A stretch of 40,753 nt of DNA from Bacteroidales bacterium. GTDB taxonomy: Bacteria > Bacteroidota > Bacteroidia > Bacteroidales > VadinHA17. The first letter of the stretch is position 1, and each line of letters begins with the position of its first letter. Made by a program: the position numbers and the translations under genes. Shown piece after piece: positions 1 to 40,753 of this stretch. The stretch covers positions 1 to 40,753 of the forward strand of contig JAUVKT010000015.1 of the NCBI GenBank assembly GCA_030596125.1. Direction: 5' to 3'. The notes below the pieces were generated by a model that saw nothing but the letters and a program-made list of their open reading frames with translations, had not been told where the DNA came from and did not search any database.

Positions 1-4
1 TAGT

Positions 5-40
5 TAAAGCCGTTAGTCGTTCATCGTACGCCTTGCGCCG
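5..40 (-). repeat. Degenerate heptamer array (reverse orientation)
   Basis: Read on the minus strand, the stretch breaks into successive 7-base units of the type GGCGTAC / GACTAAC. It is the mirror image of the array at 119-152, and the pair flanks the hairpin at 70-90. Confidence 0.5.
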
Positions 41-69
41 TTCTATTTTATATAGGGCCGAACGTTAAG

Positions 70-90
70 AATTGATCCGGTGGATCAATT
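70..90. repeat. Perfect 9-bp hairpin, 3-nt loop
   Basis: AATTGATCC and GGATCAATT pair perfectly around a GGT loop. No T-run follows on either strand, so an intrinsic terminator is not supported. It may be part of a small composite repeat, because inverted heptamer arrays lie on both sides. Confidence 0.5.
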
Positions 91-118
91 TAGTGAGGAG
101 CCAGATTGTAGCGGTGGA

Positions 119-152
119 GACTAACGACAAACGACGAAAGACAAACGGAAAG
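119..152 (+). repeat. Degenerate heptamer array
   Basis: Successive 7-base units of the type GACTAAC, GACAAAC and GACGAAA. The same unit family recurs at 12598, 18865 and 21831. Confidence 0.6.
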
Positions 153-354
153 GGACTTTATTAATGACAGTCTAGTCTTCCAATATTCCGGTATTTCCGG
201 GTTAACATCAGAAATCAACAATCGCCTGTCCGGCTATTGACGGATTAATCGATATTGGATATTCAAGGACTTTATAAACCTTATCAACTTTATCAACGAT
301 TTTCTGATTAAATGGTACGATCAAAAATCAAATATTGGAATCTCATTGAGTGAA

Positions 355-386
355 AACTTGGAACTTGAAACCTGCAACCTGGAACA
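355..386 (+). repeat. Degenerate heptamer array (AACTTGG type)
   Basis: Four full 7-base units, AACTTGG, AACTTGA, AACCTGC and AACCTGG. The unit sequence differs from the GACTAAC family but the 7-base period is the same. Confidence 0.6.
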
Positions 387-430
387 CTATTTTACATAAT
401 ATAGCATTATAGCGCAAAAGGATTTAGAAG

Positions 431-473
431 CAGGCAGAAGGCTTAGGGCGTAAGGCATAAGGAGGAAGAAGAA
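431..473 (+). repeat. Degenerate heptamer array (TAAGGCA type)
   Basis: Units such as GAAGGCT, TAGGGCG, TAAGGCA and TAAGGAG follow each other at 7-base spacing. Very similar units end the array at 21831-21914. Confidence 0.6.
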
Positions 474-490
474 GTTTCTATACAAGAGCC

Positions 491-579
491 GCAAATTGCT
501 TTAACATAAAATCGCTACCGTTATCGGACTGGCGTCGCGATAACTGATTTTATGTTAAATACTGCGTATACACAATTTG
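491..579. repeat. Compound palindrome, MITE-like or structured RNA
   Basis: Three nested perfect stems are present: GCAAATTG 491-498 with 572-579, a 14-bp stem 500-513 with 546-559, and GTTATCG 520-526 with 538-544. Together they can fold most of an 89-base segment into one long interrupted hairpin. No T-run follows on either strand, so a terminator is unlikely. A non-autonomous mobile palindrome is the simplest reading, and a structured RNA or protein-binding site is possible. Confidence 0.55.
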
Positions 580-621
580 CTAGCCTTTTGCCTATAATTA
601 ATATTATGTCAAATAGAACTA

Positions 622-663
622 TTAAAAGAAACGGGATCGTAATAAATCCCCCGCTCCTTTTAA
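622..663 (-). terminator. Terminator of the TPR gene
   Basis: An imperfect hairpin pairs 624-637 with 646-661, with an A-rich left flank and T-rich right flank. It lies about 20 bases after the stop codon of the leftward TPR gene. The A/T flanks could let it work in both directions. Confidence 0.5.
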
Positions 664-683
664 AATATATGAACTATTTTCTA

Positions 684-1835
684 CTAATTCTCTAATTCAG
701 CAATCTTAGCGGCAATAGCATCGTACTTATCAGTCATCTTAAGTCTGTAATAAAGCTCCTTAAGACTGAGCATCGTGTCACGATCATCAGGTCTTAAGCT
801 GATGGCATTTTCCATATAAGGAACTGCTTCTCCAAAAACCTCATAAGCCTTATCTGTTGCCTCCTTATATTTTATATTGTCCATAATATCGTTGGCATCA
901 TTAAACATTCCGGACGCTTTGTTGTAGTAACAAACACCAAGATTGTACTGTGTGTCGAAAAACTCAGGGTTTATTTCAACAGACCTTTGTAAGGCAGCTA
1001 TTGCATCATCATATTTATCCTGTTTCATATATAACACACCTTCAGCCCAGTAAAGTGAGTAATTGTTCTGATCAGTTGCCTTTGCCTTACTGATATAATC
1101 AAATGCTGCATCGTCCATCTCGTTTTCAAGATAGAATTGAATAAGATTCAAAAGAATATTCTGGTCTGCAGGGAATGTCTCGAAAGCATCAGTAAGTGAC
1201 TTTTCAGCATTTTCAAGATCTTTCATCTCCATATACGTCAAGTATTTTAAAAGAAAAGGCTGAGTTCCTCCATATTTAAATTCAATACTCTGATTAAAAT
1301 AATCAATGGCTTTAGTCCATAATTTTGCATTATAAGCGGATAAAGCAGCATTAAATACAACGGCTGTGTCAACAGAGCCTACGTATATATCGCTATTCTG
1401 AATCTCAATCAGCTTTTCAAAAGCTCCCAGTGCGATATCGAATTTTTCTGCTTCAAACTCAGCGATTGCCCAGGTTAGAAAGTTGTTGGATAATTGCGGT
1501 AACTGCATGATTATCATCTTCTCCATGGTGCTTTTTTCATCCATTTCGATCGACTTCATATAAGCATTGTAAGCTACTATCAGAGGCTCAGGATAGAGAG
1601 CTTGCTTGGCAGGGTCATCTGTTTCAAAAAGAGCCTGTGCGAGCCTGCCCTTAGCATAATAAGTCTTTGGCCACTCTTTTGTTTTTTCATGGACAATAGC
1701 AGCATCGATTGCCTCCTTTGCCTTATCAAAACTTCCGGCATCAATGAAGTTAAGTGCACTGGATACTTTTCCCTTCTGGGCAAAAACACCCATGGCCATT
1801 ATTGAAATTAAGAATGAAATTAAAAATCTCTTCAT
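684..1835 (-). CDS. Secreted tetratricopeptide-repeat protein
   Basis: A 383-residue protein with a signal peptide (MKRFLISFLISIMAMGVFAQ, cut after about residue 20), followed by TPR-like helical pairs. The clearest repeats are near residues 150-190 and 245-300, with typical A-L-x-x-A and N-P-E patterns such as AIAALQRSVEINPEF. The ATG at 1835 is chosen over an in-frame ATG at 1862 because it opens directly into the signal peptide and lies about 25 bases after a good promoter. The protein is probably periplasmic or surface-associated and may act as a scaffold; no enzymatic motif is seen. It follows gyrA on the same strand but has its own promoter in the 77-base gap. Function is not known from sequence alone. 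Confidence 0.85.
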   Translation of the reverse strand: MKRFLISFLISIMAMGVFAQKGKVSSALNFIDAGSFDKAKEAIDAAIVHEKTKEWPKTYYAKGRLAQALFETDDPAKQALYPEPLIVAYNAYMKSIEMDEKSTMEKMIIMQLPQLSNNFLTWAIAEFEAEKFDIALGAFEKLIEIQNSDIYVGSVDTAVVFNAALSAYNAKLWTKAIDYFNQSIEFKYGGTQPFLLKYLTYMEMKDLENAEKSLTDAFETFPADQNILLNLIQFYLENEMDDAAFDYISKAKATDQNNYSLYWAEGVLYMKQDKYDDAIAALQRSVEINPEFFDTQYNLGVCYYNKASGMFNDANDIMDNIKYKEATDKAYEVFGEAVPYMENAISLRPDDRDTMLSLKELYYRLKMTDKYDAIAAKIAELEN

Positions 1836-1859
1836 GTTTCCAAGTTTATTAGTTTGTGT

Positions 1860-1891
1860 CAAATTTAATATATTACTAACTATTCTTCAAA
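1860..1891 (-). promoter_or_regulatory. Bacteroidetes-type promoter for the TPR gene
   Basis: On the minus strand, TTTG (1888-1891) is followed by a 20-base spacer and TAAATTTG (1860-1867). This matches the Bacteroidetes sigma-factor consensus TTTG-N19-21-TAnnTTTG. The implied transcription start is about 15-20 bases before the ATG at 1835. Confidence 0.65.
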
Positions 1892-1912
1892 TAGTTTGCC
1901 AAATTACTGTTC

Positions 1913-4408
1913 CTATTCTTCAACACCCTCCGATATTTCACTTTCTTCATTCTCATCTTCTTCACTTACATCTACTTGTGCCACTGCTGCGATATAATCA
2001 TTATCCCGGAGATTTATTAGCCTAACACCTTGAGTAGCTCTTCCCATTACCCTTAATGAAGAGACCGGAATCCTTAATAATGTCCCTATCCCGGTGATTA
2101 TCATGAGATCGTTATTGTCTGTAACCGCCTTAAGGGCAATAAGTTTACCCGTTTTTTCAGTGATATTGATGGTCTTCACCCCCTTCCCTCCCCTGTTGGT
2201 GATACGATAATCATCTGCTCGTGAGCGCTTTCCGTACCCTTTTTCGGATACAACAAGTACATTTTCTAACCCCTCTTCAATATCAATGGTAACCATACCA
2301 ACCACCTTGTCGCTATCATGACCAAGTCTGATACCCCTTACACCTGAGGCAGTCCTGCCCATTGGTCTTACTGCTGATTCGGGGAACCTGATAGCTCTGC
2401 CCGATTCAACTGCCAGCATAATATAATGGTTGCCGTTGGTCATCCTTGCTTCCAGTAATGTATCTCCATCCCTTACAGTAATTGCATTTACACCGTTTTG
2501 TCTCGGACGTGAATATGCTTCCAGTGAGGTTTTCTTAATAATTCCCTTTGTGGTACTTAAAACAATGAAGTTGTTGTTAATGTATTCCTGATCAGTTAGG
2601 TTTTTTACATTTATGAATGCCATAACCGAATCATCAGGTTCCAGGTTAATGAGGTTCTGCATTGCCCTGCCCTTGGATGTTCTGGCACCTTCTGGAATCT
2701 GATATACCTTAAGCCAAAAACATTTTCCTTTTTTAGTGAAGAACAACATTGTGTTATGCATGGTGGCAATATAGAGGTGTGCAAGGAAATCTTCATCCCT
2801 TGTGGTACTTCCTTTTGCTCCGATCCCTCCCCTGTTCTGTCGCCTGAATTCAGTAAGAGGTGTCCTCTTTATATATCCCATGTGGGAAATGGTTATCACC
2901 ATCTCCTCATCAGCATAAAAATCTTCAGGGTTAAATTCCTCTGCATTAGGTATAATCTCAGTTCTGCGATCATCTCCATACTTCTGTTTAATCTCAATCA
3001 ATTCATCCCTGATGATCTCCATCTGAAGCTCTTCACTGTCGAGAATACTCTTAAGATATTCTATCTGCTTCATAATCTCTTCGAACTCAGCACGCAGCTT
3101 ATCTTGCTCAAGGCCAGTAAGTTGGCGCAGTCTCATTTCAACTATTGCACGTGACTGGATATCTGATAGTTCGAAACGTTCTATAAGTCTTTCACGTGCT
3201 TCGTCCGGGGTCTTTGATGATCTGATTATAGCTATTACTTCATCAATATTATCACTTGCAATGATTAGCCCTTCGAGAATATGCGCCCTTTTTTCTGCCT
3301 GTTGCAGTTCATACCGTGTCCGGCGTAGAACAACTTCATGTCTGTGGTCTACAAAATACCTGATAAGATCTTTTAATATAAGAGTTCTGGGTCTTCCTTT
3401 TACAAGGGCTATGTTGTTGACGCTGAATGATGTCTGTAGCTGTGAATATTTAAACAGGGTGTTCAGAACGACATTGGCTGTTGCATCTTTTTTAAGGATG
3501 ATGACAATCCTCATTCCGGTACGGTCTGATTCGTCATTTATATAGGAGATTCCCTCAATTTTCTTTTCATTGATCTGCTCAGCTATTTTGCGGATCATTT
3601 CTGCCTTATTGACCATATAGGGAATCTCGGTAATTATAATACTTTCCCGCCCCGAGTGGGTTACTTCGATCTCGGTCTTTGACCTTACCACTACCCTTCC
3701 GCGCCCGGTTTCAAAGGCATCTCTGATACCCTGCTCGCCATAAATAATACCTCCTGTAGGAAAGTCAGGTCCCTTGATATGCACCATAAGTTCTTCAGTG
3801 GTGATATCCTTGTTCCCGATATAATCTATTATAGCATCAATAACCTCTCTGAGATTGTGAGGAGGCATATTTGTTGCCATACCAACCGCTATACCGGAGG
3901 CACCATTAAGCAGAAGTGTAGGTATTCTTGCAGGAAGCACCGTAGGCTCTTCCAGTGAATCATCGAAATTAAGCTGAAAATCTACTGTATCCTTTTCGAG
4001 ATCGGCAAGCGTCTCCTCTGCAATTTTCCTTAGCCTGGCCTCGGTATACCTCATTGCAGCCGGACTGTCGCCATCAACTGACCCGAAATTCCCCTGTCCG
4101 TCAACCAGAGGATAACGCAATGACCACGTTTGAGCCATTCTTACCATAGCTTCATAAACAGATGAATCACCATGTGGATGGTACTTACCAAGTACTTCAC
4201 CAACTATTCTTGCTGATTTCTTATGTGACCGGTTTGATAAAATACCTAATTCTGACATTCCGTACAAAACTCTCCTGTGAACAGGTTTCAACCCGTCCCG
4301 CACGTCCGGCAATGCCCTGGAAACAATCACAGACATCGAATAATCGATGTATGCCGACTTCATCTCTTCCTCAATATTGATCTTTAAAATCCTCTCCTGG
4401 TCTGACAT
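1913..4408 (-). CDS. gyrA: DNA gyrase subunit A
   Basis: The 831-residue GyrA is the breakage-reunion subunit of the A2B2 type II topoisomerase that adds negative supercoils. The N-terminal half carries the winged-helix and tower domains, with the catalytic tyrosine Y121 in AAMRYTEAR. The quinolone-resistance region reads [12 protein letters not shown], so S82 and E86 align with E. coli S83 and D87; this looks drug-sensitive. The C-terminal half is the DNA-wrapping beta-pinwheel, with a GyrA-box-like NRGGKG motif that supports gyrase over topoisomerase IV, and an acidic tail. The length is normal for Bacteroidetes. The ATG at 4408 opens the conserved [18 protein letters not shown] hairpin with a T-run lies just upstream in the leader. 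clpC diverges from it. Confidence 0.97.
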
Positions 4409-4428
4409 TTAAGATAAATTTTTCCGTT

Positions 4429-4452
4429 AAAAAACTGAGGGGGTGACCCCCT
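4429..4452 (-). terminator. Terminator-like hairpin in the gyrA leader
   Basis: On the minus strand AGGGGG and CCCCCT pair perfectly around a 3-base loop (4438-4452). Three bases later comes a run of six T (4429-4434), and the gyrA ATG follows 20 bases on. It is either an attenuator of gyrA or the 3' end of a short transcript from the gyrA-clpC gap. Confidence 0.5.
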
Positions 4453-4591
4453 GGAATAATAGGTTACGAAAATAATCAATATTTGCCGTTTTTTTGCATG
4501 TTTGGAGGCCTATTTTTCAACATTAACCTGTTCAAAAAGAGGCACGCATTTTGCAATATTGTTATTACAATAAAAATAGGGAGGATTAATC

Positions 4592-4608
4592 ATTTTTATG
4601 TATTTTTG
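4592..4608 (+). promoter_or_regulatory. Candidate clpC promoter (-7 region)
   Basis: ATTTTTATGTATTTTTG contains TATTTTTG (4601-4608), a match to the Bacteroidetes -7 element TAnnTTTG. No TTG sits at the usual -33 distance. The same 17 bases occur upstream of sucD, which supports a shared promoter type. Confidence 0.45.
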
Positions 4609-4675
4609 TCTATGCCAGAATGACAATTTGTCTTGATGATCCTCAACTAACAAAGAAGATAGATTATTATACAAT

Positions 4676-7210
4676 ATGATGGATTCGAAATTTTCACAGA
4701 AAGTAAAAGATATACTTACCTATAGTAAAGAGGAGGCTATAAGGTTAGGTAACAGCCATATCAGTCCCGATCACCTCTTTCTTGGTATTTTAAGGGATGG
4801 AGAAGGGTTCGCAGTCGATATCCTGATGAATCAGGGAGTCGACCTTGTTATGATGAAAGGGTCTGTTGAGCGTAATATAAGAGTCGATAATCAGGTAAAT
4901 ATTACTGATAGTGAGATTCTTCCGCTTCTTAAGAGTACCGAAAGGATTCTTAAGCTTATCCATCTTGAGGCAAGGGCTCTCAAGAGTGATGTTATTGATA
5001 CAGAGCATCTTCTGCTTGCTATTTTAAAAGAAGAGAACTCTTTTATTACACGCTACCTGTTGGAGTTAAATATAGATTATCAATCAGTCAGGCAACTTGC
5101 CGAAACCGACTCCCCTGCCCCGCGTGCTGATTTCCCGCATGAGGAAGATGAGGATGATACGGGATACCAGAAAGGTGGTCAGGGTAAAGGTGGTTCTAAA
5201 CCAGGTCAGCACCAGGGAGGTAAAACATCATCTGACACACCTGTTCTTGACAATTTTGGCATAGACCTTACCACTGCAGCTGAAGAAAACAAGCTTGATC
5301 CGATAGTCGGAAGGGAAAAGGAGATAGAAAGACTTGCACAGATACTTTCGCGTCGTAAAAAGAACAACCCTATTCTGATAGGTGACCCAGGTGTAGGCAA
5401 ATCTGCCATTGCAGAAGGTCTTGCTCTCAGGATTACACAGAAAAAGGTTTCAAGGGTTCTTTTTCATAAAAGAGTTGTAACTCTCGACATGGCCTCGATT
5501 GTTGCCGGAACCAAATACAGGGGGCAGTTTGAGGAGAGAATGAAAGCAATTTTGAATGAGCTTGCAAAAAATGATAATATTATTCTTTTCATCGATGAGA
5601 TACACACAATTGTAGGTGCTGGAGGAGCTGCAGGATCTCTTGATGCAGCCAATATGCTAAAACCTGCCCTGGCAAGAGGTGATATCCAGTGTATAGGAGC
5701 TACAACACTGGATGAGTACAGGCAGCATATTGAGAAGGATGGCGCACTTGAGAGAAGGTTTCAGAAAGTTATGATTGAACCTACTTCAATCGATGAAACG
5801 ATCCATATTCTGCATAATATAAAGGAGAGATATGAAGATCACCATAATGTAAATTATACTGATGATGCCATTGATGCCTGTGTTAAGCTTACCAGCAGGT
5901 ATATAAGCGACAGACACCTGCCCGATAAGGCAATAGATGCACTCGATGAGTCGGGGTCGCGTGTACATATATCCAATATTATTGTACCGGAGCGTATCTT
6001 AAGCCTCGAAGATCAGCTTGATGATACCCGGAAGGATAAGATGAGTGCTGTTAAGAACCAGAATTTTGAAAAAGCTGCCAGTTTCAGGGACAAGGAGAAA
6101 GAACTACTTGATCTGATAGAGTCTGAGAAGAAGAAGTGGGAGTCTGACCTGTCTGATAACAGGGAGATCGTAAATGAAGAAAAGGTAGCAGAGGTAGTTG
6201 CCATGATGACAGGTGTGCCCGTACAAAGAATTGCCCAGAGTGAAGGTAACCGGCTTATTAAAATGGGCGATGAGATACAGAAGAGTCTGATTGGTCAGGA
6301 AGATGCTGTAAAGAAGATCGTAAAAGCGATACAGAGAAACAGGGCCGGACTGAAAGATCCAAATAAACCGATTGGTACTTTTATTTTCCTGGGTCCTACC
6401 GGTGTTGGTAAAACCCAACTGGCTAAAGTGCTTGCTCAATACCTTTTCGAAAGTGCTGAAAATCTTATCAGGGTTGATATGAGTGAGTATATGGAGAAAT
6501 TCTCTATATCCAGACTTGTAGGAGCGCCTCCCGGATATGTTGGTTATGAGGAGGGTGGACAGTTAACCGAAAAAGTAAGACGCAGACCCTATTCCGTTGT
6601 ATTGCTGGATGAGATCGAAAAGGCCCATCCGGATGTTTTCCATCTTTTACTTCAGGTACTGGATGAAGGACAGCTGACTGACAGCCTTGGCAGAAGAGTT
6701 GATTTCAGGAATACAATCGTTATTATGACATCAAATATAGGTACAAGGCAGTTGAAAGATTTTGGTCAGGGCGTTGGATTTGATACTTCAGCCAAAAAAA
6801 CGGGAGGAGATGAGTTTGCACATAGTGTTATTCAAAAAGCATTGCATAAAACCTTTGCTCCTGAATTTCTGAACAGGATAGATGATGTGATTATATTTGG
6901 TTCTCTTAAAAGGGAGGATATACATAAAATCATTGATATTGAACTTAAAGGACTGTTCGACAGAGTGTTCGCAATGGGTTATGCTATTAAACTGTCTGCA
7001 AAAGCCAAAGACTACATTGCCGATAAGGGATTTGATATCAAATATGGAGCCAGGCCTCTTAAGAGAGCTATTCAGAAGTATCTTGAGGATCCGATGGCTG
7101 AAGTTATTATTCAATCAAACCTTTCAGCCGGTGATACCATAATGGTGGACCTTGATAATAAAAAGGAGGAGATAAAGATCAAGGTTAAGAAGAAACCTGT
7201 TACAAAATAA
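4676..7210 (+). CDS. clpC: Clp protease ATPase subunit ClpC
   Basis: An 844-residue Hsp100 unfoldase that feeds substrates to ClpP. Order of domains: double Clp-N repeat (about 5-145), Gly/Gln/Lys-rich linker (about 160-190), AAA+ 1 with Walker A GDPGVGKS (236-243) and Walker B ILFIDEIH (303-310), a middle coiled-coil domain with a UVR-like segment (about 430-500), and AAA+ 2 with GPTGVGKT (573-580) and VVLLDEIEKAH (641-651). The tripeptide VGF at 700-702 sits where ClpP-binding loops have [LIV]-G-[FL], so a ClpP partner is expected. The middle domain is short, as in ClpC and unlike ClpB. Two ATGs in tandem (4676, 4679) are equally good starts. It is monocistronic and divergent from gyrA. Confidence 0.95.
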   Translation: MMDSKFSQKVKDILTYSKEEAIRLGNSHISPDHLFLGILRDGEGFAVDILMNQGVDLVMMKGSVERNIRVDNQVNITDSEILPLLKSTERILKLIHLEARALKSDVIDTEHLLLAILKEENSFITRYLLELNIDYQSVRQLAETDSPAPRADFPHEEDEDDTGYQKGGQGKGGSKPGQHQGGKTSSDTPVLDNFGIDLTTAAEENKLDPIVGREKEIERLAQILSRRKKNNPILIGDPGVGKSAIAEGLALRITQKKVSRVLFHKRVVTLDMASIVAGTKYRGQFEERMKAILNELAKNDNIILFIDEIHTIVGAGGAAGSLDAANMLKPALARGDIQCIGATTLDEYRQHIEKDGALERRFQKVMIEPTSIDETIHILHNIKERYEDHHNVNYTDDAIDACVKLTSRYISDRHLPDKAIDALDESGSRVHISNIIVPERILSLEDQLDDTRKDKMSAVKNQNFEKAASFRDKEKELLDLIESEKKKWESDLSDNREIVNEEKVAEVVAMMTGVPVQRIAQSEGNRLIKMGDEIQKSLIGQEDAVKKIVKAIQRNRAGLKDPNKPIGTFIFLGPTGVGKTQLAKVLAQYLFESAENLIRVDMSEYMEKFSISRLVGAPPGYVGYEEGGQLTEKVRRRPYSVVLLDEIEKAHPDVFHLLLQVLDEGQLTDSLGRRVDFRNTIVIMTSNIGTRQLKDFGQGVGFDTSAKKTGGDEFAHSVIQKALHKTFAPEFLNRIDDVIIFGSLKREDIHKIIDIELKGLFDRVFAMGYAIKLSAKAKDYIADKGFDIKYGARPLKRAIQKYLEDPMAEVIIQSNLSAGDTIMVDLDNKKEEIKIKVKKKPVTK

Positions 7211-7232
7211 AAAGGACACAGGTTACCTTGTG
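7208..7232 (-). terminator. Possible rimO terminator
   Basis: On the minus strand CACAAGG and CCTGTG pair with one bulge around TAA, followed by TCCTTTTTATTTT. It lies in the 56-base gap between convergent clpC and rimO. The stem is short, so support is modest. Confidence 0.35.
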
Positions 7233-7240
7233 ACACAGTG

Positions 7241-7269
7241 TTCAATATTCGATATTCGATATTCAATTA
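7241..7269. repeat. Heptamer array abutting the rimO stop codon
   Basis: Units TTCAATA, TTCGATA, TTCGATA and TTCAATT run at 7-base spacing. On the minus strand the array begins at the TAA stop of rimO. Confidence 0.6.
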
Positions 7270-8556
7270 CACCTCCCCCATCAGGTCAAACTCTGAACTT
7301 CCGGTAATCGTTACAGTTGTGAAATCACCGGGTTTCAGATCGATGCCTGCTTTGGGAATAAGTACTTCCTGGTCTACATCCGGACTGTCAAATTCACTGC
7401 GGCCTATGTAATAATTCCCCTCCTCTCTGTCGATTATTATCTTCAGGTGTTTGCCAACCAGTTTTTTATTATTGAGAGCGGAGATCTCCTGCTGCAGCTT
7501 CATAAGCCTGGCCGTACGTGATTTTTTTTTCTTTTCCGATACGTTATCTTTATAATTAATAAAGCCAAAGGTATCTTCCTCGTGTGAGTAGGGAAAAACC
7601 CCAAGCCTGTCAAACCTGAATTCCCTGATAAAATTCACCAGTTCATTATAATCATCTTTAGTTTCGCCAGGGTGGCCTGCAATAAGGGTTGTTCGAATAG
7701 TTGCATCGGGTAGTTCACTGCGGATCAATGCCAGCAGGTTTCTTGTCTCTTTCCCTGTATGGCTTCTGCGCATCATTTTTAATATTTTATCTGAAATGTG
7801 TTGAATGGGAAGGTCTATATACCTGCATATCTTAGGATTGTTCTTCATCAGATTAATAATTTCCATCGGAAAGTTTGCAGGATACAGATAATGAAGCCTG
7901 ATCCAATCAATGCCTTCGATTGCAGATAATTCTTCGACCAGGGGAGCAAGCATCTGTTTTTTGTACAGGTCAAGTCCGTAATAACTCAGGTCCTGTGCAA
8001 TAAGTATAAGCTCTTTAACACCTATAGCAGCAAGTCTTCTCCCCTCCTCCACCAACTCTTCAACCGGACTGCTGATATACCTGCCTCTTATAAGCGGGAT
8101 AGCACAGAAGGCACAGTCTCTGTCGCATCCTTCACTAATTTTAAGGTAAGCATAGTGACCTGGACCAGTAAGAACCCTGTCAGCAGAAAGATTATCGTAA
8201 TATCTACTGCCCAGGCCATTCACTACCTCCTTCAGGTCATTAACCCCAAAGTAATTATCAACTTCTGGAATTTCTATTCTAAGATCATCCCTGTATCGTT
8301 CGCTTAAACAACCCATAACATGCAGGTTATTGATCTTCCCCCTTCTTTTAGCCTCAACAAATTGCAAAATTGTATTAATTGATTCCTCTTTGGCATCATT
8401 AATAAAGCCGCATGTATTTATTATAACCGTATCGTGGTCAGTATCATACCGGTCATAAACAATATTGTATCCGGCCTCTTTAAACTGGCGGATCAGTTTT
8501 TCAGAATCGACAGTGTTTTTTGAGCAGCCAAGGGTTATGATGTTGATTTGTTTCAC
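7267..8556 (-). CDS. rimO: Ribosomal protein S12 methylthiotransferase RimO
   Basis: A 429-residue radical-SAM enzyme that adds a methylthio group to an aspartate of ribosomal protein S12. The N-terminal UPF0004 domain supplies C11, C49 and C83 for one [4Fe-4S] cluster. The radical-SAM motif C144-x3-C148-x2-C151 (EGCDRDCAFC) holds the second. A TRAM domain occupies about 365-429. The motif IRGRYISSP after the cysteine loop is typical of RimO rather than MiaB. The start codon is GTG at 8556, giving MKQINIITLGCSKN, which matches the family start. It lies 91 bases after ftsY on the same strand, a conserved Bacteroidetes pair, so co-transcription is likely. Confidence 0.95.
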   Translation of the reverse strand: MKQINIITLGCSKNTVDSEKLIRQFKEAGYNIVYDRYDTDHDTVIINTCGFINDAKEESINTILQFVEAKRRGKINNLHVMGCLSERYRDDLRIEIPEVDNYFGVNDLKEVVNGLGSRYYDNLSADRVLTGPGHYAYLKISEGCDRDCAFCAIPLIRGRYISSPVEELVEEGRRLAAIGVKELILIAQDLSYYGLDLYKKQMLAPLVEELSAIEGIDWIRLHYLYPANFPMEIINLMKNNPKICRYIDLPIQHISDKILKMMRRSHTGKETRNLLALIRSELPDATIRTTLIAGHPGETKDDYNELVNFIREFRFDRLGVFPYSHEEDTFGFINYKDNVSEKKKKSRTARLMKLQQEISALNNKKLVGKHLKIIIDREEGNYYIGRSEFDSPDVDQEVLIPKAGIDLKPGDFTTVTITGSSEFDLMGEV

Positions 8557-8560
8557 GAAA

Positions 8561-8594
8561 ACAATAACAATTAAAAATTACAAATTAAAAAACC
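8561..8594 (+). repeat. A/T-rich heptamer-period repeat
   Basis: Units such as ACAATTA, AAAATTA and CAAATTA follow at 7-base spacing in the ftsY-rimO gap. The low complexity makes chance periodicity possible. Confidence 0.35.
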
Positions 8595-8647
8595 TGATTG
8601 ATCCTGAAGTGTCATGGATAAAGGCTTGTCAGGGTTACAAGTTGGGT

Positions 8648-9601
8648 TTATGAAAAAAGTGAATCGACAAACTCAAACCGGTTAAAGATCTGAAGATGTT
8701 CCAGTTTTTCACCGATACCGATATATTTTACCGGCACTTTAAACTGGTCAGATATACCGATAACTACTCCACCCTTTGCTGTTCCGTCAAGTTTTGTAAC
8801 AGCCATTGCAGTTACATCGGTAGTTTTTGTAAATTGTTTTGCCTGTTCAAAGGCATTCTGGCCTGTAGATCCGTCAAGAATAAGCAGAACTTCATGAGGG
8901 GCTTCAGGTATCACTTTCGTCATTACCCTTTTGATCTTTGACAACTCATTCATTAGGTTTATCTTATTGTGAAGCCTTCCTGCAGTATCAATAATAACTA
9001 TATCATAACCTCCTGCCACAGCCGATTTTAAGGTATCATATGCCACTGATGCAGGGTCTGATCCCATATTCTGCCTTACAATCTCAACTTCTGCACGCTG
9101 AGCCCAAATCTCTAGCTGATCTATTGCAGCGGCCCTGAAGGTGTCAGCTGCTCCGAGAAGAACTTTTTTACCGGCCTTCTTATATAGATAAGCAAGCTTG
9201 GCAATAGTAGTAGTTTTACCAACGCCATTTACCCCAACAACCATTATAACATACGGTTTATCAGCTAATTGAGTGTCAAACCCGGCAACTTCTGCCGACC
9301 TGTTCTCTTCAAGTAGCTTAGCGATCTCTTCTTTAAGAATTGCATTTAACTCGTTACTGTTTAAATACTTATCAGCCGAAACCCTTTTTTCGATCCTTTC
9401 GATAATACGGATTGTGGTTTCTACACCGACATCGGAAGTAATAAGTACCTCCTCCAGGTTGTCGAGTACTTCATCATCGACCTTTGTTTTACCAACTATT
9501 GCCCTGGAGAGTTTCTTAAATACACTCTCCTTGGTCATTTCCAGACCTTTATTTAGATCCTCTTTTTTTTCCTTGCTAAAAAGCCCAAGTAATGCCATCA
9601 T
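8648..9601 (-). CDS. ftsY: Signal recognition particle receptor FtsY
   Basis: A 317-residue SRP-type GTPase that docks ribosome-nascent chain-SRP complexes at the inner membrane. The N-domain helices (about 20-100) are followed by the G domain with GVNGVGKT (123-130), IIDTAGRLHN and TKLDGTAKGG. It lacks the long acidic A domain of E. coli FtsY, as is usual in Bacteroidetes; the basic N-terminus MMALLGLFSKEKK may bind membrane. Two tandem ATGs (9601 and 9598) are possible starts, with little ribosome-binding sequence for either. It is downstream of DUF4295 but separated by a strong terminator, so it probably has its own promoter and is co-transcribed with rimO. Confidence 0.95.
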   Translation of the reverse strand: MMALLGLFSKEKKEDLNKGLEMTKESVFKKLSRAIVGKTKVDDEVLDNLEEVLITSDVGVETTIRIIERIEKRVSADKYLNSNELNAILKEEIAKLLEENRSAEVAGFDTQLADKPYVIMVVGVNGVGKTTTIAKLAYLYKKAGKKVLLGAADTFRAAAIDQLEIWAQRAEVEIVRQNMGSDPASVAYDTLKSAVAGGYDIVIIDTAGRLHNKINLMNELSKIKRVMTKVIPEAPHEVLLILDGSTGQNAFEQAKQFTKTTDVTAMAVTKLDGTAKGGVVIGISDQFKVPVKYIGIGEKLEHLQIFNRFEFVDSLFS

Positions 9602-9713
9602 TGAAATTTATTGAGATCTAACCTGAATAATTACCTCCGGTGAGCTCCACTTCGTTCCGGTTCACAAATTGATCTATTGCGAAAAACTTATGAATTAATC
9701 AGGCTCTAAAGAT

Positions 9714-9743
9714 AAAAAAAGCTCTCTTCAATATGAAGAAAGC
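9714..9743 (-). terminator. Strong terminator of rpmB-rpmG-DUF4295
   Basis: On the minus strand GCTTTCTTCA and TGAAGAGAGC pair (one G-T) around a TAT loop, followed by seven T. It sits 25 bases after the DUF4295 stop codon. Confidence 0.85.
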
Positions 9744-9768
9744 CTGGATTATCGTAGCGTCAGCATTT

Positions 9769-9921
9769 CTATTTTTTGAAGAAATCTTTAGTATGATCGT
9801 TATGAACAATCTCTTCTTTGAAGATATATGCCCCTGATTTTTCCGACTTAACCATTTTAATACATTTTGTAAATGATTTACCGGTACCTGCTTTAAGTGT
9901 TGCAACAACTTTCTTTGCCAT
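9769..9921 (-). CDS. DUF4295 small basic protein
   Basis: A 50-residue lysine-rich protein beginning MAKKVVATLKAGTGKSFTK and ending DFFKK. It matches the Bacteroidetes-specific DUF4295 family, which is almost always found directly after rpmG. Its size, charge and position suggest a ribosome-associated role, but no function is established that I know of. It follows rpmG by 10 bases and is followed by a strong terminator, so it is the last gene of the operon. Confidence 0.85.
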   Translation of the reverse strand: MAKKVVATLKAGTGKSFTKCIKMVKSEKSGAYIFKEEIVHNDHTKDFFKK

Positions 9922-9931
9922 GACTGATTAT

Positions 9932-10120
9932 TTACTTGATTTCTCTGTGTAAAGTATATTTTTTTAATATCGGGTTGAATTTCATTATTTCAAGACGGTC
10001 AGGAGTATTTTTCCTGTTCTTGGTTGTAATATACCTGGAAGTTCCCGGTTGACCACTATTTTTGTGCTCAGTACACTCCAGAATAACCTGAATCCTGTTC
10101 CCTTTTCCTTTTTTAGCCAT
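9932..10120 (-). CDS. rpmG: 50S ribosomal protein L33
   Basis: A 62-residue large-subunit protein starting [20 protein letters not shown] and containing the conserved [20 protein letters not shown] core. It has a single cysteine and therefore belongs to the zinc-free type of L33. It lies 12 bases after rpmB and 10 bases before DUF4295, a tight operon. Confidence 0.95.
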
Positions 10121-10132
10121 TTTATTCCCGGT

Positions 10133-10375
10133 TTAGTAGTTAACAATATATCCCTTTTGCTTTGCATCTTTCAGGGCAGAATGCAAACCCTTCTTATTTA
10201 CTGTACGAATCCCAGCAGCAGAAATAAGTAATGTTATCCAACGATCCTCCTCCTGATAGTAAAACTTTTTATTAAAAAGATTGGGATAGAATTTTCTTTT
10301 AGTCCTTCTTTTTGAGTGAGATACGTTATTTCCCACCATCACCTTCTTGCCGGTAATCTGACATGTCTTTGTCAT
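10133..10375 (-). CDS. rpmB: 50S ribosomal protein L28
   Basis: An 80-residue large-subunit protein with the family start [21 protein letters not shown], followed by the basic segment [12 protein letters not shown]. Only one cysteine is present, so no zinc site is expected. It is first in the rpmB-rpmG-DUF4295 operon, with a candidate promoter about 50 bases upstream. Confidence 0.95.
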
Positions 10376-10423
10376 TTCTTACTGTTTTAAAACTCAGTTA
10401 TTTAAATTGCGAAAATCGAAGCG

Positions 10424-10455
10424 CAAAATACGTGATTTTTATTTAATTATGCAAA
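10424..10455 (-). promoter_or_regulatory. Candidate promoter for rpmB operon
   Basis: On the minus strand TTTG (10452-10455) is followed after 21 bases by TATTTTG (10424-10430), one base short of the full TAnnTTTG element. Confidence 0.35.
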
Positions 10456-10492
10456 TTAATCATCTTCTTTTTATTCAAATCAAAATAATTAT

Positions 10493-11737
10493 CTATTGGT
10501 TGTTAATTATTTGCTCTCTAAGCATATTAAGAGCTGCCAGGGATGATCGTCTGATATTATTATTACGTGTTGGTCCGAATTGGTATTTAACGGCCATAAT
10601 CCCCTTAGCGGAGCTAATTGCAATCCATACAGTTCCTACTGGTTTCTCATCGGAACCTCCATCCGGACCAGCAATTCCGGTAGTTGCGATACCATAATCG
10701 GTCCTGAATTTCTTACGAATACCATCTGCCATCTGCTTTGCAACAATTTCACTTACAGCTCCGTCAGTATCAATTGCTTTTCGGTCAACTTTAAGTTCAT
10801 CAATTTTAATGCGGTTGTCATATGCAATAACCGATCCGGTAAAATAAGCTGAACTTCCTGGCACTGACGTGATCATCCTGGCAACATTGCCTCCTGTGCA
10901 GCTTTCAGCAGTGCTAACACTTTTCCTGCTCTTCTTAAGCTGATCGCCTATAACACTCTCGAGAGTGTCTCCATCATGCCCGAATATATATTGAGGTATG
11001 ATCAGATTAAGTTTATCTATCTGCCTGTCTATCTCTGCATAGAGAGTCTTCTCATCATTTCCCATCGCAGTAATCCGCAGCTTTATCACACCTGCGGTCG
11101 GCAGATAAGCAATACTCAAATTAGGAGGCAGTTCGGCTTCGAATTCTGAAAGTATCTCGGCAAGCCTGGCTTCGAAAGTGCCGTATGTCATTATTAACCT
11201 GTAAACTATAGCTTCTCTATTGAAGTAGTTCTTTATATATGGAATCACATGATTCTCCATAATATGTTTCATTTCGTAGGGCACTCCCGGCATTGAGACA
11301 AGAATGTGTCCACTCCTTTCAAAGAGCATTCCGGGTGCTGTGCCCCTGCTATTTTGTAAAACAAGACATTTATCGGGTACCAGTGCCTGCCGGCGGTTAT
11401 TTTCATTCATTTCCAGTCCTCTTACCCTTAACATCTTTTCTATATTGGAATATATCTCCTTATCCATAACAAGTTCAGCATCAAAATATTCTGCGATTGT
11501 TTCTTTGGTTATGTCATCACTGGTTGGACCAAGTCCGCCCGTTACAAGAACCAGTTCAGATCTGCTAAATGATTCATCAATAGCTTTAAGTATATGCTCC
11601 TTATTATCAGATATTGAGGTGATTTGATAAACATTGAATCCAATGTTGGTCAGTTCTGTTCCCATCCATGCTGAGTTGGTATCGATTGTCATTCCAATCA
11701 GCAGTTCATCTCCTATTGTAATTATTTCAGCGTTCAT
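10493..11737 (-). CDS. cinA: CinA-family protein (MoaB-like plus NMN deamidase)
   Basis: A 414-residue protein with two domains. The N-terminal half is the molybdopterin-binding-like (MoCF/COG1058) domain, with the start IITIGDELLIGMTIDTNS and the motif VTGGLGPTSDDITKE. The C-terminal part (about 250-410) is the PncC/YgaD domain, with STAESCTGG and TTGIAGPDGGSDEKPVGTVW, which in characterised relatives hydrolyses nicotinamide mononucleotide to nicotinate mononucleotide for NAD recycling. The older competence link comes from Gram-positive bacteria and should not be assumed here. The start ATG at 11737 fits the family. It lies upstream of rpmB on the same strand with a 117-base gap. Confidence 0.93.
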   Translation of the reverse strand: MNAEIITIGDELLIGMTIDTNSAWMGTELTNIGFNVYQITSISDNKEHILKAIDESFSRSELVLVTGGLGPTSDDITKETIAEYFDAELVMDKEIYSNIEKMLRVRGLEMNENNRRQALVPDKCLVLQNSRGTAPGMLFERSGHILVSMPGVPYEMKHIMENHVIPYIKNYFNREAIVYRLIMTYGTFEARLAEILSEFEAELPPNLSIAYLPTAGVIKLRITAMGNDEKTLYAEIDRQIDKLNLIIPQYIFGHDGDTLESVIGDQLKKSRKSVSTAESCTGGNVARMITSVPGSSAYFTGSVIAYDNRIKIDELKVDRKAIDTDGAVSEIVAKQMADGIRKKFRTDYGIATTGIAGPDGGSDEKPVGTVWIAISSAKGIMAVKYQFGPTRNNNIRRSSLAALNMLREQIINNQ

Positions 11738-11765
11738 GTATTGTATGTAGCGTTTATTTGTTTGC

Positions 11766-11854
11766 TGTCATCCCGACCCCCGAGTACTCGCGGGGGAGAG
11801 ATCTGATAATTTTACAACAGATTTCTCTTCCGAAGACTCAGGTTTGGGATGACA
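11766..11854. repeat. Palindromic repeat element, TGTCATCCC ends
   Basis: The outer arms TGTCATCCC (11766-11774) and GGGATGACA (11846-11854) are perfect inverted repeats. Inside are a G/C hairpin (CCCCC 11777-11781 with GGGGG 11792-11796 around the palindrome CGAGTACTCG) and a second stem pairing GAGAGATCTG with the CAGATTTCTC segment. The design resembles dispersed TGTCATCC...GGATGACA palindromes seen in many bacterial genomes. It sits between divergent cinA and the HD-domain gene. Confidence 0.6.
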
Positions 11855-11952
11855 CTCTATTCAACTATTTAAACTTATTAAACCTTTTCAACCCTTCTAA
11901 AAATGCAAAGATATTTTTTGTAAGTTCAACAACCAAGATAAGCATGTAAAAT

Positions 11953-12609
11953 ATGGATCAAAAAAGTATAATAAGAGTAACCGCTGATTATGTTAAGGAA
12001 TACTTCAGTGATAAGGAATCAGGACATAACTGGTGGCATGTTGAGAGGGTATGGAATATTGCGTTGTATATTCATTCTAAGGAGAAGCGAGGCAATCTCT
12101 TTGTAATTGTGCTTGCTGCCCTGCTTCATGATATTGGTGATGACAAGATTGATAAAGAGACAGATGGTTTAAAGACGGTAGAACTGTTTCTTGGCAAGGC
12201 TGGTGTTGACAGAGGTATTATTAATAAGGTGATAGTGATAATGTCCAGAATATCATTCAGAGATAGTTATAACGCAGATTATGAGCGGACTGATGAACTT
12301 GATATTGTTCAGGATGCTGACAGGCTGGATGCAATTGGGGCAATCGGGATAGCCCGTGCATTTAATTATGGGGGATCACGGAACAATGAGATATATGTAC
12401 CCGATCAGTTACCGGGAACCTTTACAACCAGGGAAGAATATACCGGTAGCCGGACATCCACTATTAACCATTTTTATGAGAAGTTATTACTGCTTAAGGA
12501 TATGATGAATACAGGTACAGGGAAAGAGATGGCTGATGAGAGACACAAATATATGGAGGATTTTTTGAAGCAGTTTTACAGGGAATGGGATGTTGCGGCT
12601 AACGACTAA
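11953..12609 (+). CDS. HD-domain metal-dependent phosphohydrolase
   Basis: A 218-residue HD-superfamily protein. The metal ligands are visible as H29 (GHNWWHVERV), H59-D60 (AALLHDIGDDK) and D121 in QDADRLDAIGAIGIARAF. This pattern matches the YedJ/YpgQ group, some of which hydrolyse nucleotides or pyrophosphate; the substrate here is unknown. The start ATG at 11953 fits the family. The last codons GCT AAC GAC TAA lie inside a heptamer repeat array, so the C-terminal residues and stop come from repeat sequence. It is divergent from cinA and convergent with the small lipoprotein gene. Confidence 0.85.
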   Translation: MDQKSIIRVTADYVKEYFSDKESGHNWWHVERVWNIALYIHSKEKRGNLFVIVLAALLHDIGDDKIDKETDGLKTVELFLGKAGVDRGIINKVIVIMSRISFRDSYNADYERTDELDIVQDADRLDAIGAIGIARAFNYGGSRNNEIYVPDQLPGTFTTREEYTGSRTSTINHFYEKLLLLKDMMNTGTGKEMADERHKYMEDFLKQFYREWDVAAND

Positions 12610-12642
12610 CGGCTAACGACAAAAGGCGAAAGGCAAGGGGCT
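12598..12642 (+). repeat. Heptamer array overlapping the HD-gene stop codon
   Basis: Units GACTAAC, GGCTAAC, GACAAAA and GGCGAAA run at 7-base spacing. The array starts upstream of the stop codon and encodes the last residues of the preceding gene. Confidence 0.7.
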
Positions 12643-12654
12643 GGTATATGCAAA

Positions 12655-13017
12655 TTATTGTATAAATTCTTCATACTTAGGTGCTTTCCAAACATATTGT
12701 TTACAACATTTTTCTTTATAGTAGTCTGTGGTTGTTTCGAAGACATAGAAATGAAGGGTGTCGCCCTTTGCTGAAATAGGTTGTGGTAGAGAAGAACTTA
12801 AAGCATTATGATATTCAAAGTAGTAGTCATTTTGCCATTCGTAACGTAACCAACCACCATAATTCTTCCATGATTGAGGGAAATCTACTATTTCTTGCTC
12901 ATCTTCACTGATTTCTGTCTTCAACCACTTAGGAACTTCTTTATCGGGGATTAAAAAATCTTTCTCACAGGAAAAAAACATGATTGAAAAGAAAAGCAAT
13001 AATGCTAACTTTTTCAT
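12655..13017 (-). CDS. Small lipoprotein of unknown function
   Basis: A 120-residue protein with a lipoprotein signal peptide (MKKLALLLFFSIMFFSC, lipid-modified cysteine C17). After lipidation the mature part is acidic and rich in aromatic residues, with WLRYEWQNDYYFEYH in the middle and a CC pair near residue 103. No domain is recognised. The signal peptide and the in-frame start at 13017 support a real gene. It stands alone, between the HD-domain gene and the tRNA pair. Confidence 0.7.
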   Translation of the reverse strand: MKKLALLLFFSIMFFSCEKDFLIPDKEVPKWLKTEISEDEQEIVDFPQSWKNYGGWLRYEWQNDYYFEYHNALSSSLPQPISAKGDTLHFYVFETTTDYYKEKCCKQYVWKAPKYEEFIQ

Positions 13018-13140
13018 GATATTAGTTTTAGTGTTAATATTTTTACAGCAAAAATCAAGCCAATTAATTCTTCCAAAGTCATAATATTATTGCCTGAATG
13101 TTAAGGCGTAACGTCTCTTTTATTGTGCAAGGTTTGGTAC

Positions 13141-13177
13141 AAAAAAAGGACTTACAATCATTATTTTGTAAGTCCTT
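13141..13177 (-). terminator. Strong terminator after the tRNA pair
   Basis: On the minus strand AAGGACTTACAA and TTGTAAGTCCTT form a perfect 12-bp stem around an 8-base loop, followed by a run of T (13141-13147). It lies 10 bases after tRNA-Gly. Confidence 0.9.
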
Positions 13178-13186
13178 GATTAATTG

Positions 13187-13258
13187 AGCGGGAAACGGGA
13201 ATTGAACCCGCGACCCTCAGCTTGGGAAGCTGATGCTCTACCACTGAGCTACTCCCGC
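13187..13258 (-). tRNA. tRNA-Gly (anticodon CCC)
   Basis: The cloverleaf is complete: acceptor GCGGGAG with TTCCCGC, anticodon stem TCAGC/GCTGA with loop TTCCCAA, and T-arm GCGGG-TTCAATT-CCCGT. The anticodon CCC (at 13224-13226) reads GGG. CCA is not encoded. It is the second of a tRNA pair with tRNA-Thr. Confidence 0.95.
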
Positions 13259-13318
13259 TTATATCCAAATTTATAAAAAAACAGACACTCAACAGAGTGG
13301 CCTTTCAAATTTGCCTTG

Positions 13319-13392
13319 AGCCACCTACGAGAATCGAACTCGTGACCTGTTGTTTACGAAACAACCGCTCTGGCCGTCTGAGCTAAGGTGGC
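13319..13392 (-). tRNA. tRNA-Thr (anticodon CGT)
   Basis: Acceptor GCCACCT pairs with AGGTGGC. The anticodon stem is GTTGT/ACAAC with loop TTCGTAA, giving anticodon CGT for ACG codons. The T-loop is TTCGATT. CCA is not encoded. It lies 60 bases before tRNA-Gly on the same strand and shares its terminator. Confidence 0.95.
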
Positions 13393-13401
13393 TTAAAGCT
13401 A

Positions 13402-13409
13402 CAAAAATA
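13402..13409 (-). promoter_or_regulatory. Candidate -7 element of the tRNA operon
   Basis: TATTTTTG on the minus strand matches TAnnTTTG and lies 9 bases before the 5' end of tRNA-Thr. That leaves a very short leader. No TTG is seen at the -33 position. Confidence 0.4.
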
Positions 13410-13443
13410 TCAATTATTCCAGATTATTGCCCCTAAAAATATT

Positions 13444-14088
13444 TTACTTACAGGAATCTACAATTTCTTTCACCTGATCTTTTCCCCAATTCGGATGAAT
13501 TGGTGAAGCCGATTTGAAATTATCCCAATTTTTCAGCAGTTCTTTAGCCTGGGTGTAATATTTTGAAACATCATTTCCAAAAAACTGTGCTGCGCCCATT
13601 TCATTTGAAATATTTAAATACTTCGCACGAGGATTATCCGGATTAAGGCCAAGAGCAGTTCCCACTGCCTGTCCGGAAAGAATACTATATTCCTGTCCCC
13701 TTGTCATTGGATCAACTACCAGGCGGGCAGTCAGCATAAATGCCTGCAATGTAAATGCTTCGGACTCATAAGGCACCATTTCCATCATTTTATTTACTGA
13801 AATTTCAGCCACATCGAGATACTCATCCTTTTTTACCACGCTGGATTGTTCCATGAAACTCATTATTATATAACAATGGGCATGATAATACAACGGAAGC
13901 CATTCGCCTTTTTCGACATTGGCTATTCGTTCAAACTTATTGGCAAGACCCTGATAGTCTTCAATGGTTTTGCATTCGGAGTAACCCGCCAGGGTCTCCC
14001 CCATAACCTTTTGAAACTCAGGTCCGACAGCCATTGAAGTTAATACTATTGATACTGTTGTTAATAATACTACTACTACTTTTTTCAT
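13444..14088 (-). CDS. Exported protein of unknown function
   Basis: A 214-residue protein with a signal peptide (about 1-21). The mature part is helical, with TPR-like spacing around residues 45-170, including ANKFERIANVEKGEWLPLYYHAH and a GLNPDNPRAKYLN segment typical of TPR turns. No catalytic motif is seen. It follows the TonB-dependent receptor on the same strand with a 219-base repeat-filled gap, so co-transcription is uncertain. Its translation start region (AAATATCATGAAAAAA) closely resembles that of the small lipoprotein at 13017. A periplasmic accessory role for the receptor is a guess. Confidence 0.75.
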   Translation of the reverse strand: MKKVVVVLLTTVSIVLTSMAVGPEFQKVMGETLAGYSECKTIEDYQGLANKFERIANVEKGEWLPLYYHAHCYIIMSFMEQSSVVKKDEYLDVAEISVNKMMEMVPYESEAFTLQAFMLTARLVVDPMTRGQEYSILSGQAVGTALGLNPDNPRAKYLNISNEMGAAQFFGNDVSKYYTQAKELLKNWDNFKSASPIHPNWGKDQVKEIVDSCK

Positions 14089-14224
14089 GATATTTGTTTT
14101 TATGGTTTATATTGAAAAATTGTAAATATGTTAATGCGTTCCTCCTTCACAACCTGCCGGTTGTTTCGGCGGACACAGTAATTTGTTAAGTTGTTAATGC
14201 GTTAATATGCAAATGATTAAGTGT

Positions 14225-14303
14225 TTAATTCTTAACTTTTAACTTTTAACTTTAGTTCACTTTAGTCACTTTTCACTTTAGTCACTTCTTTTTTTAGTCA
14301 CTT
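14225..14303 (-). repeat. AGTGACTAAAG/AGTTAAA repeat array
   Basis: On the minus strand, copies of AGTGACTAAAG are followed by 7-base AGTTAAA units. The array starts at the stop codon of the TonB receptor. A second array of the same type lies just upstream of that gene (16506-16572). Confidence 0.65.
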
Positions 14304-14307
14304 CTTC

Positions 14308-16494
14308 TCATTCTAATTTATTCAATTGGTTGGCTTCACCCATTTTTGTTAGTGTAATAAAGCAACCTATAAAATAGAATCTTTTAGCATCAGGAATTAC
14401 AGGCACGCTTTCATAAAATCCTTCGTCATTGGCAAAGGATGCATAATTGTATCCATACTCTTGTTTAAATCCGGTTACATTGCTGATTGAAGCGTAGATG
14501 ATTACATTTTGTCTGTACAGGAAGCTCCAGTTAACATTTAGTGTGCGATAAGGTGTCATCGATTCCGAATTAAAATCTGCTTTGTTCGGATTGTTATAAC
14601 ACCTGGGAGTAGAATACTTAAATGTAAAACCGGGTTGCGATCTCAACTCTCCTATCCAGTGCTTGTAAACCAAAGAGAAATTGTGCTTACTTACAAAACC
14701 CGGTATCGCTTCACACGGATAATCCCTGAAATTCCGTTTTGAATCAATATAGGAATAGGATATCCAGTAATCACCATTCCTGATTGTTTTCCTGTCACGC
14801 CAGAAGATATCTAATCCATATGCATAAGCACTTCCGGAATTATTATGATCTGTTGGTACCAGATGATCAGTAAGCTGGTATTTAACCAGATTATTATAAT
14901 CTTTATAATAGACCTCAGCCCGAAAAGTCCGGTTTTCTTTAATTGTCTGGTAATTCAAAATAAAATGATTTGCCCTTTCAAAATCCAGCTTACCTGTATA
15001 TATCAGGTATTCATTTGCCGGATCCTGAAAGAATATTCCATAGGCGAATGAAAATTGGCTTTTATCATCTATTTTATATGCGGCGGATATTCTGGGTGCA
15101 AAATTGTATTTCTTCAGGTAATCTGAATATTCATACCTCCCTCCCACTCTTGCTACAAACTTATTGGAAGCATATATGTCTGCTTCTGCAAATCCAACAA
15201 TCATATTGCTGGTATAGTTTAGCTGATAGTGAACCGAATATGGTTCGTAATTATATTTTACAGAAGAATACTTGTAAAAATATTCTGTTCCGAATCGTAT
15301 ATTAATCTTTTCACTTATCTGATTGGCCAGGACAATTTTTGCATTAGCCCCATGCAGTTGTCCACGATAATCACCAAAGCCAAGTTCATTATTATCAAGA
15401 TTTCCTGTGGTGGAGACACCTGTTTTTAATGACCATTTATCATTAAGTGTTCCCCTCCACGAGGTATTGAAATAAACATACTGATTATCAATATTGATAT
15501 TGGTGATTTCCGGCAAATAATCAGGATTCTCCTGATCCATTGAGAATGAACTCTTATCATAGGTAATATAAGTTTTTAGCAAGCCTCTTTTTCCGGTTTT
15601 TTGTCTTACACTTATTGCTCCGTTATATGATTGAGGGTATTTATTCCAATTAATATTCTGAGGTATCAGCTGCATATATGGGGTAAGGTTCATATAGTCG
15701 AAACTGGCTGTTACAGCACCGCTTTCCCATAATTTTGTGCCTGCCACTCCGGTTCCGATACTCATAATGGAAATATCTAACTGGTCTTCTTGCTGCAAAC
15801 CGTTTGTTCTTAATAACAATACCGATGACAAGGCTTGTCCGTATTCGGCCGAATAACCGCCTGTACTGAAAACAGTCCCACTAAACATAAACGGATTAAA
15901 CCTGCCACGAACTGCTGTATTGGGCGCACTTGTAGTATAAGGTTCATGAACCAGGGTGCCATCAATATAGGTTTGTGCCTCACCGCTATGACCTCCTCTC
16001 ACGAATAGCCGGCCTGATTCACCAATTGTTGATGTGCCGGGCAAAGTTTGCATAGCTCCTGAAATATCTCCCAAAGCGCCTGCAGTAGTAACAATATCAA
16101 GGGGCTTAAGAGCAACCGCCTTTTTTGTTTCACTGGCTTCAAAAGATCCTGCTATAATTGTAATAGCCTTAAGTTGATTAAATGATTCTTTGAGATGTGG
16201 TTCAATATTTATTTGCTTTCCGGTCAGCTCAACCTCTTTCCTGTAAGGCTCAAAACCAATATAATCAACCTTTAAAACCTGTTTACCTGTTTCATTAGTA
16301 GTAAAGCTAAATTTTCCGTTTGCATCAGAAGAGGTTCCGTAATAAGTACCTTCAATATAGATATTAGCTCCTGGCAAAGTATTGTTTTTTATATCAAATA
16401 TAACTCCCTTGATATTAGTCGACTGAGCCATTAAAGCAGAACAAGATATCAATGCCACTAAAACAATCACTGTATTTTTTATATATATGCTCAT
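14308..16494 (-). CDS. TonB-dependent outer-membrane receptor
   Basis: A 728-residue receptor with a signal peptide (about 1-23, ending SALMAQS), a carboxypeptidase-regulatory-like domain (about 27-105), a plug domain (about 120-225, with GDISGAMQTLPG and LFVRGGHSGEAQTYIDG) and a beta-barrel to the end. Such proteins take up bulky substrates through the outer membrane using TonB-ExbBD; the substrate is not evident and no SusD partner is next to it. The barrel does not end with the usual aromatic residue but with KMGEANQLNKLE, a short extra tail that ends where a repeat array begins. The ATG at 16494 opens the signal peptide. Similar repeat arrays flank both sides of the gene. Confidence 0.9.
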   Translation of the reverse strand: MSIYIKNTVIVLVALISCSALMAQSTNIKGVIFDIKNNTLPGANIYIEGTYYGTSSDANGKFSFTTNETGKQVLKVDYIGFEPYRKEVELTGKQINIEPHLKESFNQLKAITIIAGSFEASETKKAVALKPLDIVTTAGALGDISGAMQTLPGTSTIGESGRLFVRGGHSGEAQTYIDGTLVHEPYTTSAPNTAVRGRFNPFMFSGTVFSTGGYSAEYGQALSSVLLLRTNGLQQEDQLDISIMSIGTGVAGTKLWESGAVTASFDYMNLTPYMQLIPQNINWNKYPQSYNGAISVRQKTGKRGLLKTYITYDKSSFSMDQENPDYLPEITNINIDNQYVYFNTSWRGTLNDKWSLKTGVSTTGNLDNNELGFGDYRGQLHGANAKIVLANQISEKINIRFGTEYFYKYSSVKYNYEPYSVHYQLNYTSNMIVGFAEADIYASNKFVARVGGRYEYSDYLKKYNFAPRISAAYKIDDKSQFSFAYGIFFQDPANEYLIYTGKLDFERANHFILNYQTIKENRTFRAEVYYKDYNNLVKYQLTDHLVPTDHNNSGSAYAYGLDIFWRDRKTIRNGDYWISYSYIDSKRNFRDYPCEAIPGFVSKHNFSLVYKHWIGELRSQPGFTFKYSTPRCYNNPNKADFNSESMTPYRTLNVNWSFLYRQNVIIYASISNVTGFKQEYGYNYASFANDEGFYESVPVIPDAKRFYFIGCFITLTKMGEANQLNKLE

Positions 16495-16505
16495 CTGATT
16501 AAATG

Positions 16506-16572
16506 TTTAACTCTTAACTTTTAACTTTAGTCACTTTCAACTTTAGCTCACTTTCAACTTTAGTCACTTCTT
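16506..16572 (-). repeat. AGTGACTAAAG/AGTTAAA repeat array upstream of receptor
   Basis: On the minus strand AGTGACTAAAGTTGA-type units and AGTTAAA, AGTTAAG and AGTTAAA units follow each other and end about 12 bases before the receptor start codon. It matches the array after the same gene. Confidence 0.65.
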
Positions 16573-16600
16573 ATTTCTGAAATAAAAATAGGTCGGGTGG

Positions 16601-16622
16601 GATTTTCCTCAAATGGAAAATC
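16601..16622 (-). terminator. Hairpin after the M48 peptidase gene
   Basis: GATTTTCC and GGAAAATC form a perfect 8-bp stem with a 6-base loop, about 30 bases after the M48 stop codon. A T-rich stretch comes only about 15 bases later, so termination is likely but unproven. Confidence 0.35.
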
Positions 16623-16649
16623 GGTGAATGAATGAATAAAGCCGGTAAA

Positions 16650-17876
16650 TTAATCGAGATTCTCTATTCTTTCCAGGAGTGGAGGATGAGAGTAGTAGAA
16701 GAATACATAAACAGGATGAGGGATCATGTTACTCAGGTTCTTAACAGAGAGCTTCTTAAGGGCTGAAGCAAGCAGTTCACCGCTATATGTGTTTTTTGCA
16801 AACTCATCGGCTTCAAACTCGTGCTTTCTGGAAAGATAATTCATTATCAGGCTGAGTATCAATGAAACCGGACTGTATATAAGAATAAATGCAAGAAGGC
16901 TAATATGAAATGAACTAATTTCTGTTCCCAAAGCTCTGCTTAATAGTTCATTGTCGGCTAACAAAGAGAAGATAAAGAGCATCAATCCGGTCTGGATAAT
17001 ACCGGCAAGCAGCATTGTACGTGTATGTCTCTTTTTATAATGACCTATTTCGTGTGCCAGTACAGCTGCTATCTCCTCGTTTGTAAGATCGTTTGAAAGG
17101 GTATCATAAAGAACTATTCTTTTTTTCTGTCCAAAACCAGAAAAATAGGCATTAGCTTTTGTACTTCGTTTCGAACCGTCAATAGTATATATATTTGTTA
17201 ATTTAAACTGAGCTGTTTTTGCCATTTTCTCAATTTCATCTCTCAATTCGCCCTCCTCAAGGGGTTTCTGCTTGTTGAATATCGGAACAATCAGTTCTGA
17301 GTAGAACATATTCATAAAAAGTGAAAAAAGGGTCATTACTATCCATATATAAACCCAGAACATATTGCCTGTTTTATAATATATCCATGTGATAAGTGCC
17401 AGAAGCGGACCAGCCAGAATAATTACAAGTAGCCATCCTTTGATATGGTCGGATATAAATACCCTCGTGGTAGTTTTATTAAATCCGTACTTCTCTTCAA
17501 TCCTGAATGTTCCGTACCATGAAAAAGGGATTCCTAATATATCAGTTGCGATGCCAATTAAGCCAAAAAAGAGCAGTGTAATTATTATTTCGTTGGATGA
17601 GATTGATCGTGCGATATTATCTATGAAGGTAAATCCGGCCAGTGTTAACATCAGCAATACCACTATTAAGTTAAATGTTGATGCTATATTACTAAAACTC
17701 TTATTCTCACGGTAATACTGCTGCGACCGGCTGTATTCTTCGTTATCGATAATCCCGTTTAGTTTTTCCGGGACCTCATCACTCCACATTTTGTTGTTAA
17801 GGTAATCGAGATAGAGGCCAGTAAAATGACTAACAATAACTATAATAAGTATTAGCCAGAAAAAAACATTTAGCAT
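16650..17876 (-). CDS. M48-family membrane zinc metallopeptidase (Ste24/CAAX protease-like)
   Basis: A 408-residue integral-membrane protease. Several membrane segments precede the active site: about 5-25, 68-88, 98-118, 148-166 and 172-192. The zinc site is HEIGH at 275-279, with the third ligand E353 in SRKHEFEADEFA. The N-terminal Peptidase_M48_N-type region and overall length match Ste24/CAAX prenyl protease 1 homologues. Bacteria lack farnesylated CAAX proteins, so its role is more likely membrane-protein quality control or stress response. The ATG at 17876 fits the family. It stands alone, between the receptor and fabG. Confidence 0.9.
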   Translation of the reverse strand: MLNVFFWLILIIVIVSHFTGLYLDYLNNKMWSDEVPEKLNGIIDNEEYSRSQQYYRENKSFSNIASTFNLIVVLLMLTLAGFTFIDNIARSISSNEIIITLLFFGLIGIATDILGIPFSWYGTFRIEEKYGFNKTTTRVFISDHIKGWLLVIILAGPLLALITWIYYKTGNMFWVYIWIVMTLFSLFMNMFYSELIVPIFNKQKPLEEGELRDEIEKMAKTAQFKLTNIYTIDGSKRSTKANAYFSGFGQKKRIVLYDTLSNDLTNEEIAAVLAHEIGHYKKRHTRTMLLAGIIQTGLMLFIFSLLADNELLSRALGTEISSFHISLLAFILIYSPVSLILSLIMNYLSRKHEFEADEFAKNTYSGELLASALKKLSVKNLSNMIPHPVYVFFYYSHPPLLERIENLD

Positions 17877-17900
17877 GGTAGTCAGGTATATAAAATAGTA

Positions 17901-17978
17901 AAACAGGGCGCCGAGGATAGAAGAAAAATGTGGAATAAAATGTCTCGCTGCATCCCTCGTGCTGTATGCGCCCTGTTT
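17901..17978. repeat. Inverted repeat element, 11-bp perfect arms
   Basis: AAACAGGGCGC (17901-17911) is exactly mirrored by GCGCCCTGTTT (17968-17978). Inner bases CGAGG and CCTCG extend the pairing with gaps. It lies between fabG and the M48 gene. It looks like a small non-autonomous palindrome; no T-run follows. Confidence 0.5.
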
Positions 17979-18077
17979 GAGTTTACAATATCGTAATATT
18001 TATTCAATCAGGCAATATTTTTTGAAATTTTAACATTTGATAAAAAAGGTCTGATAAAATTCTAAACCAGTTTAATA

Positions 18078-18824
18078 CTATGTTAACATACCGCCGCATA
18101 CCTGTATAACCTGCCCCGATACATATGATGAGAGATCGGATGCCAGAAAAACGGCTGTATTTGCAACATCATCAGGTGTCCCTCCCCTCTTAAGAGGTAT
18201 TCTTTCGGTCCATTCTTTTTTAACATCATCAGACAATTTATTGGTCATTTCAGTGATAATAAACCCGGGGGCTATGGCATTACACCTGACATTACGTGAT
18301 CCCACTTCTCTGGCAACACTTTTTGTAAAGCCAATCAGGCCGGCCTTGGAAGCAGAATAGTTGCTTTGTCCTGCATTACCTGAGACACCAACAACTGAGC
18401 TCATATTAATGATAGAACCGGATCTCTGTTTCAGCATAGTGAATATGACCGCTTTTGTAAGGTTAAATACACCTTTAAGGTTAACCTGCAAGACCAGATC
18501 CCACTGCTCTTCAGTCATTCTCATAAGGAGAGTGTCACGTGTTATACCGGCATTATTAACAAGTATATCTATCGATCCGAAATCAGCCACAACACTGGTC
18601 GCAGTAGTTTGGGAATCATTAAAATCAGCAACGTTTGATACATATCCTTTTGCCTTTACACCAAGTTTCTCGCAATCTGCAACAACCCCTTTAAACTCAT
18701 CATCATCAATAATATTTGTAAGAGCCAGGTTTGCCCCTTCAGCAGCAAATCTTAAGGCAATTGCTTTTCCAATTCCTCTTGATGCCCCGGTAATAAGAAC
18801 TGTTTTACCCTCTAATAAACCCAT
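18078..18824 (-). CDS. fabG: 3-oxoacyl-[acyl-carrier-protein] reductase
   Basis: A 248-residue short-chain dehydrogenase/reductase that reduces 3-oxoacyl-ACP with NADPH in fatty-acid elongation. It has the nucleotide-binding motif TGASRGIG (12-19), NNAG (90-93), catalytic S143 (NMSSVVG), Y156 and K160 (QSNYSASK), and the FabG-typical NVRCNAIAPGFIITEMT segment. The length equals that of E. coli FabG. It follows sucD on the same strand with a 92-base gap containing a heptamer array. FabG-like paralogues with other ketone substrates exist, so the fatty-acid role is likely rather than certain. Confidence 0.9.
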   Translation of the reverse strand: MGLLEGKTVLITGASRGIGKAIALRFAAEGANLALTNIIDDDEFKGVVADCEKLGVKAKGYVSNVADFNDSQTTATSVVADFGSIDILVNNAGITRDTLLMRMTEEQWDLVLQVNLKGVFNLTKAVIFTMLKQRSGSIINMSSVVGVSGNAGQSNYSASKAGLIGFTKSVAREVGSRNVRCNAIAPGFIITEMTNKLSDDVKKEWTERIPLKRGGTPDDVANTAVFLASDLSSYVSGQVIQVCGGMLT

Positions 18825-18864
18825 AATTGTAATTTTTTTGTGCTACAAAGAAAATAAGAAAAAC

Positions 18865-18900
18865 GGCAAATGGCAAACGGCAAACGACAAACGGAAGACT
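18865..18900 (+). repeat. Heptamer array between sucD and fabG
   Basis: Units GGCAAAT, GGCAAAC, GGCAAAC and GACAAAC run at 7-base spacing. The array lies 17 bases beyond the sucD stop codon. Confidence 0.65.
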
Positions 18901-18916
18901 ACTCGGTACCTATTAA

Positions 18917-19786
18917 CTATTTAAGTGCTTCTGCAACAGTCTTTCCAATATCAGCCGGCGATTCAACCACATGAATGCCACACTCTTTCATAATTGCCAT
19001 TTTAGCTTCAGCTGTATCAGCTTTACCTCCTATAATTGCACCTGCATGTCCCATACGTCTTCCTTTTGGAGCAGTCTGACCAGCAATAAAACCGATAACA
19101 GGTTTTGTTCTGTTCTCCTTTATCCAGTAAGCAGCATCAGTCTCCATATTGCCACCTATTTCACCAATAATAATAATAGCCTCAGTTTCATCATCACTCA
19201 TCATCAGCTTAACAGCGTCAAGCGTAGTTGTGCCTACAATCGGGTCGCCCCCTATACCGATACATGTAGATTGTCCCAATCCAAGCCTTGATACCTGGTC
19301 AACAGCCTCATAGGTAAGTGTTCCTGAACGGCTAATAATCCCTACCCCACCTTTTTTATGAATAAAGCCCGGCATTATACCCACCTTGGCTTCATCGGGT
19401 GTAATTATGCCGGGGCAGTTCGGACCAATCAACCTGCAATCTTTATCTTTCAGGTAATCTTTTACTTTTACCATATCAGAAACAGGGATTCCTTCAGTAA
19501 TTGTTATTATTAGTTTGATACCTGCATCGGCTGCTTCCATAATAGCATCGGCAGCAAATGGCGGCGGTACGAAAATTACACTTACATCTGCTGAAGTCTT
19601 TTTTACTGCATCGCTGACTGAATTAAATACCGGGAGTCCGAGGTGTCTCTGTCCGCCTTTACCCGGTGTTACACCTCCAACGATGTCAGATCCGTATTCT
19701 ATCATCTGCTGCGCGTGAAATGTCCCTTCACTTCCGGTGAACCCCTGTACAATTATCTTTGAGTCTTTGTTTAGAAGAACGCTCAT
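18917..19786 (-). CDS. sucD: Succinyl-CoA ligase subunit alpha
   Basis: A 289-residue subunit of succinyl-CoA synthetase, which interconverts succinyl-CoA and succinate with substrate-level phosphorylation of ADP or GDP. The CoA-binding Rossmann domain is N-terminal ([25 protein letters not shown]). The phosphorylated histidine is H247 in [10 protein letters not shown]. The length equals that of E. coli SucD. The beta subunit SucC is not next to it, which is not unusual in Bacteroidetes. The promoter candidate at 19862-19878 shares 17 bases with that of clpC. Confidence 0.95.
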
Positions 19787-19861
19787 ATTGTATTGTGATT
19801 AAGTAATATATGAAAAATGGTTGCAAAATAGCAGTGCTTCTGAAATGATATTTTACAGGGT

Positions 19862-19878
19862 CAAAAATACATAAAAAT
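19862..19878 (-). promoter_or_regulatory. Candidate sucD promoter (-7 region)
   Basis: On the minus strand this reads ATTTTTATGTATTTTTG, identical to 4592-4608 upstream of clpC. It includes TATTTTTG, a match to TAnnTTTG. The leader to the sucD ATG would be about 70 bases. Confidence 0.45.
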
Positions 19879-19927
19879 AGTTCACTATTAATTATAGGTA
19901 CAATATATTAATGACTTAGTAATGGAA

Positions 19928-19946
19928 TAAAGGAAGCTGTCCCTAT
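19928..19946. repeat. Degenerate copy of the CAGC hairpin
   Basis: AAAGGAAGCTGTCCCTATA is a decayed reverse copy of the hairpins at 24647 and 27479. Here it lies between divergent sucD and the symporter gene, where no terminator is needed, and its stem is incomplete. Confidence 0.4.
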
Positions 19947-19997
19947 ATAACCTATTTACATTTTTTCTATTTTAGCATCTTGTTTAATGAAGAGCTT

Positions 19998-21836
19998 ATG
20001 AAACTGGCAGGAATTGACATTACGATAATATTTGGTTACCTGGCACTTACTGTTATCTTGGGATTCTGGATATCTAAACGTGCAAGTAAAAACCTGGATT
20101 CATATTTTTTAGGAGGAAGAAGCCTGCCGTGGTATATGCTCGGACTGTCCAATGCGTCCGGAATGTTCGATATAACCGGTACCATGTGGATGGTGGCAAT
20201 TATGTTTATATATGGGGTTAAAAGTGTCTTTATCCCATGGTTATGGCCTGTATGGAACCAAGTAATACTAATGGTATTCCTTGCAGTATGGATGCGGAGG
20301 TCAAATGTACTGACAGGTGCAGAATGGCTTAAAACAAGGTTTGGAGAGGGACTTGGTGCGAGGATGTCGCATATAAGCGTTGTTGTCTTTGCTCTTGTTG
20401 CGGTAATCGGATTTATAGCATACTCTTTTGAGGGGATAGGAAAGTTCTCGGTAATGTTTCTTCCGTGGGATCTGTCAACATCTGTTGCAGGTATAAAAAT
20501 CTCATCGGAGAGGGTGTATGCCCTAATAATTATGGGAATTACAACTCTCTATGTTGTTAAAGGCGGTATGTACAGTGTGGTTCTTACCGAAGTTTTGCAG
20601 TTTGTCGTAATGACTATTTCCTGTATTATTATCGGGATCATTGCGATCAGAATGGTTTCTCCGGATCAGCTTGATGCAGTTGTCCCCGATGGATGGAAAA
20701 ACCTTGCATTCGGATGGAATATTAATATAGAATGGTCCAGTTTTCCGCAGAGTATTAACCAGGCGCTGAATGATAAGATCGGGGCTGACGGCTATGAATT
20801 GTTTTCAATATTTCTTATGATAGTGATTTTCCGGGGTATCCTGGTAAGTATTGCCGGTCCGATTCCAGGTTATGATATGCAGAGAGTACTGGCAACACGT
20901 ACTCCCAAAGAATCTGCCCTTATGAGCTGGCTTGTTTCAGCAGTACTTTTTATTCCAAGATACCTTATGATAGCCGGTTTAGCTGTTATTGCACTTGTCT
21001 ATTTTAACCCGGAATCGCTTATGAGCGAAGGGGCTCTTGATTTTGAAAAAGTTTTGCCTTTCGCCCTTAGCAATTTTATACCTGCCGGTGTTCTTGGAAT
21101 AATACTTGCCGGATTGATTGCCGCATTCATGTCAACATTCGCAGCTAATGTAAATGCTGGTCCGGCCTATATTGTAAACGACATCTACAAGAAATTTATT
21201 AATCCTGATGCAGGAGAGAAGCGTCTGATCAGGCTGAGTTATATATCCTCAGTTGCTATGGTTATAATCGGGATAACCGTCGGTTTTTATGTTAGTTCTA
21301 TCAATAACCTCCTGCAATGGATAACAGCGGCTCTTTTCGGTGGGTATGCGGCAGCTAATTTCCTTAAGTGGATATGGTGGCGCTTTAATGGTCATGGTTA
21401 TTTCTGGGGTATGGTAGCTGGTCTGCTTGCCTCCCTTCTTATACCTAAACTATTTCCTGATCTCTCTATTATACTTGCCTTCCCTATCGTAATACTTCCT
21501 GTATCAACGGCAGGCTCACTGCTTGGTTGTCTGCTCACCAGGCCCGATGATATGACTGTTCTTAAAAGCTTTTACCAGAATGTAAGACCATGGGGATTCT
21601 GGGAGCCGGTAAACAGGGAGGTTTTAAAAGATAATCCTGATTTTAAGAAGAACAGGGCTTTCAAACGTGATCTGGTAAACTCATTGGTTGGGGTAATCTG
21701 GCAAATGATGCTGATTGTTGCTCCAATTTATCTTATAATCAGAAATTTCAGAGGATTGATTATATCAGTTGTATTGATTGCTTTGACATCTATATTTCTT
21801 AAATTTAACTGGTATAATAAACTTGAAGAAGACTAA
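19998..21836 (+). CDS. Sodium/solute symporter (SSS family)
   Basis: A 612-residue transporter with about 13-15 membrane segments, starting MKLAGIDITIIFGYLALTVILGFW. The motif SKRASKNLDSYFLGGRSLPWYMLG at the end of the first segment is typical of SSS transporters. The ATG at 19998 is preferred over the TTG at 19980 because GAAGAG lies just before it and the membrane segment starts soon after. It lies 93 bases upstream of the GH130 gene on the same strand. In Bacteroides fragilis the mannosylglucose phosphorylase gene lies next to a sodium/sugar symporter, so beta-1,4-mannobiose or a related disaccharide is the best substrate guess. Its final GAC TAA codons are the first unit of a repeat array. 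Confidence 0.88.
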   Translation: MKLAGIDITIIFGYLALTVILGFWISKRASKNLDSYFLGGRSLPWYMLGLSNASGMFDITGTMWMVAIMFIYGVKSVFIPWLWPVWNQVILMVFLAVWMRRSNVLTGAEWLKTRFGEGLGARMSHISVVVFALVAVIGFIAYSFEGIGKFSVMFLPWDLSTSVAGIKISSERVYALIIMGITTLYVVKGGMYSVVLTEVLQFVVMTISCIIIGIIAIRMVSPDQLDAVVPDGWKNLAFGWNINIEWSSFPQSINQALNDKIGADGYELFSIFLMIVIFRGILVSIAGPIPGYDMQRVLATRTPKESALMSWLVSAVLFIPRYLMIAGLAVIALVYFNPESLMSEGALDFEKVLPFALSNFIPAGVLGIILAGLIAAFMSTFAANVNAGPAYIVNDIYKKFINPDAGEKRLIRLSYISSVAMVIIGITVGFYVSSINNLLQWITAALFGGYAAANFLKWIWWRFNGHGYFWGMVAGLLASLLIPKLFPDLSIILAFPIVILPVSTAGSLLGCLLTRPDDMTVLKSFYQNVRPWGFWEPVNREVLKDNPDFKKNRAFKRDLVNSLVGVIWQMMLIVAPIYLIIRNFRGLIISVVLIALTSIFLKFNWYNKLEED

Positions 21837-21914
21837 TGACTAACGACTAACGACTAACGGCAAACGGCAAACGGCAAACGGCATAGGGTGTAAGGCATAA
21901 GGCGTAGGGTTAAA
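21831..21914 (+). repeat. Longest heptamer array, starting at the symporter stop
   Basis: About twelve 7-base units: GACTAAT, then GACTAAC three times, GGCAAAC three times, and drifting units such as GGCATAA and GGCGTAG. The first unit contains the TAA stop codon of the symporter gene. It ends about 15 bases before the GH130 ATG. Confidence 0.75.
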
Positions 21915-21929
21915 AGCTTTTAATAGAAT

Positions 21930-23147
21930 ATGAAGAAGAAAGAATTTGATAGAGCGGTGAGAAGATTATTTCAGAATCATAATGATCTGATAACAAGGAA
22001 TAATCGTATAAGAAGTGGAGGAAATGGTATTTATGACAGGTATGAATACCCGGCTATTACCAGAGAGCATACTCCGGTGTTCTGGAAGTATGATCTGGAC
22101 TATAAAAAAAATCCTGATCTGTTAATGCGCCTTGGAATAAATACCACATTTAATGCCGGTGCTATAAAACTGAACGGTAAATATTATATGATCGTAAGAA
22201 CCGAAGGATTTGATGTAAAATCATTCTTTGCCATGGCGGAAAGCAATAATGGTATTGACGGGTGGAGGTTCTGGGATCATCCTCTGATTATGCCTTCTGC
22301 TGGTGATCCTGAGATGAATGTATATGATATTAGGCTTACCCGCCATGAAGACGGATGGATTTATGGCCTTTTCTGTGCCGAAAGAAAGGATAGATCCAAG
22401 CCTGATGATTCATCTGCTGCTATCGCTTCATGCGGAATTGCACGGACAAAAGATCTTATTAGATGGGAACGGCTGGCCGATCTGAAGTCAAATGCAGCCC
22501 AACAGAGAAATTGCGTTCTCCATCCGGAATATGTGGGCGGAAAGTATATGATATATACCAGGCCGCAGATGGGATTTATTGATACAGGGGATAGTGGAAT
22601 CAGTGTTGGGTTTACAGACTCCATGGAGAAAGCAGTCGTTGGGAAGGAGATCCTTGTTGATCCCAGAAAGTATCATACGGTAAAAGAGGTAAAAAACGGA
22701 CAGGGTCCCCCTCCTATTAAGACCGGTCATGGATGGATACACCTTGCTCACGGTGTACGCCGTACTGCTGCCGGTTTAAGATATACGTTATACATTTTTA
22801 TGACTGACCTGAATGAACCCTGGAAAGAAATAAAAAGACCAGCCGGGCATTTTATTGAACCGATTGATGATGAGCGTATTGGGGATGTCTCAAATGTGGT
22901 GTTCTCAAATGGGTGGATCGAGGATAAGGATGGGAAAGTATTTATATATTATGCCTCATCGGATACAAGGATGCATGTAGCTACAACAACCGTTGACAAA
23001 CTGATAGATTATATAATTAATACCCCTGAGGATGCAGGACGTACTGAGCTTTGTGTAAAACAGAGGGATGAACTGATAACAAAAAATCTTGAAGTGATAA
23101 AGAGGGACTTTCCGGATTTACTCAAAAGATTGAAGACTGGAGACTGA
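21930..23147 (+). CDS. GH130 phosphorylase, probable 4-O-beta-D-mannosyl-D-glucose phosphorylase
   Basis: A 405-residue five-bladed beta-propeller enzyme of family GH130. Characterised members of this subgroup (B. fragilis BfMGP) phosphorolyse mannosyl-beta-1,4-glucose to mannose 1-phosphate and glucose, the last step of a mannan pathway that uses mannobiose 2-epimerase. Recognisable segments are RFWDHPLIMP (113-122), NVYDIRLTRHEDGWIYGLF (130-148) with D133 as the probable general acid, RNCVLHPEYVGGKYMIYTRP, and HLAHGVRRTAAGLRYTLYIF. There is no signal peptide, so it is cytoplasmic. The neighbouring symporter fits import of the disaccharide; neither a mannanase nor an epimerase is in the window. 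The last residues RLKTGD and the stop lie in a heptamer repeat. Confidence 0.85.
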   Translation: MKKKEFDRAVRRLFQNHNDLITRNNRIRSGGNGIYDRYEYPAITREHTPVFWKYDLDYKKNPDLLMRLGINTTFNAGAIKLNGKYYMIVRTEGFDVKSFFAMAESNNGIDGWRFWDHPLIMPSAGDPEMNVYDIRLTRHEDGWIYGLFCAERKDRSKPDDSSAAIASCGIARTKDLIRWERLADLKSNAAQQRNCVLHPEYVGGKYMIYTRPQMGFIDTGDSGISVGFTDSMEKAVVGKEILVDPRKYHTVKEVKNGQGPPPIKTGHGWIHLAHGVRRTAAGLRYTLYIFMTDLNEPWKEIKRPAGHFIEPIDDERIGDVSNVVFSNGWIEDKDGKVFIYYASSDTRMHVATTTVDKLIDYIINTPEDAGRTELCVKQRDELITKNLEVIKRDFPDLLKRLKTGD

Positions 23148-23155
23148 AGACTGAT
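23128..23155 (+). repeat. Heptamer array encoding the GH130 C-terminus
   Basis: Units GATTGAA, GACTGGA, GACTGAA and GACTGAT run at 7-base spacing. The array supplies the last few codons and the TGA stop of the GH130 gene. Confidence 0.65.
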
Positions 23156-23176
23156 GTTTTCTCATAAAATATAAAT

Positions 23177-24652
23177 ATGAATAATATTTTCGATCCTGAT
23201 ACTACAATTGTTGCTCCTGCAAGCGGAACAGGAGGTGCGATATCTGTTATCAGGGTGAGTGGGAAAGATGCAATAGGAATAGTGGATGTAATATTTAAGG
23301 CTCCTGCCTTCGCTAAAGCTACGGCAGGCGAGAAGGATAAGGCAGGCGAGAAGGCTGAGGCTAAGGCAGGAGAGAAGGTTAAGGATCTGAAGAGTTATAA
23401 AGGTTTTTCTTTAATTTATGGTGAGATAAGAGATAAAGAGGAAATAGTAGATGATGTATTAATATCTATTTTCAGGGCACCACACTCTTATACCGGTGAA
23501 GATTCGGTAGAGATAAGTTGTCATGCCTCACCATATATACAACAAAAGATCCTCGAACTTCTGGTTGATATGGGGGCCTCCTCTGCCCGGCCGGGTGAAT
23601 TTACCCAGAGGGCATTTATTAATGGGAAACTGGATCTGTCACAGGCAGAAGCTGTTGCGGATGTAATAAATGCAGAAACAGAATCGGCTCATCGTCTGGC
23701 TATGAATCAGATGCGCGGTGGATACTCTGAAGAGATCAATAAGCTCAGGGATCGAATGCTTCATTTTGCCTCGATGATAGAACTGGAGCTCGATTTTGGT
23801 GATGAGGAGGTTGAGTTTGCTGACCGCTCTGAACTAAAGTCTATGGTTGAGGAGATAAAAGAGTACACTGATTCCCTTACCGATTCATTCAGGTACGGCA
23901 ATGTAATAAAGAACGGAGTGCCGGTTGCAATTGTTGGCAGACCTAATGTTGGAAAATCCACACTGTTGAATGCCCTGCTAAAAGATGAGAAAGCAATAGT
24001 TTCGGAGATACCCGGAACAACCCGTGATGCTATAGAGGATACTATAATAATTGACGGTATCCTGTTCAGGTTTATTGATACTGCCGGCCTTCGCGAAACA
24101 GCCGACATTATTGAGAATCTTGGTATCAGAAAGACATACCAGAAAATTGAACAGGCAAATATTGTAATGTTGCTTACCGAAGCTTCAGACGGATTTGAAT
24201 CTATTAATGGGTCTTTTACTGAAATCCGGAACCAGACAGAGGATTCAGGTAAGTCATTGATCCTTGTTGTTAACAAAACAGACCTGGTCACAAATGCAGA
24301 CCTGGATAAACTTAGATCCGGATTAGGCAGTATTAAAGCCGAATATGTATATATATCAGCTCATAGTGGTGAAGGTGTACCGGATCTGATAACGGTGCTT
24401 ACAGAGCTCGTAAACAGCTCTAAAAGCCAGTTACAACCGGTAATCGTAACCAATATAAGGCATTATGAGGCACTTAAGCAGTGTTCCAGTAGTCTTCAAA
24501 GGGTTCTTGAGGGGCTTGACGAAGGTATTCCCGAAGATCTTATTGCTATGGATCTGCGACAGGCCATTCATTACCTGGGTGAGATAACCGGTGAGATCTC
24601 AACCGATGATATACTGGCCAATATCTTCAGGAATTTCTGTATCGGTAAATAG
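23177..24652 (+). CDS. mnmE: tRNA modification GTPase MnmE with a low-complexity insert
   Basis: With MnmG, MnmE builds the 5-carboxymethylaminomethyl group on wobble uridine 34 of certain tRNAs. The 491-residue protein has the N-terminal formyl-tetrahydrofolate-binding domain, a helical domain and an inserted G domain: GRPNVGKS (254-261), TT (281-282), DTAG (301-304), NKTD (366-369). It ends with the catalytic CIGK motif. It is about 30 residues longer than usual because residues about 42-70 are a Lys/Ala/Glu/Gly-rich insert with three GEK repeats in a loop of the N-terminal domain. The reading frame is kept and all motifs are intact, so it is probably functional. The stop codon lies inside a terminator hairpin. 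Confidence 0.94.
   Translation: MNNIFDPDTTIVAPASGTGGAISVIRVSGKDAIGIVDVIFKAPAFAKATAGEKDKAGEKAEAKAGEKVKDLKSYKGFSLIYGEIRDKEEIVDDVLISIFRAPHSYTGEDSVEISCHASPYIQQKILELLVDMGASSARPGEFTQRAFINGKLDLSQAEAVADVINAETESAHRLAMNQMRGGYSEEINKLRDRMLHFASMIELELDFGDEEVEFADRSELKSMVEEIKEYTDSLTDSFRYGNVIKNGVPVAIVGRPNVGKSTLLNALLKDEKAIVSEIPGTTRDAIEDTIIIDGILFRFIDTAGLRETADIIENLGIRKTYQKIEQANIVMLLTEASDGFESINGSFTEIRNQTEDSGKSLILVVNKTDLVTNADLDKLRSGLGSIKAEYVYISAHSGEGVPDLITVLTELVNSSKSQLQPVIVTNIRHYEALKQCSSSLQRVLEGLDEGIPEDLIAMDLRQAIHYLGEITGEISTDDILANIFRNFCIGK
23303..23384 (+). repeat. In-frame palindrome and tandem repeat inside mnmE
   Basis: CCTGCC (23303-23308) and GGCAGG (23323-23328) flank a 14-base loop. Then come three imperfect copies of an AAGGCAGGCGAGAAGG-like unit spaced 18 and 24 bases apart, so the frame is kept. 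The encoded peptide starts PAFAKATAGEK. Confidence 0.65.
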
Positions 24653-24668
24653 GGACAGCTTCCTATTT
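24647..24668. terminator. CAGC-loop hairpin at the mnmE stop codon
   Basis: AAATAGGGA and TTCCTATTT pair (one G-T) around a CAGC loop. The TAG stop of mnmE lies inside the left arm. A-rich and T-rich flanks suggest a bidirectional terminator between mnmE and the convergent ferredoxin gene. A near-identical hairpin ends the gene at 27485. Confidence 0.6.
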
Positions 24669-24787
24669 AAATCAAATTTCTATTACGGTTACATCATCAA
24701 TTTGCGGGTGTGTTCTCCCCTTCTCTCCTTTTTTCCCCCTCTCCTTTCATCTCTTTCCAGTCTTGCATCTCTGATTAAAATTGATTT

Positions 24788-25669
24788 TTACACCCACTGC
24801 TCAGCAACGATTTCGCCTTCAACTCCAACAATAATTTGTTTGATTGGAACTTTGCGCTTTGCTTCAGCAGCAGCAGCCTGAACCATTTGGATCAGCCCCC
24901 CGCAACAAGGCACTTGCATAATGATAACGCTAATAGTATTTACCATTGCATCATCAATCAGTTGTCTGAATTTTTCGATATAGGAATCAGTGTTTGAGTC
25001 TAGTTTTGGACAGGCTATACCCAGGCTTTTACCCTTAAGATAGTCGCTATGGAAGTTACCCATTGAAAATGCCACGCAATCAGCAGCGATAACAAGATCA
25101 GAGTTTCTGAAATATGATGCGCCAGGATTAACAAGGTGCATCTGAACAGGCCATTGTGTTAATTCTGATTTTTGACTTAATGTAGCAGAGCTACAGCCTG
25201 CCTCATTACCTTTTGAAAAACTTCTCTCCTCTGAACCCGGACATCCACATGCTAACTTATACTCTTTATTTTCCATTATATTTTCTCCATTTACTTTTTT
25301 AATTATTTCTGTTACATCAAAATCAATATCTTCTTTATGGCTTAATAAGTATGTCACACCCTCCTTAAGAAATTCATCTTCACCATGATCTTTTAAATGA
25401 GTAAGATGGGCAACAATAACATTCTTACCCTTGCTTACCATATCCTCCATTACTTTGACCTCATCATATGCTTCAGCTTCGCGCTGCTCTATAGAAATTG
25501 CATCCTGTGGGCAATGACCGATACATGCACCCAGTCCATCGCACATCAGATCGCTTACAAGTCTTGCTTTATTATCAATTATCTGTAAAGCACCCTCATG
25601 ACAATTAGGTATACATAATCCACAACCATCACATAAGTCCTCGTCAATCTTTACCATATCCCGCTTCAT
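24788..25669 (-). CDS. Ferredoxin-type iron-sulfur protein
   Basis: A 293-residue cytoplasmic protein with two N-terminal cluster motifs. The first is complete: C13-x2-C16-x2-C19-x3-C23. The second reads C43-x5-C49-x3-C53 with L46 where the second cysteine should be (CDGLGAC), a pattern I recall as typical of this family, and one that would favour a three-cysteine or atypical cluster. The rest has many scattered cysteines, including ACGCPG, a CPK segment and a VPCCGG motif. Start ATG at 25669; an ATG at 25657 (MVKIDEDLCDGC) is also possible. It is divergent from a Crp/Fnr gene with a palindrome in between, so regulation by that protein is likely. Function unknown; electron transfer or redox sensing is inferred. 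Confidence 0.8.
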   Translation of the reverse strand: MKRDMVKIDEDLCDGCGLCIPNCHEGALQIIDNKARLVSDLMCDGLGACIGHCPQDAISIEQREAEAYDEVKVMEDMVSKGKNVIVAHLTHLKDHGEDEFLKEGVTYLLSHKEDIDFDVTEIIKKVNGENIMENKEYKLACGCPGSEERSFSKGNEAGCSSATLSQKSELTQWPVQMHLVNPGASYFRNSDLVIAADCVAFSMGNFHSDYLKGKSLGIACPKLDSNTDSYIEKFRQLIDDAMVNTISVIIMQVPCCGGLIQMVQAAAAEAKRKVPIKQIIVGVEGEIVAEQWV

Positions 25670-25724
25670 AAGTTTACTGTTTTGATTTATGGTACAAAGA
25701 TATTACTGCTTTAACCCTCATACG

Positions 25725-25738
25725 GTAACATATATTAC
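25725..25738. promoter_or_regulatory. Candidate Crp/Fnr-type operator
   Basis: GTAACATATATTAC is a near-perfect inverted repeat (GTAA...TTAC) in the 101-base gap between the ferredoxin gene and the Crp/Fnr gene. It lies about where the -33 element of the regulator's own promoter would be. Confidence 0.45.
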
Positions 25739-25746
25739 AAAATCAC

Positions 25747-25754
25747 TATTTTTG
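25747..25754 (+). promoter_or_regulatory. Candidate -7 element of the Crp/Fnr gene
   Basis: TATTTTTG matches TAnnTTTG 16 bases before the ATG at 25771. The expected -33 TTG is absent; the GTAA palindrome occupies that position. Confidence 0.4.
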
Positions 25755-25770
25755 AAATAAAAACAGAATT

Positions 25771-26439
25771 ATGAATAAGATACTGGTTGAATGTCAATTA
25801 TTCAATGGGCTTAACCCGGATGAGATTAATGATCTGTTATCTTCAATTACTTATCAAACCAGGAAATTCACTAAAGATGAATTGATTGCTCAGGCGGGGA
25901 GTGAAGCACAGGGATTATATATACTATTGCGAGGAAGTGTACGTGGTGAAATGGTTGACTTTTCAGGCAAGGTAATTAAGATTGAAGATATTGAGGTTCC
26001 CCGTATGCTGGCACCTGCCTTCCTCTTTGGTAAAAACAACAGATATCCTGTTGATATTCTGGCAAATAACGATGCAGAACTGATTTTCTTTCATAGTAGC
26101 ACGTTCTTAAGAATTCTTCAGCTCAACCAAAGGGTGCTAATGAATTATCTGAATATCATATCCGACAGGGCTCAGTTTTTATCTGCAAAAATTAAGTTTT
26201 TATCTTTTCACTCCATCAAGGGCAAGTTTGCCAATTATCTCTTTAGTCTGAAAAGACACAATATGGAAAATGATATTCTTCTGCCTTTATCGCAGCTCAA
26301 ACTTGCTGATTTATTCGGAGTTACACGCCCTGCTTTAGGCAGGATAATACGCGAACTACACAATGACAAAATTATTGAGGCCAAAGGCAAAAAAATAGTA
26401 ATACTTGACAAATCCAGGCTTATTCAGTTGATGAAATAA
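25771..26439 (+). CDS. Crp/Fnr-family transcription regulator
   Basis: A 222-residue regulator with an N-terminal cyclic-nucleotide-binding-type beta-barrel (about 10-115), a long dimer helix and a C-terminal winged helix (about 150-215, with LADLFGVTRPALGRIIREL). It lacks the FNR cysteine set, so it does not hold an FNR-type cluster. The recognition helix reads TRPALGR, without the E-x-x-S-R residues of CRP and FNR, so its DNA site should differ from TTGAT-N4-ATCAA. The GTAA palindrome upstream is a reasonable site. The divergent ferredoxin-type gene is the likely target. Heme- or nitrosative-stress sensors such as HcpR belong to this superfamily, but the ligand here is unknown. Confidence 0.88.
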   Translation: MNKILVECQLFNGLNPDEINDLLSSITYQTRKFTKDELIAQAGSEAQGLYILLRGSVRGEMVDFSGKVIKIEDIEVPRMLAPAFLFGKNNRYPVDILANNDAELIFFHSSTFLRILQLNQRVLMNYLNIISDRAQFLSAKIKFLSFHSIKGKFANYLFSLKRHNMENDILLPLSQLKLADLFGVTRPALGRIIRELHNDKIIEAKGKKIVILDKSRLIQLMK

Positions 26440-26443
26440 GCAA

Positions 26444-26563
26444 TTAAGTTTTCCAATCCAATAATCTTTGTTCGCCTTTAAGAGCCCTGATATCTGTAGT
26501 ATCCTGACTCACCTCAATAACATCCTTATATTCTCCCTTTTCTACCAAACAAATTATATATAT
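26444..26563 (-). pseudogene. Possible C-terminal remnant of a lost gene
   Basis: A 39-codon open frame ends in a TAA at 26444. It reads IYIICLVEKGEYKDVIEVS, then QDTTDIRALKGEQRLLDWKT. The composition is protein-like for a spacer between two same-strand genes, yet the frame closes upstream at 26564-26566 and no good start codon is present. It may be the tail of a deleted gene. I do not recognise the family, and chance is possible. Confidence 0.35.
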
Positions 26564-26597
26564 TTACTGAAAAAATAATAGTAAAAAACAATGTTGT

Positions 26598-27485
26598 ATG
26601 AAAAATATTCCTGTAATTACTGTTTCGGGCAGATCATTGGCAGAGTCTTATGAAGCTGCATTAGTTGCATTATACAATGATGGAACAAGGTTTAAAACCC
26701 AGTATGATAAGCCTGGCGATCCTTTAAGTTTAGATTGCACCCTGAATTTAACTATTAATGAACCGGAAACCGATCCGATGATCCACATGGCTTTTCCGGG
26801 CGGGATTGACGAACTGAAGGAATATGTAATGGAACTAAAGGGTTATAAAGACCACTGGACTAAAAACATGAATGATGAAAAAGATACGCGATGGGAATAT
26901 ACATACCATGGAAGGCTTAAAAATTATGGTGTTTGGAAAGAGGTGGTAAATGGAGAGTCGGCTGAAGTGGGACCTTTTAAAATAGATCAGATTGAAAGTG
27001 TGATTGAGAAACTCTCGAAGCAGCCTTTTACGCGCCAGGCTCAAATGATTACATGGATGCCCAACATTGATACTGTATGTTACGACCCGCCCTGCCTGCA
27101 ATCGCTGTGGTACCGGATTCTGGAAGATGAGGATGGGGTTTACTGGTTAAATTGTAATATCCGTTTCAGAAGTAACGATGCATGGGGTGCCAGTTTTATG
27201 AATATGTTTGGTTTTGTTCAATTCAATAAGGAGGTTATTGCCTCCGGAGTTGCTGAGCGAACCGGTAAAACTGTAAAGCTGGGCAGGATGAATTGGCAGG
27301 CTGATTCATACCATATTTACGGGAAAGATATTCAAACTGCAAAAGAAAGATTGTTTGACAGAATGGACGGCATGGCTCTGGAAAAACGTACAATGCCATT
27401 TAACGACCCCTTTATTCGGAATATGTATGATGAGGCTGAATCTATGGTTCTGAAAAAAATTGAAGAACACGACCGAGAAAAATAG
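26598..27485 (+). CDS. Divergent thymidylate synthase-family protein
   Basis: A 295-residue protein whose C-terminal half keeps the thymidylate synthase core. C166 (DPPCLQSLWYRI) is in the place of the catalytic cysteine, R191-S192-N193-D194 in the place of the phosphate-binding RSxD, N202 in the place of the base-binding asparagine, and H239/Y241 (SYHIYGKD) in the place of the deoxyribose-binding motif. Bacterial ThyA has PCH where this has PCL, and the N-terminal half (1-130) does not look like ThyA. The RSND...N arrangement is closer to archaeal-type enzymes. It could make dTMP or methylate/hydroxymethylate another pyrimidine nucleotide; sequence alone does not decide. Its stop codon is inside a bidirectional terminator. 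Confidence 0.75.
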   Translation: MKNIPVITVSGRSLAESYEAALVALYNDGTRFKTQYDKPGDPLSLDCTLNLTINEPETDPMIHMAFPGGIDELKEYVMELKGYKDHWTKNMNDEKDTRWEYTYHGRLKNYGVWKEVVNGESAEVGPFKIDQIESVIEKLSKQPFTRQAQMITWMPNIDTVCYDPPCLQSLWYRILEDEDGVYWLNCNIRFRSNDAWGASFMNMFGFVQFNKEVIASGVAERTGKTVKLGRMNWQADSYHIYGKDIQTAKERLFDRMDGMALEKRTMPFNDPFIRNMYDEAESMVLKKIEEHDREK

Positions 27486-27502
27486 GAACAGCTTCCTATT
27501 TT
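27479..27502. terminator. Bidirectional CAGC-loop terminator between convergent genes
   Basis: AAAATAGGAA and TTCCTATTTT form a perfect 10-bp stem around CAGC. The left arm contains the TAG stop of the rightward gene, and the right arm overlaps the TAA stop of the leftward TonB receptor gene by two bases. Confidence 0.75.
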
Positions 27503-29747
27503 AAAATCTTCCACTAAACTGTATGCTGTAGTACCTGTGTGGCATAATATCACCAGGGCGACCCATATATTCCGTATTGGTGAGGTTTTTTACTACGATT
27601 GAAAGATGATATCTGCTGTTAAACCTGTATCCTGCATGGAGGTCCATAACAAAATGTCCCGTATGGTTCTCGGTCCAGTAATCAAAAAAGCCCGGAAGTA
27701 TTGTCTCCCTGGTAAGCGGGTTTACAAATACGTCATCAATTTCGAGTATTTTTGATTGAATATAGACATTCATACCGAATTCCATTTTACTGTATATTGT
27801 CGACAGTGAGATCTTTGAAGAGTGTTTTCGCCGGAATTTCAGGTAATCTCCCGTGTTTTTCCCGGTAACAGCATTGAATTCAACCGGGTACATGTAAGTA
27901 TATCCTCCTCTCAGCGTTGTATTGAAACTCCCAAAATTCCTGTTAAGCATAAATTCAACTTCAGCCCCATATACCCTTGAATTTTGAATATTTACCGGCC
28001 TGAAGCCATGACCGCCAATACCTGTAACCGGATCAGTATAGATACCAAAAACATACTCAATAAGGTCACTGTTTTGTGAATAGAAGAGTGCTATATCAGT
28101 ATAACCGCTTACCTTTTCTGTGGATATTCCTCTCTTCAGACCAATCTCACTGCTCCACCCCGACTCTGGCCTGATCTCCGGGTTGGGAAATATTTTTACT
28201 GCACCAACAGTTGTATAAGCAAATTTTTCAGCAACGGAGGGGTACCGGTATCCCTGTCCAAACGAAAACCTCATAAATGATGAGCGGGCAATCTTGTAAT
28301 TTATTCCTGTTCTGAATATCGGGACTAACCTGTCTCCGTCACCATCCAGAAAGCTTTTCTCAAGTCTCACTCCTGCAACCCCTTTTAATTTATCTGTGGG
28401 CTTTACTTCGAACTGAGAATATATCGCAATATTGAACCCGCTATGATCACCATAAAAGTTTGAGTTGATAATGCTCTGTTGCTGTGATGTTCCTGCTACT
28501 ACGTTAATTGTTTCAGACAGGTTTCGTGTGAACTGGTATTCTGTAAAAAGGGAATATGAGTTACTGTTGTTATTTGGATTTTCAGGCATCTTGTTAAGAT
28601 TTGCAAGATATCTTGCCTTAAATTCGTGTTTCTGACTGTTGGTTCCGGAAATTGAAATAAACGGATCAATTGAGAATGATATTCCTTTAAATTTCATTGC
28701 GCTTCCCTCACTCTGCTTCAGGGCACCATATTGTGCATCCTCCCACAGAAGAAAATCATTTTTTGAGGTGTAACTACCACTTACACCCAAACCATATGAA
28801 AGCGATTTATATTTAACACTGTTGTGTTTAAGTCTGATATTAGCACGCCCAATCCTTTCGTCATTAAGTTTCCTGTAGCCGTTGTCATTTATTAATCTTG
28901 CTCCTAACTCTATATCGGTATTACCATATTGTTTTGAATGAGAAAAAGATGTGCTTTCAGTCATCCTGGGGGTATCCCACCATACCCAGTTTTTTTGTTT
29001 TGGTTTATCATAGATACCGGTTTGTATTGAGAATTGGGTTACCGGTTCGGGTCCTGCTTTCTGTGTAATAAAATTAATTACCCCGTTTAGTGCTGACGAT
29101 CCGTACAGGACAGATGATGCTCCCTTTATTACTTCAATCTGTGATACATTCTCAACCGGAAGATTACCCCACTTAATATTTCCGGCATCGGACGAAAGCA
29201 TAGGTAGTCCGTTTACAAGTGCCATAACCCTGCTGCCTGCTCCATAACTGTATCCACTGCCTCCCCTTATTGATGCCTGTCCGTCCATAATCTCAATCCC
29301 CGGGGTCATATTAATGATCTCACTGGACTTGACTATATGATTCTGTGTAATCATATAGGGCTTAATAAGGTTCATCGAAACAGTTAATTCAGATAATCGT
29401 TGTTCTGATTTTCCGGCGGTAACTACTATTTCATTGATTTCGGTAATATCAGGCGTAAGTGCAATCTCTGTTTCGATAGTCTCTCCAGGTTTAATAATTA
29501 AGGTTTGTGTTTCACTTCTGTAGCCAATAAAGCGAAATGTTAGTTCAATGGATTGACCTTCAAAAGCAATAAGAAACTCTCCATTGCTATCAGTTGCAGC
29601 TCCTCTGTCCTTACTATAAATTATATGTACTCCCGGTAATGATTCACCTGTATTAACATCATAAACCCTGCCTCTTACCATACCTTTTTGGGCATAAACA
29701 AGTGTACAGGCAAATGCCAATAAAAGAGTAGTAAAGAGAGTGCGCAT
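27501..29747 (-). CDS. TonB-dependent outer-membrane receptor
   Basis: A 748-residue receptor with signal peptide (about 1-19, ending LVYAQ), a carboxypeptidase-regulatory-like domain (about 22-100), a plug (about 108-235, with SEIINMTPGIEIMDGQASIRGGSGY and QIEVIKGASSVLYGSSALNGVINF) and a 22-strand-type barrel ending in an aromatic residue (IQFSGRF), as expected for outer-membrane insertion. The plug resembles BtuB/FepA-type transporters of vitamin B12, heme or siderophores rather than SusC. The start at 29747 lies 8 bases after the stop of the upstream lipoprotein gene, so the two form an operon, and the FNR-type regulator gene lies just before them. Substrate unknown; metal or heme uptake is a guess. 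Confidence 0.9.
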   Translation of the reverse strand: MRTLFTTLLLAFACTLVYAQKGMVRGRVYDVNTGESLPGVHIIYSKDRGAATDSNGEFLIAFEGQSIELTFRFIGYRSETQTLIIKPGETIETEIALTPDITEINEIVVTAGKSEQRLSELTVSMNLIKPYMITQNHIVKSSEIINMTPGIEIMDGQASIRGGSGYSYGAGSRVMALVNGLPMLSSDAGNIKWGNLPVENVSQIEVIKGASSVLYGSSALNGVINFITQKAGPEPVTQFSIQTGIYDKPKQKNWVWWDTPRMTESTSFSHSKQYGNTDIELGARLINDNGYRKLNDERIGRANIRLKHNSVKYKSLSYGLGVSGSYTSKNDFLLWEDAQYGALKQSEGSAMKFKGISFSIDPFISISGTNSQKHEFKARYLANLNKMPENPNNNSNSYSLFTEYQFTRNLSETINVVAGTSQQQSIINSNFYGDHSGFNIAIYSQFEVKPTDKLKGVAGVRLEKSFLDGDGDRLVPIFRTGINYKIARSSFMRFSFGQGYRYPSVAEKFAYTTVGAVKIFPNPEIRPESGWSSEIGLKRGISTEKVSGYTDIALFYSQNSDLIEYVFGIYTDPVTGIGGHGFRPVNIQNSRVYGAEVEFMLNRNFGSFNTTLRGGYTYMYPVEFNAVTGKNTGDYLKFRRKHSSKISLSTIYSKMEFGMNVYIQSKILEIDDVFVNPLTRETILPGFFDYWTENHTGHFVMDLHAGYRFNSRYHLSIVVKNLTNTEYMGRPGDIMPHRYYSIQFSGRF

Positions 29748-29755
29748 GGTTACTC

Positions 29756-30172
29756 TTACTTATTCTTAAATGTAATTCTGATATCAAGAATCACTTCAGG
29801 AATGGCTGTCGGGAAGTTTGTGGTTAATTTTAAAGATTGAGCAGTCAGTTCAATAATATTCGATGATAAAGGAAGTATTAGTGAATCAGACGTAATGGTG
29901 ATATTGGTTTCGCTATTTGTGAAGTACCAGGTACCGATATACTGACCGAAATATCCGGTTCCATCTTCATAAAATTCGGCATCACCGGCAAATTTCTCCA
30001 GTATCTCACCCGGGCCGCTTGCATCCTCTCCATCAACAAGCAGACTGTCGGTTTGCCATACTGTACCGGTTAGTAACCTGAAACGTTCGGAGTGATCATC
30101 ATCTTTTTTACTACAGGCATAAAGTATTAAACCTGATAAAAGAAATATTGATAATAGTTTGAAATTTTTCAT
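29756..30172 (-). CDS. Lipoprotein, lipocalin-like
   Basis: A 138-residue lipoprotein with signal peptide MKNFKLLSIFLLSGLILYAC (lipid-modified C20). The mature domain is beta-rich, with LTGTVWQTDSLLVDG and GTWYFTNSETNITITSDSLI, as in the Bacteroidetes lipocalin-like domains. The ATG at 30172 is chosen over one at 30199 because it opens the signal peptide directly. The gene ends 8 bases before the TonB receptor start, so the two are almost certainly co-transcribed and the lipoprotein may bind the receptor's substrate at the surface. That role is inferred from position only. Confidence 0.8.
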   Translation of the reverse strand: MKNFKLLSIFLLSGLILYACSKKDDDHSERFRLLTGTVWQTDSLLVDGEDASGPGEILEKFAGDAEFYEDGTGYFGQYIGTWYFTNSETNITITSDSLILPLSSNIIELTAQSLKLTTNFPTAIPEVILDIRITFKNK

Positions 30173-30298
30173 AACCCTGTTATTTGAGCTGATAAACAAA
30201 TTACACCCTGAAAATATACGAAAAAATGATTACTTAAAAAAGAAGAATCGTTTATACATAGTTCTTCATGATGCTCCTGTTCCTTTTCTACAAGTTCA

Positions 30299-30997
30299 TT
30301 ACCCGAAGCGGGCAATCTGTTCGAGATACTTTTTGTTTAAGATCTCCACCTCTTTCCCATTAATAAGAATGATCTCCTGGGTCTTAAATTGTGTCAGGAT
30401 ACGGCTTGTGCTCTCTTTTGACATACCTGCCAGTTCAGCCAGGTCAGATCTGCTAATGGTAAGGTTAAATGACCTGCTGAAAAATATGTCATTTACCAGG
30501 TAAAGAAGAGCATCAGCAATTCTTGCCTCCATATTTTTATATATCACATTGATCAGCCGATCCGAGAATCGGCTTTGTGCACTGTTATAATGTTTTATAA
30601 GCTTCGGAACATTTTTTTTATCCTTGAGGACGATAGTTTTAAAAGCCTCTATATCTATCAGGCATGCTCTCGATTTGATGACGGCGGCACTCGATCTGAA
30701 AAGCATATCGTCATCAAAAATTGCCGGCATATCCAAAAACTGAAATGGTTTTACCAGTTCAAGAATAAAATTTTTATTGTTATCCCCTTCAATGTAAACC
30801 TTTGCCATACCGTCAAGCAGAAATACAAGATATTTTGATTTTGTGCCCTGTTTGTATATAGTTTCACCTGCCTTAAAATCAACCTCTTTTTTATTTGCAG
30901 TAAGAAATTCATACTCCTTTTCCGTAAGTCCGCCAAAAAAACAACGCGACCTTAATGAACATGCCTTACATTTTAGAACAGGAGTGTAATTCTTCAT
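30299..30997 (-). CDS. fnr: FNR-type oxygen-responsive regulator
   Basis: A 232-residue Crp/Fnr regulator. C10-x2-C13-x5-C19 and C112 match E. coli FNR C20, C23, C29 and C122, each exactly ten residues lower, so an oxygen- or NO-sensitive [4Fe-4S] cluster is likely. The cNMP-type barrel spans about 25-125, followed by the dimer helix. The winged helix carries E195, S198 and R199 (KESTSR), the E-x-x-S-R set that reads TTGAT half-sites in FNR. A near-consensus FNR box lies 24 bases upstream of its start, which points to autoregulation. It diverges from the MBS-like operon and precedes the lipoprotein and TonB receptor genes on its own strand. It is a stronger FNR candidate than the regulator at 25771. 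Confidence 0.9.
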   Translation of the reverse strand: MKNYTPVLKCKACSLRSRCFFGGLTEKEYEFLTANKKEVDFKAGETIYKQGTKSKYLVFLLDGMAKVYIEGDNNKNFILELVKPFQFLDMPAIFDDDMLFRSSAAVIKSRACLIDIEAFKTIVLKDKKNVPKLIKHYNSAQSRFSDRLINVIYKNMEARIADALLYLVNDIFFSRSFNLTISRSDLAELAGMSKESTSRILTQFKTQEIILINGKEVEILNKKYLEQIARFG

Positions 30998-31021
30998 TTA
31001 TGGTACCGGTTTTTCCGAAAA

Positions 31022-31035
31022 TTGAGATATATCAA
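31022..31035. promoter_or_regulatory. FNR box between fnr and the MBS-like operon
   Basis: TTGAGATATATCAA matches TTGAT-N4-ATCAA at 9 of 10 defined positions with the correct spacing. It lies 24 bases before fnr and 70 bases before the first codon of the divergent operon, so one site could serve both. A partial TTGAA...ATCAA pair follows with a longer spacer near 31057. Confidence 0.6.
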
Positions 31036-31105
31036 TTATTACTTGTAGATATCTCATTGAATATAAATATCAACTGTTAATTCATTAACTAATTTTACAC
31101 TGAAT

Positions 31106-31858
31106 TTGTTTACAAAACTAAATAAATTGAGCAATACCGGTTCAAAATTTGGAATAATAATTAAGAGGGATACTCTATCAAAGGCACCTGTTTCTGCTTT
31201 AACAGGCTGGTTAATACTTGAGTCGAATGATCCGTTTCCCGATTATTACTGTAACGAAGAAAACCCTACAGACAATAGTTGCAAGGAGAATTATTACTAT
31301 CTCCCGGTAAAGCATAACGGGCAATGGGATGACAACCGTTTATGCCGATTCATTCTGGAGATACAAAAAGAGAAATCGGTTAATGTATGTATCGCCACGA
31401 TCGAGATGAACGGTGCTTTATGTCCGGCAATAAGGGTTAAAGGAGTGAAGGCAGAATACCTGAAGGTAGTTGTTGATTTTTTTGTGACAAGAAATGTTTT
31501 TTTTCATAAAAACAGAGATATTAAGAGCTATCTTAGTCTCATTGATACAAAAAGTTTCTTTAATGTAAAGGAGATAGCCCCCGGTATTTTTATGAATCTT
31601 TTTACAGATGGACTATTTTATTTAACAATTGATGAGATGCTTGATTGGAGTCTCTTTGAGAAACTGATAACCTACCAGAAGGGAGGCGGTGGTTTTAAGA
31701 ATTTTGATGGCGCTGTAGGGTATTGGATCGGAGACAGGGAGTATATCGATTTTATCAGGATATTTGGTAACAAACTGACTATAGAACAGCTTCAGGAGAT
31801 TAAACACCAGTTTATAAAAAACCTGTCAGCCTGGCACTCAAATGATTTACTAATATAA
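31106..31858 (+). CDS. Unknown protein leading the MBS-like operon
   Basis: A 250-residue protein of no family I recognise. It has no signal peptide or clear membrane segment. Cysteines are at about 49, 59, 80, 94 and 105, with CNEENPTDNSC in the N-terminal part; the set is not a standard cluster motif. The C-terminal part contains a GGGGFKNFDGAVGYWIGDREYIDF segment. The only plausible starts are TTG at 31106 or CTG at 31100, because no ATG lies near the open end and a stop closes the frame at 31064. The stop is 10 bases before the mrpE-like gene, so it is the first gene of that operon. A regulatory or assembly role is a guess. Confidence 0.7.
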   Translation: MFTKLNKLSNTGSKFGIIIKRDTLSKAPVSALTGWLILESNDPFPDYYCNEENPTDNSCKENYYYLPVKHNGQWDDNRLCRFILEIQKEKSVNVCIATIEMNGALCPAIRVKGVKAEYLKVVVDFFVTRNVFFHKNRDIKSYLSLIDTKSFFNVKEIAPGIFMNLFTDGLFYLTIDEMLDWSLFEKLITYQKGGGGFKNFDGAVGYWIGDREYIDFIRIFGNKLTIEQLQEIKHQFIKNLSAWHSNDLLI

Positions 31859-31868
31859 AATATAGCAT

Positions 31869-32363
31869 ATGAAAATAAAGGCTTTTACAGTAATTTTCAG
31901 CATTCTTATGGCAGTATGGCTGATCCTCAACCAGTCTGTTGATATCGAATATCTGGTTCTGGGTGCTGTAATTTCGGTACTGCTGGCATTTATGTTCTGC
32001 CGGGGATGCAGTGTTTTTAATGATATAAATTTTACTCCGAAGGCATTTGTTTACACTTTCATGTTTCTGGCCGTTTTTATATTTGAACTGATAAAAGCCA
32101 ATTTTGATATTGCCAGAATAGTGTTAACTCCTTCCCTTCCTATTAAACCTGGTATAATCAAGGCTAAAACAAAATTGAAATCGAGGATGGCCCGGCTAAT
32201 ACTTGCCAACTCGATCACACTTACTCCGGGCACTTTTACCATTGATATTATTGATGACACGCTCTATATACATTGTGTGCATTTAGATGATGCCGACAGG
32301 GAGAAACTCGGAAAAAAGATAATTAGAAAATTTGAAAAATATCTGGAGGTAATATATGGTTGA
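31869..32363 (+). CDS. mrpE: MrpE/MnhE-like subunit (Mbx/MBS subunit A)
   Basis: A 164-residue membrane protein with segments at about 5-40 and 57-80, followed by a cytoplasmic domain. The family signature LILANSITLTPGTFTIDI is present at about 110-130. In Mrp antiporters and in MBH/MBS complexes this subunit is part of the sodium-handling module. It starts 10 bases after the unknown lead gene and overlaps the next gene by 8 bases, so it is translationally coupled. The order E-F-G at the start matches the archaeal mbh and mbx/mbs operons rather than the bacterial mrpABCDEFG order. Confidence 0.9.
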   Translation: MKIKAFTVIFSILMAVWLILNQSVDIEYLVLGAVISVLLAFMFCRGCSVFNDINFTPKAFVYTFMFLAVFIFELIKANFDIARIVLTPSLPIKPGIIKAKTKLKSRMARLILANSITLTPGTFTIDIIDDTLYIHCVHLDDADREKLGKKIIRKFEKYLEVIYG

Positions 32364-32616
32364 TATTATTTTAAAAATTTCAATGGTAATCATTGTTTTC
32401 TCATTTCTGCTGGTGGTTATCAGGTTTCTTAGAGGAAACACTGTTCTTGACAGGGTTGTGGCCCTTGATGTTCTAACTGTCAGTTCAATAGGATTGATCG
32501 TACTGCTGGCCGATTCATTTGGCCGGGTTATATATATTGACGTTTCACTGGTCTATGCGATACTTAGCTTTATCGGTGTTATCGTTATTGCAAAATACCT
32601 TGAAAAAAGTTTATAA
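32356..32616 (+). CDS. mrpF: MrpF/MnhF-like subunit (Mbx/MBS subunit B)
   Basis: An 86-residue protein with three membrane segments. The family motif LRGNTVLDRVVALDVL (29-44) is followed by hydrophobic helices to the end. It overlaps the mrpE-like gene by 8 bases and is followed 1 base later by the mrpG-like gene. In MBH/MBS structures MrpF packs with MrpG against the lateral sodium module. Confidence 0.9.
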   Translation: MVDIILKISMVIIVFSFLLVVIRFLRGNTVLDRVVALDVLTVSSIGLIVLLADSFGRVIYIDVSLVYAILSFIGVIVIAKYLEKSL

Positions 32617-32617
32617 A

Positions 32618-32974
32618 ATGGAGTACTTAAAAATTGCAGGTGCATTTATTACACTGGGTGGTTCGCTTTTTATTCTGTTTGCCTCTATCGGATTACTGAG
32701 GATGCCTGATATTTATAACAGAATACAGGCAGGAACAAAAGCCTCTACCCTTGGCACTTTACTTACATTGCTGGGAATCGGGCTGATTCATACCGACTGG
32801 CTTCTTAAGATAATGATGCTTATAATTTTTGTTCTGATCTCAAATCCCGTCTCGTCTCATATTCTGGGACGTGCTGCTCATTATGCCCGGATGCCTATCT
32901 CTGACAGAACAGAGGTGGACGAGCTTGAAGAAGACACCAATATTGTTTCACAGGAGAGAGAGGAGGAAAAATGA
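32618..32974 (+). CDS. mrpG: MrpG/MnhG-like subunit (Mbx/MBS subunit C)
   Basis: A 118-residue protein with three membrane segments. The family motif RMPDIYNRIQAGTKASTLGT lies between the first and second segments. The ATG at 32618 (MEYLKIAGAFITLGG) is chosen because it gives the normal family start, rather than an upstream ATG within mrpF. The C-terminal tail is charged (about 95-118). It overlaps the next gene by 4 bases (ATGA), implying coupled translation. Confidence 0.9.
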   Translation: MEYLKIAGAFITLGGSLFILFASIGLLRMPDIYNRIQAGTKASTLGTLLTLLGIGLIHTDWLLKIMMLIIFVLISNPVSSHILGRAAHYARMPISDRTEVDELEEDTNIVSQEREEEK

Positions 32975-33222
32975 TCTATTCAATAATTGTACTTATACTG
33001 TCGTTAATAATGCTTGTAATGGCTCTTGTAGCCATTCACCACAAAAGCTTGCAGATAGCCGTCATTGCATCAGGAATCATAAGCCTTTTCGCTTCGGTTG
33101 TATATATATTTCTGGCTGCGCCTGATGTAGCTATTACAGAAGCCTCAATCGGAAGTGCCCTGACGGTGATTATTTTCTTTTATGTACTAAATAAAATACG
33201 TCATAGTGATGCTAAGGAATAG
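32971..33222 (+). CDS. MbhD-like subunit (MrpA C-terminal type, DUF4040)
   Basis: An 83-residue protein with three membrane helices. It contains APDVAITEASIGSALTVIIFF, the signature of the MbhD/DUF4040 domain that in bacterial Mrp is fused to the C-terminus of MrpA. As a separate gene here it follows the archaeal MBH/MBS plan. It overlaps the mrpG-like gene by 4 bases and the next gene by 14 bases. Confidence 0.88.
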   Translation: MIYSIIVLILSLIMLVMALVAIHHKSLQIAVIASGIISLFASVVYIFLAAPDVAITEASIGSALTVIIFFYVLNKIRHSDAKE

Positions 33223-33916
33223 TTTAAGAGTTATAATAATAGCGGCTCTCGGCTGGATATTATTCCAGGTGTATTCAGGCTATAGCAGTCGTGATGAGCT
33301 AAACGAACTTGCTGGTTACTATGCCACAGAAGGACTTTCCGAAGTTGGCGCAGCAAACCTGGTAACATCTGTTGTTGTTACCTACCGGGGTCTGGATACT
33401 CTCGGAGAGGTCACAATTCTCTTTCTTACAGCTCTTATTATCGGATTAATGCTTAAGGCTGAACACAGGGGTGACAGAACCAGATTAAGGGAATCCAGTG
33501 AATTCCTGGTCACTGCGTCACATGTGCTGCTTCCGGTGATCTTCATGGTTGGTGTTTATATATTTATTAACGGACACCTCACCCCCGGTGGTGGTTTCCA
33601 GGGCGGTGCAATACTTGCATCTACGCTTATTCTTATGCTTCTCTCATTTACTAATAGTAAGATCAGTCATAAGGTGCTTGAAATCACTGAATCTGTTTCC
33701 GGGATATCATTTATTGTTCTTGGCATATTGGGAGTAATTCTCGCAGGCGGCTTTCTTGATAATAAGATATTACCGCTTGGCGAGTTCGGAAAACTATTCA
33801 GTGCCGGAGCAATTCCTGTTATCTACAGCTTTATCGGGCTGAAGGTAGGGGCTGAACTATCAACTATAATTTTAGAGTTTAATCAAATACAGGGAACAGA
33901 TGACAAATCTCTTTAG
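33209..33916 (+). CDS. MbhE-MrpB (MnhB) fusion subunit
   Basis: A 235-residue membrane protein of two parts. Residues about 1-85 are MbhE-like, with the GLDTLGEVTILFLTALI motif of the MrpA C-terminal region. Residues about 95-225 are the MnhB domain, with INGHLTPGGGFQGGAILAST. The ATG at 33209 is preferred over GTG at 33206. In Pyrococcus MBH these are separate MbhE and MbhF proteins. It overlaps the previous gene by 14 bases and the mrpC-like gene by 17 bases. Confidence 0.87.
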   Translation: MLRNSLRVIIIAALGWILFQVYSGYSSRDELNELAGYYATEGLSEVGAANLVTSVVVTYRGLDTLGEVTILFLTALIIGLMLKAEHRGDRTRLRESSEFLVTASHVLLPVIFMVGVYIFINGHLTPGGGFQGGAILASTLILMLLSFTNSKISHKVLEITESVSGISFIVLGILGVILAGGFLDNKILPLGEFGKLFSAGAIPVIYSFIGLKVGAELSTIILEFNQIQGTDDKSL

Positions 33917-34274
33917 CATAGAATATATAACTATTTTTACAAGCTTTGCCCTCCTTGTATTGGGGCTCTGGGGGATTATTTCCCAGAAGAATATCTTTAA
34001 GATCATAATAAGTTTCAGCATTGTAAACACAAGTATTCACCTACTGCTTGTTTCTCTTGCATATATCAGGAATCGTACTGCCCCTATCATAGACTCTGCT
34101 GTTGACAGGGTGAATGCAGCAGAGAAAGTTGTCGATCCTGTACCTCACGCATTGGTTCTTACCGCAATCGTTATTGGTATTGGTATTACCGCTCTGATGC
34201 TCAGCTATGCATTTACAATGTATAAACAACATAAAACTCTGGATATAAATCAATACAAATCACTAAAATGGTAA
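33900..34274 (+). CDS. mrpC: MrpC/MnhC-like subunit (NuoK-type, MBS subunit G)
   Basis: A 124-residue, three-helix membrane protein. The conserved VDPVPHALVLTAIVIGIGITALMLS segment (about 79-103) is typical of MnhC and its relative NuoK. It overlaps both neighbours (17 and 7 bases). In MBH/MBS it links the antiporter-like subunit to the rest of the membrane arm. Confidence 0.9.
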   Translation: MTNLFSIEYITIFTSFALLVLGLWGIISQKNIFKIIISFSIVNTSIHLLLVSLAYIRNRTAPIIDSAVDRVNAAEKVVDPVPHALVLTAIVIGIGITALMLSYAFTMYKQHKTLDINQYKSLKW

Positions 34275-37200
34275 GTCCGATATATATAATAGCCATTCTC
34301 CTGGGAATGGCATTCATGCTTGGCCTGTTGAGTAAGTCAGGAACCCGGATTGCCGGGATACTCACCTCTGTAAGCCTGGCCCTGCCGGTCTATATTTCAA
34401 TAAGCTGGTTTATACAGATCTTATCCGGAAATGCCGATGCAATAACGATTTTTACTGCCGGTTCTGTGCCTCCGTTCTCCATAAACCTTGTTATGGGGCT
34501 TGAGGAGGCCTTTTTCACATCTGCAATTAATATACTTGGCCTGCTTGGATTTATCTACCTCTCAGCCGATCTTAAGAAGCAAGGAGTAAGGGCAATGGCT
34601 CTGTATCTTGTTCTTATAATGGGTCTTAATGTGGTTGTGATGACGCGTGATATCTTTAACCTGTTTGTCTTTATGGAGATAGTAACCATAGCTGTAGCAG
34701 GTCTTATATATTTAAAAAACGACAATCAATCAAAAGAGGCTGGTTTTAAATATCTGGTAGCTGTTGGTATTATATCATTATTCTTTCTTATTGGAATAGG
34801 CTTTTTCTACTTCTATGGCGGAACATTGAACATTGATGGATTTATAGCAGCAAACAGTGTTGTCGTAAAAGGTGCTACCATTGCGATATTCTTTATTATA
34901 ATTTCAATTATTCTTGAATTAAAACCGTTTCCGGCAAACGGATGGGCTCTTGATGTTTACCAGGCTGCCACTCCGGGGGTAAGTGCTCTTATTTCCTCAG
35001 GTACTGCAACTGCTTCAATTTTTGTACTTTATAAGCTTCTTCCGCTTGGGTCAGAAATTTGGTTACAGATACTGACTGTGGTAGGCGCTGTTACATTCCT
35101 GGGATCCAATTTTCTTGGTATTTCACAAAAGAACACCAACAGGCTGCTTGGATATTCATCAATCGGCCAGGTTGGATTATTGATGATGGTAATCGGTTTT
35201 ATGCCTCAGCTTGGGTCAGCTTTCAAGATGATATTTTTCTCTGTTTTTATTAGTCATTTCCTGGCAAAGGCAGGTCTGTTCTGGCTTTCAGGGATCGTTA
35301 AGAAAGAGAGTATAACTGACTGGGGTATTCTCAGAGGAAGTAACATAGCACTCTTCTTGTTTGGGATATTCCTGTTTGCTCTGGTCGGCTTCCCTCCCTT
35401 TCCTTCATTCTACGGTAAATGGCAGATGGTGATGGAACTGGCAGGTACCGGCCGGTTTATATGGATCGTAATTATACTCCTGGGTTCGTTCTTTGAAGGT
35501 CTCTACCTTTTCAGATGGCTCGGATATGCAATTAAGGGAGAAAAGAGTAATGAAGAGAAATTGCAGATCCCATGGGATAAAATAGTTCCTCCTTTCATTT
35601 TCGGCATTTCCCTGTTTATAGCTGCATATTATGCAAACAGCATGTCTGTTTACGGGAATACAATCAATCTGATACCTCTGGTTTTTATTTTACTTCTTTT
35701 TGTTATTGATTTTCTTCCTGCCTATATCAAGAATACAATCACTATCGGGGCAATGGTATATTATGCAGTTAATCTCTATCCATCCATTTCCGATGATACC
35801 CTGAGGGTTGTGTTTGCAGCTATCTTTCTCATTGGTGGTATTCTTACCATGATTGCAGGTTATTCGGTAAAGGGTAAGAGAAAGGGATTCTTCCCGTTTG
35901 CTGTAATGATGTACTTCGGCTTGATCGGACTTATAGAAGCTGAGAATCTTTTTCAATTCTTCTTTGCCTGGGAACTGATGACCCTTGGTTCATATATACT
36001 TATTATTAGAGGTAAATTCAGTATGAAGCATGCTTTCAACTATATGCTTTTCTCACTTGGTGGAGCTTATCTGATTTTCCTTGGCATTGCTATGTCATCA
36101 TTTGGTAACACCTCTCTTGATATCGGTATTATCGGACTAAGCACAATGCCCGGCTGGAGTTATACACTCCTTGCAATTGGTTTTCTTACCAAGACAGCTG
36201 CACTTGGTCTGCATATATGGCTGCCGGGAGCACATGCTGAAGCTGAATCGGATGTATCCCCGATGGTGTCCGGTATATTGCTAAAGGGTGGTGTATTCGG
36301 ATTAATTGTTCTATTTCTGGCTATGGGAGGAGAGCAGGCAGCAAGTCACCCGTTGCTCTATTCATTAGGCTGGCTTGGAGCAATAACTGCACTCGGGGGA
36401 AACCTCCTTGCAGTTTTTCAGGAAGATGCAAAGAGGTTGCTAGCCTATTCAAGTGTTGCTAACCTTGGCTATATACTTTTCGCTCTTGCCTTTATGACTA
36501 ACATTGGCTGGCTTTCCGCACTTACCTACTCCATCAACCACTTTCTGTTCAAAACATTGCTCTTCCTTGCAATCGGTGGTGTGGTTTTAAGAGTTAAAAC
36601 TCATAATATGTACGAGATGGGCGGACTGATAAAACAGATGCCATGGAGTTTTATAGCCGTTCTGATAGGTATAATAACACTGGCCGGAATTCCTCCCCTT
36701 TCAGGTTATGCAGGCAAATGGTTGTTTTATAATGCTGTAATAACAAAGGGATGGTATTTTCAGGGTGTACTTGTTTTCTTTGCCGGTACAATAGCATTTC
36801 TATACTGTTTTAAGTTGATCTATTCTGTCTTTCTGGGACAGCCTAAAGACAGGTTCAGAAAGGTAAAAGAGGCTCCTATATGGTATTTAATACCACAGTT
36901 TATTCTTATTATAGGCATAATGATCTTTTCAGCCCGTCCCGACCTGGTTCTTAAACCAATCGGAGCATTGCTGACACAGAGCAGTTACTTTCCATCCGAT
37001 TCGTTGAGTTGGGAGAATGTAACAGCATCAACCAATCTTGGGTACTGGAGTGGTTATAAGATCATGTTGGTAATCGGTGTCATGTTTGCAGTACTGCTTG
37101 TCTGGCTTATGTATATGAGCAGAAAGACACAGAAGGTAAAGCAATTTAATATTGTATATGCGGGTGAAAGACCGTTCACACCTGAAACAACACACTTCTC

Positions 37201-37396
37201 ACATAATATGTTCTCACATTACTATAAGGCATTAGGCTTCCTCTCGGCACCTCTTGCTACAAGGTTCTGGAATATAACAAATGATATTACACATAGAATT
37301 GCTGATGGTTCGAAACGGCTTTATACCGGTAACGGACAAACTTATTTAGCTGTAATAATGGCTTATATCATCATTATTTACCTGATAATGTTTTAA
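34268..37396 (+). CDS. Fused double antiporter subunit (MBS H-H' type, MrpD/NuoL-like)
   Basis: A 1042-residue membrane protein made of two MrpD/NuoL/M/N-type antiporter domains in tandem. Domain 1 (about 1-480) has E137, K219, H330 and K384. Domain 2 (about 490-890) has E569, K642, K673, H758 and K817. The position 31 residues after K219, where domain 2 has K673, is S250, so domain 1 seems to lack the TM8 lysine; K256 may or may not substitute. A C-terminal extension (about 930-1042) has two more membrane segments around a cytoplasmic loop. In Pyrococcus Mbx/MBS the two domains are separate subunits H and H'. No frameshift or internal stop is seen, so the fusion looks real. It starts 7 bases inside the mrpC-like gene. 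Confidence 0.88.
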   Translation: MVSPIYIIAILLGMAFMLGLLSKSGTRIAGILTSVSLALPVYISISWFIQILSGNADAITIFTAGSVPPFSINLVMGLEEAFFTSAINILGLLGFIYLSADLKKQGVRAMALYLVLIMGLNVVVMTRDIFNLFVFMEIVTIAVAGLIYLKNDNQSKEAGFKYLVAVGIISLFFLIGIGFFYFYGGTLNIDGFIAANSVVVKGATIAIFFIIISIILELKPFPANGWALDVYQAATPGVSALISSGTATASIFVLYKLLPLGSEIWLQILTVVGAVTFLGSNFLGISQKNTNRLLGYSSIGQVGLLMMVIGFMPQLGSAFKMIFFSVFISHFLAKAGLFWLSGIVKKESITDWGILRGSNIALFLFGIFLFALVGFPPFPSFYGKWQMVMELAGTGRFIWIVIILLGSFFEGLYLFRWLGYAIKGEKSNEEKLQIPWDKIVPPFIFGISLFIAAYYANSMSVYGNTINLIPLVFILLLFVIDFLPAYIKNTITIGAMVYYAVNLYPSISDDTLRVVFAAIFLIGGILTMIAGYSVKGKRKGFFPFAVMMYFGLIGLIEAENLFQFFFAWELMTLGSYILIIRGKFSMKHAFNYMLFSLGGAYLIFLGIAMSSFGNTSLDIGIIGLSTMPGWSYTLLAIGFLTKTAALGLHIWLPGAHAEAESDVSPMVSGILLKGGVFGLIVLFLAMGGEQAASHPLLYSLGWLGAITALGGNLLAVFQEDAKRLLAYSSVANLGYILFALAFMTNIGWLSALTYSINHFLFKTLLFLAIGGVVLRVKTHNMYEMGGLIKQMPWSFIAVLIGIITLAGIPPLSGYAGKWLFYNAVITKGWYFQGVLVFFAGTIAFLYCFKLIYSVFLGQPKDRFRKVKEAPIWYLIPQFILIIGIMIFSARPDLVLKPIGALLTQSSYFPSDSLSWENVTASTNLGYWSGYKIMLVIGVMFAVLLVWLMYMSRKTQKVKQFNIVYAGERPFTPETTHFSHNMFSHYYKALGFLSAPLATRFWNITNDITHRIADGSKRLYTGNGQTYLAVIMAYIIIIYLIMF

Positions 37397-37399
37397 AAG

Positions 37400-38308
37400 A
37401 TGGAATTAGTTAAAAAAATAGGATTTGTACTTCTTGGTCTCTTTATTATCCTGAACTGGGGATTGATAATGTCAGGAATCATCAGGAAGATCATTGCCAG
37501 GCTGGGAATGCGCAGAGGTATCAAGGTTTTCCAGCCCTATATTAACCTGATTAAAAACTACAGTATCAGATCGCAGATATCACATGGAGTGATGTTTTAT
37601 CTTGGTCCTGTTTTCAGGCTCTCCGGGGGAATTGGAATATTTCTCTTTATGCCATTGATACATGGTTCAGAGCTGTGGAGCAATTTCTCCTTTACTGGCG
37701 ACCTTATCCTGATTGCCTACTTCGCGTTTTTTGGCATGCTTGGGATGGCTCTTGGAGCCGGTGAAGGGGGTCACCCCTACTCTGCAATCGGGATCTCCCG
37801 TGGTCTTGCACAGTTTACAGCTATTGAACTGCCGCTTACACTTGCAATTATTTCAATAGCAATACAATATAATACTCTCTCAATTTCTGAAATTGTGGCA
37901 GCACAGCAGGGCGGTATTCAAAACTGGACGCTTGTAACCAACCCATTTGCAACCGTTGCAGCGATGATCTCATTTCTTGGCGCAATGGGACACTCTCCTT
38001 TCAGTGTGGTAATGGCACCGCAGGAAATTCCTATTGGTCCTCCCACAGAATACCATGGTACTTTTCTTGGTATTTTGCAGACCAACAGGGCTATTTTGCA
38101 TGTAATAGAAGCTGTTTTGTATATGAACCTGTTCTTTGGTGGCGCCACCAATTGGGGTATTCTTATCTTAAAATCATTCCTGGTCTATTTCTGGTCGGTA
38201 TTTGTAGGAATGGTATTTCCGCGTTTCAGGGTTGATCAATCAATCCCGTGGTTACTTAAACTACCTGTGTTAATTGGAATAATAGCTATTGCATTGCTGA
38301 TTATTTAA
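37400..38308 (+). CDS. NuoH-like membrane subunit (MbhM/MbxM type)
   Basis: A 302-residue protein with about eight membrane helices, related to complex I NuoH and to MbhM, EchB and HycD. It has the characteristic segments GAGEGGHPYSAIGISRGLAQ and SPFSVVMAPQEIPIGPPTEYHGT; the second corresponds to the conserved acidic loop facing the quinone or redox site. It anchors the hydrophilic arm to the membrane. It begins 3 bases after the double antiporter gene and is followed by the NuoB-like gene 10 bases later. The M-J-K-L order is that of mbx/mbs rather than of mbh, in which M comes last but one. Confidence 0.88.
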   Translation: MELVKKIGFVLLGLFIILNWGLIMSGIIRKIIARLGMRRGIKVFQPYINLIKNYSIRSQISHGVMFYLGPVFRLSGGIGIFLFMPLIHGSELWSNFSFTGDLILIAYFAFFGMLGMALGAGEGGHPYSAIGISRGLAQFTAIELPLTLAIISIAIQYNTLSISEIVAAQQGGIQNWTLVTNPFATVAAMISFLGAMGHSPFSVVMAPQEIPIGPPTEYHGTFLGILQTNRAILHVIEAVLYMNLFFGGATNWGILILKSFLVYFWSVFVGMVFPRFRVDQSIPWLLKLPVLIGIIAIALLII

Positions 38309-38318
38309 TAATTAAGAG

Positions 38319-39017
38319 ATGTCTTTATCAAACAAGAACGAACAAGAAAAAAATATCAGGGTTACGGAGGATAAGTTCCTGGCACCTGAGAACCGGAAAC
38401 ATACTGTTATCGGCCCCGGGGGTGAAGAGATTTTTGTAGATCCTCTGAACGACTATTTCTGTACCGAGAAACCAAAGGTGGAAAAACCCTACAAAGGAAT
38501 CCTTGAGAAATTTTATAACTGGGCCAGGGCAGAATCCCTATGGGTGCTTGGTTATGGAACAGGGTGCGGCAGTATAGAACTGCCCCCGCTATTCTCACCC
38601 CGCTTTGATGCATACAGGTTTGGTGTGGCAATGAGACCCACTCCAAGACAGTCAGGTGTGTTTATTATATCGGGTTACCTTGCGGTTAAGACTCTTAAAA
38701 GGGTAATAAGGAGTTATGAACAGATGCAAAATCCAAAGTATGTAATAGCTCTTGGCAGTTGCACCATCAATGGCGGAATGTACTGGGATAGCTATAATAC
38801 AATTAACAGGCTCGATCATTATATTCCCGTTGATGTTTATATAGCCGGTTGTATGCCCCGTCCTGAAGCAATCCTCTCCGGATTTAACAGGCTTAAGGAG
38901 AAGATAAAAGAGGGAAGAGCCGAAGGTGCTAATGAATATATTGAAAAGCTTGAATGGTATAAGGCCAACCAGAAAAAGATTATTAAAGATTGGAATATGC
39001 CTGATTATAACTGGTAA
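38319..39017 (+). CDS. NuoB-like subunit (MbhJ/MbxJ type) lacking one cluster cysteine
   Basis: A 232-residue homologue of complex I NuoB and hydrogenase small subunits, which carries the cluster nearest the active site. After a hydrophilic N-terminal extension (about 1-60) the core begins at WVLGYGTGCGSIELPP. NuoB normally has adjacent cysteines here; only C83 is present and the next residue is G84 (codon GGC). The other ligands C148 (ALGSCTINGG) and C178 (IAGCMPRPEA) are conserved. A [3Fe-4S] cluster, a non-cysteine ligand, or C48 from the extension are possible. The gene is 10 bases after the NuoH-like gene. Confidence 0.87.
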   Translation: MSLSNKNEQEKNIRVTEDKFLAPENRKHTVIGPGGEEIFVDPLNDYFCTEKPKVEKPYKGILEKFYNWARAESLWVLGYGTGCGSIELPPLFSPRFDAYRFGVAMRPTPRQSGVFIISGYLAVKTLKRVIRSYEQMQNPKYVIALGSCTINGGMYWDSYNTINRLDHYIPVDVYIAGCMPRPEAILSGFNRLKEKIKEGRAEGANEYIEKLEWYKANQKKIIKDWNMPDYNW

Positions 39018-39029
39018 AAACGATATAGT

Positions 39030-39557
39030 ATGAGCGAATTATTAAAACAATTAAAAGACCAGTATAAAATTTTTGATATTACGGAGGTTAAGTCATTCCA
39101 GACTTTCTTTTCCGTTGATACTGCAAAATTATTACCACTGGTAACATCTTTAAAGGAGAACAGTGGTTATACAGTTTTAGTTTTCATTACGGCTGTCGAC
39201 TGGCTCGAAGAGGATAAATTCCAGCTTACCTATATTGTAAATAATCCTGAGGAGAAGGTTGATCTGGGTATCAGGGTGTTTTTTAAAAGAGATGAACCGA
39301 CAATGGAATCGATTCATCATCTGTGGGTACATGCTGCGACATTTCAGCGCGAAATAAAGGAAATGTACGGAATAGACTTTCCTGGTAGTCCTCGTGTTGA
39401 TGAACCATTCCTTCTTGAAGGATGGGATGACATTCCGCCAATGCGCCGCGATTTTGACACTAAAAAATACTCCGAGGAGACATTTTTCCCAAGGGAGGGA
39501 CGTGAATCAAATGATCCTGCAACATTTATGAAATTAAAGCTTTATCCTGATGAATAG
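39030..39557 (+). CDS. NuoC-like subunit (30-kDa type, MbhK/MbxK)
   Basis: A 175-residue soluble subunit. The family segment is visible as HHLWVHAATFQREIKEMYGIDF (about 95-116), matching the ERExxDxFGI pattern of 30-kDa subunits, followed by the proline-rich MRRDFDTKKYS. It has no cofactor motif; its role is to brace the NuoB- and NuoD-like subunits. Its stop overlaps the NuoD-like start by 8 bases. Confidence 0.87.
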   Translation: MSELLKQLKDQYKIFDITEVKSFQTFFSVDTAKLLPLVTSLKENSGYTVLVFITAVDWLEEDKFQLTYIVNNPEEKVDLGIRVFFKRDEPTMESIHHLWVHAATFQREIKEMYGIDFPGSPRVDEPFLLEGWDDIPPMRRDFDTKKYSEETFFPREGRESNDPATFMKLKLYPDE

Positions 39558-40749
39558 TAATCGTGGAAACATATTTAAACGGAAGCCTGACAGAACAATT
39601 TTCCCGGAAATGGGTGATAATGGAAAACCGGTAGTTGACCTCGACTCACAGAAATTTATTAAGATATGGCAGGGACCAAATCACCCGGGTGTAACAGGTA
39701 ATATGTCACTCGAACTTACCATAAGTGGTGATGAAGTTATGGATGCTAAAACACATGTAGGTTACCTTCACCGTGGCTTTGAGAAGCTTTTTGAACGTAG
39801 AAAATATATACAGTGTTTTCCAACGTGTATCAGGATGTGTGTACCCGAACCGGATACCAATGAATATAATCTAGCGAGAGGAGTTGAGGAACTCACAGGA
39901 ATAGAGGTGCCTGAGATGGCAAACTGGTTGAGAATGATTGTTCTTGAAATGGCCAGGCTACAGGTCCTGCTCAGAATGGTTCCCGGACAGGCAGGTACAA
40001 TGGGTCTTGGGTTAGGCTCAACATGGGGTCTCTATTACAGGGAACTGATTCTTGACCGGCTGGAAGAACTGACTGGTGGCAGAATCTATCATATGTATAT
40101 TCTTCCAGGAGGAGTAAGAGGGCTTCTGCCTGATGGATTTAAGGAAAGACTTGAGGATAACCTTGTTAAGATTGAAGGTTTTATTAAGGATATCGACAGG
40201 CTTATCTATTCCAATGCCGTATTTAAGAAGAGAACAAAAGGGATTGGTTTTATACCTTCAGACTGGGTAGATAATTATGGGATTACTGGTCCTGTTGCCC
40301 GGGCTGCAGGCTATAAAAGGGATGTAAGAAAAGATTACCCATATCTCTATTATGACAGGCTGGATTTTGATTATAATATCGGGCACGAATCGGATGTATT
40401 TGCAAGGTTCCTTGTTCGCAGAAAGGACCTGGATACAACCGTCGATCTTCTGAGGCAGATCATGGCAAAGATGCCCGGGAAGGGTGATATAAAAGCAGAA
40501 ACACCTAATGTTCTGCATTGGAAAGTTCCTAAAGGTGAAACAGTAGTACGTTGCGAAAGCAGTCGTGGTGAATACAGTTTCTATATGGTCTCTGACGGCT
40601 CGGAATACCCCAGGCGTATTAACCTCAGGGGACCAAGTTATTCCCATGCTGTTACATTGCTTGAAAAGTTACTGATAAATGAAAATATATCAGACGTTTC
40701 GGCAATTATGATATCACTTGCTACCTGTCCGCCGGAAATTGAGAGATGA
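39550..40749 (+). CDS. NuoD-like subunit (MbxL type), without a [NiFe] site
   Basis: A 399-residue homologue of complex I NuoD and the large subunit of group 4 [NiFe] hydrogenases. The N-terminal part has GPNHPGVTGNMSLEL and YLHRGFEKLFERRKY. A hydrogenase needs two CxxC motifs; instead it has C89-x3-C93-x3-C97 near the N-terminus and a single C393 in SLATCPPEIER at the C-terminus. NiFe binding is therefore not supported, but the cysteines exceed those of NuoD, so it belongs with the Mbx/MBS or related non-hydrogenase types. The protein is full length, ending at a TGA four bases before the window edge. Confidence 0.88.
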   Translation: MNSNRGNIFKRKPDRTIFPEMGDNGKPVVDLDSQKFIKIWQGPNHPGVTGNMSLELTISGDEVMDAKTHVGYLHRGFEKLFERRKYIQCFPTCIRMCVPEPDTNEYNLARGVEELTGIEVPEMANWLRMIVLEMARLQVLLRMVPGQAGTMGLGLGSTWGLYYRELILDRLEELTGGRIYHMYILPGGVRGLLPDGFKERLEDNLVKIEGFIKDIDRLIYSNAVFKKRTKGIGFIPSDWVDNYGITGPVARAAGYKRDVRKDYPYLYYDRLDFDYNIGHESDVFARFLVRRKDLDTTVDLLRQIMAKMPGKGDIKAETPNVLHWKVPKGETVVRCESSRGEYSFYMVSDGSEYPRRINLRGPSYSHAVTLLEKLLINENISDVSAIMISLATCPPEIER

Positions 40750-40753
40750 GGGG
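40746..40753 (+). CDS. Start of a further operon gene (truncated by window end)
   Basis: ATGAGGGG at the very end overlaps the TGA of the NuoD-like gene by the common ATGA arrangement. In mbx/mbs operons the next gene is a NuoI-like subunit with two [4Fe-4S] clusters (MbxN). Only two codons are visible, so the identity is inferred from gene order. Confidence 0.3.

Follow-up and report, generated by a model that had tools for sequence, protein, structure and literature searches.

Gene content and neighbourhood of the operon

The window, by which we mean the whole stretch of 40,753 nucleotides analyzed here, carries on a contig of an uncultured Bacteroidales bacterium eleven genes of the MBS/MBX-type set, all on the plus strand between positions 31869 and 40749. 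The series begins with an MbxA/MrpE-like subunit of Na+/H+ antiporter type (31869..32363; TIGR00942, 5.1e-34, below the cut-off), followed by MbxB/MrpF-like (32356..32616; NF009250, 5.2e-23, below the cut-off), MbxC/MrpG-like (32618..32974; TIGR01300, 1.3e-25, above the cut-off, and PF03334) and MbxD/MbhD-like proteins (32971..33222; PF13244, 3.5e-18), an MbxE-type protein with the MbhE and MnhB/MrpB domains in a single chain (33206..33916; PF20501 and PF04039) and an MbxG/MrpC-like subunit (33900..34274; NF005621, 4e-21, and further MrpC models, all below their cut-offs). A fusion of MbsH and MbsH' (34268..37396) then precedes the MbxM/NuoH-like membrane anchor (37400..38308) and the MbxJ/NuoB-like (38319..39017), MbxK/NuoC-like (39030..39557; PF00329, 3.1e-25) and MbxL/NuoD-like proteins (39550..40749), hereafter abbreviated as M, J, K and L. 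Pfam and NCBIfam models back each of the eleven proteins and the spacing between the genes varies from -17 to +12 nt; a chance assembly of this gene content is excluded.

The order E-F-G-D-B-C-H-H'-M-J-K-L is complete in 53 of the 54 related loci that offer at least 8300 nt ahead of L, the sole exception being L020, in which gene D was undetected. It matches the Pyrococcus mbx order given in a table of PMC2678158 (PF1453 to PF1444), in agreement with the preliminary description of this DNA, which had listed the same genes and likened their order to that of Pyrococcus. The "double MrpD" of that description does comprise two pump parts, but these reside in one fused ORF of 1042 aa, which consists of two MrpD/NuoN/NuoM-type pumps plus the C-terminal extension of MbsH'. 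Such a fusion is found in all 44 assessable loci of type 1, while the two proteins are split in all 20 assessable loci of type 2. None of 45 fused proteins retains a lysine at the position of Lys250 in TM8 of MbsH, and the first pump may thus work differently.

Although the operon interval had previously been drawn from position 31106, only the part from 31869 onwards belongs to recognized genes, since the first 763 bases (31106-31868) are mostly occupied by an ORF of 250 aa (31106..31858, plus strand) that ends 10 nt before mrpE and matches no Pfam or NCBIfam family. Homologues of this ORF were detected by tblastn at the equivalent place in five loci (L003, L004, L005, L006 and L008), and it is probably a lineage-specific companion of the operon. 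Its structure model (pLDDT 81.6) has no clear fold match: Foldseek returned nothing at E <= 0.001, and the best VIA-align result (Z 6.2 over 77 residues) was not counted as a relationship. Divergent from the operon lies the gene of an FNR/CRP-type regulator (30299..30997, minus strand; Pfam HTH_Crp_2 and cNMP_binding) with cysteines C10, C13, C19 and C112, the first three forming a CX2CX5C motif. A regulator of this type is divergently placed upstream of mrpE in 12 loci, with the motif present in 10 of them. A candidate FNR box (TTGAN6TCAA, 31022-31035) was dropped, being missing from the same gap in 12/12 relatives and one of two matches in the window, a number at the level of chance (mean 1.77).

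Placement beside MBS and marker residues of L and J

The MBS complex of Pyrococcus furiosus (formerly MBX, PDB 6u8y) is the top relative of known structure for L (5.8e-87), J (4.2e-64) and M (1.7e-39), and also for the two halves of the fused pump protein (7.1e-58 and 1.2e-47, against chains H and X). The K protein has its best PDB match in a C/D subunit of NADH-quinone oxidoreductase (7q5y_B, 3.2e-12), with MBS K close behind (6u8y_K, 6.9e-12). In phylogenetic trees the L protein joins MbsL with support of 100/100 and the J protein joins MbsJ with support of 99/97, in both cases apart from complex I and [NiFe] hydrogenases, even if the MBS rows in these trees, of which only MbsL and MbsJ of P. 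furiosus are named, each consist of one long branch, and such branches tend to group together. The assignment to an Mbx/MBS-type complex in the preliminary description is consistent with these trees.

The likeness to P. furiosus MBS extends to the gene order, the Mrp-type arm with two MrpD-like pumps, the joining of MbhE and MnhB in one chain (which are two genes in MBH), the three-cysteine proximal site and the Thr/Val pair at the quinone positions. Differences from the same complex are the fusion of H and H' in type 1 loci, the loss of MbsH Lys250 and a glycine in place of J C25. The ancestral J/K/L/M core is held in common also with the group 4 [NiFe] enzymes, namely P. furiosus MBH and E. 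coli formate hydrogenlyase; MBH has an Mrp-type arm too, but L of the window lacks the [NiFe] cysteine pairs and lies on the other side of the tree. MBS figures in discussions of evolution as an intermediate between hydrogenases and complex I, and most known examples come from hyperthermophilic archaea, with a few from thermophilic bacteria.

In L, T49 and V98 replace His38 and Tyr87 of complex I (Nqo4), and the same substitutions, identical to the letters of MbsL, occur in all 80 related loci. Where the [NiFe] cysteine pairs would be, L shows C97/E100 and C393/E396, the second cysteine of each pair (MbhL C71 and C377) being replaced by Glu in 80/80 loci. The column of MbhL Glu21 contains Gly in 79 of the 80 loci and Glu in one, but is shifted in the alignment, as MbsL itself shows Glu there, and thus constitutes a weak part of the residue test. 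Some variation is seen at the position of MbsL C385, which is Tyr in 37/80 loci, and at that of C85, which is Ala or Thr in 20/80; both cysteines are described as dispensable in MBS (PMC7684303). In J, which was recovered from 77 loci, the cysteines of the proximal cluster are C83, C148 and C178 (kept in 75/75, 76/76 and 76/77 covering loci, respectively), whereas G80 stands for MbsJ C25. The resulting motif GTGCG, found in all 75 covering loci, is distinct from the CC of complex I and the CxxC of [NiFe] enzymes. By analogy with MBS, the proximal [4Fe-4S] cluster would be coordinated by three cysteines.

The N subunit and its distribution

The NuoI-like gene that the preliminary description had proposed to seek past position 40753 was found at the start of contig C75, which overlaps the window end (40613..40753) by 141 identical nucleotides. 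The gene (264-2057 of C75) encodes a protein of 597 aa, hereafter N, in which a NuoI-like part is fused to an FAD/NAD(P) module resembling NfnL, the large subunit of NADH-dependent ferredoxin:NADP+ oxidoreductase (5jca/4ylf). It is directly followed by a DHODH-like gene (2086-3069), 0.4 kb beyond which the contig stops; a DHODH-like protein is encoded beside N in many loci. The N gene follows L in 80/80 loci and the fusion is visible in 78 of them, the remaining two being cut too early to judge. The former label "ferredoxin-linked" captures only half of the picture. A stand-alone small N fed by ferredoxin, such as the characterized MbsN of P. furiosus (208 aa, without NfnL-like module), is found neither in the MAG of the window nor in these 78 loci, and the fusion hence lowers the identity with P. 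furiosus MBS but leaves the designation MBX-type standing.

Seventeen cysteines are invariant in all 74 N proteins longer than 500 aa (that of the window's MAG included), among them those of the two NuoI-type [4Fe-4S] sites. The N-terminal part matches 6u8y_N (2e-24), while the last 440 residues contain two [4Fe-4S], FAD and NAD(P) domains, for which NfnL is the top PDB match by sequence and by fold; for the latter comparison we used the NfnL-like part alone of a model built on the L004 homologue (mean pLDDT 66.9, with residues 1-148 below 50). The module differs from NfnL in sitting behind a NuoI-like domain and, in the clade of the window, in carrying xLE at the NAD(P) site where the rest of the N family has YRR, a substitution suggesting that NAD(H) is preferred over NADP(H). 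No NfnS-type gene was seen in the operon or on C75.

The nearest loci belong to Bacteroidales MAGs, in line with the host proposed earlier, and related ones occur in Bacteroidota, Spirochaetota, Cloacimonadota, Ignavibacteriota and others. Within the class of the window, an N protein of the PRK13984 family at E <= 1e-150 was found in 2 of 295 genomes, that of the window included; the operon thus looks rare in the class though many MAG loci exist, and this strict limit might miss N proteins of type 2. The genome of Thermotoga maritima also holds a PRK13984 protein above the cut-off, presumably TM1217 beside the mbx genes. Among the papers listed by our literature searches, no title, abstract opening or passage that we saw described the N-NfnL fusion or such operons in Bacteroidota, which does not imply absence from print.

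Possible electron route and acceptor

We give about an even chance to the reading of this complex as an ion-pumping, NAD(P)H-dependent (perhaps also ferredoxin-dependent) sulfane-sulfur reductase of MBS/MBX type. NAD(P)H, possibly joined by reduced ferredoxin, would deliver electrons to the FAD in the NfnL-like part of N, from which they would cross the four predicted [4Fe-4S] clusters of this subunit to the proximal cluster of J. There a sulfane-sulfur substrate such as polysulfide would be reduced inside the hydrophobic chamber formed by J, L and M, and the reaction would power the membrane arm with its fused MbsH and MbsH' pumps and Na+/H+ module of Mrp type. Sulfane sulfur is the leading candidate because of the MBS-type proximal cluster, P. 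furiosus MBS being to our knowledge the only characterized relative with a cluster of this three-cysteine type. The P. furiosus enzyme was later reported to reduce sulfane sulfur (PMC7684303), and the 13-subunit MBX of T. maritima, described as an MBS homologue, is induced by S0, with a 4.36-fold increase in mbxA transcription (PMC9431562). Arguing against the sulfane-sulfur reading are the loss of Lys250, the variable C385 and C85 positions, the non-MBS top match of K, the PF02621 genes of the MAG (see below) and the long-branch MBS rows. Moreover, little energy would be gained for pumping if electrons passed from NADH to polysulfide. An argument from habitat, based on isolate names hinting at sulfidic sites, was too weak and has been set aside.

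A possible, if on balance rather improbable, alternative is that electrons leave through N itself, passing from ferredoxin via the NfnL-type FAD to NAD(P)+ in an ion-pumping ferredoxin:NAD(P)+ oxidoreductase, the function first proposed for Pyrococcus Mbx and given to it in older papers (PMC3608648, PMC4596419). The attachment of the NfnL-like module to the putative ferredoxin-docking subunit, seen in all N proteins of sufficient length (78 of 80), with NfnL as its closest solved relative, would fit this function, yet the cluster of J and its chamber would then be needless despite their invariant letters, P. furiosus MBS was later shown to reduce sulfane sulfur, and for the Fd:NAD+ reaction the MAG holds an rnf cluster (in which RnfC was identified by Pfam and the neighbours by look) as well as NfnAB-like genes.

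Since both the quinone-site residues and the [NiFe] cysteines are gone, the acceptor at the proximal cluster could also be an organic disulfide, the persulfide of a sulfur-carrier protein or another compound altogether, with NAD(P)H or ferredoxin as donor. The wide host range is compatible with this possibility, which we consider unlikely in view of the sulfane-sulfur activity of the sole characterized relative with such a cluster (PMC7684303).

Even less probable is an NAD(P)H:menaquinone oxidoreductase that resembles complex I but has had its input module exchanged. The fold is of complex I type, the input is of pyridine-nucleotide type, and genes of PF02621 (MqnA/MqnD-type) lie at two places in the MAG, so that on genome grounds a quinone could be present. 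However, the T. maritima genome is also positive for PF02621, which by itself does not show quinone synthesis, and PF16582, presumably the middle domain of MenD, was not found. In addition, the Thr/Val replacement of His38 and Tyr87 is universal in the loci, and 75/75 lack the CC motif that marks the proximal cluster of complex I. The operon's own L is the single NuoD-like gene of the MAG; no NuoEFG input module was recognized by reading the ORFs of the window and C75, and NuoEF-like ORFs elsewhere in the MAG adjoin, by look, [FeFe]-hydrogenase and molybdopterin genes. Comparably remote is an electron-bifurcating respiratory complex in which the FAD of N would split the electrons of NAD(P)H. 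One of them, at low potential, would run down the clusters to the ion-pumping MBS core, while its high-potential counterpart would pass to another flavoprotein, with the DHODH-like protein as candidate partner; if true, flavin-based bifurcation would be wired straight into a complex-I-type ion pump.

A group 4 [NiFe] hydrogenase of MBH type has a negligible probability, for, in spite of the shared Mrp-type arm and J/K/L core, the second cysteine of each [NiFe] pair is replaced in 80/80 loci, the trees separate L with 100/100 support, and HypD, the only hyp family searched, was found neither in the MAG nor beside the operon as far as C75 extends. The previous proposal that protons are not the acceptor follows from the same absence of [NiFe] pairs and HypD.

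An MBS core with invariant active-site letters can now be placed in Bacteroidota, Spirochaetota, Cloacimonadota, Ignavibacteriota and other lineages, and an NAD(P)H-type flavoprotein of its own accompanies it wherever the locus is complete enough to judge. Should these bacteria use this input, the complex would be a complex-I-like enzyme that takes in pyridine nucleotide, pumps ions and reduces a non-quinone acceptor, with an NAD(P)H module unrelated to NuoEFG. The fusion of N to a flavoprotein handling NAD(P)H renders the natural electron partner testable and supplies an exact target for the question of both partner and acceptor.

Gene content and relatives of the operon

The operon fills the 3' quarter of the window on the + strand (31869-40749), with intergenic gaps of -17 to +12 nt. 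Pfam and NCBIfam recognize in it MrpE, MrpF, MrpG, MbhD, a single protein combining MbhE and MnhB domains, MrpC and NuoH- (M), NuoB- (J), NuoC- (K) and NuoD-like (L) subunits, together with a 1042-aa protein, H-H', made of two MrpD/Nuo-type pumps. The double MrpD of the preliminary description is therefore correct as to two pumps, but these lie in a single protein. Many of the NCBIfam matches fall below the curated equivalog cut-offs, as expected of a divergent relative. Among solved structures, L, J, both halves of H-H' and M find their top match in 6u8y, the sulfane-sulfur reductase (MBS, formerly MBX) of Pyrococcus furiosus, which comes second for K after 7q5y_B. The Pyrococcus mbx-like gene order proposed earlier also holds, the same order being found for P. 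furiosus PF1453 to PF1444 in the table of PMC2678158.

A genome_contigs scan with L returned 96 relatives, and the analysis covers the best 80 of these 96 (hereafter the best 80). By record titles, which may be wrong for MAGs, their hosts are Bacteroidota, Chlorobiota/Ignavibacteriota, Spirochaetota, Cloacimonadota, Neomarinimicrobiota (Fidelibacterota), Delongbacteria, Acidobacteriota, Aminicenantes, Caldisericota and two Pseudomonadota. The latter records (L025, Celeribacter sp. HF31, and L028, a Gammaproteobacteria MAG) reflect either transfer or contamination; the genomes concerned also encode a NuoD in which His and Tyr of the quinone site are present. All 11 genes occur in the same order in 53 of the 54 loci among the best 80 having at least 8300 nt before L, the exception being L020, in which D was not detected. 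Two operon types can be distinguished; they were assigned by locus number on the basis of identity, with which the L tree agrees for the rows it includes. In type 1, comprising the window, L has about 400 aa and H and H' share one ORF of >850 aa (44/44 assessable loci); in type 2, L has about 374 aa and H and H' are separate genes (20/20), seven further loci of the best 80 being partial and nine having no match for the gene.

Phylogenetic position and conserved residues

The trees took part of the 80 loci and were built without Mbx rows of Thermotoga and Thermoanaerobacter. In the L tree (71 rows), the window, the other operon rows and MbsL lie on one side with support of 100/100, apart from complex I (9 rows, 99/94) and [NiFe] hydrogenases (4 rows, 100/100). 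Correspondingly, the J tree (56 rows) unites 45 operon rows with MbsJ (99/97), which is not placed outside all of them, while [NiFe] proteins group at 98/97 and complex I more weakly at 89/75. The placement that the preliminary description named as one that would support its call is thus recovered for both the NuoD- and the NuoB-like subunit; the inner order is unsure because long branches (MbsL, MbhL, HycE and others) meet. Four host genomes also carry Ehr-like proteins resembling the large subunit without the [NiFe] L1 motif (L129, L130, L131 and L132), which were included in the L residue alignment and left out of the L tree.

His38 and Tyr87 of Nqo4 are the proposed binders of the quinone head. 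At these positions L has Thr and Val in all of the best 80 loci, and so does MbsL. The second cysteine of each [NiFe] pair is Glu in 80/80, and C85 and C385, the cysteines that MBS retains, are present in 60/80 and 43/80, respectively; both are dispensable in MBS according to PMC7684303. The J motif GTGCG, present in all 75 of the best 80 loci that cover the site, corresponds to CC in complex I and to CxxC in [NiFe] enzymes, thereby leaving three ligand cysteines. MBS has this same pattern, that of an open iron site. In the MbsH-like H half (window 34268-37396), Glu138 is present in 44 of 45 fused proteins (one gap), and Lys250 of TM8 in none, a Lys being found on TM7 in all 45; His330 was not within the stretch compared. 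The H' half has Glu128 in 45/45 and Lys248 in 44/45. Its His336 column contains Tyr in the window and a His four residues on in 45/45, so the numbering here may be off by four.

The N protein and neighbouring genes

The window contig ends 4 nt past L. Searching its own genome with the gene next after L in the related locus L004 led to contig C75 (3470 nt), bases 1-141 of which are identical to window 40613-40753. The NuoI-like gene that the preliminary description proposed to look for past 40753 is indeed there: N (C75 264-2057, 597 aa), preceded by 126 nt partly consisting of simple repeats. Short repeats of type aaggcataaggcagaaggc between L and N (C75 138-263) probably caused the contig break. 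This protein is NuoI-like at its N-terminus (6u8y_N, 2e-24), and in the PDB it is closest to NfnL (5jca, 1.7e-71; 4ylf, 5.7e-69). Its L004 homologue has Pfam Fer4_20 and Pyr_redox_2, and NfnL ranks first in a fold search with the model. Both score below the PRK13984 cut-off of 946 (882.8 bits for L004, 886.7 for our N). The Thermotoga maritima genome has a match above this cut-off, hence the window's group is not alone in having the NfnL-type input module. The part of the literature that was searched yielded no account of the N-NfnL fusion.

N follows L in all of the best 80 loci, its start lying within 664 nt, with a small ORF in between in L010, L014 and L079. It exceeds 500 aa in 73/80; six of the seven short proteins end at a contig end and that of L053 breaks off early inside its contig. 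In 78/80 proteins Fer4_20 or FAD motifs can be made out, L006 and L059 being too short to tell. Eight more operons, reached via other genomes (L147-L154), all have NuoI-like and GltD/NfnL-like matches after L. Seventeen cysteines are invariant in 74/74 proteins (73 loci plus our N), which would be enough for four clusters with one spare.

In 49 of the best 80 loci (29 type 1, 20 type 2), N carries YRR...MPA at its NAD(P) site; in 25, all type 1 and including the window's near relatives, it has xLE there, six N proteins being cut or broken. Our N is of the xLE kind. An acidic residue replacing the arginines that hold the 2'-phosphate favours NAD(H) in Rossmann folds, and NADH-dependent GOGAT has a similar change; the acidic residue of xLE proteins accordingly points to NAD(H). 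L011 (9357-12359) combines an L of the window's clade with a YRR-motif N, possibly by gene exchange inside the operon.

A DHODH-like gene (C75 2086-3069; its L004 homologue is PRK07565) directly follows N in 19 of the 62 loci among the best 80 with at least 2500 nt past L, in L023, whose contig is slightly shorter, and is present in 6/8 of L147-L154. Elsewhere N is followed in some loci by CBS-like proteins (called by resemblance to an L012 protein) or rubrerythrin/ferritin-like proteins (Pfam, L024 and L060). Twelve loci, all titled as Bacteroidota (L003, L004, L005, L006, L008, L013, L016, L019, L020, L047, L052 and L079), have an FNR-like gene divergently upstream of mrpE, and 10 of the 12 regulators contain CX2CX5C. 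In the closest Bacteroidales, mrpE is preceded by a 250-aa protein without known family (window 31106-31858), the model of which (pLDDT 81.6) gave no clear fold match; a distant homologue (19% identity) follows the DHODH-like gene in L003 (14020-14730) and L007 (8189-8896). Window 24788-26439 holds a 293-aa ferredoxin-domain protein (Pfam), divergent from a second CRP/FNR-like ORF recognized by look.

Functional reading and host physiology

The open cluster of MBS reduces sulfane sulfur (PMC7684303), and T. maritima mbxA is induced 4.36-fold by S0 (PMC9431562). Homology to MBS, conservation of the open-cluster site across loci and this induction are the grounds for the proposed mechanism, in which an ion-pumping complex would reduce sulfane sulfur.

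The MAG (2.70 Mb in 165 contigs; completeness 96.29%) encodes a single NuoD-like protein, and no HypD was found in it. It contains an rnf cluster (RnfC by Pfam; RnfB, D, G, E and A by look and gene order), [FeFe]-hydrogenase-type matches at four places, molybdopterin proteins with adjoining NuoEF-like ORFs (by look) and two PF02621 genes; PF16582 (MenD) was not found. On its contig C8 (6550-10083, locus L093), NfnAB-like genes are followed by a DHODH-like gene. The same family follows NfnAB-like genes in L080 (Nfn-like by look only), so the DHODH-like protein recurs beside NfnL-type flavoproteins. Taken together, these genes suggest an anaerobic, fermentative host that could keep ferredoxin, NAD(P)H and H2 in balance by several routes.
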